From positions 42,501 to 106,500 of the forward strand of contig NZ_JASHIU010000007.1 in NCBI RefSeq assembly GCF_030733545.1: a DNA stretch of 64,000 nucleotides. Reading direction: 5' to 3'. This DNA is from Oceanicaulis sp. MMSF_3324 (GTDB lineage Bacteria; Pseudomonadota; Alphaproteobacteria; Caulobacterales; Maricaulaceae). This document shows, piece after piece, positions 1 to 64,000 of this stretch. The notes beneath the pieces were generated by a model. That model worked only from the letters and a program-made list of their open reading frames with translations, had not been told where the DNA came from and did no database searches. Both the position numbers and the translations under genes were made by a program. Position 1 is the stretch's first letter. Each line of letters begins with the position of its first letter.

Positions 1-1285
<1,285 letters not shown>

Positions 1286-1368
1286 CAACAATGCTCATGG
1301 GCGGCGATCGCTTCGTCCCATGAAGCCCACACAGTCAGCTTGTCTCTACAAAATGCATCGGTCGCGCC

Positions 1369-1485
1369 GACCGGGTGGTTATAGCGAAGGCTCCACACCC
1401 GTTCCCATCCCGAACACGGCCGTTAAGACCTTCTGCGCCAATGGTACTATGTCCTAAGGCATGGGAGAGTAGGTCGCCGCCCGGT
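1369..1485 (+). rRNA. rrf: 5S ribosomal RNA
   Basis: A 117-base 5S-like sequence with the hallmark loop 'cacccgttcccatcccgaac' and 'gggagagtaggtcgccgcc' at its 3' side. Its ends pair (ccgggtggt near 1371 with gccgcccgg near 1478). It follows the 23S by about 85 bases and precedes an initiator tRNA, the usual order of an alphaproteobacterial rRNA operon. Ends are accurate to a few bases. Confidence 0.95.
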
Positions 1486-1606
1486 CCGCTCGATCGATGC
1501 ATCATCTTCTCCGTTTATATCGTCAATGAGACTGACGTCGTCAGACACAGCGCGACGTTTGCTTCTGCAGCCAGTTTGTTGTTTAACAAGACTGATGCAG
1601 CCCTGA

Positions 1607-1683
<77 letters not shown>

Positions 1684-1688
1684 ATACT

Positions 1689-1721
1689 AAAAAGCCCCGA
1701 GCCATCTGGCCGGGGCTTTTT
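1689..1721 (+). terminator. Rho-independent terminator of the rRNA operon
   Basis: AAAAAGCCCCG at 1689-1699 pairs with CGGGGCTTTTT at 1711-1721, and an inner GCCA/TGGC stem extends the hairpin. It lies 5 bases after the tRNA-fMet CCA end, so it ends the rRNA transcript. Confidence 0.9.
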
Positions 1722-2019
1722 GCTGTTCGGGATCTGCGCCAAGCGTCGCGCATTCAGTTCCTCTTTGGAATAAACCAAGTCACAGCCGCCCTGTGCGCTT
1801 GCCTTTTGGCGCGATTGAGCGCAAGGAAGCGCTACGCATGCACGCGCCCCGAAATCCGGGTTGCGCGGCGACGGATCAGCCGGAGCGAGACCCGCTCCCG
1901 TGAACAGGTCCGGGCGTGGGCGATGATCGCCCTTGTACGGCGGCTGAACGATCCAGTTGTCTCATTCTTGACTATGCAAGCGCCCGGAGGTCGTCCGTGA
2001 GCGCTCCACTGAGGTTATC
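1722..2019. other. Non-coding stretch between rRNA operon and helicase gene
   Basis: About 300 bases with no convincing gene. A 64-codon frame at 1806-2000 has no ribosome-binding site and an arginine-rich composition typical of chance frames in GC-rich DNA. The region must hold the helicase promoter and possibly a long leader, as cold-shock helicase genes often have. I could not identify -35/-10 boxes with confidence. Confidence 0.5.
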
Positions 2020-3357
2020 TTGACCAAATTTACCGACTTCGGTCTCAACACATCCATTCTGCAAGCCATTACCGAGCAAGGGTATGAAACCCCGACGCCG
2101 ATCCAGGCGCGCGCGATTCCCGCCGTGCTCAAGGGCGGCGACCTGATCGGACTGGCGCAAACCGGCACCGGCAAGACCGCAGCCTTCGTGCTGCCGCTGG
2201 TCCATCAGCTGCTGGCCGAGAACAAGCAGGCGCCGGGCCGGTCCTGCCGGGCGCTCATTCTGGCGCCGACCCGCGAGCTGGCCGCCCAGATCGAAGAGCA
2301 GGTGAAGGCCTATACCGTTCACACCAAGCTCACGAGCACCGTGGTGTTCGGCGGCGTGAAGGCCGGACCGCAGATCAAGGCGCTCGCCCGCGGCGTCGAT
2401 ATTCTCGTCGCCACGCCAGGCCGTCTGCTCGACCATCTGGGCGAGCGCAAGGCGCGGCTCGACCTGACCCGGTTCGTGGTGCTTGATGAAGCGGACCAGA
2501 TGCTCGATCTGGGCTTCATTCCGGCGATCCGGAAATTGCTGCGCCTGGTGGGCAATGAACGTCAGACCCTGATGTTCTCGGCGACCATGGCGCCGCAGAT
2601 CCGCCAGCTCGCCGATGACTTCCTCAAGCATCCCGAAACCGTGGCCGTGACCCCGCCGTCCAAGCCGGTGGACCGGATCGACCAGAAGGTGCTCTACACC
2701 GATCCGGCTGACAAACCGCAAGCGCTGATCGACCTGATGGCGCCCGAAGCGGGCAAGCGCGCCATCATCTTCACTCGTACCAAATATGGCGCGGACCGGG
2801 TCGCCAAGCGTCTGGTGAAATATGGCCACAAGGCCAATGCGATCCATGGCGACAAGAGCCAGAACCAGCGCATCCGCGCGCTCGACGCGTTCAAGACTGG
2901 CGAAGCGCCTGTGCTGGTGGCGACCGACATCGCCGCGCGCGGGATCGATGTGGACGGCGTGGACCTGGTGGTCAATTACGAGCTGCCGAACGTGGCCGAG
3001 AACTATGTGCACCGGATTGGCCGGACGGCCCGTGCGGGCGCCAGCGGCCGGGCCGTGGCGCTGTGTGCGCCGGATGAACGCGTCATGCTCAAGGATATCG
3101 AGAAGAAGATGGGGGTCCATATCCCCGGTCTGAATGACGCGCCGCCCATGCCGAAGGCCGAAGCCGCCAAGTCCAAGCGTCGCCGTCGCGGCGGCCGCCG
3201 CGGCCAGGGCGAAGGAGGCGGTCAGCCGTCCCAGCCGCGCAACGCCCAGTCTCGCGACGGTCAGACGTCTGGCGGTGACGGCGGCAAGCCGCGTCGCAAT
3301 CGCCGCAGCGGTGGCGGTCAACGTCGCTCGGGCGGCGCCCCGCGCGCCGCGGAATAG
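2020..3357 (+). CDS. DEAD-box ATP-dependent RNA helicase, RhlE type
   Basis: ATP-driven RNA unwinding in the cytoplasm, expected to help ribosome assembly or RNA decay. All core motifs are present in order: Q motif (GYETPTPIQ, about 21-29), Walker A AQTGTGKT (46-53), PTRELA, VLDEADQML (about 150-160), SAT, ATDIAARGIDV and HRIGRTARAG. The 445-residue protein ends in an Arg/Gly/Lys-rich tail of about 65 residues (KRRRRGGRRG and so on), typical of RhlE-like helicases and expected to bind RNA. The start is TTG at 2020 after a gaggt Shine-Dalgarno at 2011, giving MTKFTDFGL, the usual N-terminus of the family. The gene stands alone downstream of the rRNA operon. Assignment to DEAD-box helicase is certain; the RhlE subgroup is likely. 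Confidence 0.95.
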   Translation: MTKFTDFGLNTSILQAITEQGYETPTPIQARAIPAVLKGGDLIGLAQTGTGKTAAFVLPLVHQLLAENKQAPGRSCRALILAPTRELAAQIEEQVKAYTVHTKLTSTVVFGGVKAGPQIKALARGVDILVATPGRLLDHLGERKARLDLTRFVVLDEADQMLDLGFIPAIRKLLRLVGNERQTLMFSATMAPQIRQLADDFLKHPETVAVTPPSKPVDRIDQKVLYTDPADKPQALIDLMAPEAGKRAIIFTRTKYGADRVAKRLVKYGHKANAIHGDKSQNQRIRALDAFKTGEAPVLVATDIAARGIDVDGVDLVVNYELPNVAENYVHRIGRTARAGASGRAVALCAPDERVMLKDIEKKMGVHIPGLNDAPPMPKAEAAKSKRRRRGGRRGQGEGGGQPSQPRNAQSRDGQTSGGDGGKPRRNRRSGGGQRRSGGAPRAAE

Positions 3358-3389
3358 GCCGGCTCATTGGGGTAAACCTGTAAGCCCGC

Positions 3390-4331
3390 CTAGCTGGTCG
3401 GATGATCTTCGGTGCAGGCGGGTGGTTCGCCCGGTTCGGGATCGCCGGGCAGGGGGATGTATTCGTTTTCATCCACGGGCATGTGAAAGGGCGTGTCCTT
3501 GAAATCCGCCGCGATTGAGGCGCGCCAGTCCGCCTTGGCCTGCTCGATGCGTTCGCGGCTGGTGGCGACGAAATTCCACTCCATGTAGCGCTGACCGAGC
3601 GGCTCGCCGCCCAGCAGCATCAGGCGGGCATCCTCGCTGACGGTGACGCGCCCGGTGGCCTCGCCGGGCGTGTAGATCGCCATGTGACCGCCCGTGATGG
3701 TCTCGCCCCCCGTGATGATGGTTCCGCTCACAACGTGGATGGCCAGCTCCGGGTGACCCTCCGGCAAATCGAACGCGGATCCGGCCTTGGCTTCGATATG
3801 GGCGTAGACGATGGGGGAATAGACCTTCACCGGTGAGGTATGCCCATAGGCCTCCCCCAGGATCAGTCGGAACTGCGCGCCGCCCTGCTCGAAAGCGGGC
3901 AGGGCGGCCTTGCCGTGATGGTGGAACTCGGCGTCGATTTCCTGGCAATCCTCGGGCAGGGCGACCCAGACCTGGATGCCATGCATGAACAGGCCCTTGG
4001 CGCGGGCGGCCTCTCCGGTGCGCTCGGAATGGGTGACGCCCTTGCCGGCGGTCATCCAGTTCACATCGCCGGGATAGACGGTCTGGTGCACGCCCAGGCA
4101 GTCGCGGTGATCCATCTCGCCATCAAACAGATAGGTGACCGTCGCCAGGCCGATATGCGGGTGCGGACGCACATCAATACCTTCGCCCGGTTCGAACTGC
4201 GCCGGTCCCATCTGATCGTAGAAGACGAAGGGGCCGACATGTCGGCGTTGCGCCACCGGCAGAATGCGCGCGACGGAGAACCCGCCCAGATCCCGGCTCT
4301 TGCCTTCGAGAATACGTTCCAGCGAGCTCAT
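3390..4331 (-). CDS. Pirin family protein
   Basis: A cupin-fold protein of 313 residues. Pirins bind one iron through three His and one Glu; some have quercetinase activity or act as regulators, and the role here is unknown. The N-terminal cupin shows the expected ligands in RPHPHIGLATV (about 54-64) and GKGVTHSER (about 97-105). The C-terminal cupin follows (AIHVVSGTI). Length fits the family. The start has an aaggac ribosome-binding site. It lies 23 bases downstream of the FkbM-type methyltransferase on the same strand, so the two are probably co-transcribed, although no functional link is obvious. Confidence 0.9.
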   Translation of the reverse strand: MSSLERILEGKSRDLGGFSVARILPVAQRRHVGPFVFYDQMGPAQFEPGEGIDVRPHPHIGLATVTYLFDGEMDHRDCLGVHQTVYPGDVNWMTAGKGVTHSERTGEAARAKGLFMHGIQVWVALPEDCQEIDAEFHHHGKAALPAFEQGGAQFRLILGEAYGHTSPVKVYSPIVYAHIEAKAGSAFDLPEGHPELAIHVVSGTIITGGETITGGHMAIYTPGEATGRVTVSEDARLMLLGGEPLGQRYMEWNFVATSRERIEQAKADWRASIAADFKDTPFHMPVDENEYIPLPGDPEPGEPPACTEDHPTS

Positions 4332-4354
4332 GGGCGTGTCCTTGTATCGAGCGC

Positions 4355-5293
4355 TCAGCGCGTCTTGAGATCCAGTATGACATTCATGCGGGTGCTCTGG
4401 CGCACCTCATAGCCCTTGCGCATGGCGAGGGCGGCGGCGTCTTGCGTGTTCCGGCCATCGGCCATGTCCGAGCGCTCGAGGATCAGAAGGTCCGGCCAGC
4501 GATCCTTGTCCGCTTTGGCGAAGAAATGGGACAGGATGGCGGCTTCGCCCCCTTCCACATCCACCTTCATGGCGTGCGCCTTCTTGAGCTTGAGCTCATC
4601 CATCAGGGTCAGAAGCGTGGTGACGCGCACGGCCTCGCCCTGAGACCCGCCCAGCCGCGCCTGGCCGTGATTGCCCGAGATCATGCGCATCACCTCCTCG
4701 CCTTCGTAATCGGCGAGGGCGACGCCGGCCATCTCGATCTGGCCCAGCCCGTTCTGCCGGGCGTTGAAGCTGAGACGGCGGCGCATTTCACGCTGGGGTT
4801 CAACGGCGATGACGCGAGATTTCTCGCCGCCGGCCTTGGCGGCGACCAGCGAATAGGCGCCCGCATTCGCGCCCACATCCATGAAGGTCTTGCCGGGCCC
4901 CATCAGCGCGCGCAGCGCGTCCAGCTCTGCCGGGTCGAAGCATTGCGGCGTCATGAAAAGCCGCTTTTCCGACAGATTGTCCGTGGGGTGCAGACGCAGT
5001 TTCAGACCCAGAGCCTCCACATCGGCGACGCCGGCGTTGACGCCGGTCAGCGCCAGCGGGCGCGCAGCGCCGGCCAGGCGCAAGCCTGTGCGTGAGGCGG
5101 GCAGGGCCCGGCCAATGGCCAGACCGATCTTGCTGACAAGACCCGGCGCATACGCGCCATAGCCTGGCGCGGGCGGTTCATGGGCGATGGGCCCGCCGCG
5201 CGCCCGGGAAAGCCTGTCCGGGCCCGGCGGGATCGACAGGGTTTCGTCAGTTTCAAGCGAAGCTTGGTCGGGTTTGGGAGCCGTCTCAGTCAT
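4355..5293 (-). CDS. FkbM family SAM-dependent methyltransferase
   Basis: The SAM-binding core is plain: FMDVGANAGAYSLVAAKAGG (motif I) followed by VIAVEPQ, and near the C-terminus MKVDVEGGEAAIL, the FkbM signature. Such enzymes O-methylate sugars, polyketides or other small molecules; the substrate cannot be told. I use the ATG at 5293 (MTETAPKPD, 312 residues); an ATG-initiated extension 12 codons upstream exists but looks less likely. The first 90 residues are proline-rich and not clearly part of the catalytic domain. It is the first gene of a probable two-gene unit with the pirin gene and is divergent from the secreted M28 peptidase. Confidence 0.85.
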   Translation of the reverse strand: MTETAPKPDQASLETDETLSIPPGPDRLSRARGGPIAHEPPAPGYGAYAPGLVSKIGLAIGRALPASRTGLRLAGAARPLALTGVNAGVADVEALGLKLRLHPTDNLSEKRLFMTPQCFDPAELDALRALMGPGKTFMDVGANAGAYSLVAAKAGGEKSRVIAVEPQREMRRRLSFNARQNGLGQIEMAGVALADYEGEEVMRMISGNHGQARLGGSQGEAVRVTTLLTLMDELKLKKAHAMKVDVEGGEAAILSHFFAKADKDRWPDLLILERSDMADGRNTQDAAALAMRKGYEVRQSTRMNVILDLKTR

Positions 5294-5398
5294 GAGAGGA
5301 CTTATAAACGGTTTTGACCGGACCCGCATACCATCACATCAGGTTTCCACTTTTGCGGCGGCGCCTATAAGGTCACGGCAAATCGGAGGAGGAGAGAC

Positions 5399-6844
5399 AT
5401 GATGTTGCGCACTGTCATGGTTGCAGCACTGGCGTCGACGGCGGGATGGGCACAGGCCCAGACCGACGTGTTTGAAATTGATGCTGAAAGCCGCGAGATC
5501 GCCCAGAGCCTGGGGCAGGCCGCCCTGGACAGCGATCTGGCCTATGAGATCACGGAATCACTGACGGTCGAGGTCGGGCCTCGTCTCGCCGGCACGCCTC
5601 AGGAAGCGCGGGCGCGCACCTGGGCGGTGGACATGCTCGAGCGCCTCGATTTCGAGAATGTCCGCGTCGAAGAATTCGAACTCGATCTGTGGACCCGGGG
5701 CCGGTCCATCTATGAGGAAGTGGCGATCACCGCGCCTTACCCGCAGGAGCTGTACGCCATCTCCCTGGGCGGCGCGGCGGCCACGCCTGAAGGCGGGCTG
5801 GAAGCGGAAGTGGTGTTCTTTGACAGCTATGACGCCTTCCTGACCTCTGATGCGTCAGAGACGGCGCTTGAAGGCAAGCTCGTCTTCATCAATGACCGCA
5901 TGGTCGCCAGCCGCACCGGTGAAGGGTATGGCTGGGCCAATCGCAAGCGGCGTGACGGCTGGGTGCTGGCCGAGGACCGGGGCGCCTCCGGTCTGCTGAT
6001 CCGCTCTGTGGGCACCAGCACGAACCGGTTCGCCCATACCGGCATGATGAGCTTCCCCGATGGCCGACAGCCGGAAATCCCTGTGCTGGCGGTTTCGGCG
6101 CCGGATGCCGACCAGATCGAGCGTCTGCATGAAATGGACGAGACGATCCGCATCGGCATGCGCACCTATGCCGGCTGGCGCGGCCAGTCGATGAGCGGCA
6201 ATGTCATTGCGGAGATCGAAGGCTCGGAAGCCCCCGACGAGATCGTCATCATCGGCGCGCACCTGGATAGCTGGGATACGGCGACCGGAGCGCTCGACGA
6301 CGGCGCCGGGGTGGGCATCGTCACCGCGGCGGCCAAGCTGATCGCTGATAGCGGGCATCGCCCGCGCCGCACCATCCGGGTGGTGTTGTTCGGCGCCGAG
6401 GAAGTCGGGCTTGTCGGCGCGCGCGCCTATGCCAATGCCCGCATGGAAGACGGCACGATCGGCGATCACATCATCGGCTCTGAATCCGATTTCGGCGCGC
6501 GGGAAGTCTGGCGCATGCGCTCGAATGTGGGCGAGCATGCGCTGCCGGAGATCGCCGCGATTCACCGCGAGCTTCAGGCGCTGGGCATTGTGCCGGGCGA
6601 CAATCAAGGCGGCGGCGGCCCCGACATGATCCCGCTGGCCTATATGGGCGTGCCCATGGTGCGGCTGGAGCAGAATGGCGAAGACTATTTCGAGTTCCAC
6701 CACACCCCCAATGACACGTTCGACAAGATCGTGCCCGAGGAAATGGCGCAGAACGTGGCGGCCTGGACGATGATGGTCTGGCTGCTGGCGGACAGCGAGA
6801 CGGATTTCCGTCCGCAGCCGCAGCAATCGGAAGCCAGCCAGTAG
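5399..6844 (+). CDS. Secreted M28 family zinc aminopeptidase
   Basis: A 481-residue exported peptidase that should remove N-terminal amino acids from peptides outside the cytoplasm. The N-terminus is a signal peptide (MMLRTVMVAALASTAGWAQA, cleavage about residue 20). A PA-like insert lies about 125-250, then the M28 domain with its two-zinc ligands: H288 in GAHLDSWD, D300/D301 in LDDGAG, E334/E335 in FGAEEVG, an Asp in ESDFGA, and H434/H435 in FHHTPNDTF. A strong ggaggagag site precedes the start. The protein resembles glutamate-carboxypeptidase-like/aminopeptidase S enzymes; substrate specificity is not visible. It stands alone, and its codon use resembles its neighbours. Confidence 0.93.
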   Translation: MMLRTVMVAALASTAGWAQAQTDVFEIDAESREIAQSLGQAALDSDLAYEITESLTVEVGPRLAGTPQEARARTWAVDMLERLDFENVRVEEFELDLWTRGRSIYEEVAITAPYPQELYAISLGGAAATPEGGLEAEVVFFDSYDAFLTSDASETALEGKLVFINDRMVASRTGEGYGWANRKRRDGWVLAEDRGASGLLIRSVGTSTNRFAHTGMMSFPDGRQPEIPVLAVSAPDADQIERLHEMDETIRIGMRTYAGWRGQSMSGNVIAEIEGSEAPDEIVIIGAHLDSWDTATGALDDGAGVGIVTAAAKLIADSGHRPRRTIRVVLFGAEEVGLVGARAYANARMEDGTIGDHIIGSESDFGAREVWRMRSNVGEHALPEIAAIHRELQALGIVPGDNQGGGGPDMIPLAYMGVPMVRLEQNGEDYFEFHHTPNDTFDKIVPEEMAQNVAAWTMMVWLLADSETDFRPQPQQSEASQ

Positions 6845-6956
6845 TTTCCGTTCCGGAAGCAATAAGCTTCCAGAACGCCGTCTACACACAGAAACCGGGC
6901 GTAGGCATATCTCCTGACAGATCACGCGGCGACGCCGCAGAATGATGGAGATGAAC

Positions 6957-7571
6957 ATGTCTGCGCCCAATATCCTTCGCATCAATTCCAGTGCCCGGAC
7001 GGACGGGTCGGTCAGCCGCGAATTGTCGGATCTGCTGACCCAGGCTCTGGCGGGCGACAGCGGTCAGGTGGTGGTGCGCGATCTGGCTGCGCAACCCGTG
7101 CCGCAGGTGAACGTGGACTGGGTCGGCGCCAATTTCACCGACCCGGCTGAACGCTCTGACGGCCAGCGCGAAACCCTGAAGGGCTCTGATGAGCTGATCG
7201 CCGAGCTGCATGCCGCCGATCACATCGTCATCGGGGTGGCGATGTACAATTTCTCCATCCCGTCCTCGCTCAAGGCCTGGATCGACAATGTCGCCCGGGC
7301 GCGGGAAACCTTCAAATACACCGAAGACGGTCCCGAGGGCCTGCTCACCGGAAAGACGGTCTGGCTGGTCATGGCTTCGGGGGGCGCGCGTCTGGATTCC
7401 GACGCCGACTTCGCCACGCCGTATCTGCGCTTCATCCTGGGCTTTCTGGGAATCACCGATGTGCGCGTGATCAACGGCATGGGCTGGCCCTTCCTGGAAG
7501 ACGCCGACAAGGATGCGGTGCGCGACATGGCCCGGACCGCGACGACGGACACCCTGCTGGCGGCGGAATAG
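6957..7571 (+). CDS. FMN-dependent NADH-azoreductase (AzoR type), copy 1
   Basis: A flavodoxin-fold quinone/azo reductase of 204 residues. The FMN phosphate-binding N-terminus reads ILRINSSARTDGSVSREL, followed by the flavin-contacting MYNFSIPSSLKAWIDNVARARETFKY and MASGGARL. The enzyme reduces quinones and azo bonds with NADH and usually protects against electrophile or thiol stress. Several in-frame ATGs exist (6942, 6945, 6951, 6957); I choose 6957 because GGAG at 6947-6950 sits 6 bases before it. A second homologous gene follows 100 bases downstream. Confidence 0.9.
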   Translation: MSAPNILRINSSARTDGSVSRELSDLLTQALAGDSGQVVVRDLAAQPVPQVNVDWVGANFTDPAERSDGQRETLKGSDELIAELHAADHIVIGVAMYNFSIPSSLKAWIDNVARARETFKYTEDGPEGLLTGKTVWLVMASGGARLDSDADFATPYLRFILGFLGITDVRVINGMGWPFLEDADKDAVRDMARTATTDTLLAAE

Positions 7572-7670
7572 CCCGGTCGCTCACACAAATGTGGTGAGCG
7601 TTTGATTGGCGCTTGCGAGGCGCGGATCGCATCTCTGGTTGACCATTTCCGGACAGCCTTTGGAGATTTC

Positions 7671-8282
7671 ATGACCGCGCCTCGCATCCTGACCCTGTAT
7701 TCCAGTGGTCGCACCACCCAGTCCGCCAGCCGCGAGCTGGCGGACCGTTTGTCTCACGCCCTGGCGGGCGAGGCGGGCGCCGTCCTCACACGGGATCTGG
7801 TGGCGAAGCCGTTGCCGTTCGTGGACGAAACCTTTGTGGATGCGGCCTTCACGCCGCCCGCGTCTCGCACTCAGGCGCAGGTGGATGCCTTGCGCATCTC
7901 AACCGAGGTGATGGACGAGCTGATGGGCGTGGATCACGTCGTCATCGCGTCTCCCATGTACAATTACTCCATCCCGGCCGCGCTCAAGGCCTGGATCGAC
8001 ATGGCGGCTCGCGCGAACGAGACCTTTCGATATGTCTTTGATGACGGCGATCCTTATGTGGAAGGCCTGGTGAAGAACAAGACCGTCTGGATCGTCATGC
8101 CCACGGGCGGAACGGCGCTGGGGTCCGACATCGATTTCGCCACCGACTATCTCAAATATGTGCTGGGCTTCATGGGTATGAAGGATGTGCGCTTCATCGA
8201 CGCCGCCGGCTGGCGCGAGTTTGACGAGGCGCGCAAGAACCAGTTGCGTGATGACGTTTCCGCACTGGCCGCCAGCGCCTGA
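7671..8282 (+). CDS. FMN-dependent NADH-azoreductase (AzoR type), copy 2
   Basis: Paralogue of the preceding gene, 203 residues, with the same signatures: LTLYSSGRTTQSASREL, MYNYSIPAALKAWIDMAARANETFRY and MPTGGTALGSDIDFATDYLKYVLGFMGMKDVRFI. The start is the ATG at 7671 after tggag at 7660-7664; an upstream frame extension to 7602 lacks a ribosome-binding site and homology. Side-by-side arrangement suggests tandem duplication followed by divergence. It could be co-transcribed with copy 1. Confidence 0.9.
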   Translation: MTAPRILTLYSSGRTTQSASRELADRLSHALAGEAGAVLTRDLVAKPLPFVDETFVDAAFTPPASRTQAQVDALRISTEVMDELMGVDHVVIASPMYNYSIPAALKAWIDMAARANETFRYVFDDGDPYVEGLVKNKTVWIVMPTGGTALGSDIDFATDYLKYVLGFMGMKDVRFIDAAGWREFDEARKNQLRDDVSALAASA

Positions 8283-8309
8283 CGCTGATGAAGAGACGGG
8301 GCGGGCGGT

Positions 8310-9098
8310 CTAGAGCGCCCGCCATTCCTCTCGCACGCCGAGCTGGCGAAAGACTTCCGACCAATAAGCCTGAAGGATGTCTCGTTGCTCGGCGCTCCAG
8401 CCCCGGCGCTCGATCAGGTAGATCTCGATCCGCACCCCCGCGAGCACATCGCCATATTCCTGTTCCACCAATGCCGCGACGCGCGCGGGCGGGGGCAGTC
8501 GGTTCGCCAGATCCGATCGCGCCCGGCCATAAACGCTGAACAGGCGTGAGTTCTGCAACATGTCGGAGACCATCACGACGGTGCGGCGCGGCGTGGTCGG
8601 ATCGAAATCCTCTTCCAGCGCCAGGTCCGCCAAAGCCTCGATGATGGGGCTCGCCGGGCTTTCCTTGGGTTCTACAAGGTCGGCGAGGGCGCTTTGCAGG
8701 GGGCCTTCAAAGAGCGCCTGATAGCGCGCTTCGACGCGGGCGGGATTACGGTAGAGCGGATTGATCTGGTCGCCGCGGCCCGGATTGCACAGCGAGAAGC
8801 TGTTGGTGTTGATCAGCTCGCCGCGCGCATCAAGCTCGTATAGCGACAGGCGCTCGCCAATATCGAGCCGGTCGCGACTGTCCAGCACCAGGGTTTCGAT
8901 GCGCTGGGCCTGTTCGGGGGAGTACAGATCGGTCTTGTCGATCACCAGCGCCATGTGAGCGGGTTGCTCTCCGCTCAGACACAGCGTGTTGGGATCGTAT
9001 TCGGGCGGTTGCAGCACTAGCGCGGCGTAGCTGATGGCGCCGAGCACACCGGCGACGATCAGAATATTGATGATGCCAAGAACATCCTTGCTGCGCAT
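8310..9098 (-). CDS. Membrane-anchored protein with von Willebrand A-like fold, unknown function
   Basis: 262 residues. One N-terminal membrane segment (about 8-28, IINILIVAGVLGAISYAALVL) is followed by a non-cytoplasmic domain. That domain begins with a hydrophobic strand and an acidic loop (MALVIDKTDLYSPEQAQRI) and later has RTVVMVSDMLQNSRLFS. This alternation of strand, D-x-T/S-like loop and later strand-SD resembles a vWA/MIDAS fold, but the classical DxSxS is not exact (DKTDLYS). I do not recognise a named family. It has a gaggggg ribosome-binding site and follows the multi-span membrane protein at 9170-10213 by 71 bases on the same strand, so the two probably act together. Confidence 0.6.
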   Translation of the reverse strand: MRSKDVLGIINILIVAGVLGAISYAALVLQPPEYDPNTLCLSGEQPAHMALVIDKTDLYSPEQAQRIETLVLDSRDRLDIGERLSLYELDARGELINTNSFSLCNPGRGDQINPLYRNPARVEARYQALFEGPLQSALADLVEPKESPASPIIEALADLALEEDFDPTTPRRTVVMVSDMLQNSRLFSVYGRARSDLANRLPPPARVAALVEQEYGDVLAGVRIEIYLIERRGWSAEQRDILQAYWSEVFRQLGVREEWRAL

Positions 9099-9169
9099 AT
9101 GTCTGACGCCCCCTCTGCCAGCCGCTCGCGGATCGCATCATGGGGCGCCGCCCGGCTTATGGCTAGACG

Positions 9170-10213
9170 TTATCGGCCCGGAAAGGGCGGTTTGTCTGCG
9201 CCGGCTTCGTCACTGTTTTCTGACAGATCGGTGTCCGGCGCTTGCTCATACAGCTGGATGGAGCGTGAATTGTCCGCTGCGAAGAACTTGTCGATCTTGC
9301 GCTTGAGCGCAATCGCTTCACGCCGTGTCGGCGCGCTCAGGCTGGCCTCGATATCATCGGGATCCTGGGCGTGTTCGCGGTGGGTGTGCGGCAATTGCTT
9401 GAGCACCGCGGACAGGTGCGCGGCCGCATTGATGGCGCGGCGCTGGGCGGTGCCATAGCCGATCAGGCGGTCGTCAAACGTCGCGCCCTTGAAGGCGGCG
9501 ATGGCGGCGAAAGTAATGCCCAGGCCGAACAACAGCAGGCCTTCCAGCGTCTGGATGCCGGTAAGGCTGAGCGCCGAGCTGACCGGCGCCAGGATCGCGC
9601 CAGTGGGTTCGGCCAGATCGCCGAGCGCCAGGGTCGCCGCGTTCAGCTCCAGCAGGTCGCGATAAAGCGCGGCGGTGTAGTTCAGGAATACGATGAAGCC
9701 GACCGCGACGGGCGTGCCGAGAATGGCCGCGGCAAACGAGAAGGGCCGGTCAGGGTTCTGCAACAGGCGCAAACCCAGAAAGCCGATCAGGAAGAAGGCG
9801 GTGATCACATTGGTGAACGCCACGGTGATGGCCTGGATCCAGCCGCCCAGAAGCCCGAGATCGGAGCTTTTGGAGAAGAAGTAGGCGTTGATCAGCCCCT
9901 CTACCAAAACCATGCCGGCCAGGATGGAGAAGTGCATGATGTGGCTGTCGGGATAGGTGGCGGACCGGTTGATCCACTTGTCGCGCGGCAGGGCCTCTTC
10001 AAACATGCGGCCGCGGGTCTGGCGGAAATGCAGATAGGCGTCAAACGAGGCCGAGGCGCGGTAATACGCATCCGTCAGACGATCAAACATCTGATGGGTC
10101 TTGCGGTCGATTTCCGTATCCATGATGTCGTCCGAATCCTCTGAACGCCCCCGGTTCAGTCCGAGGAGGTTGTTCGAGATCGGCCGATCTTGGGTCTCTA
10201 TCGCATCACGCAT
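9170..10213 (-). CDS. Multi-span membrane protein of unknown function, partner of vWA-like protein
   Basis: 347 residues from the ATG at 10213, chosen because AAGGGG lies 7 bases upstream; a GTG/ATG extension of 12 codons is less likely. A soluble N-terminal part (about 1-100, helical and charged) is followed by about four hydrophobic segments: around HFSILAGMVLVEGLINAYFF, ITAFFLIGFLGLRLL, AAILGTPVAVGFIVFLNY and LEGLLLFGLGITFAAIAAF. A soluble C-terminal tail follows. No enzyme motif is visible. It is the first gene of a two-gene unit with the vWA-like protein. The topology suggests a membrane platform carrying a periplasmic sensing or binding partner; this is inference. Confidence 0.65.
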   Translation of the reverse strand: MRDAIETQDRPISNNLLGLNRGRSEDSDDIMDTEIDRKTHQMFDRLTDAYYRASASFDAYLHFRQTRGRMFEEALPRDKWINRSATYPDSHIMHFSILAGMVLVEGLINAYFFSKSSDLGLLGGWIQAITVAFTNVITAFFLIGFLGLRLLQNPDRPFSFAAAILGTPVAVGFIVFLNYTAALYRDLLELNAATLALGDLAEPTGAILAPVSSALSLTGIQTLEGLLLFGLGITFAAIAAFKGATFDDRLIGYGTAQRRAINAAAHLSAVLKQLPHTHREHAQDPDDIEASLSAPTRREAIALKRKIDKFFAADNSRSIQLYEQAPDTDLSENSDEAGADKPPFPGR

Positions 10214-10283
10214 GGTCCGGCCCCTTGGTTTGGAATTCACAACGCCCAAGCATTAACCATGTTCCGATAATCGAGCGTAAGTT

Positions 10284-10321
10284 AGGCGAAATCAATTGAA
10301 ACGAGGCGAAAGCAAGGCGAA
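10284..10321. promoter_or_regulatory. Three direct repeats of AGGCGAA in a divergent intergenic region
   Basis: AGGCGAA occurs at 10284-10290, 10304-10310 and 10315-10321, between the membrane-protein gene (start 10213) and the amidase gene (start 10447). A cluster of three 7-mers in 38 bases could be a regulator site, but chance in GC-rich DNA cannot be excluded. Confidence 0.35.
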
Positions 10322-10446
10322 TTGAGGCTTTTTCAAGCGTGCGCTTCGGCCTAGTTTCTCGCTCGAACGAGTCAGGCGCTCAGTGCGCCGTTAACATACA
10401 TGAACAATCCGGCGCTGAACCGGAGCTGAACGTTCGAGGGGAAATC

Positions 10447-12171
10447 ATGTCCGGATCTCGCAATACACGCCGCACCGTGCTCGGGCTTCTGGCCGGGGCG
10501 GGAGTGGGCGGCATTGCCGCCTCCGCTGCCGGAGCCCGTCAGCAGACGCCGGTCACCTCCGACACGCTGACCGGCGCCGAGCGCCTGGCCGGGGTCAGCT
10601 ATACGCCGTCCGAGCGCGAGCAGATGCTGAACGGCATTGATGCCTGGCTCTCACGCGCGGAGCGTTTGCGCGCCGTTGAGAAACCCAATGAGCTGGCGCC
10701 TGCGCTGACCTTCGATCCGCGCCTGCCGGGCCAGACCTATCGTGCGCAAGACAATTTCGTCTCTGGGCTCCCCATTAATGCGGGGCCCAAACCCTCCGAT
10801 CCGGCGGACATCGCCTATGCGGCGAGCTGGAAGCAGTCCGCCTGGATGGCGCAGGGTGCGCTGACCAGCGTCGAACTGACCGAGATCTATCTTGATCGCA
10901 TTGCCCGTCATGGTGATGCATTGGAGTGCTATGTCACTGTCACCGCCGATCTGGCGCGGCGTCAGGCGCGTCAGATGGACGCCGAACGCGCTCGTGGTCA
11001 GGTGCGCGGCCCGCTTCACGGCATTCCGTATGCGCTCAAGGACATCATTGATGTCGCCGATATCCGGGCCACCTGGGGCGCGGCAATCTATCAGGACCGC
11101 GTGGCCGAACAGACCGCCGTGGTCGCCCAGCGTCTTGAAGAGGCGGGCGCCGTGCTTCTGGGCAAGGCGACCTCAGGCGCGCTGGCGTATGGCGATATCT
11201 GGTTTGACGGCGTGACCCGCAATCCGTTCAACCCCAATGAGGGCAGCTCTGGCAGCTCCGCCGGTCCCGCGTCGGCCACCGCGGCGGCGCTGTGCAGCTT
11301 CTCCATCGGCACTGAAACGCTGGGCTCCATCGTTTCACCGTCGCATCGCTGCGGTACGACCGGCTTGCGGCCGACCTTCGGCCGCGTGGCGCGCACCGGC
11401 GCCATGGCGCTATGCTGGTCGCTCGACAAGATCGGGCCCATTGTCCGCTCCACGCCTGACGCGGCTCTGGTGCTCGGCGTGATCAATGGCGGGGATGCGG
11501 GGGATGCGTCTTCGTTCGATCACGGTTTCGAAGCGGATTTCTCCCGCGATCTGTCCGGTCTGCGCTTGGGCTACAACCCGGCCTGGTTCGAAGAGGCGGC
11601 CGATCCTGATCGCGCGGCGCTCGACGCCGCCCGCGCGCTGGGGGTGGAGCTGGTGCCTGTGGAGTTTGACGAGCAGCCCTGGGACGCCATGCTGATCCAG
11701 CTGGAATGCGAGGCGGCCGCGGCGTTCGAGACCATGACGCTCGAGGATCTCGATGATCAGTTGCGCTGGCAGGTGGATGCCGCCTGGCCGAACACCTTCC
11801 GCCGGGCCCGCTTCGCCAGCGCGATCGACATGGTCAATGCCGACCGTCTGCGTCGCAAGGCCATGACCATGATGGCGGAGACCTTTGAGGGCATCGACGC
11901 CATGATCGGTCCGAACTTCGCCGGCGGCATGCTGCTGATCACCAACTATACCGGTCATCCCCAGCTCGCCTTCCGCTCGGGCTTTGTCGATCAGCCCACG
12001 CGGACGATCTTCGGCGCGCCGGCGGATGAGAGCGGGGATACCTTCTCTGTGCCCTATGCAACCTCGCTCTGGGCGCCCTTGTTTGACGAAGGCGTGATCC
12101 TGGCGCTGGGGGCGCAGATTGAAGCGCGCCTGGGCGTGGCTGATACTCGTCCGCAAGCGTTCGCCGAGTAA
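10447..12171 (+). CDS. Tat-exported amidase (amidase signature family)
   Basis: A hydrolase of C-N amide bonds with a Ser-cisSer-Lys triad, predicted to act in the periplasm. The start is the ATG at 10447 after gaggggaa, giving 574 residues. The N-terminus carries a twin-arginine motif, TRRTVLGLLAGAGVGG, followed by a small-residue cleavage region (SAAGARQ). The amidase-signature core follows: GIPYALKDIIDV with the catalytic Lys, EGSSGSSAGPA with the cis-Ser, and GTETLGSIVSPSHRCG with the nucleophilic Ser. The substrate is unknown. The glutathione transferase gene follows after 26 bases and shares its transcript. Confidence 0.9.
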   Translation: MSGSRNTRRTVLGLLAGAGVGGIAASAAGARQQTPVTSDTLTGAERLAGVSYTPSEREQMLNGIDAWLSRAERLRAVEKPNELAPALTFDPRLPGQTYRAQDNFVSGLPINAGPKPSDPADIAYAASWKQSAWMAQGALTSVELTEIYLDRIARHGDALECYVTVTADLARRQARQMDAERARGQVRGPLHGIPYALKDIIDVADIRATWGAAIYQDRVAEQTAVVAQRLEEAGAVLLGKATSGALAYGDIWFDGVTRNPFNPNEGSSGSSAGPASATAAALCSFSIGTETLGSIVSPSHRCGTTGLRPTFGRVARTGAMALCWSLDKIGPIVRSTPDAALVLGVINGGDAGDASSFDHGFEADFSRDLSGLRLGYNPAWFEEAADPDRAALDAARALGVELVPVEFDEQPWDAMLIQLECEAAAAFETMTLEDLDDQLRWQVDAAWPNTFRRARFASAIDMVNADRLRRKAMTMMAETFEGIDAMIGPNFAGGMLLITNYTGHPQLAFRSGFVDQPTRTIFGAPADESGDTFSVPYATSLWAPLFDEGVILALGAQIEARLGVADTRPQAFAE

Positions 12172-12197
12172 CGCCTCATCCATCGGGAGGACCGTCC

Positions 12198-12827
12198 ATG
12201 AAATTCTATGATTGCGCCACTGCGCCCAGCCCGCGCCGCGCCCGCATGGTGATTGCGGAAAAGCGGATCGATGTGGAGACCATCGAGGTCGATCTGCGAT
12301 CGGGCCAGCAGTTCAGCGAGGACTTCATGGCGGTCAATCCGGGCTGCACCGTGCCGGTGCTGGTCACCGATGACGGGGACAGCCTGTGCGAGAACGCCTC
12401 CATCGTGCGCTATCTCGAAGCGCTCTATCCCGATCCGCCGCTTCTGGGGACACGCCCGATTGACCAGGCGCGCGTCGCCGAATGGGTATGGCGGGCCGAG
12501 TTTGAAGGTCTGATCAGCGTCATGGAGGTGTTGCGCAATACCTCAAAGGCCATGAAGGACCGGGCGCTGCCTGGTCCCGACCCGGTGCCGCAGATCCCGG
12601 AACTGGCCGAGCGCGGCATGGCGCGCGGTCAGCGTTTCTTCAAGACGATGGACAAGCGGCTCAAGGACACGCCTTGGCTGGCGGGGGATGCGTTCAGCTT
12701 CGCCGATATCAGTGCGTTCGTCTTCGTCGAATTTGCGGCCTGGGTGAAGATGGTTCCGGGCGAGCAGCTGGAAGCGCTGGCGAAATGGCGAGACGCCTGC
12801 AAGGCGCGGCCCAGCGGTCAGGTCTGA
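12198..12827 (+). CDS. Glutathione S-transferase family protein
   Basis: A cytosolic detoxification-type protein of 209 residues. The thioredoxin-like N-domain opens with MKFYDCATAPSPRRARMVI, where the Ser/Pro region is the expected active-site loop, and contains the cis-Pro TVPVL and the glutathione-contacting ENASIVRYLE. The all-helical C-domain has DTPWLAGDAFSFADISAFVF, a GST C-terminal signature. A gggagga ribosome-binding site lies in the 26-base gap after the amidase gene, so the two are likely one operon. Its last 10 bases overlap the end of the convergent methyltransferase gene. Confidence 0.9.
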   Translation: MKFYDCATAPSPRRARMVIAEKRIDVETIEVDLRSGQQFSEDFMAVNPGCTVPVLVTDDGDSLCENASIVRYLEALYPDPPLLGTRPIDQARVAEWVWRAEFEGLISVMEVLRNTSKAMKDRALPGPDPVPQIPELAERGMARGQRFFKTMDKRLKDTPWLAGDAFSFADISAFVFVEFAAWVKMVPGEQLEALAKWRDACKARPSGQV

Positions 12828-13452
12828 CGTTTTCGGGTCAGCCAGATACCGGCGCCGCCACACGTCTCATCATTGAAGCGGCGCTCGACAAGTTCGAGCC
12901 CGGCCCCGTCCAGCGCGGTTTCAAAGTGCGCCGGGGCGAGGCTGGCGTGAAACAATCGGTCGCCGAACATGTCGCCCCAGGCGACGCCGTCGCCATCCCC
13001 GCTGGTGAACATGAAGGGTGCGCCAGGCGCCAACGCAGGTCCGATGCGCGCGATGAGTTGCGCCTGATCAAGGCCAGGCAAATGAAAACTCGAATGCCAG
13101 GCGATGGCGCCGCCATAGGGGCCGGAAAGCGCCAGGGTGCGCATGTCGCCGACGCGCCAGGTCTGATCCGGCCATTGCGCCCGGCACAGGGCGATCATGG
13201 CTTCGGCGATATCCACGCCCTCCACCTGTCGCCCTTGTTCGATCAGGTGGGCGGCGATGGGATAGCCCGATCCGCAGCCCAGATCGAGAATCCGTCCGTC
13301 CGGCTTCGCCAAAGCAAGAAAGCGGGCCATCCAGCCCGCTTCCATGAAGGTCTTCGCCGAGCGTCTGCGGGCGTCAAAGGACGTAGCATGACGCTCATAA
13401 ATGTCCGCGATGGCGGCGGCGCCGCGCGCCTCCGCCTCGGGGTTGCGATCGG

Positions 13453-13456
<4 letters not shown>
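12818..13456 (-). CDS. Class I SAM-dependent methyltransferase
   Basis: 212 residues with a Rossmann SAM-binding core: ILDLGCGSGYPIAAHLIEQG (motif I), VEGVDIAEAMIALCRAQWP (acidic residue binding the ribose) and WRVGDMRTL. The substrate is not evident; it resembles small-molecule (ubiquinone/arsenite-like) methyltransferases. Its ATG overlaps the stop of the upstream S9 peptidase gene by 4 bases (ATGA), so the two are translationally coupled. The 3' end overlaps the convergent GST gene. Confidence 0.88.
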
Positions 13457-15513
<2,057 letters not shown>

Positions 15514-15578
15514 CAATTACGCTCCAAGTCTCTGATCCGGCAGCGTAGGACTCTGAACGGCTTAAGGGCAAGGCCGGT

Positions 15579-16748
15579 TTAGCGCGCGTTGTTGAGAAGT
15601 CGCGCCCGGGACAGCCTGTAGGGCGGCGCAGGATGGGGAAGCTGGCCCACCACGCGACCGGCGATCAGGTTGGCCTGTGTCTGGGAGGCGGAGCGGAAGC
15701 TTTCCCAGGTTTCGACGCGATTGAAATAGACCCGGCTGCCCGCGCGTTGGGCGCTGGCCATGAAACGGGCGATATCCTGCCGATCCGTTTCTGTCAGGCG
15801 CGCCGGAAAATCGGCCCCAATGGCGTCGACGCCGGAATGCTCGTATCGGCTCCAGTATGGCCAGTCGGTCCGCACATGCACAAAGAGCTTGCCGGTCTGG
15901 GCGTGCAGAATGCGCAAGGTCTCATCGAGCACCATCGAGGGCGCGTCCGCCGGGGCGTCCTTGATCTGCACCCAGATGAGCTGACGCAGCTTGGCGGGAA
16001 GCGCGGCGAGCGCCGTGACATAGCGCGAGCGTGTCCGTGGGTTGCTGAGCGAGGTATATCCGGCCGGCACGATCAGTGCGCACCGTATGCCCGTACGCAC
16101 CAGTTCATCGAGCGTGTCCGATGCATCCTCCAGGACCGCCAGGTCCACCGCGCACCGAGCGTCGGGCTTGAGGTCGTTGAGCATCAGATCGGTATTGCGC
16201 GACTGGAAGGGCTGATCGATCTCGGCGCTGACAACGCGGACGAAATAGCTCGCCACGGCTTCGCGTTTCTGGTCCCAAACCGGCTGATAGAACAGCGAAA
16301 ACGCCTTCTTTTCATCTGCTTCGGTCTGGACCGTGCGTGCTTCGCGTGGTTCATCCACGTCCGCCGAGGCGAGGGTGGCGGCGAATTCCTCCACGCTCAA
16401 TTGCTCGGAAGTCGCTTCAACACCCAGCTGGTTGATGAAGTCCTCGCCGAGAAAGAACTCCTCCAGCTCCGCCCGCACCGTGTTCGTGAGGCGCTGAGCC
16501 TGAAGGCCTGACAAGGCCTTGAAGATAACCAGATAGCCGCTTTCGCACTGGATGATCAGATCGTCCTCGGCGATATGGCGTTCCATGATCGAGCGCGAGG
16601 CGATGAAGGCCCGCTCGCGCAGCTCGGGCCAGCGATGGCCCGCGGCCTCACGCACGCGATCCATGTTCACGAACTGATAGCGGCTGACATCAATCTGCTC
16701 TGCGCTCGCCAGATGGCGCTTGAGCTGGATCATCACGTCGTCATTCAC
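15579..16748 (-). CDS. Degenerate GGDEF/EAL-like protein, probably non-catalytic
   Basis: 389 residues starting with GTG at 16748 (MNDDVMIQL). The N-terminal 125 residues have the spacing of a GGDEF domain, but the signature is replaced (EDDLIIQCESGYLVIFKALSG where GGDEF-FLV would sit). Residues about 148-385 follow the order of an EAL domain, opening with FSLFYQPVWDQKREAVASYFVRV where active enzymes have YQPI..., then the E-A-L triplet. Here the catalytic Glu and the metal ligands are not visible. A role as a nucleotide receptor or scaffold is inferred. No transmembrane segment is seen. Neighbours give no hint; the gene is single and divergent from the TonB receptor. Confidence 0.6.
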   Translation of the reverse strand: MNDDVMIQLKRHLASAEQIDVSRYQFVNMDRVREAAGHRWPELRERAFIASRSIMERHIAEDDLIIQCESGYLVIFKALSGLQAQRLTNTVRAELEEFFLGEDFINQLGVEATSEQLSVEEFAATLASADVDEPREARTVQTEADEKKAFSLFYQPVWDQKREAVASYFVRVVSAEIDQPFQSRNTDLMLNDLKPDARCAVDLAVLEDASDTLDELVRTGIRCALIVPAGYTSLSNPRTRSRYVTALAALPAKLRQLIWVQIKDAPADAPSMVLDETLRILHAQTGKLFVHVRTDWPYWSRYEHSGVDAIGADFPARLTETDRQDIARFMASAQRAGSRVYFNRVETWESFRSASQTQANLIAGRVVGQLPHPAPPYRLSRARLLNNAR

Positions 16749-17073
16749 GCGGGCATCTCTCTTTCCGATCTGGCGTGAGCATAGTCGGCAAGGCGTTGTC
16801 AGAGCGTAACCTTAATCGCGATTGCTGCGGTTTCGAATGTCGCGCTTCAGATCTCTTCAAAAGGGCGTGACTTGCTGCGCTGTGTTGCTGCGCCGCACCG
16901 GTAATAAAATATTCAAATAAAATGATCTTTTTATTCCATTCTCCTTTGAATATCGCGTATGCAGCATCTTTATATTGCGTCGCAAATCGGTCATGGTCCG
17001 CGCCTTCGGCCATGCGCTGAACGACAGATACAAGCAGCCTGAAACAAGGTTGCGCCATTCAGGGAGAGTTTTC
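16749..17073. other. Intergenic region with AT-rich inverted repeat upstream of TonB receptor 1
   Basis: 325 bases without a gene. The part 16900-16970 is markedly AT-rich against a GC-rich background and holds a perfect 9-base inverted repeat, ATATTCAAA (16909-16917) and TTTGAATAT (16945-16953), 27 bases apart. This is the likely promoter/operator region of the receptor gene. I cannot name the regulator. Confidence 0.5.
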
Positions 17074-19626
17074 ATGGCATCATCCTTCAAGCGGATCGCC
17101 TTGCTTGCCGCCGCGTCCAGTCTGACGCTCGGCGCAGCATCTCAAGCACAAGTCTTCGAACAGGTCGGCGGCGGCGAACGCCGCACGGTCGATGTGATCA
17201 CCGTGACCGCGCAGCAGCGCGAAGAGAGCGCGCAGGACGTGCCGATCTCCATCGGCGCTTATGACACCCAGGCGCTGCAGAACGCCGGCGTGCGCGACAT
17301 CAAGGACCTGCAGGCGATTGCGCCGGGCCTGGTCGTCACCTCGACCCAGTCCGAGACCATCACCACCGCGCGTATTCGCGGCATCGGCACCGTGGGCGAC
17401 AATTTCGGTCTGGAAAGCTCGGTCGGCATCTACATCGACGGTGTGTTCCGTGCGCGCAACGGTGTGGGCTTCAATGATCTGGGCGAGCTGGAGCGCATTG
17501 AAGTGCTGCGTGGCCCGCAGGGCACCCTGTTTGGCAAGAACACCTCCGCTGGCGTTCTGAACATCGTCACCGTTGGCCCTGAGTTCGAACCGGGCGGCGC
17601 TGTTGAAGCCACGTTCGGCGATTACGGCTATTCGCGCGTCAGCGGTCATCTGACCGGTCCGATTGTCGAAGATGTTCTGGCTGGCCGCATTTTCGCGGTT
17701 GAGGGACATCGCAACGGCTACTCGGATCTGTATGTCGAGGACGACAATGGTCAATTGAACAAGGTTGATTCCGAGACCCAGGACTATTGGTCTGTGCGCG
17801 GTCAGCTGGAGTGGACCCCGAGCGCGACGGTGTCGGGGCGCCTGATCGCCGATTACACCGAACGCGACGAGTTGTGCTGCTCCGCCACGGCCTGGAACTA
17901 CACCCCGGCCGGTGTCGGCCTGGTCAATTCTGTCGGCGGGCAGGTGCTGTTCCCGGAAGATCCGGATCTGCGCGTCGCTTTCTCGAACCGTGAATATGAC
18001 CAGCTGGTCCAGGACTGGGGCTTGTCCGCAGAGTTCGATATCGAAATGCCGATCGGCACTCTGACGACGGTCACCTCCTATCGCACATGGGCGAATGAGC
18101 GCAGCCAGGATATCGACTACACCAGCGCTGATCTCGCTTATCGCGACAAGGCGAACAATTATACCGACATCGAGCGTCTGTCCCAGGAAGTGCGTCTGAA
18201 CGGCCAATGGGGCGATCTGGACTGGCTCGTCGGCGCCTTTTACTCGCACGAGGACCTGGTGCTGGGCGACGGCATCCGCGTCGGCGAAGACTGGGAAGCC
18301 TTCCTCGGTCGCTCCCTGACGGCTGGCAGCGTGCCGCCGCTGGGAACCCCGGCCGGCGTCAGCGTCGTGCTGTCCCAGCTGACGGGCGGTCTGATCAACA
18401 TTCCGCCGGGCATGGCCTATCTGGATGGCCAGGGTGTGAACCAGGACGTCTATAATCAGACCGCGGACAGCTGGGCCGTGTTCACCCACAACTCCTATCA
18501 GATCACCGACAATCTCGCCGTGACTGCAGGCCTGCGCTACACCCGCGAGAACAAGGACGTGTACGCTACCTTCGACACCAATCAGCCGCTGGCTTGTGCG
18601 GCGGTCGAGCAGGCGTTCGGCTTTGATCCGATCAATGGCTTCATCGCGGCGGCGTCGGCCCAGGGCCTGCCGGCTGCAACGATCTCCAGCGGCGCGACGG
18701 CGATCGGCAGCATCTGCTTGCCCTATCACCGCTCTGGTCTGGATGCGAACGGCTATGATAACGAGCGCACCGACGAGGAAGTGTCCGGCACGATCCGTCT
18801 GACCTATGATCTGACCGACGACGCCATGATCTATGGCGGTTACTCGCGCGGCTTCAAGGCCGGCGGTTTCAACCTGGATCGCCAGCTGAACGGCCCGATC
18901 GGTCCGGATGGCTACACCAATTCGGACAACTCCTTCGCGCCGGAAACGGTCGATTCCTACGAGGTCGGCTTCAAGTCCCAGCTGTTCGGCAATGTCGTGC
19001 AGCTGAACGGTTCGGCCTTCTACCAGCAGGTGGGGGACTTCCAGCTCAACACCTTCAACGGCATCGCCTTCGTGGTGGAGAGCATTGAAGAGGCGGAAAC
19101 CTATGGCGTGGAACTGGATTTCTACTACGCCACGCCCATTGATGGTCTCGATGTGACTGCCGGTTACGCCTACACCAACACCGAGTACACCGAGGTGAAC
19201 ACGGGCGATCCGCTGGTGGACGCGCTGCAGGGGCAGGACTTCTCGCTGGTGCCGGATCAGACCTTCACCACCCAGCTGATCTACACCCGTCCGGTGTTTG
19301 ACAATCTGGTGGCGAACGCCAGCCTCGATGCGCGCTGGGCGTCCGAATACAACACCGGTTCCGATCTTGACCCGGAGAAAGTCCAGGACGCCTTCACCAC
19401 AGTGAATGCTCGCATTGGCCTGGGCCGCGAAGATGGCCTGTGGTCGGTTGAGCTGTGGGGCCGCAACCTGACTGACGAAACTTATGCCCAGGTCGCGATC
19501 GACGCCTTTGCTCAGGGTCGCCGCGGCGGTGCTGGCACGTCGCTCGATCCGCGCGGCACCGCCAGCTATGCCGCCTTCCTGGGCGCGCCGCGCACCTGGG
19601 GCGTGACGCTGCGCACCGAGTGGTAA
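17074..19626 (+). CDS. TonB-dependent outer-membrane receptor, tandem copy 1
   Basis: An 850-residue energy-coupled outer-membrane importer. The start is the ATG at 17074 (MASSFKRIALLAAASSLTLGAASQAQ signal peptide) after agggaga; an in-frame extension to 16975 has no ribosome-binding site. After the signal come a TonB-box-like VDVITVTAQQREE, the plug domain (RIRGIGTVGDNFG, VYIDGVFRA-type strand, IEVLRGPQGTLFGKNTSAGVLNIVT) and a 22-strand barrel ending in WGVTLRTEW with a C-terminal Trp. The ligand is unknown; this subfamily is common in sphingomonads and caulobacters for plant- or protein-derived compounds. It is very similar throughout to the next gene, indicating duplication. Confidence 0.93.
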   Translation: MASSFKRIALLAAASSLTLGAASQAQVFEQVGGGERRTVDVITVTAQQREESAQDVPISIGAYDTQALQNAGVRDIKDLQAIAPGLVVTSTQSETITTARIRGIGTVGDNFGLESSVGIYIDGVFRARNGVGFNDLGELERIEVLRGPQGTLFGKNTSAGVLNIVTVGPEFEPGGAVEATFGDYGYSRVSGHLTGPIVEDVLAGRIFAVEGHRNGYSDLYVEDDNGQLNKVDSETQDYWSVRGQLEWTPSATVSGRLIADYTERDELCCSATAWNYTPAGVGLVNSVGGQVLFPEDPDLRVAFSNREYDQLVQDWGLSAEFDIEMPIGTLTTVTSYRTWANERSQDIDYTSADLAYRDKANNYTDIERLSQEVRLNGQWGDLDWLVGAFYSHEDLVLGDGIRVGEDWEAFLGRSLTAGSVPPLGTPAGVSVVLSQLTGGLINIPPGMAYLDGQGVNQDVYNQTADSWAVFTHNSYQITDNLAVTAGLRYTRENKDVYATFDTNQPLACAAVEQAFGFDPINGFIAAASAQGLPAATISSGATAIGSICLPYHRSGLDANGYDNERTDEEVSGTIRLTYDLTDDAMIYGGYSRGFKAGGFNLDRQLNGPIGPDGYTNSDNSFAPETVDSYEVGFKSQLFGNVVQLNGSAFYQQVGDFQLNTFNGIAFVVESIEEAETYGVELDFYYATPIDGLDVTAGYAYTNTEYTEVNTGDPLVDALQGQDFSLVPDQTFTTQLIYTRPVFDNLVANASLDARWASEYNTGSDLDPEKVQDAFTTVNARIGLGREDGLWSVELWGRNLTDETYAQVAIDAFAQGRRGGAGTSLDPRGTASYAAFLGAPRTWGVTLRTEW

Positions 19627-19657
19627 GTCTGAACTTTTCAGCTTAGCTGCACTTGCG

Positions 19658-19692
19658 AAAGGCCGCTTCCTCCGGGAGGCGGCCTTTTCTTT
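19658..19692 (+). terminator. Rho-independent terminator after TonB receptor 1
   Basis: GGCCGCTTCC (19661-19670) pairs with GGGAGGCGGCC (19674-19684), followed by ttttctttt. It lies about 32 bases after the receptor stop codon. Confidence 0.88.
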
Positions 19693-20021
19693 TAGGGCTT
19701 TATCCGATTCTCAATCGTGAATTTACGAGGGCGCGTTAGCGAGTGCAGCGCGTCTTTTCTTGGAATCGCGAAATTCCATTGTGCGTTTGCAGCATAGATT
19801 GACGTGCGCGTAATCGTGACAGCTTCGCAACAGTTGTATATCAAAATTCAGGAAAACAGCGGTTTTGGGCATTCTGAGAATGCTTAAGCGCTATTGGGTG
19901 CTTTACGCGCTCGCAAAATAAGTCACCTTTGTATGGACATTAGTCAGCGATGCATGGGGCGGTGCCCCGACAATGGTCACCGGGAAAATCCGGGAACGCT
20001 GAGTAGGGAGGAGACTAGTTC
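19693..20021. other. Intergenic region upstream of TonB receptor 2 with palindrome
   Basis: About 330 bases without a gene. It includes the perfect palindrome GCATTCT-G-AGAATGC at 19869-19883, a candidate operator, in an AT-richer stretch (19820-19930). A gggaggag ribosome-binding site precedes the next start. The presence of a terminator plus this region means that the two paralogous receptors are transcribed separately. Confidence 0.5.
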
Positions 20022-22568
20022 ATGATGTCGACATTCACGCGCACCGCTTTTCTGGCGGCTGCATCCACGCTCGCAATTGGCGCTGCGGCTCAGGCCCAGG
20101 TGTTTGAACAGGTCGGAGGCGGAGATCGCCGTACGGTCGATACGATCACCGTGACGGCCCAGCAGCGTGAGGAAAGCTCGCAGGATGTGCCGCTTTCGAT
20201 TGGCGCCTATGACACGGACGCGCTGGAAAATGCTGGCGTGTCCGATATCAAGGACCTGATCTCCATCGCGCCGGGCCTCATGGTGACCTCGACCCAGTCC
20301 GAGACCATCACCACCGCGCGTATTCGCGGCATCGGCACCGTGGGTGACAACTTCGGTCTGGAAAGTTCGGTCGGCGTGTATATCGACGGCGTCTTCCGCT
20401 CCCGGAACGGTGTTGGCTTCGGTGATCTTGGTGAAATCGATCGCATCGAGGTCCTGCGCGGTCCGCAAGGCACGCTGTTTGGCAAGAACACCTCCGCCGG
20501 CGTTCTCAATGTCGTGACGGCGTCTCCCGAATTTGAATATGGCGGAGCGCTTGAAGCCACTGTGGGCGATTACGGCTATAACCGGTTTACCGGCTCGCTC
20601 ACCGGACCGCTGATCGAAGACGTGCTTGCCTTCCGCCTGTTCGCCGCCAAGGGCGAGCGTGACGGCTTCCAGCAGCTGATTCTGGATGACGGAAACGGTC
20701 CGGCTGAGGTGACCGAATCCGAGACGCAGGACTATTACACCATCCGCGCTCAGGCGCTCTGGACGCCCAGCGAAACGGTCGAAGGGCGTGTAATCATGGA
20801 TTACTCGACCCGTGAGGAGTTGTGCTGCTCTGCTGTGCAATGGGATTATGCGGCCACTCCGGCGGCGTTCGTCAACGCCGTTGGCGGTCAGGTCCTGCAA
20901 CCGGCCAATCCGGAAGCTCGCGTCGCCTACGCCAACCGTGAATACGAACAGAATATCGATGATCGCGGCATTTCCGCAGAATTCGACATCGAAATGCCGA
21001 TCGGCACGCTGACCAGCGTGACCGCCTGGCGTGAGTGGAGCAACAGCCGCACCCAGGACATCGACTATTCCACCGCTGACATTGCTTATCGTGCAGACGG
21101 CAACTTTACCGACCTGACCCGTTTCTCCCAGGAAGTCCGCCTGACGGGCATCTGGGGCGATCTGGACTGGCTGGTCGGCGGCTTCCTGTCTCACGAAGAG
21201 CTCGAGCTGGGTGACGCCATCCGCTATGGCGATGATTGGGAAGGGTATCTGGGACGCCTTCTGACGGCGGGCTCCGTGCCGCCGCTGGGCACGCCGGCCG
21301 GCGTGACCGCCGTCCTGTCACAGATCGCACCTTTGGCCCCGGTTGCTGCGGCCATCGGGGTTCCGGGCGCGCAGGGCTTCATGCCCGTTCCGCCGCCGGG
21401 CGCAGCGATTCCCGCAGGCACCGGCACGGCTCAGGACCTGTATGACCAGACTGCCGAGAGCTGGGCGATCTTCACCCACAACACCTATCGCCTGACCGAC
21501 AATCTCGCGCTTACGGCGGGTCTGCGTTACACGCACGAGACCAAGAACGTGTTCGCCACGTTCGACACCAACAGCCCGGCGGCTTGCGGTGCGCTGGAAA
21601 CGGCGTTTGGTCCTGATCCGGTATCGGGTCTTGTGGCGGCCGCATCGGCGGCTGGTCTGCCCGCCAGCTCGATTTCGGGCCTGGCGACTGCAGCGGGCAA
21701 TATCTGTCTGCCCTATGGACGGACGGCGCTCGACCAGACCGGCTATGACCGCGAACGCACCGACGAGCAGATCTCGGGCACCATCCGCCTGACCTATGAT
21801 TTCAACGACGATATCATGGGCTATGCCGGCTATTCGCGTGGCTTCAAGGCGGGCGGTTTCAACCTTGACCGCTCGTTCAACGGTCCGCTGGATGGCGCGC
21901 TGGGTTACACCGATGTGGACTCCGGCTTCGCCCCTGAAATCATTGACGCCTATGAAATCGGCTTCAAATCCCAGCTGTTCGGCAATGTCCTGCAGCTGAA
22001 TGCGAACGCCTTCTATCAGGAAGTCGAGGATTTCCAGCTCAACACCTTCACCGGCATCTCCTTCGTGGTGAACTCCATCGAGAGTGTTGAAAGCTATGGC
22101 GTCGAGATCGACTTCGCTTACGCCACGCCGATTGATGGTCTCGATATCACCGGTGGTTATGCGTATGTGAACGCCGAATATGGCAACGAGGCCTCAACCG
22201 CGCCGAACCTGCGCGGCAAGCAGATCTCGCTGTCCCCGGAAAACTTCCTGACCGCTCAGGTCATCTATGAGCGTCCGCTCTTTGGTGAAGTCTGGGGTCT
22301 GGCGAGCCTCGATGCCCGCTATGTCAGCGATTACAACACCGGCTCGGATCTGGATCCGGAGAAGCTGCAGGAATCCTTCACGCTTCTCAACGCGCGCGTC
22401 GGCCTGAACCATGCCGATGGCCGCTGGTCCATCGAGGCCTGGGGCCGCAACCTGACTGACGAGGCCTATGCCCAAGTGGCGTTCGACCAGTTCGCTCAGT
22501 CCGGTGGTTTCGGCGCCTTCATGGGCGCTCCGAGAACCTGGGGTGTTACTTTGCGCACCGAGTGGTAA
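20022..22568 (+). CDS. TonB-dependent outer-membrane receptor, tandem copy 2
   Basis: 848 residues, colinear with the preceding receptor over the whole length. Signal peptide MMSTFTRTAFLAAASTLAIGAAAQAQ; VDTITVTAQQREE near the mature N-terminus; plug with VLRGPQGTLFGKNTSAG; barrel ending in WGVTLRTEW. Differences from copy 1 concentrate in extracellular loops: an inserted Ala/Pro/Gly-rich stretch near residues 440-475, and a missing Gly/Arg loop near the C-terminus. This fits altered ligand binding on a shared frame. Start chosen after gggaggag. Confidence 0.93.
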   Translation: MMSTFTRTAFLAAASTLAIGAAAQAQVFEQVGGGDRRTVDTITVTAQQREESSQDVPLSIGAYDTDALENAGVSDIKDLISIAPGLMVTSTQSETITTARIRGIGTVGDNFGLESSVGVYIDGVFRSRNGVGFGDLGEIDRIEVLRGPQGTLFGKNTSAGVLNVVTASPEFEYGGALEATVGDYGYNRFTGSLTGPLIEDVLAFRLFAAKGERDGFQQLILDDGNGPAEVTESETQDYYTIRAQALWTPSETVEGRVIMDYSTREELCCSAVQWDYAATPAAFVNAVGGQVLQPANPEARVAYANREYEQNIDDRGISAEFDIEMPIGTLTSVTAWREWSNSRTQDIDYSTADIAYRADGNFTDLTRFSQEVRLTGIWGDLDWLVGGFLSHEELELGDAIRYGDDWEGYLGRLLTAGSVPPLGTPAGVTAVLSQIAPLAPVAAAIGVPGAQGFMPVPPPGAAIPAGTGTAQDLYDQTAESWAIFTHNTYRLTDNLALTAGLRYTHETKNVFATFDTNSPAACGALETAFGPDPVSGLVAAASAAGLPASSISGLATAAGNICLPYGRTALDQTGYDRERTDEQISGTIRLTYDFNDDIMGYAGYSRGFKAGGFNLDRSFNGPLDGALGYTDVDSGFAPEIIDAYEIGFKSQLFGNVLQLNANAFYQEVEDFQLNTFTGISFVVNSIESVESYGVEIDFAYATPIDGLDITGGYAYVNAEYGNEASTAPNLRGKQISLSPENFLTAQVIYERPLFGEVWGLASLDARYVSDYNTGSDLDPEKLQESFTLLNARVGLNHADGRWSIEAWGRNLTDEAYAQVAFDQFAQSGGFGAFMGAPRTWGVTLRTEW

Positions 22569-22613
22569 TATACAAAAAACTGATTGGCGAACGGACCAGT
22601 CAGGGAGGACGGC

Positions 22614-22648
22614 AAGGGCCGGAGCATTTGCTCCGGCCCTTGTCTTTT
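22614..22648 (+). terminator. Rho-independent terminator after TonB receptor 2
   Basis: AAGGGCCGGAGC (22614-22625) pairs with GCTCCGGCCCTT (22630-22641) around an ATTT loop, followed by gtctttt. A 12-base perfect stem. Confidence 0.88.
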
Positions 22649-22672
22649 CAGGGTGTTGTCATCCGCGCGAAC

Positions 22673-22701
22673 AAAAAGGGCGGCCCGAAGGCCGCCCTTT
22701 T
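22673..22701 (-). terminator. Bidirectional terminator at the 3' end of aceB
   Basis: AAAAGGGCGGCC (22674-22685) pairs with GGCCGCCCTTTT (22690-22701) around a CGAA loop. Read on the minus strand it follows the aceB stop by about 20 bases and ends in a U run; it can also back up the receptor terminator on the plus strand. Confidence 0.9.
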
Positions 22702-22719
22702 CATCAGAATCGCCTGCGC

Positions 22720-24318
<1,599 letters not shown>

Positions 24319-24333
24319 GGGGCGCTCCTTTGT

Positions 24334-24819
24334 TCAGGTTTGCAGGTGCAGCGGCTCGGCGGAGACGATCACACCGTCCCGGTCCGCATAGATCCAGTCG
24401 CCGCGGCGCAAGACAGCGCCTGCGAGCGACACCGGAACGCCGCGGACGCCAAGGTCACGCTTTTCGGTTTTCATCGGGATCAGGGCCAGGGCGAGCACGC
24501 CCAGAGCCTCCGCTTCCAGTTCCGCCACATCGCGCACGGCGCCATTGACGATGACGCCGGACCAGCCGTTCTTGGCGGCCTTGCCGGCGAGGTCTCCGCC
24601 CAGAAGCGATCGCTTGAGCGATCCGCCGCCGTCAACGACAAGCACGCGCCCGGATCCGGGTTCGGACACCGCCTCGCGCACCCGCGAATTGTCTTCATGG
24701 GTGCGGATGGTCTCGACCTGTCCGTAAAAGGCCTGTTCTCCGCCATACGATTTCAGAACGGGTTCGAGCACTTGAACCTGCTCGGCAAACGCGTCGCACA
24801 AATCGCAAACGGGGGTCAT
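24334..24819 (-). CDS. RraA-like protein / putative 4-hydroxy-4-methyl-2-oxoglutarate aldolase
   Basis: 161 residues of the RraA/HMG-aldolase family. The core GGDLAGKAAKNGWSGVIVNGAVRDVAEL carries the glycine-rich metal/pyruvate-binding loop and the catalytic R-D pair. The family includes an RNase E inhibitor and class II pyruvate aldolases that split 4-hydroxy-4-methyl-2-oxoglutarate or decarboxylate oxaloacetate. Conserved R-D suggests aldolase/decarboxylase competence. It sits between aceA and aceB with an aggaggcc ribosome-binding site, 15 bases before aceB. In that context, oxaloacetate or pyruvate metabolism looks more likely than RNase E control, but the sequence cannot decide. Confidence 0.82.
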   Translation of the reverse strand: MTPVCDLCDAFAEQVQVLEPVLKSYGGEQAFYGQVETIRTHEDNSRVREAVSEPGSGRVLVVDGGGSLKRSLLGGDLAGKAAKNGWSGVIVNGAVRDVAELEAEALGVLALALIPMKTEKRDLGVRGVPVSLAGAVLRRGDWIYADRDGVIVSAEPLHLQT

Positions 24820-24923
24820 GAAGGCCTCCTGGTCGGTCGGGTCGGAACAGGCGGGAAAACAGGGACTGGAAACGCTTGAGAGCGCCGGGCGGACATCCAG
24901 CGGTCCGCCACAGCGCCCTCAGT

Positions 24924-24955
24924 CAGGGCTCGCGTGTCCACCAACGCAAGCCCTG
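24924..24955 (-). promoter_or_regulatory. Stable hairpin in the aceA-rraA-like intergenic gap
   Basis: CAGGGCT (24924-24930) pairs with AGCCCTG (24949-24955), and GCGT (24932-24935) with ACGC (24944-24947), around an 8-base loop. No U run follows on either strand, so it is not a standard terminator. It may stabilise the aceA message or partly attenuate the downstream genes. A second shorter hairpin (GGGCGGAC/GTCCGCC) lies at about 24886-24909. Confidence 0.45.
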
Positions 24956-24971
24956 AGTTCGGCAGGGCGGA

Positions 24972-26267
<1,296 letters not shown>

Positions 26268-26285
26268 CGGGGTTGCCCCTTTAAT

Positions 26286-26297
26286 TGCAAACTTTGT
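26286..26297. promoter_or_regulatory. RamB-like motif in the aceA leader
   Basis: TTGCAAACTTTG here (CAAAGTTTGCAA on the minus strand) resembles the AAAGTTTGCAA-like half of sites known for RamB-type regulators of glyoxylate genes in actinobacteria. It lies between the aceA start and the divergent regulator. The match is by eye. Confidence 0.4.
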
Positions 26298-26395
26298 TGT
26301 CAATGACCTTACAACGCAGCTGCAGCGAAGCTAGCACCCCATTGCATAAAAAGAGGATACGAGGTATACGACACACACTTGTCAGTCTGTATGGG

Positions 26396-26411
26396 TGTAA
26401 ATTGATTTACA
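26396..26411. promoter_or_regulatory. Palindromic operator abutting the regulator start codon
   Basis: TGTAAAT-TG-ATTTACA is a perfect 7+7 palindrome that ends two bases before the ATG of the regulator gene. It occupies the position where a ribosome-binding site would be. This strongly suggests autoregulation and perhaps a leaderless message. Confidence 0.6.
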
Positions 26412-26412
26412 A

Positions 26413-27816
26413 ATGAGTGCGTCCCAGGAAAAGCTCTTCGCCGGTGCTCGCCTGCGCCGCTTGAGAAAGGAACTGGGCCAGACCCAGGCCCAGTTCGCGG
26501 AGAGTCTGAATGTCTCGCCCAGCTATCTGAACCTTCTGGAGCGCAATCAGCGTCCGGTGACCGCGCGCGTGCTGCTGGCCCTGGCGGAAGCCTTCGATGT
26601 GGATGTGCGGGCGTTTGCGGCGGAAAGCGACCGACAATTGCTCGCCGATCTCAAGGAAGCGGCCGCCGATCCCGTTCTCAAGAGCACGGATATGGATGCA
26701 CGCGACGTGCAGGAGCTGGCGGACGCGCATCCCCGCGCCGCGGAAGCGCTGGCCAAGTTGCATCAGGCCTATCGCGAAAGTAACGCCGCCGCCGCTGATC
26801 TCGCCTTGCGCGCCACGGGAGAGGAGGGCGGGGCAATTCTGAGCCCGCTCGAAGAGGTGCGTGACGCGCTCGACGCCGCGTCCAATTATTTCCCGGCCAT
26901 TGAGGATGCGTGCGACCGGTTTCGAGCGGGCCTGGATGACAATCTGGATCTGGGCGCCGCCTTGACGGCGCGTTTGAAATCCTCTCATGGCGCTGCCGTG
27001 CGCACCTATGATGACGCGGTCATGGGCGGCGCCTTGCGGCGCTTTGACTTTCATGCCCGGAAGCTCCTGCTCTCAGATCTGCTGGAGCCGTCGGGGCGGG
27101 TGTTCCATCTGGCGGTCACCCTGGTCAATCTGGAGCTGGGCGATGTGCTGGACCAGGAAGCCCATCGCGCGCCGGGGCTGAGTGATGATGCGCGCACCAT
27201 GCTGCGCTCCACGCTCGCCAGCTATGCGGCGGCGGCGCTGATGATGCCGTATCAGCCCTTCTTCGAGGCGGCGGAGCGGTCGAAATACGATATCGACGCC
27301 TTGCGCCGCAAATTCGAGGTCAGCTTCGAGCAGGTCTGCCACCGGCTCACCACCTTGCACCGTCCGGGTGCGCGCGGCGTGCCCTTCTTCATGATCCGCA
27401 CCGATCAGGCGGGGAATGTCACCAAGCGCTTTGGCGGCGGGGTGCTGGCGTTCGCCCGTTCAGGCGGCGGATGCGCGCGCTGGCGGCTGTTTGACGTGTT
27501 CCGCGCGCCTGAACAGCTGCACGTGCAGGGGTTGGAGCTGACGGACGGCAGCCGCTTCATCTCGATCGCGCGGGCGGTCACGCGCCCGCTGGCGGATGGC
27601 TCGGCGGCGCTGAATGCGGTCGCGGTGGGGTGCGAAGTCAGTGCGCTTGACCGGATTGGCTATGATCCGGGCGAGCGCTTTACGCCGATCGGCCTGTCCT
27701 GCCGTCTGTGCGATCGTAATGACTGTCCGGTGCGGGCTTTTCCGCCCATGCAACGCAGCTTGCGCGCGGACCCGCATCTGCGCGGCGCGGCGCCGTTCAG
27801 CTTCGGTGATGATTAG
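26413..27816 (+). CDS. XRE-family ScfR/RamB-like short-chain fatty acyl regulator
   Basis: 467-residue DNA-binding regulator expected to sense a short-chain acyl-CoA and control the neighbouring glyoxylate genes. An N-terminal HTH (about 10-62, LRRLRKELGQTQAQFAESLNVSPSYLNLLERNQRPVT) is followed by an ImmA/IrrE-like middle part (about 200-320, FEVSFEQVCHRLTTL) and a C-terminal domain with the conserved cysteine group SCRLCDRNDCPVRAFPP. The family (RamB, ScfR, MccR) controls acetate, propionate and glyoxylate metabolism. Divergence from aceA and a palindrome at its own start support local regulation. No Shine-Dalgarno precedes the ATG. Confidence 0.88.
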   Translation: MSASQEKLFAGARLRRLRKELGQTQAQFAESLNVSPSYLNLLERNQRPVTARVLLALAEAFDVDVRAFAAESDRQLLADLKEAAADPVLKSTDMDARDVQELADAHPRAAEALAKLHQAYRESNAAAADLALRATGEEGGAILSPLEEVRDALDAASNYFPAIEDACDRFRAGLDDNLDLGAALTARLKSSHGAAVRTYDDAVMGGALRRFDFHARKLLLSDLLEPSGRVFHLAVTLVNLELGDVLDQEAHRAPGLSDDARTMLRSTLASYAAAALMMPYQPFFEAAERSKYDIDALRRKFEVSFEQVCHRLTTLHRPGARGVPFFMIRTDQAGNVTKRFGGGVLAFARSGGGCARWRLFDVFRAPEQLHVQGLELTDGSRFISIARAVTRPLADGSAALNAVAVGCEVSALDRIGYDPGERFTPIGLSCRLCDRNDCPVRAFPPMQRSLRADPHLRGAAPFSFGDD

Positions 27817-27951
27817 TCAGTGCGCATAAAAGCGCCATGATCCTTTGGATCTATGGAACTGATTGTGCAACTGCGCAGTTTCCAGTTCGACCGTTTCATT
27901 CGATTGCGTATGATGAGGCGGAGAAATTCGCCGATTCACGGGATCAGGGCC

Positions 27952-29034
27952 ATGCTGTCTCCACGCCGAAAAGCCGCACTCCTTGCTGGCGCCGTCTTCC
28001 TGGTGCTGGGCGGTGTCGCCATTCATGCCAGCCCCATGTCCGCCAGCGTGCTGGAACAGCGGCTGCAGGATTCGGCCGATGACGCGCTGTATGCGTTGCG
28101 CGCGGATGAATGGGCTCGTGTCGAGATGAACGGCCAGAGCGCGACGCTGAACGGCCTGGCGCCGTCACGACAGGCGCGCCAGAGCGCGCTTCAGGCGGTG
28201 ACAACGGCGAGCTGGGCCGGCGGTGTCGTCGCGGGCGGCATTACCGAAGTGATTGACCAGACCCGTTTGCCCGGTGAAGCGGAAAGCTTCGCCCTGCGAC
28301 TGGACCTGACGGGGGGCCGCATCCGGCTGGACGGTTTGATCCCGGACGCTGAAACGGGTGAGCGCCTTGAAGCGCAGGCTCGCGATGTCAGCTCCGGCCG
28401 GGTGGATGCCGAGTTCCGGCTCGCGCCCGGCGCGGCGCCGGCGGGTTGGGAGCCCATGGTGATCGAGACCATCCGCGCGCTGGGTGAGCTGGACGCCGGA
28501 GCCGGGCTTGTGACCCGTGACCGGGCCGCCCTGACCGGCCTCGCTCCGAGCTCTGCAGCCGCACGGGATGTGCGCCGCATGTTTGAAACCGCGCCCGAAG
28601 GCTTTACCGCGGCGGCGCTGGTTCGGGCCGATGGCGAGAGTTACGAGAGCCGCCTGTCCGATCCGCGCCTGTGCGAGCTTCTGATCAAGGGCGCGCTGGG
28701 GCGGCGGCCGATCGCCTTTGCCCCCGGACGCAGCATACTGACCGGTGAAAGCCGGGCGGCCCTGCGTCGGGCGGGCGAGGTGTATGCCGCCTGTCTTGAG
28801 GCGGGCGAGCTCATTATCGCCGTCCGCGCCGACGAGCCCGGTGATGACGGCGCCAGCCTGGCCCTGATGCGGGGCGAGGCGGCTGCGGGCGCCATGGCTG
28901 AAGCCGGCGTGGAGCGGTCTCACTTTCTGGCTCAGGCCGCGCCGCTGGGCGCTCCCGAAGCCATCCAATTCACCTTGACGCCGGTCTCTGTCCCAGATCT
29001 TGCGACGACCGAAAATGAAGAGGAACAAGGCTGA
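27952..29034 (+). CDS. Exported BON/OmpA-like domain protein (ArfA/OmpATb-like)
   Basis: About 360 residues from the ATG at 27952 (MLSPRRKAALLAGAVFLVLGG), with one N-terminal signal or anchor segment. Two BON-like units occupy roughly 35-230 (VEMNGQSATLNGLAPSRQARQSALQAV; IRLDGLIPDAETGERLEAQA). An OmpA-like C-terminal part follows (FAPGRSILTGESRAALRRAGEVYAACLEAGELIIAVRAD), although the usual NxxL/R peptidoglycan motif is weak. This order resembles the mycobacterial ArfA/OmpATb design. Longer in-frame starts (27853, 27907) exist without good ribosome-binding sites. The stop overlaps the start of the next gene (TGATG), so the two are coupled. Confidence 0.65.
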   Translation: MLSPRRKAALLAGAVFLVLGGVAIHASPMSASVLEQRLQDSADDALYALRADEWARVEMNGQSATLNGLAPSRQARQSALQAVTTASWAGGVVAGGITEVIDQTRLPGEAESFALRLDLTGGRIRLDGLIPDAETGERLEAQARDVSSGRVDAEFRLAPGAAPAGWEPMVIETIRALGELDAGAGLVTRDRAALTGLAPSSAAARDVRRMFETAPEGFTAAALVRADGESYESRLSDPRLCELLIKGALGRRPIAFAPGRSILTGESRAALRRAGEVYAACLEAGELIIAVRADEPGDDGASLALMRGEAAAGAMAEAGVERSHFLAQAAPLGAPEAIQFTLTPVSVPDLATTENEEEQG

Positions 29035-29594
29035 TGATGTGGCTGATCTGGAATATGTGGATCCTGTTGCTGCTGGCCTTCATTGGCGGCGTCGTGACCG
29101 GCTGGATCCTGCACGGAAAATCTGATGACGCGCCCAAGGCCGCGCCGAAAGGGCTGCTGGAGCCGGCGCAGGACGGACCGCATTCTCACGCGACGACGAC
29201 GCTGGATCTCGATGCGGACACGCCTGAAGCCGAGCCCGCGGCGCCCAAGAAGCGGGCCGCGGACCTGTTGCAGGAAGCGGCGCCGGACCTCGTCACGCCC
29301 GCGAAAGCGCCCGAAAAGGCCAAGACCGCCAAGGCTGAGGCCGAGCCGACTGCGAACGAGGAACCGCTCGCCGAACCGGAAACCGAAACGCCGCCCGTCA
29401 GTGATGACCTGACCGAGATCAAGGGGCTGGGCCCGAAAGCGGCCGCCAAGCTGTCAGAGCTGGGCGTCACCTCGCTGGCCCAGATCGCCAACTGGACCGA
29501 GGCGGATGTGGCGCGCATGGACGAGGCCATCAATGGCCGCGGCCGCATTCAGCGTGATGAGTGGGTCAAGCAGGCGAAAGACCTGTCCAGGTAA
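29034..29594 (+). CDS. Membrane-anchored helix-hairpin-helix protein
   Basis: 186 residues. One N-terminal transmembrane helix (MWLIWNMWILLLLAFIGGVVTGWIL), a long Ala/Glu/Pro/Lys-rich spacer of about 95 residues, then a C-terminal helix-hairpin-helix domain: DDLTEIKGLGPKAAAKLSELGVTSLAQIANWTEADVARMDEAI. This fold is shared with L21p-/pol-beta-like DNA-binding domains, but many such proteins have no proven nucleic-acid binding. It overlaps the previous gene by one base (TGATG). The two stops of this gene and the convergent meaB gene are directly adjacent. Confidence 0.75.
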   Translation: MMWLIWNMWILLLLAFIGGVVTGWILHGKSDDAPKAAPKGLLEPAQDGPHSHATTTLDLDADTPEAEPAAPKKRAADLLQEAAPDLVTPAKAPEKAKTAKAEAEPTANEEPLAEPETETPPVSDDLTEIKGLGPKAAAKLSELGVTSLAQIANWTEADVARMDEAINGRGRIQRDEWVKQAKDLSR

Positions 29595-30572
29595 TCAGGA
29601 CTGGTTGGGGCGATTGGCCCGCCACAGCCGCTCGGCGGCTTCACTGGCGGGCAGGCGTCCATCAGATACGGCGCGTTCGAGCTCCGGCGCCAGTTTCTGG
29701 ATGTCCGGATCGGCGTGAAAGCTCTGCAGCACACGCTCTTCCACCATGGACCACAACCAGCGCACCTGTTGACCCGAGCGCTTCTGGTCCAGGGCGCCGG
29801 CGCTCTCCAGCGCTTTGCGGTGCTTTTTCACCGTGTCCCACAGGCTCTCGATCCCGTCTCCGGTCAGGCCCGAGCCGCGCAGCACCGCCGGGTTCCAGTG
29901 CGGGCTGACCGGCGCGAACAGGTGCAGCGCCGCTTCCAGATCGCGCTGGGCGCGACGGGCGCGGGTCTCGTTTTCGCCATCGGCCTTGTTCACGAACAGG
30001 ATCTCGGCCAGCTCCAGCAGACCCTTCTTGATGCCTTGCAGCTCATCTCCGGCGCCGGGCAGCATCAAGGCGACAAACACGTCCACCATGTCCGCCACCA
30101 CAGTTTCGGACTGGCCGACGCCCACGGTCTCCACGATCACCACATCATATCCGGCGGCTTCACACAGCAGCATGGATTCGCGGGTCTTGCGCGCGACCCC
30201 GCCCAGCGATCCGGCGCTGGGGGAGGGACGAATGAAGGCGTTGCGATCCACCGCCAGCGCGCCCATCCGGGTCTTGTCGCCCAGGATGGAGCCCTTGGTG
30301 CGGGAGGAAGACGGGTCGACCGCCAGAACCGCGACCTTGCGCCCCTGTTCGGTGAGGTGGCCGCCCAGACGCTCGATCAGGGTGGACTTGCCCACGCCCG
30401 GCACGCCGGTCAGCCCGATGCGCCAGGCCTGACCCGTCCGGTCCATGACCGCGGTCAGCAGCTCGCGCGCCTGAGCCTGATGCTCGGCGCGGGTGGATTC
30501 CACAAGGGTGATGCCGCGGGCGAGCGCGGCGCGATCCCCCTCGACCAGCTTGTCAGCGAGCGCGTCTGTCAT
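29595..30572 (-). CDS. meaB: Methylmalonyl-CoA mutase-associated GTPase MeaB
   Basis: A P-loop GTPase of 325 residues that guards and reloads cobalamin in methylmalonyl-CoA mutase. Visible motifs: GLTGVPGVGKSTLIERL (Walker A), AVDPSSSRTKGSILGDKTRM, ETVGVGQSE (switch region) and NKAD. The start is ATG at 30572; a TTG four codons upstream is also open. mutB and mutA lie on the same strand 3.3 kb upstream, separated by unrelated small genes, so meaB is not in a tight operon with them here. Confidence 0.96.
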   Translation of the reverse strand: MTDALADKLVEGDRAALARGITLVESTRAEHQAQARELLTAVMDRTGQAWRIGLTGVPGVGKSTLIERLGGHLTEQGRKVAVLAVDPSSSRTKGSILGDKTRMGALAVDRNAFIRPSPSAGSLGGVARKTRESMLLCEAAGYDVVIVETVGVGQSETVVADMVDVFVALMLPGAGDELQGIKKGLLELAEILFVNKADGENETRARRAQRDLEAALHLFAPVSPHWNPAVLRGSGLTGDGIESLWDTVKKHRKALESAGALDQKRSGQQVRWLWSMVEERVLQSFHADPDIQKLAPELERAVSDGRLPASEAAERLWRANRPNQS

Positions 30573-30632
30573 GAGACTGTTCAAACGCGAGCCGGGGCGC
30601 GGGGCAAGCCCAATTGTCGCCCGCTCGCGCGA

Positions 30633-31154
30633 TCAGGGGTAAGAGCCGATGATCACGGCCGGATCATAGGCGCCGCCCGGGCGGTGTCCGCGTCCGGCCT
30701 GGATATCGAGAATGGCGGTGGTCTGGCCTTGCGGGCCCTCGCGGAAGATCCAGTTGCGCACAATGCCCATGGGACCGGTGTGCTCCACCTCCTCGATATA
30801 GGAGGGCGTGATCTCTCCGGTCCGGCTGACGGGACGGTACCCGTCCGCATGGCGTGTGCTGTCGTCATAGGTGACGCGGAACCAGTCATATCCGGCATTG
30901 GCCGTCACCTCGGCGGCATGGCGCAAGGCGAACTGTTCGATCAGCAACTGGTCCGTATTGGCGTTGCCCGTATACCAGACGCGCCATTGCTGGGGACCGA
31001 CCTGCAGCGCGTCATACCCCATGCCGCTGATGCTGGCGCTTGAGGGGCCATAGGCGCTGAGCGTCGGGCTGTTGAAGGCTGAGGAGGGCGTTGTCACGCC
31101 GCATCCGGTCAGCCAAACCAGCGCCAGGGATCCGATAAGCTGGTGCGCGCGCAT
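30633..31154 (-). CDS. CC0125/CC1285-type lipoprotein, copy 1
   Basis: 173 residues with a lipoprotein signal ending in VWLTGC (Cys18), so the mature protein is membrane-anchored. The body contains YDALQVGPQQWRVWYTGNANTDQLLIEQFALRHAAEVTANAGYDWFRV, the hallmark of a Caulobacterales lipoprotein family of unknown function: a Trp-Arg-Val strand followed by a helix with LRxAAE and a G-Y/F-D-W-F strand. The start is at 31154, the Met that begins the signal peptide. A paralogue lies just upstream on the same strand. Confidence 0.8.
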   Translation of the reverse strand: MRAHQLIGSLALVWLTGCGVTTPSSAFNSPTLSAYGPSSASISGMGYDALQVGPQQWRVWYTGNANTDQLLIEQFALRHAAEVTANAGYDWFRVTYDDSTRHADGYRPVSRTGEITPSYIEEVEHTGPMGIVRNWIFREGPQGQTTAILDIQAGRGHRPGGAYDPAVIIGSYP

Positions 31155-31219
31155 GCCCGCCTCACTGCTGAAAGCCATGACGGAAATTTCGCCCTGTTCG
31201 CGGGGCTTCGCAAGTCGGG

Positions 31220-31735
31220 CTAGAGCGTGCTCGCCGCGTAGGCGCCCGCCGGATTGGCCATGCGGGCGGCGTCATAGGCGCCTTCGGGACGGGGCTCGCC
31301 ACGTCCGGCGATGATTTCCAGGCTCACTTCGGTGCGGGTCCGGCCCGCGCCGGGATTGATCGCAATGCCGACACCCACGCTGGAGCCGCGAAAGCCGCCC
31401 GAGCCGAAGGTCTGGCCCAGTGAACCGCCCACCCGCACCGGACGTTCGTTCTCATCGCCCTCCGTGTCGACCTGACGATGCACGACGGTGAACCAGTCAA
31501 AGCCGTTGGTGATGGCGAGCTCGCCCGCCCGGCGCAGGGCCAGGCGCTCAACGGCGTCTTCATCCTGGCGGTCGCTGCCCAGATAGCGCACACGCCAGCG
31601 ATCATTCTCGACCCGATAGTCGGAATAACCGGTTCCGCTCGAATAAGTGCTGGCGGGACCGTAAACTGGGCCGGGCGCAGATGCGCAGGCCGCCAGGCTG
31701 AAAGCAGTCAGACCGAGAAGAAGCACGCGACGCAT
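31220..31735 (-). CDS. CC0125/CC1285-type lipoprotein, copy 2
   Basis: 171 residues with lipobox SLAAC (Cys17). It shares the family core with the next gene: DYRVENDRWRVRYLGSDRQDEDAVERLALRRAGELAITNGFDWFTV. The C-termini also align (EIIAGRGEPRPEGAYDAARM against DIQAGRGHRPGGAYDPAVI). The middle contains a Gly/Ser-rich stretch (SLGQTFGSGGFRGSSVGVG) absent from copy 1. A strong aggaggcc ribosome-binding site precedes it. Function unknown; a stress-responsive envelope role is only a guess. Confidence 0.8.
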   Translation of the reverse strand: MRRVLLLGLTAFSLAACASAPGPVYGPASTYSSGTGYSDYRVENDRWRVRYLGSDRQDEDAVERLALRRAGELAITNGFDWFTVVHRQVDTEGDENERPVRVGGSLGQTFGSGGFRGSSVGVGIAINPGAGRTRTEVSLEIIAGRGEPRPEGAYDAARMANPAGAYAASTL

Positions 31736-31814
31736 GATGGGGCCTCCTAAATCGCTGTCTTCAGACTAACCCGAAAGCCATGGCGAAACAGGGGCAGCAA
31801 CCTGATTGCGGTCA

Positions 31815-31848
31815 AAAAAGAAAAGCGGCGCCCATCGAGCGCCGCTTT
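31815..31848 (-). terminator. Rho-independent terminator after the small exported protein gene
   Basis: On the minus strand AAAGCGGCGC (31848-31839) pairs with GCGCCGCTTT (31831-31822) around a 7-base loop, followed by a U-rich run. It lies 20 bases after the stop codon of the gene at 31871. Confidence 0.88.
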
Positions 31849-31870
31849 CCAGTCCGGATTTGACCGGGAC

Positions 31871-32302
31871 TTAGTATTCGGTGACGTACAGGGTTGCCGG
31901 CGCCGTGGAGCCGGAATAGACGCCGACCCAGACGTCGTACTGACCGGCCTGGTTGAAGACGAGCGCCGGGTTCAGGCCGTTCACATCGTCAGAGCAGTAC
32001 CATTGGCCGTCCGGACCGTTCACCACCAGCGTGGTGTCAGAGTTGGAATTCGCGCCAATGGTCATGCGGCCGCCGCCCCACATCAGGCGCGCGTCCGGTG
32101 CGTTGGCGATGGAGCCCGCGCAGCCGACGCTGGAGGCGTTGAGCGAACCGCCAGCCGTGATCTGCAGTTCGGCCGGATCCGGCAGGAAACCCGCATTCAG
32201 AGAATGGGTGCCGTAGGTCGGGTTCAGGGACCAGTCCTGAGCGACAGAAGCGGTGGTGGCGATTGCGGCGATGGCAACGGCGGCGAGAATGGTCTTTTTC
32301 AT
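31871..32302 (-). CDS. Small exported beta-domain protein of unknown function
   Basis: 143 residues with a signal peptide (MKKTILAAVAIAAIATTASVAQ) and a mature domain beginning DWSLNPTYGTHSLNAGFLPDP. It has two cysteines that could pair (VGCAGSI and WYCSDD) and the motif SDTTLVVNGPDGQWYCSDD, ending QYDVWVGVYSGSTAPATLYVTEY. I recognise this as a single copy of a secreted domain seen, often repeated, in caulobacters and related bacteria, sometimes mislabelled 'peptidase S1'; there is no catalytic triad. The start at 32302 has ggggga upstream. Confidence 0.7.
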   Translation of the reverse strand: MKKTILAAVAIAAIATTASVAQDWSLNPTYGTHSLNAGFLPDPAELQITAGGSLNASSVGCAGSIANAPDARLMWGGGRMTIGANSNSDTTLVVNGPDGQWYCSDDVNGLNPALVFNQAGQYDVWVGVYSGSTAPATLYVTEY

Positions 32303-32495
32303 GGCGTCCCCCAAAAGGTGCGTGCGTCTGGCGCCCATCGCCAGCCCGGCGCCGCCGCCCTGTCATGCAAGTGGGCGGCGAATGCCTGCGGACCATGCAC
32401 CTCTAAACATGAACGCAAGGTGAGCATGCGCTGCGATCACGGTTAAAATCGCGGCTCCCAGAATGGGTTGGGGGCGGGGGTGTGTCCCTCACACG

Positions 32496-32535
32496 ATGTC
32501 ATCCCCCGCTTTATGCGGGGGACCCATGCCGGTCG
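32496..32535. repeat. Palindromic repeat, copy 1
   Basis: A 40-base repeat identical to copy 3 (32977-33016). Its core CCCCCGCTTTATGCGGGGG forms an 8-base stem with a TTTAT loop. It lies 3 bases beyond the stop codon of the GIY-YIG gene. Confidence 0.9.
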
Positions 32536-32538
32536 TTA

Positions 32539-32823
32539 TCAGAGCGAAAGACGGTTCCAGAGATCCACCCATTCGGGGTTCTCGTCCTCGATCAGATTGA
32601 TCTTCCACTGGCGTGGATAAGCCTTGATGCGCTTTTCGCGTCGAATGGCGTGTTCAACGCTGTCATGGGGCTCGAACCAGACCAGCCGTTTGACGCCATG
32701 GCGTTCGGTAAACCCCTCAGCCAGCCCTTCACGGTGCTCATAGGCGCGTCGCATCAGATCGTTGGTGACGCCGCAATAGAGCGTCCCGTGCTTCTGACTG
32801 GCCATGAGGTAGACGAAGTACAT
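32539..32823 (-). CDS. GIY-YIG nuclease superfamily protein (UPF0213/YhbQ-like)
   Basis: 94 residues forming a single GIY-YIG domain: MYFVYLMASQKHGTLYCGVTNDLMRRAYEHR contains the first strand (FVYLM) in place of GIY, the YCGVT second motif in place of YIG, and the conserved Arg (LMRRAYEH). EHAIRREKRIKAYPRQWKINLIE includes the helix with the catalytic Glu position. The family cuts or binds DNA; stand-alone proteins of this type are mostly uncharacterised. The gene is bracketed by inverted copies of a GC-rich palindrome, 3 bases after its stop and 40 bases before its start, so it may be mobile or co-spread with the repeats. Confidence 0.85.
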   Translation of the reverse strand: MYFVYLMASQKHGTLYCGVTNDLMRRAYEHREGLAEGFTERHGVKRLVWFEPHDSVEHAIRREKRIKAYPRQWKINLIEDENPEWVDLWNRLSL

Positions 32824-32863
32824 GGCTCCAGCATGGCTGCCGATGAGGGCTGCGGCAATGTCA

Positions 32864-32898
32864 CGGCATGGATCCCCCGCATAAAGCGGGGGATGACA
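32864..32898. repeat. Palindromic repeat, copy 2 (inverted)
   Basis: Inverted relative to copies 1 and 3, with a single mismatch over about 34 bases (GGATCC in place of the GGGTCC counterpart). The stem extends to 9 base pairs, ATCCCCCGC/GCGGGGGAT. It lies 40 bases upstream of the GIY-YIG start codon and, with copy 1, makes terminal inverted repeats around that gene. Confidence 0.88.
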
Positions 32899-32976
32899 GT
32901 CTTGGTTGTGTAGATGCGTAGGAATGAGGTCGGTACTCGACAGAAGCCATCTGATGACGAGCTTTTATCTCATTCC

Positions 32977-33016
32977 ATGTCATCCCCCGCTTTATGCGGG
33001 GGACCCATGCCGGTCG
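32977..33016. repeat. Palindromic repeat, copy 3
   Basis: Exact 40-base duplicate of copy 1 in the same orientation, 78 bases after copy 2. It is in the gap downstream of the YbjQ-like gene at 33048. Confidence 0.9.
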
Positions 33017-33047
33017 GGTGAAGCAGTCAGAACACTTCAGAAAGCGA

Positions 33048-33368
33048 TCAGCCCAGCACGACCGCCGTCCCGGACGCGGACACCATCAGCATGGAGCCTT
33101 GCTCGCCGATCACTTCGTAATCGAGATCGACGCCCACAACCGCGTTCGCCCCAAGCTTGCGGGCTTCGTCTTCCAGTTCGGACAGGGCGATCTGGCGCGC
33201 CTCGCGCAGGGATTTTTCGTACGAGCCCGACCGGCCGCCGACAATGTCGCGAATGCCCGCGAACAGATCGCGAAACAAGTGCGCGCCCAGAATGGCCTCG
33301 CCGGTGACGACGCCCTTGTAGTCGTGGATATGGCGGCCTTCGACAGACGGGGTGGTGGTGACGATCAT
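33048..33368 (-). CDS. YbjQ/UPF0145 family protein
   Basis: 106 residues matching the YbjQ family: [69 protein letters not shown] is the typical N-terminal half, and [16 protein letters not shown] the typical C-terminal half (the quoted stretch is summarised, key residues are [15 protein letters not shown] and [11 protein letters not shown]). Such proteins form pentamers and are annotated as putative heavy-metal binding; the function is unproven. Start after aaggagcc. Confidence 0.9.
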
Positions 33369-33443
33369 GGGGAGGCTCCTTCGCTTAAAGTCTTTGGGGC
33401 CAAGCGTGGAGCCTCACACCATGGATGTCACCTTACGGTCCTG

Positions 33444-33872
33444 TCAGGCGGTTGATGATGCGCGATAGCCTGTTCGGCAGATTGAGTATCCTAGGAACGA
33501 AGCAACTGGCACAATTGCAATGCCTGTCCAGATGAGACTAGGGCTCAAGAGGCCGATAAGTAACGCAGACACTGCCCCTCCGATGGTGCCTAGATAAGCG
33601 CCATCTATTGGTCGTCTTCTTGTGAGAAAGTGTCCAAGAATTGCTGTGATAATAATTACTGGTGCTCCAAAATAAACACTCATTATAAGGCACCCGAGGA
33701 AGAAATAAAAATACTCGTTCGGATAACCTGAGAGTGAGAATGCTGTTTCACCAGAAAGGCTGGAGTAGGCAGGAGATAAAATAAGTAACAGAATCCCAAC
33801 GAAGAGGCCCCCTATTAGAGGAGCCGCGATTATGACCAAGATCAACTCTGGCCATTTAGCTACGCGGCGCAT
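33444..33872 (-). CDS. Low-GC four-span membrane protein of unknown function
   Basis: 142 residues from the ATG at 33872 (MRRVAKWPELILVII), chosen for ggaga 8 bases upstream; a GTG five codons earlier is in frame. Four hydrophobic segments: ILVIIAAPLIGGLFVGILLLIL, YFYFFLGCLIMSVYFG, VIIITAILGHFL and GTIGGAVSALLIGLL with SFLGYSICR. Base composition is clearly lower in GC (about 45 percent by eye) than the surrounding genes (60-65 percent), and codons such as ATA and TTA appear. This is a sign of recent acquisition. It begins 20 bases downstream of the mutB stop on the same strand. Confidence 0.65.
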   Translation of the reverse strand: MRRVAKWPELILVIIAAPLIGGLFVGILLLILSPAYSSLSGETAFSLSGYPNEYFYFFLGCLIMSVYFGAPVIIITAILGHFLTRRRPIDGAYLGTIGGAVSALLIGLLSPSLIWTGIAIVPVASFLGYSICRTGYRASSTA

Positions 33873-33891
33873 GTCACTCGTCTCCACAGCC

Positions 33892-36021
33892 TTAGCTCTC
33901 CAAGAGCTTGATCAGCTCCACCGCCGAATCCGCGATCACCGTGCCGGGCGGGTAGACCGCGGCGGCGCCCATGTCCTTGAGGGTGGGGACGTCTTCGGGC
34001 GGAATGACGCCGCCGACGATGATGGTGATGTCGGGGCGGCCCATTTCGGCGAGCTGTTTCTTCAACTCGGGCACCAGGGTCAGGTGACCGGCGGCCAGGG
34101 ATGACGCGGCGACCACGTGGACGTCGTTTTCCACCGCCTGACGCGCGGCTTCTTCGGGCGTCTGGAAGAGCGGACCGATATCCACGTCCCAGCCCAGATC
34201 GGCGAAGGCGGAGGCGACGACCTTCTGGCCGCGATCATGGCCGTCCTGGCCCATTTTCGCGATCAGGATACGCGGGCGGCGCCCTTCGTTTTCGGCAAAG
34301 GCGTCAGAGGCTTGGAGCGCCTTCTTGACCTTTGCGTCATCTCCTGAGGCTTTCAAGAACACCCCCTGAACCGATTTGATTTCCGCCTTGTGGCGGCCGA
34401 ACACCTTTTCCATGGCGTCCGAGATTTCCCCGACCGTCGCCTTGGCGCGCGCGGCTTTCACCGACAGCTCGAGAAGATTGCCGCCGCGGTCTGCAGCATT
34501 GGTCAACGCTTCGAGCGCGCTTTCCACCGCCTTGGGGTCACGCTCCTTGCGAAGCGTCTCGAGCTTGGCGAGCTGCTCGTTGCGGACCTTGGAGTTGTCC
34601 ACCTTCAGAACAGGAATGTCTTCAGGCTCGTTGAGGCGGAACTTGTTCACGCCGACAATGGTCTGCAGGCCGGAATCGATCTTGGCCTGGGTCTTGGCGG
34701 CGGCTTCCTCGATGCGCAGCTTGGGCAGGCCTTCCTCGATGGCTTTGGCCATGCCGCCCAGCGCATCCACCTCGGCGATGTGATCGAGCGCGCGCGCGGC
34801 CAGATCATGGGTCAGGCGCTCGACATAATAGCTGCCGCCCCACGGATCGATCGCGTCGGTGAGATGCGCCTCGGATTCCAGAACCAGCTGGGTGTTGCGG
34901 GCGATGCGGGCGGAGAAGTCCGTCGGCAGGGCCAGCGCTTCGTCCAGCGAGTTAGTGTGCAGCGACTGGGTATGGCCATCGACCGCCGCCATCGCCTCGA
35001 CCGCCGTGCGGCCCACATTGTTGAACACGTCCTGAGCGGTCAGGGACCAGCCCGAGGTCTGGCTGTGGGTGCGCAAGGCGAGGGATTTGGCGTTCTTCGG
35101 GTTGAACCGCGCCTTGACGAGGCTGGCCCAGATCAGGCGCGCGGCGCGCATCTTCGCCACTTCCATGAAGTAGTTCATGGACACGCCCCAGAAGAAGCTC
35201 AGGCGCGGTGCGAAGGCGTCCACATCGAGCCCCGCCTCGACGCCCGAGCGGATGTATTCCAGCCCGTCGGCGATGGTGTAGGCCAGCTCGAGATCCGCGG
35301 GAGCGCCCGCCTCCTGCATGTGATAGCCGGAGATCGAGATCGAGTTGAAGCGCGGCATCTCGCTGGCGGTGAAGGCGAAGATGTCGGAGATGATCCGCAT
35401 GGAAGGGCGCGGCGGATAGATATAGGTGTTGCGCACCATGAACTCTTTCAGGATGTCGTTCTGGATCGTTCCTGAAAGCTGTTTGTGCGGGACGCCCTGT
35501 TCCTCGGCGGCGACGATGTAGAGCGCCAGAACCGGCAGCACGGCGCCGTTCATGGTCATCGACACGCTCATCTGATCGAGCGGAATGCCGTCAAAGAGCT
35601 GGCGCATGTCCAGAATGGAGTCGATGGCGACGCCCGCCATGCCCACATCCCCGATCACGCGCGGATTGTCGCTGTCATAGCCGCGGTGGGTGGCCAGATC
35701 GAACGCCACCGACAGACCCTTCTGACCGGCCTTGAGATTGCGCCGATAGAAGGCGTTGGATTCCGCCGCCGTCGAGAAGCCCGCATATTGCCGGATCGTC
35801 CAGGGGCGCTGGACGAACATGGTGGGATAGGGGCCCCGGTGATAGGGCGCGGCGCCCGGATAGCCGTCGATGAAATCGAGCCCGTCCACATCCGCCGCCG
35901 TATAGGCGGGCTGGATGGGCAGCTCCTCAGCGGTCACGAACGGCGTTCGCTGGGGTTTGGGGCCCGGCTGGATGTCGGGCTGCCCCAGACCGATCTGCGT
36001 GAAGTCGGGATGCTTGCTCAT
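33892..36021 (-). CDS. mutB: Methylmalonyl-CoA mutase, large (catalytic) subunit
   Basis: Converts (R)-methylmalonyl-CoA to succinyl-CoA using adenosylcobalamin, the last step of propionyl-CoA use. 709 residues: N-terminal TIM barrel with [44 protein letters not shown] and the substrate-contacting [17 protein letters not shown]-terminal cobalamin domain with the ligand motif [11 protein letters not shown] (DxHxxG), followed by AASSLAAGH. Its start codon overlaps the mutA stop by 4 bases. It is also called scpA or bhbA in other annotations. Confidence 0.97.
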
Positions 36022-37985
36022 GCGCTCACTCCCAGAACTGTATGGGCGCGTTCGCCATCTTCGAGACTGTGGCTGCGCATATGGATGAAATGATCAACGC
36101 CGGGGATGGCGCCGGGCTTGCCGGCGATCCAGACCTCTTTGGCGCCGGCCTGCCTGAGCGCTTCAGCCAGCTCCTCGGCCAGGTCCGAATAGGCGTCATC
36201 GGTGCCGCAGATCACGGCGAGTTTCGAGCCGGACTTGGCGAAGGCCGCGGCGCAGGCGTCGATATCGGCGTATTCGTTCGCCTGATCGGTTTCAACGCCG
36301 GACACCGCCAAGCGGTTGGAGGCGAAGCTGGCGCGGGCATTGAAGTCCGCCAGCGCGCCCAGCGTGGCGAGGAAAGCCTTGGGCGCCGCGCCAGCCTTTT
36401 TCGCGTGGGCGTCCGCCGCATCGCGCAAGGCTTCAAAGGGTTCAGCCAAACGCATATAGCGCAGCGGCGCCCAGTCCTGTTCGGGCAGGTCCAGCACGCG
36501 AATGGCGTGTCCGGCGCGAGCCGCGTCGAGCTTGTCGGTGAAGGGCTGGGGCTCGAGCGTGGGCGCATCGAGCTTGGGCGGCGTGTAATCACGCTGGCCC
36601 GCCTCGACAGGGCGTTCCTCGAGATTGGCGAACTGGGTCACGCCGATCAGCGCTTCGCGACCCTCGGCATACTGCGCCACATTGGCGTCACGCGTCTTGG
36701 CGACTTCGTTCTGCAGCCAGCCCGCCTTGACGGTTTCAAACAGACCGCCGCGCCGTTCGATCTGCTGGAACAGGTCCCAACCCGCCTGCGCCAGGCGATG
36801 GCCCAGGGTTTCATGCAGATAGCTGCCGCCCGCCGGGTCGGCCGTGGCGCCCAGATGGCTCTCTTCCATCAGCATGATCTGCAGATTGCGGCCCAGACGC
36901 CGGGCGAAGGGCGTCGCCGTGCCCAGCGGTTCGTTGAACGGACGGATGGTGATGGAATCCGCACCGCCCGCCGCCGCGCCCAGACCGGCGCAGGCGTTGC
37001 GAATGAGATTGTTCCACGCATCCCGCGCGGTCAGCATGCGCGATGAGGTGATGGCGCAGATGCGCATGCCCTGCGCTTCGGGCGAACAGCCAAAGGCGTC
37101 CGCCACCCGCGCCCAGACCCGCCGGGCGGCGCGCAGCTTGGCGATGGTCAGGTGGACGTCCGCATCGGCGGCGAAGCTGAATTCCAGCGCACTGGCGGCC
37201 TGATCCGGCGTCAGGCCGTGATCGATAAAGGCGCGCATATAGCTCGCCCCGCCGGCGCAGGCGAAGGCGAGTTCTTGCGCCGCCGATCCGCCCGCCTCGT
37301 GCGGGGCGTTGGCGGTGATCGAAACGACCTTGATGTTGGGCGCATGCTCGGCGCACCAGGCAGCCGCTTCGGCCGTCCTCTGCAGACGCACGGGCAGCTT
37401 GGCGGCCCCGCCGCCCGCCAGCGATTTCTGACCAATCGGAGACAGGCCCAGACCGCCCTTGAGCGTTTTCAGGTCCAGCCCCTGATCCTGCATGTAGGCC
37501 AGCGCGAGGGCGGCGTATTGCGGCGCCATGCGCGAGGGTTGCAGATGCACCGGCGCCAGATCGAGCATGACCCCGTCGAGCACGGTTTTCAGCTCATCCA
37601 GCGTGCGCACGGCGACGCCATTGGCGCCGGTCGGGTCAAGCGCCAGGGCGATCTCGCTGACGCCCCCGGACAGGTCGGTGCGCAGGGCTTCATTGGCCGC
37701 CTTGGGATCGGGATCGTCGATGATCTGGCGGATGCCCCAGGGCAGGTAAGGATCACGCTCCGCCGTCAGCCCGCGCAGATAGGGCGCTGCGCCGGGCGCG
37801 GGCAGGGGGCCGACCTTTTCAAGGTCCGAGCGGGTGAAGAGGGGGCCGCGCGCAACGCCATCGAGCGTCTTGCGCACCAGCCGGTCCAGCGGGGCGCCTT
37901 TGAGGGCGGTTTCAGCCATGGTGCGCCATTGCGCGTCACCGATGACGTCAAATCCCTCGGCCAGGGAGCGGATAGAGTCAGTCAT
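36018..37985 (-). CDS. mutA: Methylmalonyl-CoA mutase, small subunit
   Basis: 655 residues, paralogous to MutB but without the cobalamin-ligand DxHxxG motif in its C-terminal domain ([35 protein letters not shown], key part GTDDAYSD). It is therefore the structural subunit of a heterodimeric mutase. The TIM-barrel part includes [23 protein letters not shown] and [11 protein letters not shown]. The start is ATG at 37985 ([15 protein letters not shown]); an in-frame start five codons upstream is less likely. The 4-base ATGA overlap with mutB shows translational coupling. Confidence 0.95.
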
Positions 37986-38127
37986 GCGCAGTGGGTACAC
38001 CGCCCGCGCAAAATAGAAAACCCGCCCTTTCGTCGGTTTCGCCAGTGCGGAAGTCCGGTTGCGTTATCCGCCCCTGCAACCGGGCGCCTCAGGCTCCTCG
38101 TCCCGATGAGAGAGGAGAGGAAATCTT

Positions 38128-38949
38128 ATGGCTGAGCGTACGCCCCGACTGGACCTGCCCTGGCTGATGCCGGCCCAGGCCCAGAAGCATGTGACGGTCA
38201 ATGAAGCGCTCGCCCGGCTCGACATACTGGTGCAGGCCGCCGTGCTGAGCCGCGTTCTGGGCGCTCAGCCGGACACGCCATCCGAAGGTGAGGGCTATAT
38301 CCTCCCTTCCAGCGTAACGGGCGCGGACTGGGCTGGGGCGCCGGAAGGCGTGCTGATAGTGTTTCATGAAGGCGTCTGGACGGCCATACCCCCCTGGCCG
38401 GGGATGAGCGTCTATGTGCGCGATGAAGCCTGCACTCTGATTCATGATGGCGTCAGCTGGCGACAGGCCTCCGATCAGATCCGGCAGTTGCAGGGTCTTG
38501 AGCAGCTGGGCGTGGGCGCCAGTGCGGATTCCCATAACCGGCTAACGGTGAAGTCGCCCGGCGTGCTGTTGTCCGCTGAAGACGGCGGGTCCGGCGATAT
38601 GCGGTTGGTTCTGAACAAGGCCGCCCTTGCGAACACTACCAGCCTGGTCTTTCAGTCCGGTTGGTCCGGGCGCGCCGAGTTCGGCCTGGCCGGTGAGGAC
38701 GCTTTCTCGGTCAAGGTCTCAGAGGATGGCGCCTCCTGGCTAGAGGCGATACGGGTCAATCCTGTGGAGGGGCTGGTCACCCTGACCGGGCTTTGCGTGC
38801 AATCGGACCGTCTTCAGGTCTCGGGCTCGCACACGCCGGCAAGCGCCACAGCGGCGGGGCAGGCGGGCCAGATGTGCTGGGACGGGGGCTATCTTTATGT
38901 GTGCGTTGCGACCGATCAATGGCGCCGCGCCGCGTTAGAGAGCTGGTAG
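38128..38949 (+). CDS. DUF2793 domain protein (phage/tail-like)
   Basis: 273 residues opening with RTPRLDLPWLMPAQAQKHVTVNEALARLDIL, the characteristic DUF2793 start, then a beta-rich region and a C-terminal QAGQMCWDGGYLYVCVATDQWRRAALESW. The family occurs in alphaproteobacterial prophages and gene-transfer-agent-like clusters as a tail or host-contact protein and also as solitary genes. No other phage gene is visible nearby, so this is a solitary copy. A gagaggaaa ribosome-binding site precedes the ATG. Confidence 0.8.
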   Translation: MAERTPRLDLPWLMPAQAQKHVTVNEALARLDILVQAAVLSRVLGAQPDTPSEGEGYILPSSVTGADWAGAPEGVLIVFHEGVWTAIPPWPGMSVYVRDEACTLIHDGVSWRQASDQIRQLQGLEQLGVGASADSHNRLTVKSPGVLLSAEDGGSGDMRLVLNKAALANTTSLVFQSGWSGRAEFGLAGEDAFSVKVSEDGASWLEAIRVNPVEGLVTLTGLCVQSDRLQVSGSHTPASATAAGQAGQMCWDGGYLYVCVATDQWRRAALESW

Positions 38950-38959
38950 CGCAGTGGAA

Positions 38960-39979
38960 TCAGCGATCGGCGGCCAGCGCTTCAAACAGGGTGCGCACCT
39001 GGCGATGCACGGGTGCGGTCATGATGTGTCCCGAGCGTTCCACCCAGTGCAGGTGCGAATCCGGCGCGGCCTGCGCCAGGCGATAGGCTGCGCGCCCCGG
39101 GCACACCAGATCATAGCGGCTCTGAATGATATGGACGGGCATGGTCAGCGTCTGCGCATTCGCCAGAAGTTGGCCCGGTTCCAGAAAGCAATCATGGCTG
39201 AAATACCAGGCTTCCAGAAGCGAATGCCCCGTCAGCCAGTCGCGGCCCTTTTCGGCGAAGTCATCGCGAATGTCTTCGGGAGATTTGTCGAGCCAGGCGA
39301 TCGTTTCTTCATACTCGCTCCAGCGATACAGCATGGAACGGCGCAAGGTTTCCAGCGGGGTGTCAGGATCATCAAGGCCTTCCAGCAAGGGGCGGCCTTG
39401 CGCCAGTTCTTCGCGCATGCGCTCCAGCGCCCATTGCCGGAAGGCGGGCGGGCGCCGGAAGGCCTCGGGCGTATCCGCCATCAGACGGTCCTGCGCATCG
39501 GGCCACAACCCGCCTGCGCCGGCGCAATCATGGAACCAGTCCATCTCTTCGCGCTCGCCCAGTAGCACGCCTTCGACCACCAGGGTTTCGACACGATCAG
39601 GGTAGGCTTGTGCATAGGCCAGTCCGAGCGTGGAGCCCCAGGACGGACCGAACAGCGTCCAGCGCTCAACGCCCAGGGTTTCGCGAAGACGTTCGAGATC
39701 GTCGATCTGGGCCGCGAGCGTGTTGGTCTCGAGCTCGAACAGCGGCTCGGAGCGTCCGCAGCCGCGCTGATCGTACAGAACGATGTTCCATTTGCTCGGG
39801 TTAAAATAGCGCCTGTGGCGCGCGCTGGCGCCAGAGCCTGGCCCCCCGTGAATGAAGATCACTGTGGGCGCATCGGCGTTCCCGGAGCATTCGTAGAAAA
39901 TGCGATACCCCTCCGCGGAGAAAAAATTCGCGCTGGCATAAGGCTCGAGCGCCGGGAACAGGGGTGTCATCAAGGGCAT
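38960..39979 (-). CDS. pip: Prolyl aminopeptidase
   Basis: An S33 alpha/beta hydrolase that removes N-terminal proline from peptides in the cytoplasm. 339 residues, near the family norm. Visible motifs: oxyanion HGGPGSGAS, YDQRGCGRSEP, nucleophile elbow FGPSWGSTLGLAYAQ, Asp in SRYDLVCP and His in ERSGHIM. The start gives MPLMTPLFPALEPYASANF. It is convergent with the DUF2793 gene and stands alone. It fits the peptide-utilising profile shown by the M28, S9 and S8 peptidases elsewhere in the window. Confidence 0.95.
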   Translation of the reverse strand: MPLMTPLFPALEPYASANFFSAEGYRIFYECSGNADAPTVIFIHGGPGSGASARHRRYFNPSKWNIVLYDQRGCGRSEPLFELETNTLAAQIDDLERLRETLGVERWTLFGPSWGSTLGLAYAQAYPDRVETLVVEGVLLGEREEMDWFHDCAGAGGLWPDAQDRLMADTPEAFRRPPAFRQWALERMREELAQGRPLLEGLDDPDTPLETLRRSMLYRWSEYEETIAWLDKSPEDIRDDFAEKGRDWLTGHSLLEAWYFSHDCFLEPGQLLANAQTLTMPVHIIQSRYDLVCPGRAAYRLAQAAPDSHLHWVERSGHIMTAPVHRQVRTLFEALAADR

Positions 39980-40231
39980 TCAGCCAGACCTGCGCGAGAC
40001 GGAGAGATGAGGGTGAAAGACAAGATTCTTTAACTGCTTACGAGGGTAGGGGGTGTCAGGCGGTTCGCCAAGGCATGAATGCCGAAGCGGTTGTTACGAG
40101 CGTCTGGATGTGTTCTGACTTGTCGTTAACTACACCCTTGAATTGTCTTGGCGGTGCGCGGTCACCTTCTCTAAAGTAATATGTGCGTTCAAATATATGT
40201 CTGAACAAGAACGGGACCAGGTGACCTCATC

Positions 40232-40636
40232 ATGACGCAGTCCATTCTGTTTGTGGAAGACGATGCGACCGATCGCATGTTCCTGAAGCTCAGTCTTGAT
40301 GACAGTGATCTCGATGTTGATGCTCAGTATTGTGAGGACGGACTGAAAGCGCTCGAGTTTCTCAAGTCACACGAGGCGCCTGATCTCATCGTCACCGATC
40401 TTTCGATGCCGGGTATGGACGGCGTGGAGCTCACACGCACCCTGAAGTCCGACGAGACGTTCAGCAGCATTCCGGTACTGATGCTGTCCACTTCCAACAG
40501 CAAAACGGACGTTCGGCGCTTCTACAGCAAGGCGGGCAACGCCTATATCCGCAAGCCGGACTCGCCAGAGGGTTATGAGCAGGTGCTCGGCGAGATTTCC
40601 CGCTTCTGGTTCAATGTCGCAGAGCGGGGCGTCTAG
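40232..40636 (+). CDS. Single-domain response regulator (CheY/Rcp1-like)
   Basis: 134 residues with only a receiver domain. Acidic pocket D10/D11, phospho-acceptor D56 in DLIVTDLSMPGMDG, Ser/Thr at 86-87 (LMLSTS), Lys108 in YIRKPDSP. There is no output domain, so it should act through protein contacts, as CheY or Rcp1 do. The pattern in STSNSKTDVRRFYSKAGNAYIRKP is typical of the Rcp1-like subgroup that pairs with phytochrome- or hybrid-type kinases. Its 3' end overlaps by 4 bases the stop of a convergent histidine kinase gene, a plausible partner. Start after aggtga. Confidence 0.92.
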   Translation: MTQSILFVEDDATDRMFLKLSLDDSDLDVDAQYCEDGLKALEFLKSHEAPDLIVTDLSMPGMDGVELTRTLKSDETFSSIPVLMLSTSNSKTDVRRFYSKAGNAYIRKPDSPEGYEQVLGEISRFWFNVAERGV

Positions 40637-42018
40637 GCGTCCGGAATATCCGGTTGGGCGAGCGGCAGAGTGAAGCGGATGCTCGTGCCCTGCTGATTGC
40701 TCGAGGCGATCCCGATCGTTCCACCATGAGCCGCGATGATGGTCTGACACAAGGCCAGGCCCAGGCCCTGCCCAGAGTTCTGGGTCTTTTGTGCGCCGTT
40801 CTTCCCGCGCACCAGGGGCTGGAACAACTCGCCGGCGATCTCTGGCGGAATGCCGACCCCGTTATCCTCGACATAGACGGCCAGCATGCTGTCGCTTTTG
40901 GTGGCGTGAACCCGGATCTCGAGCGCGGTGTCGGGTTTGGCGTATTTCAGCGCATTGGTCAGAAGGTTGATCGCGACTTGCCGGATCAGATCGCGATCAC
41001 AATAGGCTTCGCCGAGCGTGTCTATGTGAATGCGGCGCGGCGCCTTGCGATACAGAAGGGCGATCTCGTCCACGGCCTGTTGGAAGATTGCGCTGATATC
41101 CTCCAGAGCGGTTTCCGGCGGTTGATCCTTGAGCTGGGCCAGATTGAGAAAGCTCTCGACGAGCGTGTTGGCGCGCCCAAGGCTGTCGCGTGCCTGGTTC
41201 AGATAGGCGCCGCGGTCCTCATCCGAACCGGAGCGCTCCAGCAAGTGAAGCAGCATGGTGGTTTGCCGCAAGGGCGCCTTGAGGTCATGCGCCACCATGG
41301 AAGTGAAGTTTTCCAGGGCGGCATTGCTTTCGTGCATGCGCTCCAGCGTCAGCGATTGGGCTTTCAGTGATGCGTCGAGATTGGCGATCTGCGCGCGGGT
41401 CTGCCGCGCGGTCTTGAACCGGTTTCTGTACATGCGGGCGGACATGACAATGATAAAGCCCAGCATGAGCGCCTGAAGCGACGGGGTCAGAATGCTTTGC
41501 GTGGCGCTCAATCGGCCCAGCCGGTCCATGCTCGTGTGCATGACGGCGTCCAGTTGGTCATCCAGTGCGGCGAGTTGATCGAGCGCTGGGTTGTCATCCA
41601 CGCGCACACGATCATCCAGCTGTTCTATCGACATACCTTCCGACCAACCGCGTCGGACCGTTTCAAGCCGGTCGGAATAGGCGGTTATCGTGTCGCGAAC
41701 CGAGCTCAGATCCAGTTCCAGACCGAGCTCCGCATTATAAGCCTCCAGGCGCTGCAACCGGATATCCAGCGCATGGGCATTGGCGCGCGCCTCATCCCTG
41801 TAGGCGTCATCGCCGCGAATGACATAATTCTTGAAATTATGGATCAGGCCACCGAACCCCAGCTCGTCATAAAGTCGAGCCGTCTCATCACGGGTTGCTG
41901 ACACCGTCTGCAAAAGCGCGGCTTGTTCCTGTCGCACTTCGCGACTGATCCAGATGTCGATGGCGGTGATCGTGATCAGCCCGGCCAGCGCCGCTGAGAA
42001 GACCCAATATCGATGCAT
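40633..42018 (-). CDS. Membrane sensor histidine kinase
   Basis: 461 residues from the ATG at 42018 after gggggaag. TM1 at about 5-23, a periplasmic sensor of about 150 residues, TM2 at about 177-195, a coiled-coil linker, then HisKA with phospho-acceptor His244 in TSMVAHDLKAPLRQT and a catalytic ATPase domain (N box NLLTNALKYAKP, G1 VEDNGVGIP, G2 GQGLGLALCQTI). Near the start of the sensor is GFGGLIHNFKNYVIRGD, a motif that I have seen in other alphaproteobacterial sensor proteins and whose ligand is unknown. The convergent response regulator at 40232-40636 is the likely partner. Confidence 0.92.
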   Translation of the reverse strand: MHRYWVFSAALAGLITITAIDIWISREVRQEQAALLQTVSATRDETARLYDELGFGGLIHNFKNYVIRGDDAYRDEARANAHALDIRLQRLEAYNAELGLELDLSSVRDTITAYSDRLETVRRGWSEGMSIEQLDDRVRVDDNPALDQLAALDDQLDAVMHTSMDRLGRLSATQSILTPSLQALMLGFIIVMSARMYRNRFKTARQTRAQIANLDASLKAQSLTLERMHESNAALENFTSMVAHDLKAPLRQTTMLLHLLERSGSDEDRGAYLNQARDSLGRANTLVESFLNLAQLKDQPPETALEDISAIFQQAVDEIALLYRKAPRRIHIDTLGEAYCDRDLIRQVAINLLTNALKYAKPDTALEIRVHATKSDSMLAVYVEDNGVGIPPEIAGELFQPLVRGKNGAQKTQNSGQGLGLALCQTIIAAHGGTIGIASSNQQGTSIRFTLPLAQPDIPDA

Positions 42019-42154
42019 GCTTCCCCCGGGCCACATCGAACGTACGGAGTCAGCCTGACCCCGCCTGTCATCGATTCACCCCAAGAGTGTAGGGCAAACG
42101 CAGGTGCGCTCAAGGCGTGCGGGGCTGTGGGTTAAGTCATCGGAAAAGAGGGGA

Positions 42155-42229
42155 TGGTGCCGCTAGAGTGAATTGAACACTCGACCTCTCCCTTACCAAG
42201 GGAACGCTCTACCCCTGAGCTATAGCGGC
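42155..42229 (-). tRNA. tRNA-Thr (GGT)
   Basis: On the minus strand the 5' acceptor GCCGCTA pairs with TAGCGGC, the anticodon loop is TTGGTAA (anticodon GGT), and the T-arm is GAGTG/CACTC. The CCA end is encoded (42155-42157). 75 bases, isolated between the kinase gene and the small basic protein gene. Confidence 0.95.
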
Positions 42230-42345
42230 GTCCGGTGTGCGAAAGCATGCTCTCGCGTCGTCGGAGCCGGGCTTATAGCGCTTGATTCTTCTCGCGCCAA
42301 GACCGGGCTTGACCTCTTTTGCAGATATAAGGCAGTTGATTTCAC

Positions 42346-42495
42346 ATGAGCACCCAAGATCGCAAGCCCGCCAAAGACAAAACGCCCCAATCCGAGCGTG
42401 AACAGCGCCTGGCCCAGGCCCTGCGCGCCAATCTGCGACGTCGCAAGGCGGCGGCCCGCAAGGATGAGGCGCCCGGCGCCGATGGGGACGGATAG
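42346..42495 (+). CDS. Small basic protein upstream of murA (49 aa)
   Basis: ATG at 42346 to TAG at 42495. The product begins MSTQDRKPAKDKTPQSERE and contains RLAQALRANLRRRKAAARK. Short Lys/Arg-rich proteins with this 'LAxALRxNLRRRKxxxR' centre are common in alphaproteobacteria beside murA or similar housekeeping genes; their function is unknown. Synteny and the conserved centre make it a real gene rather than a chance frame. No strong ribosome-binding site is visible. Confidence 0.65.
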   Translation: MSTQDRKPAKDKTPQSEREQRLAQALRANLRRRKAAARKDEAPGADGDG

Positions 42496-42644
42496 GCCGC
42501 GCGCCTTGCGCCTGAGGATTTGCGCCTACAAATCATGGCCTCTGTGACGCCCTCATTTCGTCATCGTGCGAATGCCCTTACATACGGGCGCTGATGGGTG
42601 GGGCGCTGGGCGTCGGCGCGCGCCAAATGGACCATGAGGGCAGT

Positions 42645-43922
42645 ATGGACAGCATTCTTATTCGCGGCGGATCGCGCCTGGTCGGAGAGATCGAGATTTC
42701 GGGCGCGAAGAATTCCGCGCTCAAGCTCATGGCGGCGTGTCTGCTGACGGACGGTCCGCTGGAGCTGTCGCGCATGCCGCGCCTGGCGGATACGCGCTTT
42801 CTGGGCCATCTGCTCGCACGGCTCGGCGTAACGGTCGAAGAGCGCGCCGGCGCGAAGCTGTTCATGCACGCGGACAATCTGGGCGAGCCGTTCGCGCCTT
42901 ATGATCTCGTTCGGAAGATGCGCGCGAGTTTCAACGTGTTGGGCCCCCTCATCGCCCGGGTTGGCCACGCCAAGGTGTCCCTGCCTGGCGGGTGCGCCAT
43001 CGGGGCGCGGCCTGTGGACCTGCACCTTCAGGCGCTTGAAGCGCTGGGCGCCGAGATCGAACTGTCCGAAGGCTATGTGAACGCCAAGGCCCCGGCGGAC
43101 GGTCTGAAAGGCGCGCGCATCACCTTTCCCATGGTGTCTGTGGGCGCAACAGAGCACGCCATGCTCGCCGCTGTACTGGCCAAGGGCCAGACCGTGCTTG
43201 AAAATTGCGCGCGCGAGCCGGAAATCGCGGATCTGGCCGGATGCCTGAACGCCATGGGCGCGAAGGTGGAAGGAGCGGGCAGCCCCACCATCACCATTGA
43301 GGGCGTGGACAAGCTCGATGGGGCGAATTGGGCGGTTGTGCCCGACCGGATCGAGACGGGCACCTACGCCATGGCGGCGGCCGCCGTGGCGGGCAGCGAT
43401 GTCCTGCTCAAGGACGCCATCTTCGATCATAACGGCGCGCTGTGGTCGCTGCTGCGCAAGGCTGGTGTCGAGGTGGAAGCGGAAGCGGGCGGCGTGCGCG
43501 TCAGACGTGCGGGCGCGCTCAAGGCCGTGGACATGCAGACAGCGCCGTTCCCGGGCTTTCCCACGGACCTGCAGGCCCAGTTCATGGCGCTGATGAGCCT
43601 GGCGGAGGGCGCATCGGTGATCCGTGAAACCATTTTCGAGAACCGTTTCATGCATGCGCCCGAGCTGTCACGTCTGGGCGCGCGTATCGATGTGCGAGGC
43701 AACGAGGCGGTGGTGCGCGGTCCGTGCGCCCTGAAGGGCGCACCGGTCATGGCGACCGACCTGCGCGCATCGGTCAGCCTTGTCATCGCCGGTCTGGCTG
43801 CGGAAGGTGAGACCATGGTCAACCGAATCTACCATCTCGATCGCGGCTTTGAGCGCCTGGAGGACAAGCTGTCCGCCTGTGGCGCCGATGTGCGCCGCGT
43901 TGTTGAAACTGCGGAGGGCTGA
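42645..43922 (+). CDS. murA: UDP-N-acetylglucosamine 1-carboxyvinyltransferase
   Basis: First committed step of peptidoglycan synthesis: transfer of enolpyruvate from PEP to UDP-GlcNAc. 425 residues from the ATG at 42645 ([24 protein letters not shown]), preceded by gaggg; in-frame ATGs at 42594 and 42627 are upstream and not conserved. Catalytic Cys117 is present in [11 protein letters not shown], so fosfomycin sensitivity at this residue is expected. Other landmarks are [10 protein letters not shown] and [14 protein letters not shown]. The next gene starts immediately after its stop. Confidence 0.97.
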
Positions 43923-44369
43923 ATGGCCGGATACACGCCCATGCGACTTCTGGCGCAATCGCCGGACGATCTGGCGGTGCTGTCGGCGGCGTTGCAGGAC
44001 GCTGTCGGGCTGCTGGGGGATTTCCAGTTCGAACCCAGGGCCCGGCAATTCACCCTGGCGCTGAACCGCTTTCGCTGGGAGGGCCCGAGCAAGGGGCATG
44101 GCGAACGTGTGCGCGCCGCCTTGCAGGTGGGGTCGGTGCTCAAGGCGCAGTCCAAACGCCTCAAGCAGGGCCATGAGGACGGGGTGATCAGCCTGCTGAC
44201 CCTGGCGTTCGAGCCCGGAGAGGCGCCGGGCGGCGTGCTCAGCTTCACCTTTTCAGGTGGCGGGGAGCTCCGTCTTGAGGTGGAATGCATCGACATGGCG
44301 TTTGCAGACGTGTCCGAGCCCTGGCGGGCGGCGGCGCGACCGAGCCATCCTGAAGACGACGAGGCATGA
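43923..44369 (+). CDS. DUF2948 family protein
   Basis: 148 residues: [46 protein letters not shown] is the diagnostic part of DUF2948 (key pieces [12 protein letters not shown] and LNRFRWE). No enzyme motif is seen. It is almost always coupled to murA in alphaproteobacteria, and here its ATG follows the murA stop with no gap. A cell-envelope link is inferred from synteny only. Confidence 0.85.
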
Positions 44370-44397
44370 CCCCGGTGCGGGTCGACAGGAGTTCCCT

Positions 44398-44871
44398 ATG
44401 ACCGATCAGCGACTGGTCGCGGTCGAGCTTGACCAACTGACCATCGGCAAGGCCGATGAGGCCGTGGAGCATGAGCGCCGCGTGGCCATTGCTGATCTTC
44501 TGGACTCCAATACCTTCGTGCCCGCCGATTCCGAGTCCGGACCGTATGCGTTGCGCCTGGCGATCGAGGACCAGCGCCTTGTCTTCGACATCAAGCGCGA
44601 AAACGGCGAGCCGGTGCGCATGTTCGTGTTCTCGCTGGGGCCGCTGCGCCGCATCATCAAGGACTATTTCCTGATGTGCGAGAGCTATTACGCGGCTGTG
44701 CGCGACGCCCCGCTGGGGCAGATCGAGGCGATCGATATGGGCCGTCGCGGCGTCCACAATGAAGGCTCGGAGCTGTTGCGCGAGCGCCTGAACGGGAAAA
44801 TCGAAGTGGATTTTGACACGGCGCGCCGCCTGTTCACCCTGATCTGCGCGCTTCATCGGCGGGGCGCCTGA
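44398..44871 (+). CDS. UPF0262 family protein
   Basis: 157 residues starting [17 protein letters not shown] at 44398 after caggag; an open extension upstream to 44257 lies inside the preceding gene and is rejected. The conserved stretch [52 protein letters not shown] (key: [18 protein letters not shown] and MGRRGLHNEG-type) identifies UPF0262. Its function is unknown. In many relatives hisD lies just before it; here it follows DUF2948 directly. Confidence 0.9.
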
Positions 44872-44872
44872 G

Positions 44873-45295
44873 ATGGCCGCGCCCTCCGTCGTCTTCGTCT
44901 GCGGCCGCAATGCGGTGCGCTCTCCCATGGCCGAAGCGTTCTGGAAGCATCGCTTCGGGGCGGACTGCCTGGCGCGTTCATGTGGGGTGGAGCCGGCGCC
45001 CTGGCCGGATGGCTTCATGATCTCGGTGATGAATGAAACCGGGATCGATCTGTCCAATTTTGAATGCCGCGATCTGGCTGACACTGCCGATGACCCGGTC
45101 GAGCTGGTGGTGTGTCTGGCGGCGGACGCCGACCCGTCCGCCAGCGCGTTCGCCGAAGCGCGCGATGCGGAATACCTGCTCTGGGCGATTCCCGATCCGG
45201 CCGAAGAGGAGGGCGGTCGGGAGACGCGTCTTGAGGCCTATCGGGCTGCGCGCGACGCCATAAAAGCGCGCATTTCGGCCTATAATCCGGACTAG
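44873..45295 (+). CDS. Low-molecular-weight phosphatase family protein
   Basis: 140 residues of the arsenate reductase/low-molecular-weight tyrosine phosphatase superfamily. The phosphate loop VFVCGRNAVRSPMAEA (CX5R, Cys10-Arg16) sits at the N-terminus, and a general-acid Asp is in WAIPDP near residue 109. It lies one base after the UPF0262 stop, as in other alphaproteobacterial murA-infA clusters. The substrate is unknown; protein phosphotyrosine or arsenate are the family options. Confidence 0.88.
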   Translation: MAAPSVVFVCGRNAVRSPMAEAFWKHRFGADCLARSCGVEPAPWPDGFMISVMNETGIDLSNFECRDLADTADDPVELVVCLAADADPSASAFAEARDAEYLLWAIPDPAEEEGGRETRLEAYRAARDAIKARISAYNPD

Positions 45296-45451
45296 TCCTT
45301 ACAACCACGCTCGACGATCGGGGCGATCACGCTTATATAGCGCCCCGACACCACCCGACGCTGACATGAGTCTTCATGTGCGAAGCGTACGGGATTTTTG
45401 CGTTTTGACGCCTATGCGTCTGAATTTACGCCATTGATCAAGAGGAGCTGC

Positions 45452-45670
45452 ATGGCGAAGGAAGAACTGCTGGAGTTTCCCGGCGAAGTCGTGGAACTGC
45501 TGCCCAACGCGACCTTCAAGGTCAAACTGGAAAATGATCACGAAATCATCGCGCACACTGCGGGCAAGATGCGCAAGAACCGCATCCGCGTGCTGGCTGG
45601 CGACAAGGTTCTGGTCGAGATGACGCCTTACGACCTGACCAAGGGGCGCATCACCTATCGCTTCAAGTAA
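45452..45670 (+). CDS. infA: Translation initiation factor IF-1
   Basis: 72 residues, the standard IF-1 length, an S1/OB-fold: [26 protein letters not shown] through [33 protein letters not shown]. Start ATG at 45452 after agaggag. It blocks the A site of the 30S subunit during initiation. The upstream 156-base gap carries its own promoter presumably; the maf gene starts one base after its stop. Confidence 0.97.
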
Positions 45671-45671
45671 G

Positions 45672-46262
45672 GTGAGCGTGTCGCCGAACGCTGCGCGCGC
45701 GCCCTTTGTCCTGGCGAGCGCGTCGCCGCGCCGCCGCGACCTTCTGACCGGAATCGGCGCACCGCCCGATCAGATCGCCCCGACCGATATTGACGAGACC
45801 GAGCGCCCCGGCGAATTGCCGCGGGATCTGGCGCATCGTCTCGCGATCGACAAGCTGGCGGCTGCGGATCATCCGGGCTGTTATGTCCTGGCCAGCGATA
45901 CGGTGGTGGGCGTCGGACGTCGCATTCTGCCCAAAACCGAGGATCGCGACACGGCTGATGCGTGTTTGCGCCTTTTGAGCGGCCGCAATCACCGGGTCTT
46001 CACCGGGGTCGCCGTGCGCGCGCCGGACGGGCGTGAAGCCAGCCGGGTCGTGGAAACGCGTGTCGCATTCAAACGCCTGAGCGAAGATGAGATCACCGCC
46101 TATCTTGATAGCGGTGAATGGGACGGCAAGGCCGGCGGCTATGGCATTCAGGGCCGGGCCGGCTCTTATATCAGCAAGCTGATCGGCTCTTACACCGGCG
46201 TTATGGGATTGCCGGTCTATGAGGCGCGTCAATTGCTGGTCGGACTGGGATATGTGTTTTGA
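45672..46262 (+). CDS. Maf-like nucleoside triphosphate pyrophosphatase
   Basis: 196 residues with Maf motifs: LASASPRRRDLL, ASDTVVGVGRRILPKTED (catalytic Asp), GRNHRVFTGVAVR, and GEWDGKAGGYGIQGRAGSYISKLIGSYTGVMGLP. It hydrolyses non-canonical or modified nucleotides (dTTP, UTP, m7GTP subtypes) and affects septum formation in some bacteria. GTG start at 45672, one base after the infA stop. The last 4 bases overlap the RNase E/G start. Confidence 0.93.
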   Translation: MSVSPNAARAPFVLASASPRRRDLLTGIGAPPDQIAPTDIDETERPGELPRDLAHRLAIDKLAAADHPGCYVLASDTVVGVGRRILPKTEDRDTADACLRLLSGRNHRVFTGVAVRAPDGREASRVVETRVAFKRLSEDEITAYLDSGEWDGKAGGYGIQGRAGSYISKLIGSYTGVMGLPVYEARQLLVGLGYVF

Positions 46263-47323
46263 GAATCGTCGCTGCTGATCATGTGGGGGAAACCCGGGCC
46301 GCTGTTCTGGATGGCGACCGCGCCATCGAGCTGCATGTGGAGCGCTGGTCTGAACGCGGCAGGCGCGCCTGGCGCGGCGAGGTCTATCGCGCCCGGGTCA
46401 CCAAGGTCGACAATTCGATCAATGGCGCCTTCTGTGACATTGGCCGCGGTCCGGCGGGCTTTCTACCCTTCGGCAAGGCGGGTCGTCCGGACGGCCTGCA
46501 TGAAGGCGCCGCAATCGGCGTCCAGATTGCGCGTGAAGAGTTCCAGGAAAAGGGCCCCACGCTCGCCCTGTTCGAGGTGGAGCCGGGTGATGCGCCGGAG
46601 ATCGTCGTGTCCGCGCCGCCGATCGCGGAACGCCTGTCCATGATGTACGAGGCCCCGGTGCGCACGCCCAAAGAGGCCGAGATCGATCTCGACGCGCTCT
46701 TTGACGAGGCGTTGGAGCCGCGGGTCGCTCTGCCGGGCGGCGGACGCCTGATCATCGAGCCGGTGACGGCCATGACGGTCATCGACGTGGACGCGGCCGG
46801 TCGGCAATCGCAGGGCGGGGCGCCCAAAATGGCGCTGGATCTGAACAAGACGGCGGCGCGGGAAGCGGCGCGTCAGATCCGCTTGCGCGGCATTGGCGGC
46901 GTAGTGGCCATCGACTTTCTGCCGCTCAAGAAAAAACAGGACCAGAGCCAGCTCGACCAGACGCTGAAAGGCGCGTTCAAGCGCGACCCGGCCAAGATCG
47001 ATGTCGCTCCGACGAGCCGGTTCGCCATCGTCCAGCTGGCCCGCCAGCGTCTGGGCCGCGCGCTCCACGAAATCTCCTGGGAGCGCTTTGGCGTGGAGAG
47101 CGTGGAGACCCGCGCCCTGGCGGCGTTGCGTCGGCTTGAGGCGGAAGGCAAGGCCAAGCGCGGCGGGCGTCTGGCGCTGCTCGCCGGCGCCGACATTCAC
47201 GCCTGGCTTGAAAAAGACGCCATCGGATGGTCCAAGGCGATGAAATCGCGTCTGGGCGACCGGTTCGAACTGGTGCTGGATGAAGCCCGCGGCGCGCGCG
47301 AGTTCGAGGTGCGTCCGTTATGA
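46259..47323 (+). CDS. Ribonuclease E/G family protein (short RNase G-like)
   Basis: 354 residues, shorter than E. coli RNase G (about 490). S1 domain near the N-terminus ([34 protein letters not shown]), then the RNase H-like and DNase I-like core with catalytic-site aspartates in [10 protein letters not shown] and [11 protein letters not shown]. The zinc-link CxxC found in RNase E/G is absent, so quaternary assembly may differ; this compact form is typical of the alphaproteobacterial infA-maf cluster. TTG start overlaps the maf stop (TTGA). Expected role: rRNA or mRNA processing. Confidence 0.9.
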
Positions 47324-47511
47324 GCAAGACCAAGCCCGGTTGCCCCATCTGCAACAAGCCGGTCGACTCCAAATACAAACCCTTCTGCTCGGGCCGCTGC
47401 GCGGACGCCGATCTGGGGCGCTGGTTTTCGGGCGCCTACGCCGTGCCGGGCGAGCCTGTGCCCCCCGAAGCCCTGCCGCCGGAAGCGCGCGGCGAAGAAG
47501 ACGACTCCTGA
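47320..47511 (+). CDS. yacG: DNA gyrase inhibitor YacG (zinc-binding)
   Basis: 63 residues with four zinc-binding cysteines: GCPICNKPV and [26 protein letters not shown]. The C-terminal acidic tail (EARGEEDDS) is usual. It inhibits gyrase by binding GyrB in E. coli. Its ATG overlaps the RNase G-like stop (ATGA), completing the infA-maf-RNase-yacG transcript, which ends at the hairpin just downstream. Confidence 0.95.
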
Positions 47512-47515
47512 CAAA

Positions 47516-47546
47516 AAAAGCCCCGCAGCCTGGCTGCGGGGCTTTT
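47516..47546. terminator. Bidirectional terminator between yacG and TonB receptor 3
   Basis: AAAAGCCCCGCAGCC (47516-47530) is followed after one base by GGCTGCGGGGCTTTT (47532-47546). It lies 5 bases after the yacG stop and 3 bases after the convergent receptor stop, so it serves both. Confidence 0.92.
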
Positions 47547-47548
47547 CT

Positions 47549-50185
47549 TTAGCGTTGGACGCTGATCCGGGCGTAGAGCACCCGACCGCGGGCGTCATGC
47601 ACCTTGGTGTCATAGCCCAGCGGGGTGTTCACCTCGGGCGCTTGCTCGTCAAACAGGTTGAGCGCGCCGACGCTGGCGGTCAGAAGATGACCGCGCACGC
47701 CGCCGGTCCAGCCCGCCTGAAGGTCATAGGCGGTCCAGCTGTCGATTTCGGCGCCGCCGTTTTCATCATCATCATAGGATGAGATGTGGCGCGCCTGGGC
47801 GTTCACGCTCCACGGCCCGTTCATCCAGCCCGCCCGCAGGCTCGCGCGCCATTGCGGCAGTGAGCGTGCGAAATTGGTGAAATTGCGGTTGCCCGCCGCT
47901 TCGATCTCGGTGTTCAGCACCGGATCGAACAGGGTGAACTCGTCGATATAGACCGCCTCGAGACCGCCATTGAGCGTGCCGAACCGGCCCAGATCCACAC
48001 CGTCATGGCTCAGCGCCACATCCACGCCCTGGGCTTCCACGCTCGGGGCGTTGACGAAGTTGGCGCGCACCAGCACCACATCGCCGGTCTGGGACAGCTC
48101 GACGCGCGGATCATTGTAGACCCCGTCATCGGCGAAGTCGGCGGCGAGGATGGCATTGGCGCTCTCCTCGATGATCAGGTCCTCGACCTCAAGCCGCCAG
48201 GCGTCCACGCGCGCCGTCCATGGGCCCTGGCGCCAGCTGGCGCCCAGCGAGATGCTGTCAGAGGTTTCCGGGGCGAGATCCTGCGCGCCCACCGTGCGTA
48301 CGGGGCGGAACAGGCTCTGATTGCCCAGAGTGAGCGATTGCAGCGTCGTCGTGGCGCTGACTTGCTGGTGCAGCGACGGCGCGCGGAACGATTGCGCCCA
48401 GCTGGCGGACAGGGTCAGCGCGTCGGTTACATCCACGGCGAGAGCCGCCTTGGGATCGGTCGAGGAGAAATCCTCCAGATCCTCATGGCGGGCGGCGAGG
48501 GTCAGACGAGCGCGCTCATGCAGGGGAATGACGCTTTCGGCGTACAGACTCGCCACATCGCGCTCGCCGGCATAGTCCGGGCCGCCGACGATGAACAGGA
48601 AGGCGTCATTGTTGAAGGTTTCGCCGTGATTGACCTCCAGGCTTTCATTGCGCAGCTGAGCGCCCAGGGTCAGGGAGACGTCACCGGCGGGCAGGGCGAA
48701 CACGGACGCCGTGGTCAGGCTGGCGTCCAGGCTGGTCAGCTCTGAGGTCGAGGTGCGCACATCCTTGCCCAGCATCCAGTCCAGAACGGCGGGATCATTG
48801 TAGCGCGGATCGCTGGAGTCGGTGACGAGCCCGCCCGAGCCGAACGGATTGAACCAGTAACAACCGGCGCTCTGATCGCCGGCGCTGGCGCCCGGCTGGC
48901 AGTTGGCCCCACCGAAACCGTTGAGCGCGGCGCTCAGACGATCGCCGATATGATCGGTGATGTCGGCTTCCAGCTCATTGCGGGAATAGGCGAGCACGCC
49001 GTCCGCCGTCCAGTCCCGGCCAAAGGCGGTAAAGTCATGGGAGAGCCCGGCGTCGAGCCGCAGCGTGTCATGGTCGAAGCTGCGACGCGCCGCCCCGGCG
49101 GAGACGCCGCGCGGACGCCCGTTCCAGATGACATCCTGTCCGAAATAATTGCCTGGATTGGCCGCCGGAATGGTCGGGAAGCTCAGCGCAGGCAGGGAGG
49201 GGGAGTTGCCCCGCGTCAGCTGGGAATCGGCCCAGGCCGCCCGCACGGTCAGGCGCGTATCGCCGAAATCACCGGTCACGGCGCCATATGCGTTCAGTCG
49301 GGTTTCATCGGGGATCAGTGAGAAGAACTGACCATAATCGAGCCGGCAATAGCCCGGCGTCCCAAGAGCCGTGTCCGCGCCCAGCACCAGCGGCTGGCCG
49401 CCGCCGGCTTCGCAATCGCGGTCAATGATGATCTGGGAACCACCCGGCGTTGAGACCGAATAGGCGCCTGGCTGGCCCAGGGCGGACAGGCCGGTGCCGG
49501 GAATGAAATCGGTCTCAAACCCTTCCACGCCGTCCATGTCGCGATAGCTGATCGCCCCCATGACATTGAAGGCGCCAAAGGACTGCCCCGCCCGTGCTGA
49601 CAGGATCGAGGTGAAGCCGGCGCCGTCGAATCCATCGGGGCCGCGGGCTTCGAGCTCGACTTGCACGCCCTCGAACCGGTCGTCGGTGATGACGTTCACG
49701 ACGCCCGCAATGGCGTCCGAGCCATGCAGCGGTGAGGCGCCGTCCTTCAGGATTTCAACGCGCGAGATGGCGATGTCGGGCACAAGCGCGTTCATGTCCA
49801 CAAAGCTGGCCCCGTCATCAGACGCGACCGAGGTCGGCGCCTGACGCACGCCATTGACCAGCACCAGCGTCGCGCCCAGGCCAAGGCCGCGCAGATTGAC
49901 GCTGGAGGTGCCCGAGGTGTCGTTCTGGGTGCCCGGATCGTCGTTGAATTCAGAGCCGACAATGGCCGGGCTGAACGCCAGCGCGTCGCCCAGATCGGAG
50001 AGGCCGCTGGCGTCCAGCTGATCAGCACTCAGCGTCACCACCGGCCGGTCGCCGGTCTGCGCGCCGGGCGCGCGACCCGCAGTGATGGTGATCACATCTT
50101 CCTGGGAGGTCTGGGCGAACGCCAGACCGCCGTCACCCAGCATGGCCAGTAGAGCCAGGGCGCTGACGCAGACTTTGGAGTGCAT
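47549..50185 (-). CDS. TonB-dependent outer-membrane receptor 3
   Basis: 878 residues from the ATG at 50185 (MHSKVCVSALALLAMLGDGGLAFAQ signal peptide) after gagga; the frame is open 63 codons further upstream but without signal peptide or start signals. TonB-box-like EDVITITAGRAPG, plug with NLRGLGLGATLVLVNGVRQ and VEILKDGASPLHGSDAIAGVVNVIT, then a barrel with TonB-receptor strands. It is unrelated in detail to the tandem receptors at 17-22 kb. The C-terminus is ARISVQR, ending in Arg rather than the aromatic residue usual for outer-membrane barrels. Ligand unknown. Confidence 0.9.
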   Translation of the reverse strand: MHSKVCVSALALLAMLGDGGLAFAQTSQEDVITITAGRAPGAQTGDRPVVTLSADQLDASGLSDLGDALAFSPAIVGSEFNDDPGTQNDTSGTSSVNLRGLGLGATLVLVNGVRQAPTSVASDDGASFVDMNALVPDIAISRVEILKDGASPLHGSDAIAGVVNVITDDRFEGVQVELEARGPDGFDGAGFTSILSARAGQSFGAFNVMGAISYRDMDGVEGFETDFIPGTGLSALGQPGAYSVSTPGGSQIIIDRDCEAGGGQPLVLGADTALGTPGYCRLDYGQFFSLIPDETRLNAYGAVTGDFGDTRLTVRAAWADSQLTRGNSPSLPALSFPTIPAANPGNYFGQDVIWNGRPRGVSAGAARRSFDHDTLRLDAGLSHDFTAFGRDWTADGVLAYSRNELEADITDHIGDRLSAALNGFGGANCQPGASAGDQSAGCYWFNPFGSGGLVTDSSDPRYNDPAVLDWMLGKDVRTSTSELTSLDASLTTASVFALPAGDVSLTLGAQLRNESLEVNHGETFNNDAFLFIVGGPDYAGERDVASLYAESVIPLHERARLTLAARHEDLEDFSSTDPKAALAVDVTDALTLSASWAQSFRAPSLHQQVSATTTLQSLTLGNQSLFRPVRTVGAQDLAPETSDSISLGASWRQGPWTARVDAWRLEVEDLIIEESANAILAADFADDGVYNDPRVELSQTGDVVLVRANFVNAPSVEAQGVDVALSHDGVDLGRFGTLNGGLEAVYIDEFTLFDPVLNTEIEAAGNRNFTNFARSLPQWRASLRAGWMNGPWSVNAQARHISSYDDDENGGAEIDSWTAYDLQAGWTGGVRGHLLTASVGALNLFDEQAPEVNTPLGYDTKVHDARGRVLYARISVQR

Positions 50186-50387
50186 TGCGGTCCTCGGAGG
50201 TTGGGGAGGTTTTGAAAATATTACGCAGGAGCGGTTAGCAGGCCTGTGTATAAACCCGCAAGTGGGAAGGCAGACCGGACAAATCGCATACGGACTGCAC
50301 AAGACTGATTTGAGGGCATGGACAGCCCCCGCGTGCTTGCCTATAAACCGCGTCCTCAGCGGCGCACGCCTCATGGCGCGCTGCGGC

Positions 50388-50463
50388 GCCCGGGTAGCTC
50401 AGTTGGTAGAGCAGCGGATTGAAAATCCGCGTGTCGGTGGTTCGAATCCGCCCCCGGGCACCA
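50388..50463 (+). tRNA. tRNA-Phe (GAA)
   Basis: 76 bases with acceptor GCCCGGG/CCCGGGC, D-loop AGTTGGTAGAGC, anticodon loop TTGAAAA (anticodon GAA), T-arm TCGGTGG/TTCGAAT/CCGCC and encoded CCA (50461-50463). Confidence 0.97.
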
Positions 50464-50670
50464 TTTATCCCCATCATGATCGTCATTGATTTCAGTCGGG
50501 TCAGCGTGCGCTGACGCGCTGATAGGCTGCGTTGTCCGCTTTGCGATGCGGGCCGCAGGGCGGCGGATTGATGACGCCTGTCGATCTCTGGACGCTTTTA
50601 AGGAATACTCTACTTCATGGGTTGAGACTGAGCGCTGGCTTGGCAGGGGCGCCGGAGCGTGGAGAGATCG

Positions 50671-51084
50671 ATGCAATCGCACAGATCATCAAGATCAGGG
50701 CTGACGGCTCTGATTGCGTGTGCGCTCATGGGCTCTGTGGTCGCCTGTTCGCCCACGGCCGGTTCGTCCGTGATCGAAGCCTCGGACTCTGAACGCGTGG
50801 ATCGCAGCAATTACATCGTGACCCTGATGCGGACCGGGGCGGCGCCCCAGACGGCCGAAGCGGCGGCCGAGGCCCGCAGGGAGCTGGAGGCCGAGCGCGA
50901 TGAGGCCCTTCAGGCGGTGTTCGGCGCCCAAGGGCCCAGGCCCGGCGCCAGCTTCGTCTCCGCCTACGCCTTTGAAATTCGATTGACGGCGGAAGAGGCG
51001 GCCCGGCTGGCGCGCCATTCAGCTGTTGTTCACGTGCAAGCTGACCAGTTGCATCGTCCCATGGGCGCAGGCCCGGCAGGTTAA
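50671..51084 (+). CDS. Lipoprotein with inhibitor I9/subtilase propeptide-like domain
   Basis: 137 residues from the ATG at 50671, chosen because GGAGAG at 50661-50666 sits just upstream (a GTG at 50659 is also in frame). Lipobox VVAC with Cys26, so the mature protein is tethered to a membrane. The rest is an I9-like fold: NYIVTLMRTG first strand, helical Glu/Ala-rich segment, then FVSAYAFEIRLTAEEAARLARHSAVVHVQAD, the propeptide ending in V-x-x-V-x-x-D. It precedes a subtilase gene by 12 bases. Likely a trans-acting chaperone or inhibitor of one or both downstream proteases; this is inference. Confidence 0.75.
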   Translation: MQSHRSSRSGLTALIACALMGSVVACSPTAGSSVIEASDSERVDRSNYIVTLMRTGAAPQTAEAAAEARRELEAERDEALQAVFGAQGPRPGASFVSAYAFEIRLTAEEAARLARHSAVVHVQADQLHRPMGAGPAG

Positions 51085-51096
51085 ATCGAGATCGGT

Positions 51097-54000
51097 ATGA
51101 GCAAAACGCAGACCCTTCTGGCCGTCCTTCTGGGGGCGGGTTCCATTCTGGTTTCCTCTGGCGCGCTGCACGCGCAGCAGGGTGGATTGGAGCCATCGCA
51201 AATCGCCTTGACGGGACCCGTTTCCGACCGCGCCCTGGCGCAGCTGGGGCGAGGCGAGCGGACCTCGGTCATCGTGATCCTTGATGTGTCGGTCGACGAA
51301 ATGATCGCCGCCGCCGAAGATGACCCGGAGGGCGATTATCTCAAGGCGCGGATTGCGGATATGCGCCGTGCGGTGGTGCGTGAGGCGTTTCCCTCCGCTC
51401 TGGTGGCTCAGCGAGACGGTGCAGATCCGTCTATCGGATATGAAGCCTTTGATTTCACGCCAGGCTTTGTGGTGAACGCCAATGCCGCTGAGATTGCTGC
51501 CATGCGGCGCACGCCCGGTGTGGCCAACGTTTTTGAAAATGCCCTTTACCGTCCCATGACGGACAGCTCCATCACCCAGGTCGGGGCGCGCGCCCTCTGG
51601 GGGCAGGGCGTGACGGGCGCTGGGGTTTCTGTGGCGGTTCTGGACACCGGGGTCGAGAATGATCACCCCATGATCGGACCGGCGATTACGGCCAGCGCCT
51701 GCTTCAACACGACCAGCGAGGGTGTTTCTTCCTCGCTCTGTCCGAACGGAACAGATGAGCAGACGTCTCTGACATCCGCCGAAGCTGGCGATTCCTGCGT
51801 TGAGGACAATATCGACAGCGTCAACGGCACCGACGGCTGCTTTCATGGCACCCATGTCGCGTCGACCGTTGCCGGGCGCGTTCTGAACCTGACCAGTGGT
51901 CGCCAGATTTCCGGTGTCGCGCGGGCGGCTGATATCGTGGCGGTCAATGTCTTCAGTCGTTTCGAGCCTGAAGAGTGCGTGGACGAGGATGAAACGCCGG
52001 ATGGTGCGTGTGTGCGCTCTCCGCGCAGCGACCAGATTGAAGCGCTGGACTGGCTGTATCTGAACCGGGCTACGCTGAACCTGGCGGCTGTGAACATGAG
52101 CCTGGGCGGCTCTGAAGCCAATGCCGAGCCATGCCAGAACTTTGCTTATGACCGCACCATGAGCGCTCTGACGCAGGCCGGGATCGCTGTCGTGGTGGCG
52201 GCCGGCAATGACGGCTTTGCGAACGGGCTGAGCTCGCCCGCCTGCATTGAAAGCGCGATCTCCGTCGGCGCGGTCGATGACAATGATGTCGTGGCTGAAT
52301 TCTCCAACGATGCCGATTATCTCGACCTTCTGGCGCCGGGTGTCGAAATCCTGGCGGCTTACGGCTCCGAGCAGATCACGCCGGGCGCCGAGTGTCAGAA
52401 CGGCGCGGACGCCAATTCTGAAGGCTGGTGCTACTATTTCATCAACTCTGACGGCACTTCCATGGCGGCGCCCCATGTGGCGGGCGCTTTCGCCTTGCTA
52501 CGTCAGGCCTTTCCAAGCGCCAGCGTGGCCGACATGCTCACAGCGCTGAAGGTGACGGGCGAACCGGTCATGGACGCCTTCACCGACCGTGTGCACGCCC
52601 GTATCCAGATCGACGCGGCTCATGACTTCCTGAACACCGGTTCCGGCGTCGTGCGCTCTGTGTCCCTGGATTCCCTGACGCGTTATGACACACGCAATAC
52701 ATCGAGCGATGTGGCGTCCTTTCCCGGTACGACCCGGGGCTTGTCCAACGACAGTGGTCAGTCGCGGACGATCCGACTTGTCAGCAAGCCTGAATGGCTG
52801 AGCGTGGACTTCCGCGACAATGGCGGAAACTCGGTGTCTTCAACCGCATTGACGTTCGACGATACAGGCGAGCTGCGCCTGAGCATCAATGGTCAGGGGC
52901 TTGCTGACGGGTTCAATCCGGGAGAGCTGGTGCTTTCGGTTGATGGCGCGTCGACGCGGATTCGGCTGAAAGTCAGCGCTCATCTGACGACGCCCCTGGA
53001 TCCGAGCATCGCAACCGTGCGGTTCGGCCCCTTTGAGTGGGTGGGCGATGTGGACCAGTCTGCGGGCAGCATCTTCCGCATTGTGGGACTGGACACCGCC
53101 ATGCCGAGCGCGATTTCCGCCGATATCGAGCGCTGGGGCGACCGGGATGGTCAGTCGGTTTCCAACGCGTCCATCGCTTGCGATTTCACGATCCGGCCAA
53201 ACCGCTATTCGGGCAATGAATACATCATTGGCGCAGCCGATTTCGCCGATTGTCCGCGGTTTGACCGCGGTGACCTGTATCTGGATGTGCGTGTTCAGCA
53301 AGCCGACGCCGCGCAGCTGAGCATGCGACGTTTCCTGTTCAATTCATCAGGCGGGCTGACGGATGCAGCCTTTGATCCTTCGGCGGGAACGGGCGTGTCT
53401 CAATCGATGGCCGCGCGTGTCGCCGCGATTGCAGGCGCCGCGGACGAGGTGTCGCCCGAACAGCTCGCCAGTCAGGCCGATCCGCAGCTCGCAGGGGACA
53501 CGCCGCAAGCGCTGGCCCAGGCGCAATTCGGTCCCTTTGAGTGGACGTATGACGCCAATGGCGCCTTGCGCAGCGAGTTCCGTCTCGGCCCGATCCTTCA
53601 GGGCGATGAGCTTAATGTCGATGTGGCGATCGCCAACGCGTCCGAGCCTGGATATGACGGGGCGTTTTCCGATTGCGCCCTGACGATCCGGTCCAGCCGA
53701 CGCAGTGACAATGACTTCCAGATCCTGCCCGAGGACCTTGCCGATTGCGGCGCGTTCGGACGGGCGGACCTGACCTTCCGGGTTACAGCGGAGTCGGCGC
53801 GCATCAACGCTACTGATGGTGATGTGACGGGCATGCGCATGCAGCGCTTTATCCGCCAGGCCAACGGAGCGTTGACCGATTATCATGTGGATGCGGCCTC
53901 GGATGGCGGCGTTCAGCCGTCCAATCTCGGCACCGGGCAGGGACAGGTGATTGTGGGCCCGTTTGAATGGACGGGCGACAGCACGGCCGCGACGTCCAAC

Positions 54001-54723
54001 CAGTTCCGGATCGCAGGCGTCTCTAACGGCGCTGTCACCTCCATTGCGGTGGCTGTCGCAAACGCGGCGGCGGGCGATTATTCAGGCGGGTTCGCCGACT
54101 GTGCCCTGACCTTGCGTCCACAGCGCGCTGGCGCGAATGACTACCTCATTCTGAAAGAGGACCTCGCCGATTGCGGCGCATTCGGCCGGGCCGATCTGAC
54201 CTTCCGGATTCGTGCAGCCCTCACTGATATTCCAGGCCGGATCAAGGTGCGCCGGCTGGCGTTCGGGGCCCAGGGCGACATAACCGATTTCGGTTTTGAC
54301 GCCGTGGCCGGCGCTGGCCAGACGCCGAGTGCGATCTCGGGCGGCCGCGAGGAAGTCGTGTTCGGTCCCTTTGAATGGGTGGGCGATGCGCAGGCCGGAA
54401 CCCAGGCCGTCTTCCGGATCACGGGGATTGATGGCGGACTTCCCGAGACCATTGATGTGGCGATCGCCAATGCCACAGCCGGAAGTGGTCTGTTCACCGG
54501 CGCGTATACGGACTGCTCCATTACGCTCCGGCCGTCACGTGCAGGAGACAATGAGTATGTCATCGGCGCTGCGGACTTCACCGATTGCGGTAATTTCGGA
54601 CGCGGCGATCTGAGCTTCCGGATCCGCGCCGACGCGGCCATCCTGCAAGACACAGTGCGCATGCGCCGCTTTGCCGTGACGCGAACCGGCGGCTTGACCG
54701 ATTTCGGGTTCGACAACGATTAG
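51097..54723 (+). CDS. Secreted S8 subtilase with four C-terminal novel repeats, copy 1
   Basis: 1,208 residues. Signal peptide 1-27 (SILVSSGALHAQ). Pro-domain-like region about 45-150. Subtilisin domain with triad D183 (VAVLDTGVEN), H253 (GCFHGTHVAS) and S455 (SDGTSMAAPHVAG), oxyanion Asn371 (VAAGND), and extra cysteines inside the catalytic domain. A beta-sandwich linker is at about 510-640. Then come four repeats starting at residues 643, 811, 953 and 1089, each opening GPFEW and containing D-C...RP.R and DCGAFGRADLTFR, ending L-T-D-F-x-F-D. The repeats look like binding or exported-domain modules; I do not recognise them. Only 12 bases separate it from the I9-like gene. Confidence 0.92.
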   Translation: MSKTQTLLAVLLGAGSILVSSGALHAQQGGLEPSQIALTGPVSDRALAQLGRGERTSVIVILDVSVDEMIAAAEDDPEGDYLKARIADMRRAVVREAFPSALVAQRDGADPSIGYEAFDFTPGFVVNANAAEIAAMRRTPGVANVFENALYRPMTDSSITQVGARALWGQGVTGAGVSVAVLDTGVENDHPMIGPAITASACFNTTSEGVSSSLCPNGTDEQTSLTSAEAGDSCVEDNIDSVNGTDGCFHGTHVASTVAGRVLNLTSGRQISGVARAADIVAVNVFSRFEPEECVDEDETPDGACVRSPRSDQIEALDWLYLNRATLNLAAVNMSLGGSEANAEPCQNFAYDRTMSALTQAGIAVVVAAGNDGFANGLSSPACIESAISVGAVDDNDVVAEFSNDADYLDLLAPGVEILAAYGSEQITPGAECQNGADANSEGWCYYFINSDGTSMAAPHVAGAFALLRQAFPSASVADMLTALKVTGEPVMDAFTDRVHARIQIDAAHDFLNTGSGVVRSVSLDSLTRYDTRNTSSDVASFPGTTRGLSNDSGQSRTIRLVSKPEWLSVDFRDNGGNSVSSTALTFDDTGELRLSINGQGLADGFNPGELVLSVDGASTRIRLKVSAHLTTPLDPSIATVRFGPFEWVGDVDQSAGSIFRIVGLDTAMPSAISADIERWGDRDGQSVSNASIACDFTIRPNRYSGNEYIIGAADFADCPRFDRGDLYLDVRVQQADAAQLSMRRFLFNSSGGLTDAAFDPSAGTGVSQSMAARVAAIAGAADEVSPEQLASQADPQLAGDTPQALAQAQFGPFEWTYDANGALRSEFRLGPILQGDELNVDVAIANASEPGYDGAFSDCALTIRSSRRSDNDFQILPEDLADCGAFGRADLTFRVTAESARINATDGDVTGMRMQRFIRQANGALTDYHVDAASDGGVQPSNLGTGQGQVIVGPFEWTGDSTAATSNQFRIAGVSNGAVTSIAVAVANAAAGDYSGGFADCALTLRPQRAGANDYLILKEDLADCGAFGRADLTFRIRAALTDIPGRIKVRRLAFGAQGDITDFGFDAVAGAGQTPSAISGGREEVVFGPFEWVGDAQAGTQAVFRITGIDGGLPETIDVAIANATAGSGLFTGAYTDCSITLRPSRAGDNEYVIGAADFTDCGNFGRGDLSFRIRADAAILQDTVRMRRFAVTRTGGLTDFGFDND
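53023..54720 (+). repeat. Four tandem two-cysteine protein repeats in subtilase 1
   Basis: Coding repeats begin at 53023, 53527, 53953 and 54361. Common pattern: FGPFEW-x(2)D, then FRI.G, then I.VAIANA, then G-x-DCALTIRP.R, then (E/D)YLI..(E/D)DLADCGAFGRADLTF, then MRRF....GGLTDF.FD. About 115-120 residues per unit, joined by linkers of 15-50 residues. Confidence 0.9.
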
Positions 54724-54749
54724 AGCCTGCGATCCGCCTGACAAAACAT

Positions 54750-54785
54750 AACGCCCTTCGCCTCGAGGCGGAGGGCGTTTGTGTG
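54750..54785 (+). terminator. Probable terminator between the two subtilase genes
   Basis: AACGCCCT (54750-54757) pairs with AGGGCGTT (54772-54779), and CGCC (54759-54762) with GGCG (54767-54770), around a TCGA loop. The following gtttgtgtgtt is only modestly U-rich, so read-through to the next gene is possible. Confidence 0.6.
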
Positions 54786-54846
54786 TTGGAATAATTTATT
54801 AACCCTTCGATTTTCCCCCCGAACGCGTATGGTGCTCCAGAATGCA

Positions 54847-54876
54847 CCGTGAAGGTGTCTGATCGCGCCTTCACGG
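54847..54876 (+). promoter_or_regulatory. Leader hairpin upstream of subtilase 2
   Basis: CCGTGAAGG (54847-54855) pairs perfectly with CCTTCACGG (54868-54876) around a 12-base loop. The 3' arm runs into the G-rich ribosome-binding segment (54875-54881) ahead of the ATG at 54886, so folding could limit translation. Confidence 0.5.
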
Positions 54877-54885
54877 GGGGGAATA

Positions 54886-57800
54886 ATGCGCGTTTCTACG
54901 TTACTGTTCATCGCGACAATGTTGGGCAGCCAGCTCCTGGGAGCGGCGAACGCCAGTCAGTCCGAGTCTGTTCCTGCCGACTTGGAAAGCGCCATGTCCG
55001 CTCCGCTGAGCGAGCGGGCCCTGAATAGCGCGCGTTCCGGCGAGCGCATCGGTGTGATCGTGATGCTTCACGATGATCCGTATCAACGTGACCTGCGAAG
55101 CGTGCCCGATATACGCGGAGAGGCGGCTTTAGCGAGTTTTGAGGCGCGTATTGAGCAAATCATAAGCGAAGCGACGGAACCTCAGAGGTTCCTGTCATCC
55201 ACCGAAAGCGAACAATCAAATTCTGCGTCACACTATGCACAGTTTCCCTTGAGTGCTGGTTTTGCTTTGAGAGCCACACCTGCACAGATTGTGAATCTGG
55301 CAAGCCACCCCGATGTCTCGTACGTGTTCGAGGATGCCTTGAACGCACCACAACTGGATCAAACCACGCATAGAATTGGGGCGTGGCAGGCTTGGGGGCA
55401 GGGGTTCGAAGGACGGAGCAGCACAGTCGCCGTGCTCGATACGGGTGTGGACGCCTATCACGTCATGTTCCGGGATGCGATCAAAGCCAGCGCCTGCTTC
55501 AGTTCGGCTGTTGCAGGCGAAAGTGCATCCCTGTGCGAGAACGGCGAGGCCCGTCAAACCTCTTTGACCTCTGCGACCCTTGCTTTGCCTTGCCTGGACA
55601 AGGCAGCCGACCCTGAGAACGGTACGGAGGGGTGCTTTCATGGCACTCATGTCGCCAGCATAGCGGTCGGACGCAGCTTTCGTGAGCACTCCAGGGTTCA
55701 GGGCGTCGCCCCCGAGGCGAAGCTGGTCGCCGTGCAAGTGTTCTCCCGGTTCAATGAAGAGGTGTGCGCGGATTATTATCCTGGGCGTGAGGGCGAGTGC
55801 GTGCTCAGCCCGATCAGTCGTCAGATCGAAGCCCTGGAATGGCTTTATTCCGTGAAAGACGAGCTCGGTCTCACTGCTATCAATATGAGTTTGGGCGGTG
55901 GAGAGTTCGCTCAGCCCTGCATGGACGATCCCCGGCGCAGCATCATCCAGTCATTGGCGCAGGCCGGCGTTTTCACGGTTGTCGCAAGCGGGAATGACAG
56001 CTTCTCAAATGCGCTATCAGCGCCGGCCTGCATTCCGGAAGTCCTCTCTGTAGGCTCGACCGGTTCAGGCATGACACCGAGCGGTTTCTCCAATCATTCA
56101 GAGTATCTGGACTTCTATGCACCGGGGGATGCGATCACGGCTGCGGCCTTCACTGAGGCGCCCTCAGAGTCGGGAGAGTGTGCGTCTTCAACCGTCGGAG
56201 CCTATGTCGGTACCTATCCGGATATCCGCTACCTTTGCTCCCGTCTCTTGCATATGAGCGGCACGTCCATGGCCGCACCGCATCTGACGGGGGCGTTAGC
56301 GATTATTCGGGACGCCGTGCCTGAGGCTTCGTTTGATGAAATTCTGGACGCCTTGCGGTTTACGGCTCGGCGTCCGCCACGAGCCCTTGAGCATGTCCCG
56401 GCGGGCGAGATTTCCATCAACAAGGCGATTTCCTATCTGCAGGAAGGCGGCGTGATTGTCGGCGGGGTGATCCTGATCCGTCCGAGGACCTATGTCGCGC
56501 GAAATGCGTCGCATGAAAGAGACAGTTTCAATACTGAGACCTACAGGTTCTACGAAAACTATTACAGCAGCCGATCGCTGCATGTTCTGAGCCACCCTGA
56601 ATGGGTCAGTATTTCTGATGCATCGTATCCTCGGGCCGAGCATTCCGATACATTTTTTCTGGACTTGGAGAGGCCTTTGGACCTCGTGTTTTCAGTCAAC
56701 ATCCAGGAGGAATTGGCGGATGGCCTGACCGGTGTGGTGCGGTTGAGTCCGGAGCATTCCGATGAGGTGATCGAAATTCCGGTGTCTTTGAATATTGATG
56801 GCGAGCTGGACCGGATTCGAAAGGTTGTGACGGCAGGTCCCTGGAGCATGGTCGGGGATTCCGAAAATCCCGAGTCCAGCATCTTCCGGATCGTGGGACT
56901 GGATCGCTCCATGCCCCACCGGATCAATGTTGCAATCGCCGGGGCGGCCTCAGGTGACTATCAGTATGCCTTTACCGATTGCTCTCTGCCCATCCGACCC
57001 GAGCGCTATTCCGGGTCGGAGTATCTGATTATCCGCAGCGATCTCGGGGTGTGCGGTGAATTTGGTCGGGCGACACTACGCTTCCAGATATTGGCGGACC
57101 CTGAGGATGTGGACGCCGGACTGAGAATGCGCCGCTTTTTTCTGGACCGGGAGGGGGCTCTGACGGATGCCGGCTATGACCGGTTCAACAATATACAGGT
57201 GAGTGAGAGCCAGATCCGTGAGGCTGTACCTGCTTCGCTTGAGGCCACGGTGGATCAACCACAGAGCTTTGAAGACAGCCGCATTCTTGAATGGATCGGG
57301 AGTTCTTCCGTCGGCGCGATCACAGAGTATTTCGTTTATCAGGGATTGGCGGTCGATACGCGCGTTCAATACGTTCTTGTGGGCTTTTATTTCGAATCCC
57401 AACCGGGCCAATCTCCAAGTGGGTATAGACAGTGCGAATTGCCTTACATTCCGGAACGGCGACGGGGCGGGGAGTATGTTGTACGGGTTTCGGATCTAGA
57501 GGCGTATTGCGATTTTAGGGGACGAGCCGATATTTCTCTGAGCTTTGTCCTTGGGAGTGAAACTAGCCAGAGTCTTTCCCCAACTCGGGTCAGCCGGATC
57601 GTCCAGTCTCCTGATGGCGGCATCACCGATTTTTACAACTTTCGGTACGCCGGTATAGACAATCCCGCCGTCCCGACCCTTAAAACAAACAGGGAAACCG
57701 GGGAGCGCTATCTGCAGTCCACATGGGGGGTGTTCGGCTGGACAGGTGACGCCAATGCCCCGACACAGAGCGTGTTCAGGATCGCCGGCATACGAGGTGG

Positions 57801-58530
57801 CGCGCCGCGAACGATTGATGTGAGCATCGCAGGCAGTCTCAGAGGAGATTACCAAGGCGACTTTTCAGACTGTCGTCTCGATATCAATCCGGCGCGCGCG
57901 ACAGACTGGGATTACCTCATTTTCGCTGAAGATTTGGAGGTCTGCGGGGACTTCGGACGCGCAGACCTGACTTTTCGCTTCACGATGGGGCGCACAGAGG
58001 TCAGCGAGTCTTCAGGATATGGAGTCGCACCAGGGCGGGTCTATATGAGACGTCTGGCGGTTGGCGCGGAGGGTGATCTGACGAATTTTTCCTTCGATAT
58101 GTATCGTTATAGAGGGGTGAAGAGCAGGTCCACGCGGGCGGATGGACGCCTTGAAGTAACCAGTGAAGTCTTTGAATGGGTCGGTGATGTGAACCAGGGC
58201 ACTCGGAGCATTTTCCGGCTCTCGGGCGTGACCGATATCCCTGATGAAATTCATGTCGCGCTTGATCATGCGAGTGCGGAAAGCGGGCGGTATGCCGGAG
58301 AGTTCACCGATTGTGTTCTACAACCGCGGCCCGAGCGTTTGGATGGGGACGCCTACCTGATCCTGCCCCAGGATATTGCAGAATGCGGGGCCTTTGTGCG
58401 GGCTGACCTGCAGTTCCAATTTCTCTTGTTGAGCGGGAGCCACGAAGAGCGTCCGACCTTGCGGAGATTCGCCGTGACGAATACAGGCGGACTGACGGAC
58501 TTTGTGTCAGACATCTACAGGCATGACTGA
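54886..58530 (+). CDS. Secreted S8 subtilase with four C-terminal novel repeats, copy 2
   Basis: 1,214 residues, colinear with the preceding protease. Signal peptide about 1-23 (MRVSTLLFIATMLGSQLLGAANA). Triad D185 (VAVLDTGVDA), H255 (GCFHGTHVAS) and S461 (SGTSMAAPHLTG); Asn370 (VASGND). Beta-sandwich linker about 525-645. Repeats start at about residues 650, 800, 947 and 1093; the second is strongly divergent (ILEWIGSS, RQCELPYIPERR) but keeps the cysteine and the GGITDF end. Base composition is slightly lower in GC than copy 1 and the loops differ, so the pair is old or under divergent selection. Ribosome-binding site ggggggaa. Confidence 0.92.
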   Translation: MRVSTLLFIATMLGSQLLGAANASQSESVPADLESAMSAPLSERALNSARSGERIGVIVMLHDDPYQRDLRSVPDIRGEAALASFEARIEQIISEATEPQRFLSSTESEQSNSASHYAQFPLSAGFALRATPAQIVNLASHPDVSYVFEDALNAPQLDQTTHRIGAWQAWGQGFEGRSSTVAVLDTGVDAYHVMFRDAIKASACFSSAVAGESASLCENGEARQTSLTSATLALPCLDKAADPENGTEGCFHGTHVASIAVGRSFREHSRVQGVAPEAKLVAVQVFSRFNEEVCADYYPGREGECVLSPISRQIEALEWLYSVKDELGLTAINMSLGGGEFAQPCMDDPRRSIIQSLAQAGVFTVVASGNDSFSNALSAPACIPEVLSVGSTGSGMTPSGFSNHSEYLDFYAPGDAITAAAFTEAPSESGECASSTVGAYVGTYPDIRYLCSRLLHMSGTSMAAPHLTGALAIIRDAVPEASFDEILDALRFTARRPPRALEHVPAGEISINKAISYLQEGGVIVGGVILIRPRTYVARNASHERDSFNTETYRFYENYYSSRSLHVLSHPEWVSISDASYPRAEHSDTFFLDLERPLDLVFSVNIQEELADGLTGVVRLSPEHSDEVIEIPVSLNIDGELDRIRKVVTAGPWSMVGDSENPESSIFRIVGLDRSMPHRINVAIAGAASGDYQYAFTDCSLPIRPERYSGSEYLIIRSDLGVCGEFGRATLRFQILADPEDVDAGLRMRRFFLDREGALTDAGYDRFNNIQVSESQIREAVPASLEATVDQPQSFEDSRILEWIGSSSVGAITEYFVYQGLAVDTRVQYVLVGFYFESQPGQSPSGYRQCELPYIPERRRGGEYVVRVSDLEAYCDFRGRADISLSFVLGSETSQSLSPTRVSRIVQSPDGGITDFYNFRYAGIDNPAVPTLKTNRETGERYLQSTWGVFGWTGDANAPTQSVFRIAGIRGGAPRTIDVSIAGSLRGDYQGDFSDCRLDINPARATDWDYLIFAEDLEVCGDFGRADLTFRFTMGRTEVSESSGYGVAPGRVYMRRLAVGAEGDLTNFSFDMYRYRGVKSRSTRADGRLEVTSEVFEWVGDVNQGTRSIFRLSGVTDIPDEIHVALDHASAESGRYAGEFTDCVLQPRPERLDGDAYLILPQDIAECGAFVRADLQFQFLLLSGSHEERPTLRRFAVTNTGGLTDFVSDIYRHD
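56833..58527 (+). repeat. Four tandem two-cysteine protein repeats in subtilase 2
   Basis: Coding repeats begin at 56833, 57283 (degenerate), 57724 and 58162. Same module as in subtilase 1: W-x-x-G/VGD near the start, FRI.G, (D/Q)C.L..RPER, a second cysteine before FGRA(D/T)L and MRR(F/L)....(G/A)LT(D/N)F. Repeats 1, 3 and 4 keep both cysteines. Confidence 0.88.
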
Positions 58531-58660
58531 AGCATCAATTGCCCCTTCTTCTCTGGCGCATCGCGAGCGGAGTTGGCATTGGAACCCACAAGCCTGACAA
58601 GAGCTTGTCGCGCTCAATTATATGTTGGATGCTGGCCGGAAATGACCCAAAGGCACGCCC

Positions 58661-59101
58661 ATGCTCAAGCTTAGCTGGACAGATATTGAAACCCTGTCCG
58701 CCTCGATTGCGGATCAGCTGGCGCAGCGGCATGGGCCGATTGATCCTGATACGGTGCTGGTCGGCGTGGCGCGGGGCGGGTTGATCCCCGCTGCGCTGGT
58801 GGCGCACCGGCTGGGCCTTCGCAAGATGGTGTCGCTGGGGCTGATGTCCTACGCCGATGGCGTTGAAGGCGCGCAGGGTCGGATGCAGGCCTATGGCGCG
58901 GCGCCGGAGGCGGCGGCCATTGTCATTGATGACATTATCGATAGCGGGCGCACGCTGGAGGAAGTGCGCGCGCGCTACCCGGACGCCATTGTCGCCGCCC
59001 TGGTCGACAAGACCGATGGCGCTTCGGGGGTGATTGCGGGCCGCAAGACGCCCGCCGGCGAGTGGGTGGAATTTCCCTGGGAAGCCATTGGCGCGCTCTG
59101 A
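58661..59101 (+). CDS. Phosphoribosyltransferase family protein (Gpt-like)
   Basis: 146 residues with the PRPP-binding signature AIVIDDIIDSGRTLEEV and the N-terminal GVARGGLIPAALVAHRLGL loop. This order resembles xanthine-guanine phosphoribosyltransferase. The protein is slightly short, and the purine-contacting C-terminal part (WVEFPWE) is typical of Gpt-like proteins. It would salvage purine bases, but substrate specificity is not settled from sequence. It lies between the subtilase and msrB genes with no evident operon partner. Confidence 0.8.
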   Translation: MLKLSWTDIETLSASIADQLAQRHGPIDPDTVLVGVARGGLIPAALVAHRLGLRKMVSLGLMSYADGVEGAQGRMQAYGAAPEAAAIVIDDIIDSGRTLEEVRARYPDAIVAALVDKTDGASGVIAGRKTPAGEWVEFPWEAIGAL

Positions 59102-59212
59102 ACTCCGGCGCTCAGCCCCTTGTCTCATCGCCAAACCGGCTCACATTGAAGAGAGCAGGGTGGCGCATCACTGGCGTCACACCCAATTGTGGTGACAGCT
59201 GAGGAGGCTGCT

Positions 59213-59686
59213 ATGAGCTCTGATCAGAAATGGGCGCGTACGCCCGAAGCGCTGGCCAAGCTCAGCCCCGAAGAGCGCTATGTGACCCAGGAAAACGGCA
59301 CCGAGCGGCCGTTCTCCGGGCCGTTGCTTGATGAGAAGCGCGACGGGATCTTCGTGGACGTGGTCTCGGGTGAGCCGCTGTTCGCCTCGGCTGACAAGTA
59401 TGAGTCCGGCTGTGGCTGGCCCAGCTTTACCCGCCCGATCACCAAAGAGGCGCTGGAAGAATTGCGCGATGACAGTCATGGCATGGTCCGCACCGAAGTG
59501 CGCTCGTCACATGCCGATAGCCATCTCGGTCATGTGTTCCCCGATGGGCCGGAAGAGGCGGGCGGTCTGCGCTACTGCATCAACTCGGCCGCGCTACGGT
59601 TCATTCCGCTGGAAGAGATGGAGGCGGAAGGCTATGGCGACTACATCGACTTTGTGAAGGCAGGCCGTAAGGAGGCCGTGAAATGA
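59213..59686 (+). CDS. msrB: Peptide-methionine (R)-S-oxide reductase MsrB
   Basis: 157 residues from the ATG at 59213, with gaggagg 7 bases upstream. Catalytic Cys122 in [12 protein letters not shown] and resolving Cys67 in SGCGWPSF. The two zinc-binding CxxC pairs of E. coli MsrB are absent (Asp49 and Ser52 stand at the first pair), so this is a zinc-free form. It reduces the R-isomer of methionine sulfoxide in proteins. The stop overlaps the msrA start by 4 bases (ATGA), so both isomers are repaired by one transcript. Confidence 0.95.
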
Positions 59687-60213
59687 GCGAGACGACCGAA
59701 CGCGCCCTTCTGGCGGGCGGCTGTTTCTGGGGCATGCAGGATCTGATCCGGCGTCGTCCCGGCGTCATCTCCACCCGTGTGGGCTATAGCGGCGGCGCGA
59801 CCGAGAACCCGACCTATGATCAGGTGAAGACCGGTCAGACCGGACATGCGGAATCCATCGAGATCGTCTTTGATCCCAAGGTGACGAGCTATCGCGAAAT
59901 GCTGGAGCTGTTCTTCCAGATCCATGATCCCACGACCCTGGATCGGCAAGGCAACGATATCGGCACGCAATACCGCTCGGCCATCTTCTATCTCGACGAG
60001 ACGCAAAAAGCCGTTGCTGAGGACACAATCAAGGATGTGGACGCGTCCGGTCTCTGGCCGGGCAAGGTGGTCACCCAAGTGACGCCGGCCGGGGCATTCT
60101 GGGATGCGGAGGATTTCCATCAGGATTATCTTGAACGCTATCCCAACGGCTATACCTGCCACTTCCCGCGACCGGACTGGGTGCTGCCCAAGCGCGACCA
60201 GGGCGCGGCCTAG
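59683..60213 (+). CDS. msrA: Peptide-methionine (S)-S-oxide reductase MsrA
   Basis: 176 residues with the catalytic GGCFWGMQD (Cys14), [28 protein letters not shown], and [12 protein letters not shown]. It reduces the S-isomer of methionine sulfoxide. It is translationally coupled to msrB. A terminator follows 25 bases after the stop, making msrB-msrA a closed two-gene unit. Confidence 0.95.
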
Positions 60214-60237
60214 TCATACCGTTAAATCAGGCTGGCG

Positions 60238-60266
60238 AAACCCCGTCTGTGTTGAGGCGGGGTTTT
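60238..60266. terminator. Terminator after msrA, shared with convergent gene
   Basis: AAACCCCG (60238-60245) pairs with CGGGGTTT (60258-60265), with a U run after it on the plus strand and As before it for the minus strand. It lies between the convergent stops of msrA and the small membrane protein. Confidence 0.85.
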
Positions 60267-60268
60267 GT

Positions 60269-60583
60269 CTATCCGCCGGTCACCTGCCGCCAGAGAAAGA
60301 GCACGACAGCCCCCTGGATGAAGAGCGGGATGGCGAAGCCGGCGGCGCCTGCCAGGGCGGCGATGACAATCAGAATGAACCGGGTCGGCAGGCGCATCAT
60401 CATGCGGGTCCGTTCGCCAGCCGTGGCATAGGGCGAGCGGATGACGTCAAACATGTCGTCAAATCCGCCGCGCAACAGCATGGCGAAGACCCAGAAGGCG
60501 CATGCCACGCCGATCCAGACCGTGATCCGGATCCAGGTCGAAACGCCCTCTGCGGTGAGGACCGCATTCCAGTCGAGATCCAT
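60269..60583 (-). CDS. Small membrane protein of unknown function
   Basis: 104 residues with two or three hydrophobic segments: STWIRITVWIGVACAFWVFAMLL and FILIVIAALAGAAGFAIPLFIQGAVVLFLW. The linker is basic (RMMMRLPTR). No family is recognised. It lies 19 bases after the aminotransferase gene on the same strand and is likely the last gene of the TetR-aminotransferase transcript. Confidence 0.65.
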   Translation of the reverse strand: MDLDWNAVLTAEGVSTWIRITVWIGVACAFWVFAMLLRGGFDDMFDVIRSPYATAGERTRMMMRLPTRFILIVIAALAGAAGFAIPLFIQGAVVLFLWRQVTGG

Positions 60584-60602
60584 GTCGCGCCCAAGCGAAG
60601 GG

Positions 60603-61907
60603 TCAGCCGCGCGCCCATTGCGCCATGGCCCTGATCCCCTCCATCACCCGCGGACAATGCCGGTTCAGGAAGGCTTCGTCGAGCGTTTCCCCCTCTGATA
60701 GGGCGCGGAGCGCGAGCTCGCCGTCAAAGTCCACAAAGGCCAGCCGAAGCGACAGCTCGGTCTCGGGGCGTCCGAACGCCGAACCGGGAAGGGTGGCGAC
60801 ACCAGTGTCTTCCAGCAAGCGCTCGCACAATTGGGTGCTGGTGGTGATGCCGCGCGCATGCAGGGTTTTGGCGATCGGGTCAAAATTGGGGAAAGCGTAG
60901 AATCCGCCCCGGATCGGATTGACCTGCGCGCCGGCGTCGGTGAGCTGCTCCGTGACGAAATGGGCCAGCGCTTCGAGCACCTGACGCGAGCGGGTGAGGT
61001 AGAGCTCCATCTCAGGACCGCCCTCAAACGCGACCCTGGCGGCGTGCTGGATGGGGGCGGATACGGAGGTGTAGGTTTCGCTCGCCGCCGCCGCCATGGC
61101 GTCCTTGAGCCAGCCCAGCGATTTGGGAAAGGCGAAGAAGCCCAGGCGCCAGCCCCCGGCGCCCGCCCATTTGGAAATCCCGTCCGAAATGATCGTGCCG
61201 CCGCGGTAATAGCGGGCGGCGGACTGGTGCTGGCCGTCAAACTGAACGCCGCCATAGATTTCGTCTGACAGCAACAGCAGGCGATGCTCGCGCGCGGCTT
61301 CGGCGATGCCCAGCATCTGGTCGGGCGTGTAGGCGGTGCCCGTGGGATTGCCCGGCGAGTTCAGGATGAGCAGGCGTGGCCGGTCCGGATCGTTCTGGCA
61401 GGCGGTGTGCAGGACCTCGGGCGTAACCCCGAGCCCGGTTTCCGGCGCAGTGGGCAGCCAGCGGATCGGGCGGCCGATGATCTGGGCCTGGGGCGCATAG
61501 CTGACCCAGGACGGCGTCGGGATCAGCAGATCGCCGTAATAGACAAGCTGCAACAGGAACATAAGCTCTTTGGAGCCCGGACCGATCAGGATGTCTTCGG
61601 GATCGAAATCGAGCCCTTGCGTGCGGGCCAGATAGCCGCAGATCTTTTCGCGCAGCCCGTAAAGGCCCTGAACCGGCAGATAGTCTTTCTGGAAGGCGTT
61701 GTCGCGCAGCGCTTTCTGCATGATGTCCGGAACCGGAAAGGGCGATTGCCCCAGGCCCAGTTTCGACACCTTGCGTCCCTGTTTCATCAAGGCGGCGGAG
61801 CGCTCATTGATGGCGAGCGTGGCCGACAGGCCCAGTCCGCGAATATTGAGATTGAGCTGGACGGAAGGGGCGAAGGCGTCGGGCGCCTTTATGTCTCTGG
61901 GGCTCAT
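60603..61907 (-). CDS. Class I/II PLP-dependent aminotransferase
   Basis: 434 residues. PLP Lys in SDGISKWAGAGGWRLGFF, the NSPGNPTGTAYTPDQ Asn loop and SDEIYGG with the PLP-ring Asp; C-terminal PGSAFGRPETELSLRLAF with the substrate-carboxylate Arg. It resembles aspartate/aromatic aminotransferases of subgroup I. The amino donor is not evident. Its start overlaps the TetR-like gene stop by 4 bases, so the regulator and enzyme are coupled. Confidence 0.9.
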   Translation of the reverse strand: MSPRDIKAPDAFAPSVQLNLNIRGLGLSATLAINERSAALMKQGRKVSKLGLGQSPFPVPDIMQKALRDNAFQKDYLPVQGLYGLREKICGYLARTQGLDFDPEDILIGPGSKELMFLLQLVYYGDLLIPTPSWVSYAPQAQIIGRPIRWLPTAPETGLGVTPEVLHTACQNDPDRPRLLILNSPGNPTGTAYTPDQMLGIAEAAREHRLLLLSDEIYGGVQFDGQHQSAARYYRGGTIISDGISKWAGAGGWRLGFFAFPKSLGWLKDAMAAAASETYTSVSAPIQHAARVAFEGGPEMELYLTRSRQVLEALAHFVTEQLTDAGAQVNPIRGGFYAFPNFDPIAKTLHARGITTSTQLCERLLEDTGVATLPGSAFGRPETELSLRLAFVDFDGELALRALSEGETLDEAFLNRHCPRVMEGIRAMAQWARG

Positions 61908-62515
61908 GGGGCGGCCTTTGCTTGCATGCCGTGAGTGAACAGGTCGGTGAGGTCTGCGTTGAACGCCGCCATGTCGAGCGGCCGGACCTCGTCTCCTTTG
62001 AGCAGCTGCTGGTGCAGGATCGCAATCAGGGTGGGCGCGTATAGGGCGAGCGCGGCGTGACGCACGCGATCCGGCGCGGCGCCGTCCGGGTCCACGCTGG
62101 GGCCCAGGCGGGATTCAAGGGCTCTCAGGGAGGGCTCGATGATCATTTCCAGATAGACCTTCGCGACCTCCGGATCGTGTATGGACTCCACCAGCGCGAA
62201 GGCATGCGCCTGAGCAAAGCGCGGGCTTTGCGCGCCTGCCAGCGCCAGCGCGCCATATCCTGATACCGCGTCATCAAGACGGGAGACGGGCTTTGCGCTC
62301 TCCGCGAGGAAGTCACGCGCGCCGTCCGCGAAATACCCGATCAGGGCGGTCACCACGCCTCGGCGATCGGTGAAGAAATGGCGCAGGGTCGGCTCGGACA
62401 CGCCCGCCTTTATCGCGAACTGCCGCAAGCTGACAGGAGCGGAACGCTCGGCAATCGCTGTGGGCGCGAGCAGGCTGAGCAGTTCTTGGCGACGATCTTT
62501 GACGGCGGCAGGCAT
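61904..62515 (-). CDS. TetR/AcrR family transcriptional regulator
   Basis: 203 residues. N-terminal three-helix DNA-binding domain: LRQFAIKAGVSEPTLRHFFTDRRGVVTALIGYF, with the recognition helix near residues 38-48. The C-terminal helical ligand domain is about 70-195. The gene leads a transcript with the aminotransferase and a small membrane protein. It is divergent from an outer-membrane protein gene; a palindrome lies in the shared intergenic region. Ligand unknown. Confidence 0.9.
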   Translation of the reverse strand: MPAAVKDRRQELLSLLAPTAIAERSAPVSLRQFAIKAGVSEPTLRHFFTDRRGVVTALIGYFADGARDFLAESAKPVSRLDDAVSGYGALALAGAQSPRFAQAHAFALVESIHDPEVAKVYLEMIIEPSLRALESRLGPSVDPDGAAPDRVRHAALALYAPTLIAILHQQLLKGDEVRPLDMAAFNADLTDLFTHGMQAKAAP

Positions 62516-62604
62516 AGGCAGGTCTCACACAGGGCGTTCGCGACCAGCAGACGCGAGTCAGGTTGCAGAAACCTTAGACTGGGGCGTGATCCAATCCCAA
62601 GCTC

Positions 62605-62627
62605 TATCGTATATGCTATATGCGATA
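62605..62627. promoter_or_regulatory. Candidate TetR-type operator
   Basis: TATCGTATAT (62605-62614), GCT, ATATGCGATA (62618-62627) form a near-perfect 23-base palindrome with one mismatched pair. It lies between the divergent TetR-like gene (start 62515) and the barrel gene (start 62682), and is very AT-rich for this genome. Autoregulation or control of the barrel gene is likely. Confidence 0.6.
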
Positions 62628-62681
62628 CTATAGTTTCTGATGTGAGTGTCGCACCGGCAACAGCAATCGAGGATGTGACCC

Positions 62682-63455
62682 ATGACGAAATCACTGCTTC
62701 TGTCTTTCGCCGCACTGGCTGCGCTCTCCGCCCCCGCGGCTGCACAGCAGTATGTTTCCGGCTCGGTCGGCGTGACCGTGCAGTCCGATAGCGACAATGA
62801 AGGCGCGTTCACCCGCGACTTCGTGACGGGCGATGGCGTGGCTGTGCCTCCGGGTGTTGTTCTGCCTGCGGGCACGGATGTGGGCTGGACCACCGAATTT
62901 GACACCGGCCTGTTCGCGTCGGCGGCCTATGGTTTTCGCCTGAATGAAACCTTCCGGGTGGAGGCGGAGCTGTCCTATCAGGGCGCGGATGTGGACACCC
63001 ACACCGATGTCCAGGCGGGCGGGTCCGCGCTGGGCGCCGCTGACGCCGCAGTGTTGATCACCGGCTCGGCGCCTCTGGGCGTCACGGTGTCTGATCTGGT
63101 CGCGGACGGGCAGGGCGAGCTGACTTCCACCGGTCTGGCCGTCAACGGGTATTATGACCTGCCCATAGAGAATTCGCCCTTCGCGCTCTATGCCGGCGCT
63201 GGCGTCGGCCTGGCCGAGGTGAAGGTGGATTACTCCCCATCCGGCGTGCAGATCGTCGACGACACGGAAATGTCGGCCTTCTTCCAGGCCATGGCGGGCG
63301 GGTCCTACGCGATCAGCGACACCACCGCGTTCTATGCGGGTTACCGCTATCGCGCCTATGAGGATGCCGAGACGGATTCAGCGCTGATCCCGGCCTCACT
63401 GGATGTGGAAAACAACAGCCATATCCTGGAGCTGGGCGTGCGTTACAGCTTCTAG
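62682..63455 (+). CDS. Outer-membrane beta-barrel protein (porin-like, OmpW/P25-type)
   Basis: 257 residues with a signal peptide (MTKSLLLSFAALAALSAPAAA). Strands of a small barrel: SGSVGVTVQSD, WTTEFDTGLFASAAYGFRLNETFRVEAELSYQ, SFALYAGAGVGLAEVKVDYS-type and AFYAGYRYRAYEDAET, ending NSHILELGVRYSF with the C-terminal Phe needed for BAM assembly. No channel substrate is evident. It is divergent from the TetR-like gene and may be its regulated target. Confidence 0.88.
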   Translation: MTKSLLLSFAALAALSAPAAAQQYVSGSVGVTVQSDSDNEGAFTRDFVTGDGVAVPPGVVLPAGTDVGWTTEFDTGLFASAAYGFRLNETFRVEAELSYQGADVDTHTDVQAGGSALGAADAAVLITGSAPLGVTVSDLVADGQGELTSTGLAVNGYYDLPIENSPFALYAGAGVGLAEVKVDYSPSGVQIVDDTEMSAFFQAMAGGSYAISDTTAFYAGYRYRAYEDAETDSALIPASLDVENNSHILELGVRYSF

Positions 63456-63495
63456 CACTGACGCATCGTTCAGCTGTATGGCTTGAAGGTGAAGC

Positions 63496-63532
63496 GGGGC
63501 GGGCTGCAGCATGGGGCGGCCCGCCCCGATTT
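63496..63532 (+). terminator. GC hairpin after the barrel gene, possible terminator
   Basis: GGGGCGGGC (63496-63504) pairs with GCCCGCCCC (63519-63527). Only a short T-containing tail follows (gatttc), so termination would be weak or Rho-dependent. Confidence 0.5.
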
Positions 63533-63625
63533 CAGGCGCTTTAGCGGTTAAGGAGTTGCTTGCGCCACACGCATGCTGCTCTATCGTGCCCTCAAACAGA
63601 CAGACGAGTCAGGGAGGAGCCGTTC

Positions 63626-64000
63626 ATGCGCGCATTGGTCTGCAAGGATTTCGCACCTTACAAGAACCTCACCGTCGAGGAGGCGCCCGAGCCGCCCCTG
63701 GGCGAAGGCATGGTCATGCTGGATGTGAAGGCGGCGGGTGTGAACTTCCCCGACATCTTGCTGGTCGAAGGCAATTATCAGATGAAGCCGCCGACCCCGT
63801 TCGTGCCGGGCATGGAAGCGGCCGGCGTGCTGTCCGCGCTGGGCGAGAAGGTGCAGGGCGTCAAGGAAGGCGATCGCGTCATCGCCGCCACCATGCTGGG
63901 CGCCTTCGCCGAGAAGGTGCCGGTGCATTACAGCCAGGTCGTGCCCATGCCTGACAGCATGAGCTTTGAGGAAGGTGCAGCGCTGACCACCATTTACGGC
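63626..64000 (+). CDS. NADPH:quinone oxidoreductase / zinc-type dehydrogenase superfamily (5' part, truncated by window end)
   Basis: The first 125 residues are visible, starting at an ATG preceded by gggagga: MRALVCKDFAPYKNLTVEEAPEPPLGEGMVML, then VKAAGVNFPDILLVEGNYQMKPPTPFVPGMEAAGVLSALGEKV (key AGVNFPD and PGMEAAGVLSALG), EGDRVIAATMLGAFAEKV. This is a GroES-like domain of quinone oxidoreductase/zeta-crystallin type with no obvious structural-zinc cysteines. The Rossmann half lies beyond the window. Substrate unknown. Confidence 0.88.
   Translation, partial: MRALVCKDFAPYKNLTVEEAPEPPLGEGMVMLDVKAAGVNFPDILLVEGNYQMKPPTPFVPGMEAAGVLSALGEKVQGVKEGDRVIAATMLGAFAEKVPVHYSQVVPMPDSMSFEEGAALTTIYG

Follow-up and report, generated by a model that had tools for sequence, protein, structure and literature searches.

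Gene layout and domain architecture

The window analysed here is a stretch of 64,000 nucleotides from the genome of Oceanicaulis sp. MMSF_3324, in which three consecutive genes on the + strand encode an I9 lipoprotein (50671..51084; 137 aa) and two large proteases, subtilase 1 (51097..54723; 1,208 aa) and subtilase 2 (54886..58530; 1,214 aa). The preliminary description of this DNA had reported three genes in one direction, a gap of 12 bases between the I9 gene and that of subtilase 1, and proteases of these lengths, all of which our analysis confirmed. A mechanical ORF call placed the start of the I9 gene at a GTG (50659); the ATG at 50671 is preceded by GGAGAG. The terminator-like hairpin of 13 pairs that lies between the two subtilase genes (54750..54779, + strand) is notable through the length of its stem only, since such sites were no commoner in the scanned region than in shuffled sequences (5 observed against a mean of 7.5).

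Both proteases contain an S8 domain above the cut-off of PF00082 (E 3.6e-36 and 3.1e-31), with the Asp/His/Ser triad and oxyanion Asn at D183/H250/N371/S455 in subtilase 1 and D185/H252/N370/S461 in subtilase 2. The intact triad described earlier for the second protease is thus found in both. Each protease also has a prodomain of its own, which was absent from the earlier account and is revealed by partial I9 matches, one below the cut-off (subtilase 1, residues 120-152, E 0.047) and one just above it (subtilase 2, E 3.8e-4); the prodomain of subtilase 1 aligns with the I9 lipoproteins. In subtilase 1, with boundaries set by eye, the signal peptide (~residues 1-26) and prodomain (to ~residue 153) occupy 51097..51555 and the S8 catalytic domain, defined by Pfam and the catalytic motifs, 51556..52641 (both + strand). 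A linker between the named domains (52642..53007, + strand) leads to the C-terminal modules; in the Maricaulis homologue this linker gave only a sub-threshold match to fn3_5 (E 0.14).

An alignment of all eight copies established that each protease ends in four modules with two cysteines each, as had been proposed. All on the + strand, those of subtilase 1 lie at 53008..53382, 53518..53892, 53944..54306 and 54352..54720, and those of subtilase 2 at 56815..57189, 57268..57645, 57715..58104 and 58153..58527. Pairs of modules share 118-125 aligned columns and 17-53% identity, the second module of subtilase 2 being degenerate (17-24% to the other modules) with both cysteines kept.

The C-terminal module and a second type II secretion system

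Across three genomes, five proteins carry the module, each in four tandem copies; one of these proteins is a non-protease with a bacterial Ig-like Pfam match above cut-off. Exactly two cysteines are present in all 20 modules of these proteins, 24 residues apart in all but one (25). The preliminary description had called the repeat unrecognised, and this view held: when 12 modules were scanned, the only family matches were one in Pfam (E 0.14) and two in NCBIfam (E 0.021 and 0.069), each to a single module, and the PDB yielded nothing at E<=1 by sequence. The predicted structure of module 3 of subtilase 1 (pLDDT 91.7, pTM 0.85) had no PDB match at E<=0.001 in Foldseek, the best being the basal pilin EbpB (E 0.054, TM 0.3). 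Known repeat domains (Fn3, PPC, CnaB, Ig) were considered and set aside, as no named family or solved fold was matched. In the C-terminal sorting domains of the T9SS and in SLH and CWB2 arrays, too, secreted proteins of unrelated kinds share one domain that serves to export or anchor them; these belong to other phyla and machines, and neither Pfam nor the PDB linked the module to any of them.

A hidden Markov model of the eight copies matched the C-termini of a secreted acidic protein (SMP) in the same genome and in its relatives. Profile-profile comparison of the module with the SMP tail gave a probability of 99.4 (E 1.5e-21), against 0.1 for an N-terminal SMP control, and the probability was still 99.2 when SMPs of the same genus were left out. 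The SMP tails of the genus lack the two cysteines of the module, those of genus g9 show weaker homology (hhalign 93.5), and an HMM of the SMP C-terminus scored 10.3 bits (E 0.006) at locus L106 and found no match at L107. This homology between the module and the SMP terminal domain appears to be a new observation.

In Oceanicaulis sp. MMSF_3324 the SMP gene lies on another contig than the subtilases, near the gspE gene of a divergent type II secretion system (T2SS-2), in the order SMP-gspE-methyltransferase-gspF with a gap of 165 bases. Genes for a pseudopilin, GspK, a secretin and a prepilin peptidase are found within 15 kb, and the locus matches T2SSE, T2SSF, T2SSK_1st, N_methyl, Secretin and Peptidase_A24 above their Pfam cut-offs, so that GspD, GspE, GspF, GspK, pseudopilin and prepilin peptidase are all represented. 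Its GspE falls below the TIGR02533 cut-off, and the search for GspC, L and M candidates gave a sub-cut-off match to T2SSM_b (E 0.021). The preliminary description did not foresee this second system, the homologous single-module SMP, or the different tail of sister lineages described below.

The link between SMP and T2SS-2 was recovered from both directions. Among 21 loci picked by SMP, 13 had the second-type gspE within 4.4 kb, and the other 8 all belonged to genus g6. Conversely, 15 of 20 loci picked by second-type gspE had an SMP gene 85-1,339 bases upstream of it; an HMM covering the full length of other SMPs detected 14 of these (E<=4e-18), and a BLASTP match to another SMP (E 2.8e-45) revealed the one in genome G004. 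At four more, all of genus g6, SMP was encoded elsewhere in the genome; the last, in G016, had no SMP, and its GspE is no closer to the second type than the canonical one is (47%). With SMP found either at these loci or elsewhere, it is present in all 29 family genomes in which second-type gspE was found. The 14 genomes in which the module or SMP was found regardless of gspE (11 of 137 family genomes, plus three from a second sample covering part of the family) all fall within these 29, an overlap with a hypergeometric probability of 1.6e-11 if kinship is ignored.

The earlier account had left the partner of the repeats as a surface, a substrate or the export machinery. The homology with the SMP C-terminus points to the export machinery of T2SS-2 and/or the surface which that system builds, rather than to a substrate.

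The I9 lipoprotein and known secretion helpers

The small protein matches PF05922 over residues 47-126 above the cut-off (E 7.4e-5; 23.8 bits against 21.2). By eye it carries a lipobox, V-V-A-C, with Cys at residue 26; this cysteine is invariant in all three I9 homologues, and lipidation is predicted. The protein extends 6 residues past the position aligned to the end of the propeptide. A structural model (pLDDT 80.5) predicts a beta-alpha-beta-beta-alpha-beta fold, which together with the curated match places it in the I9 propeptide class. In Foldseek the model matched pro-subtilisin E (3whi) and subtilisin propeptides (3cnq_P, 1spb_P) with prob 1.00 and E 4e-3 to 8e-3, there being no match at E<=0.001; plant MORF proteins of similar fold scored in the same range, and unrelated ferredoxin-like proteins ranked close behind. 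The tail of the I9 lipoprotein resembles the propeptide end of its neighbour (LHRPM against LYRPM here, PARPM against PARPL in G008), a likeness that spans five residues in two of the three genomes and is absent from the Maricaulis pair.

Strong matches to a standalone I9 lipoprotein were confined to three of the 137 family genomes, and in each (here, G008 and L053) the gene is followed after 4-12 bases by that of a subtilase with the modules. The expected co-occurrence of the I9 gene with repeat-bearing subtilases was therefore observed in every case. Because of it, the earlier inference that the lipoprotein controls or matures the proteases is well supported; a lipoprotein resembling their propeptide probably keeps them quiet until export. 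Since each protease has a propeptide of its own, a second one acting in trans may be redundant.

The closest systems are compared here by description. The serine protease ASP of Aeromonas sobria is encoded next to ORF2, which is described as assisting it in trans and inhibiting it for a time, with the C-terminal end of ORF2 at the active site (PMC5638518), and we propose a similar role for the I9 lipoprotein. However, a cited title calls ASP propeptide-deficient, whereas subtilases 1 and 2 keep their prodomains, and ORF2 is encoded downstream of ASP, unlike the I9 gene, which is upstream and encodes a lipoprotein. The cluster was consequently not assigned to external-chaperone pairs of the ASP/ORF2 type, in which the protease lacks a propeptide. 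CpaB and LipB of Acinetobacter are described as membrane-associated T2SS chaperones encoded beside their cargo (PMC4713064), and the LipH foldase of Pseudomonas as a membrane-tethered helper of a single T2SS cargo enzyme (PMC13381987). The I9 gene likewise adjoins that of its protease, but its product has a lipobox (by eye) and an I9 fold in place of the N-terminal transmembrane domain reported for CpaB and LipB.

Proposed export, docking and protection of the proteases

We propose, with about even confidence, that the subtilases are cargo matched by their tails to T2SS-2 and its surface, and that the I9 lipoprotein is a periplasmic propeptide acting in trans. The subtilases would belong to the surface programme of T2SS-2, whose genes lie at a separate place in the genome. 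Synthesized with a Sec signal and a propeptide each, they would fold in the periplasm and leave it folded, the modules, as four copies of the terminal domain of SMP, addressing them to T2SS-2 and, alternatively or additionally, docking them on the SMP/polysaccharide surface built by that system. The I9 lipoprotein would be a detached copy of the propeptide of this subtilase clade, lipid-tethered to a membrane and facing the periplasm, which fills the protease's active site as a second propeptide, acting as an inhibitor and possibly as a folding helper. A protease that sheds its own propeptide too early would thus be kept from digesting the periplasm before export. Note that 26 of the 29 genomes with T2SS-2 lack a module-bearing subtilase, and that canonical T2SS gspE is present in all three I9/subtilase genomes, so the canonical system could also be the export route.

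The modules may instead serve attachment to a surface or polysaccharide only, with SMP, the proteases and the Ig-like protein exported by any T2SS, a reading that we regard as possible while leaning against it. It fits the four tandem copies (four on each protease against one on SMP), which exceed what an export signal alone would need and would provide avidity, as well as the Ig-like match of the non-protease carrier and the position of the T2SS-2 locus, judged by eye, among genes for glycosyltransferases, sulfotransferase-like proteins, an ABC-2 exporter and nucleotide-sugar functions; yet on its own it leaves the correspondence between subtilase tail and T2SS cluster type unexplained. We consider it rather unlikely that SMP is an S-layer subunit of the Slr4/NpdA type to which S-layer-associated proteases dock. 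Slr4 (PMC7821379) and NpdA (PMC10765051) are described as secreted proteins of ~52-57 kDa encoded beside a presumed dedicated gsp cluster, and SMP resembles them in size, signal peptide and gene position; SMPs are also acidic (computed pI 4.05-5.19, n=31). However, the codon adaptation of the SMP gene is ordinary, unlike that of a most abundant protein (27th percentile of 114 ORFs, with fusA and rpsL only as reference set), a search of 398 genomes with the SMP profile brought up no full-length relative from beyond the order, and the terminal domain of SMP is reused on proteases.

That the I9 lipoprotein is a cell-surface inhibitor of immunity type, or a regulator unrelated to export, shielding the producer from released protease, seems to us unlikely, even though a lipoprotein motif with an inhibitor fold and a single I9 gene beside two proteases would suit it. 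In E. coli the residue at +2 after the lipoprotein cysteine directs membrane sorting, Ser or Ala leading to the outer membrane; the Ser or Ala found here would accordingly indicate the outer membrane, but since sequence does not distinguish the inner from the outer leaflet, this weighs little either way. Finally, the subtilase, the I9 gene and T2SS-2 could co-occur by chance or kinship in a few closely related genomes. Two of the three genomes share a genus and the hypergeometric figure ignores relatedness, but the third is a Maricaulis (I9 34% and protease 43% identical), the module HMM had no match in 12 of 14 other genomes of the same genus, and the homology of module and SMP is independent of counts. 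We judge this explanation very improbable.

The catalytic clade also occurs with other tails. At loci L128-L133, in sister lineages, seven subtilases of the clade (39-47% identical to subtilases 1 and 2) lie by a T2SS cluster with yet another type of gspE, the third, at most ~10 kb away, and end in a different C-terminal domain, common to five M12B-like metalloproteases at four of the six loci; the HMM of each tail matched its own set only among 898 ORFs. Tandem subtilases of the same cysteine-rich clade in Oceanicaulis sp. BBD 1991-10 (53% to subtilase 1) have 702-711 residues, a short, dissimilar tail that by eye looks PPC-like, and no module, and the I9 lipoprotein was not found in the ORF list of that stretch. 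There seems to be a natural swap, in which one catalytic chassis carries two tails for two machines, with both machines in some genomes. A broader reading, which we hold to be doubtful, would make the tail an address label matching T2SS cargo to machine in these alphaproteobacteria, with two dedicated T2SS lineages each using its own tail, one protease chassis re-tailed between them, and a lipid-anchored propeptide guarding the cargo.

How the T2SS recognizes its cargo is a long-standing open question, and to our knowledge the field lacks a discrete, portable recognition domain, which the address label, if true, would provide. The cluster adds a domain family unnamed in Pfam, NCBIfam and the PDB, a lipoprotein form of the in-trans subtilase propeptide, and, in SMP, a candidate T2SS-built surface protein in families where a 2025 survey looking for rsaA and rsaDEF reported no S-layer genes (PMC12700997). 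The apparent swap of tails makes cargo recognition testable in environmental strains.

The subtilase cluster and its repeated tail

The cluster comprises, all on the plus strand, a gene for a 137-residue lipoprotein with a Pfam I9 match (50671-51084) and two genes with Pfam S8 matches, subtilase 1 (51097-54723) and subtilase 2 (54886-58530), which are the only PF00082 matches at E<=0.001 in this genome of 2,975,023 bases. The two proteases are 37% identical, and a hairpin of 13 pairs lies between their genes. Subtilase 1 (GC 63%, as in the window) stands at the 25th percentile of codon adaptation among 114 ORFs and subtilase 2 (GC 57%) at the first; subtilase 2 is a diverged or acquired paralogue. 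The module HMM found just one module-bearing subtilase in G008, a genome of the same genus. The genome is also congeneric with G005, and the catalytic domain of the G005 subtilase is the same as that of a subtilase from Oceanicaulis sp. BBD 1991-10 (labelled Maricaulaceae in the tree). A tRNA-Phe gene lies upstream of the cluster in the window (50388-50463) and in the Maricaulis locus (L053:3559-3634). With that tRNA gene common to both and other genes differing around it (in the window one for a TonB-type receptor, judged by eye), this may be a place where genes turn over.

The alignment of the eight window modules, of about 120 residues each, has invariant C, R, D, C, R, R, G and T positions. 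With homologues there are 20 copies in five proteins, and all 20 have exactly two cysteines, spaced by 24 residues (25 once). A structural model built from a 12-row alignment (pLDDT 91.7, pTM 0.85) has eight strands and one helix. It found no PDB fold at E<=0.001 (best 0.054), the sequence found none in the PDB at E<=1, and Pfam and NCBIfam scans gave stray matches in single members only. To judge by the libraries searched, this domain is undescribed.

The module HMM matched 11 of 137 genomes of the family, and in 398 genomes of the phylum only our own and G040, which rules out a widespread domain at the sensitivity of that search. Contig searches with subtilase 1 alone gave 19 pattern matches, none confirmed, and those with four subtilases gave 102, with three loci. 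Four-module tails are borne by both window subtilases, by one subtilase in G008 and by one in the Maricaulis genome G115, on the contig that contains L053. Our own genome encodes a third protein with modules (L039:2710-5784, contig C10), a non-protease of 1,024 residues with a Big_13 Ig-like match and four two-cysteine modules; no gsp genes were seen in the 14 kb read around it. The remaining matches are single C-terminal modules on secreted proteins of about 460-640 residues, the acidic protein that we call SMP. Profile comparison with hhalign aligned the module to the SMP tail with 99.4% probability and to the SMP N-terminal region with 0.1%; SMPs of our own genus are without the module's cysteines.

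SMP and the second type II secretion system

The SMP gene of our own genome lies 165 bases upstream of a gspE, which is followed by a methyltransferase gene and gspF. Within 15 kb there are also genes for pseudopilin, GspK, secretin and prepilin peptidase. This gspE-2 belongs to a second, divergent type II secretion system (T2SS-2) on another contig than the window and scores about 530 bits, under the family cut-off; a canonical gspE (658 bits) is present on contig C20. Among 21 loci chosen for SMP, gspE-2 was found within 4.4 kb in 13, the other eight all being of genus g6.

The reverse test took 20 loci from the gspE list by score and frame length, 16 from genomes without a detected module and four from g6. 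In 15 of the 16, gspE was preceded by an SMP gene at a distance of 85-1,339 bases. A full-length HMM made from other SMPs identified 14 of these, the matches in L106 and L107 falling chiefly in the N-terminal part, and for the SMP of G004, whose HMM match was weak, BLASTP to another SMP (E 2.8e-45) made the identification. The remaining locus of the 16, from G016, had no SMP; its GspE is 47% identical to the second type over 402 residues, canonical GspE being equally so. In all four g6 loci SMP was elsewhere in the genome, and gspE was later looked for in three more g6 genomes. Every one of the 29 family genomes in which second-type gspE was found (29 being a lower bound) thus has an SMP, counting G008, whose SMP has an in-frame stop, and G154, with SMP pieces at contig ends. 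The 14 genomes in which SMP or the module was found regardless of gspE (the 11 of 137 by module HMM and three from a further search) all fall among these 29 (1.6e-11, kinship ignored). The GspE tree, from which a motif filter excluded the third-type rows and L111 and in which the long row of G016 is placed unsurely, has a supported branch with the second-type GspEs on one side (34 rows, 98/95).

Across the 398 genomes the SMP profile matched 79 at E<=0.01; matches beyond our own genome and G040 were dropped, all their listed places lying inside model positions 1-144, mostly the signal-peptide part. The high-expression codon bias expected for an S-layer protein was not found in our own SMP gene. 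Because of its in-frame TAG, the G008 gene (G008:C1:1067716-1069131) may be broken. The G154 pieces (C5, C32, C48, C49) lie at contig ends, and at contig starts with frames of 55-56 codons, as if the assembly had been interrupted by a number of similar or variable copies, and a tandem pair of SMP genes adjoins gspE-2 in G015 (G015:C1:2926727-2929778; L081:8661-11769).

A third gspE type and another tail

Six loci (L128-L133), reached through weak I9 matches, have a third gspE type that is 39-46% identical to the second; gsp neighbours were read in three of them, and in the other three gspE and gspF were matched only. They carry seven subtilases of 1,129-1,186 residues, with catalytic domains 39-47% identical to the window's two. 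Their last domain differs from the module and is common to five M12B-like metalloproteases in four of the six loci. In a set of 898 ORFs, drawn from the window and from 61 loci that overlap in part, the HMM of this tail found no other proteins than those 12, none of which the module HMM matched. Second- and third-type gspE occur together in G156 and G148, and the subtilases read there have the third-type tail; G154 is apparently alike, its third type judged from score only. Inside one catalytic clade, then, tail and machine go together, a pattern seen in few clusters that does not prove recognition. With 3 of 15 inner branches supported and subtilase 2 on a long branch, the tree of catalytic domains has too little resolution to order the tail changes. 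The third-type tail, an unnamed C-terminal domain, ends in about SVAVRT, and one of the metalloproteases is Mep72-like (NCBIfam, below cut-off).

The I9 lipoprotein and the proposed export route

Homologues of the I9 lipoprotein in G008 (46% identity) and Maricaulis (34%) lie 12 and 4 bases, respectively, before a module-bearing subtilase. Strong matches occur in three of the 137 family genomes (196-242 bits; next best 46). Weak ones (<=46 bits) occur in 22 further genomes, 17 of them inspected. They proved to be subtilase prodomains in G157, G035, G002, G156, G076, G078, G005, G150, G012, G148, G036 and G081, and unrelated small secreted proteins in G013, G010, G069, G103 and at a second place in G012; no ORF matched at the place in G160, and those of G154, G153, G077, G079 and G151 were judged from frame length alone (1,160-1,373). 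Since prodomains of this subtilase clade make up most of its next-best matches, the lipoprotein resembles one that has become detached. Pro-subtilisin E tops the Foldseek list of its model (pLDDT 80.5), closely followed by subtilisin propeptides and plant MORF proteins. In the alignment it extends six residues beyond the prodomain end, presumably the cleavage position by analogy with subtilisin, and its C-terminal residues resemble the propeptide end of the neighbouring subtilase in two of the three genomes. Upstream of the G008 cluster, L041:57-2954 encodes a protein of 965 residues in which numerous FYGDI/FWGDI repeats precede an S8-type-looking region (by eye).

Sec export, periplasmic folding, export of folded cargo by type II systems and inhibition by propeptides are all established for the families involved, and related cases are described in PMC4713064 and PMC5638518. 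The proteases would pass the inner membrane by Sec, fold in the periplasm and leave folded through the type II system, with the I9 fold suggesting, from what is known of its family, that the lipoprotein inhibits them. Homology to SMP suggests that the module serves as an export label or in surface docking, and both roles may apply: the four copies argue for docking, and the different tails of different machines for a label. In the open-licence literature, nothing on point was found on type II secretion in this family, tail signals of subtilases so secreted, or I9 lipoproteins with subtilases.

Six counterpoints weigh on this reading: the presence of the canonical system in addition to T2SS-2, the lack of high-expression codon bias in SMP, the missing cysteines in SMPs of our own genus, the separation of SMP from gspE-2 in g6, the rarity of the I9/protease arrangement (three genomes only), and the position of the protease genes outside the T2SS-2 locus. 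Because of them we hold the chances to be evenly balanced that the proteases are cargo of T2SS-2, or part of its surface programme, and would be guarded in trans by the I9 lipoprotein.
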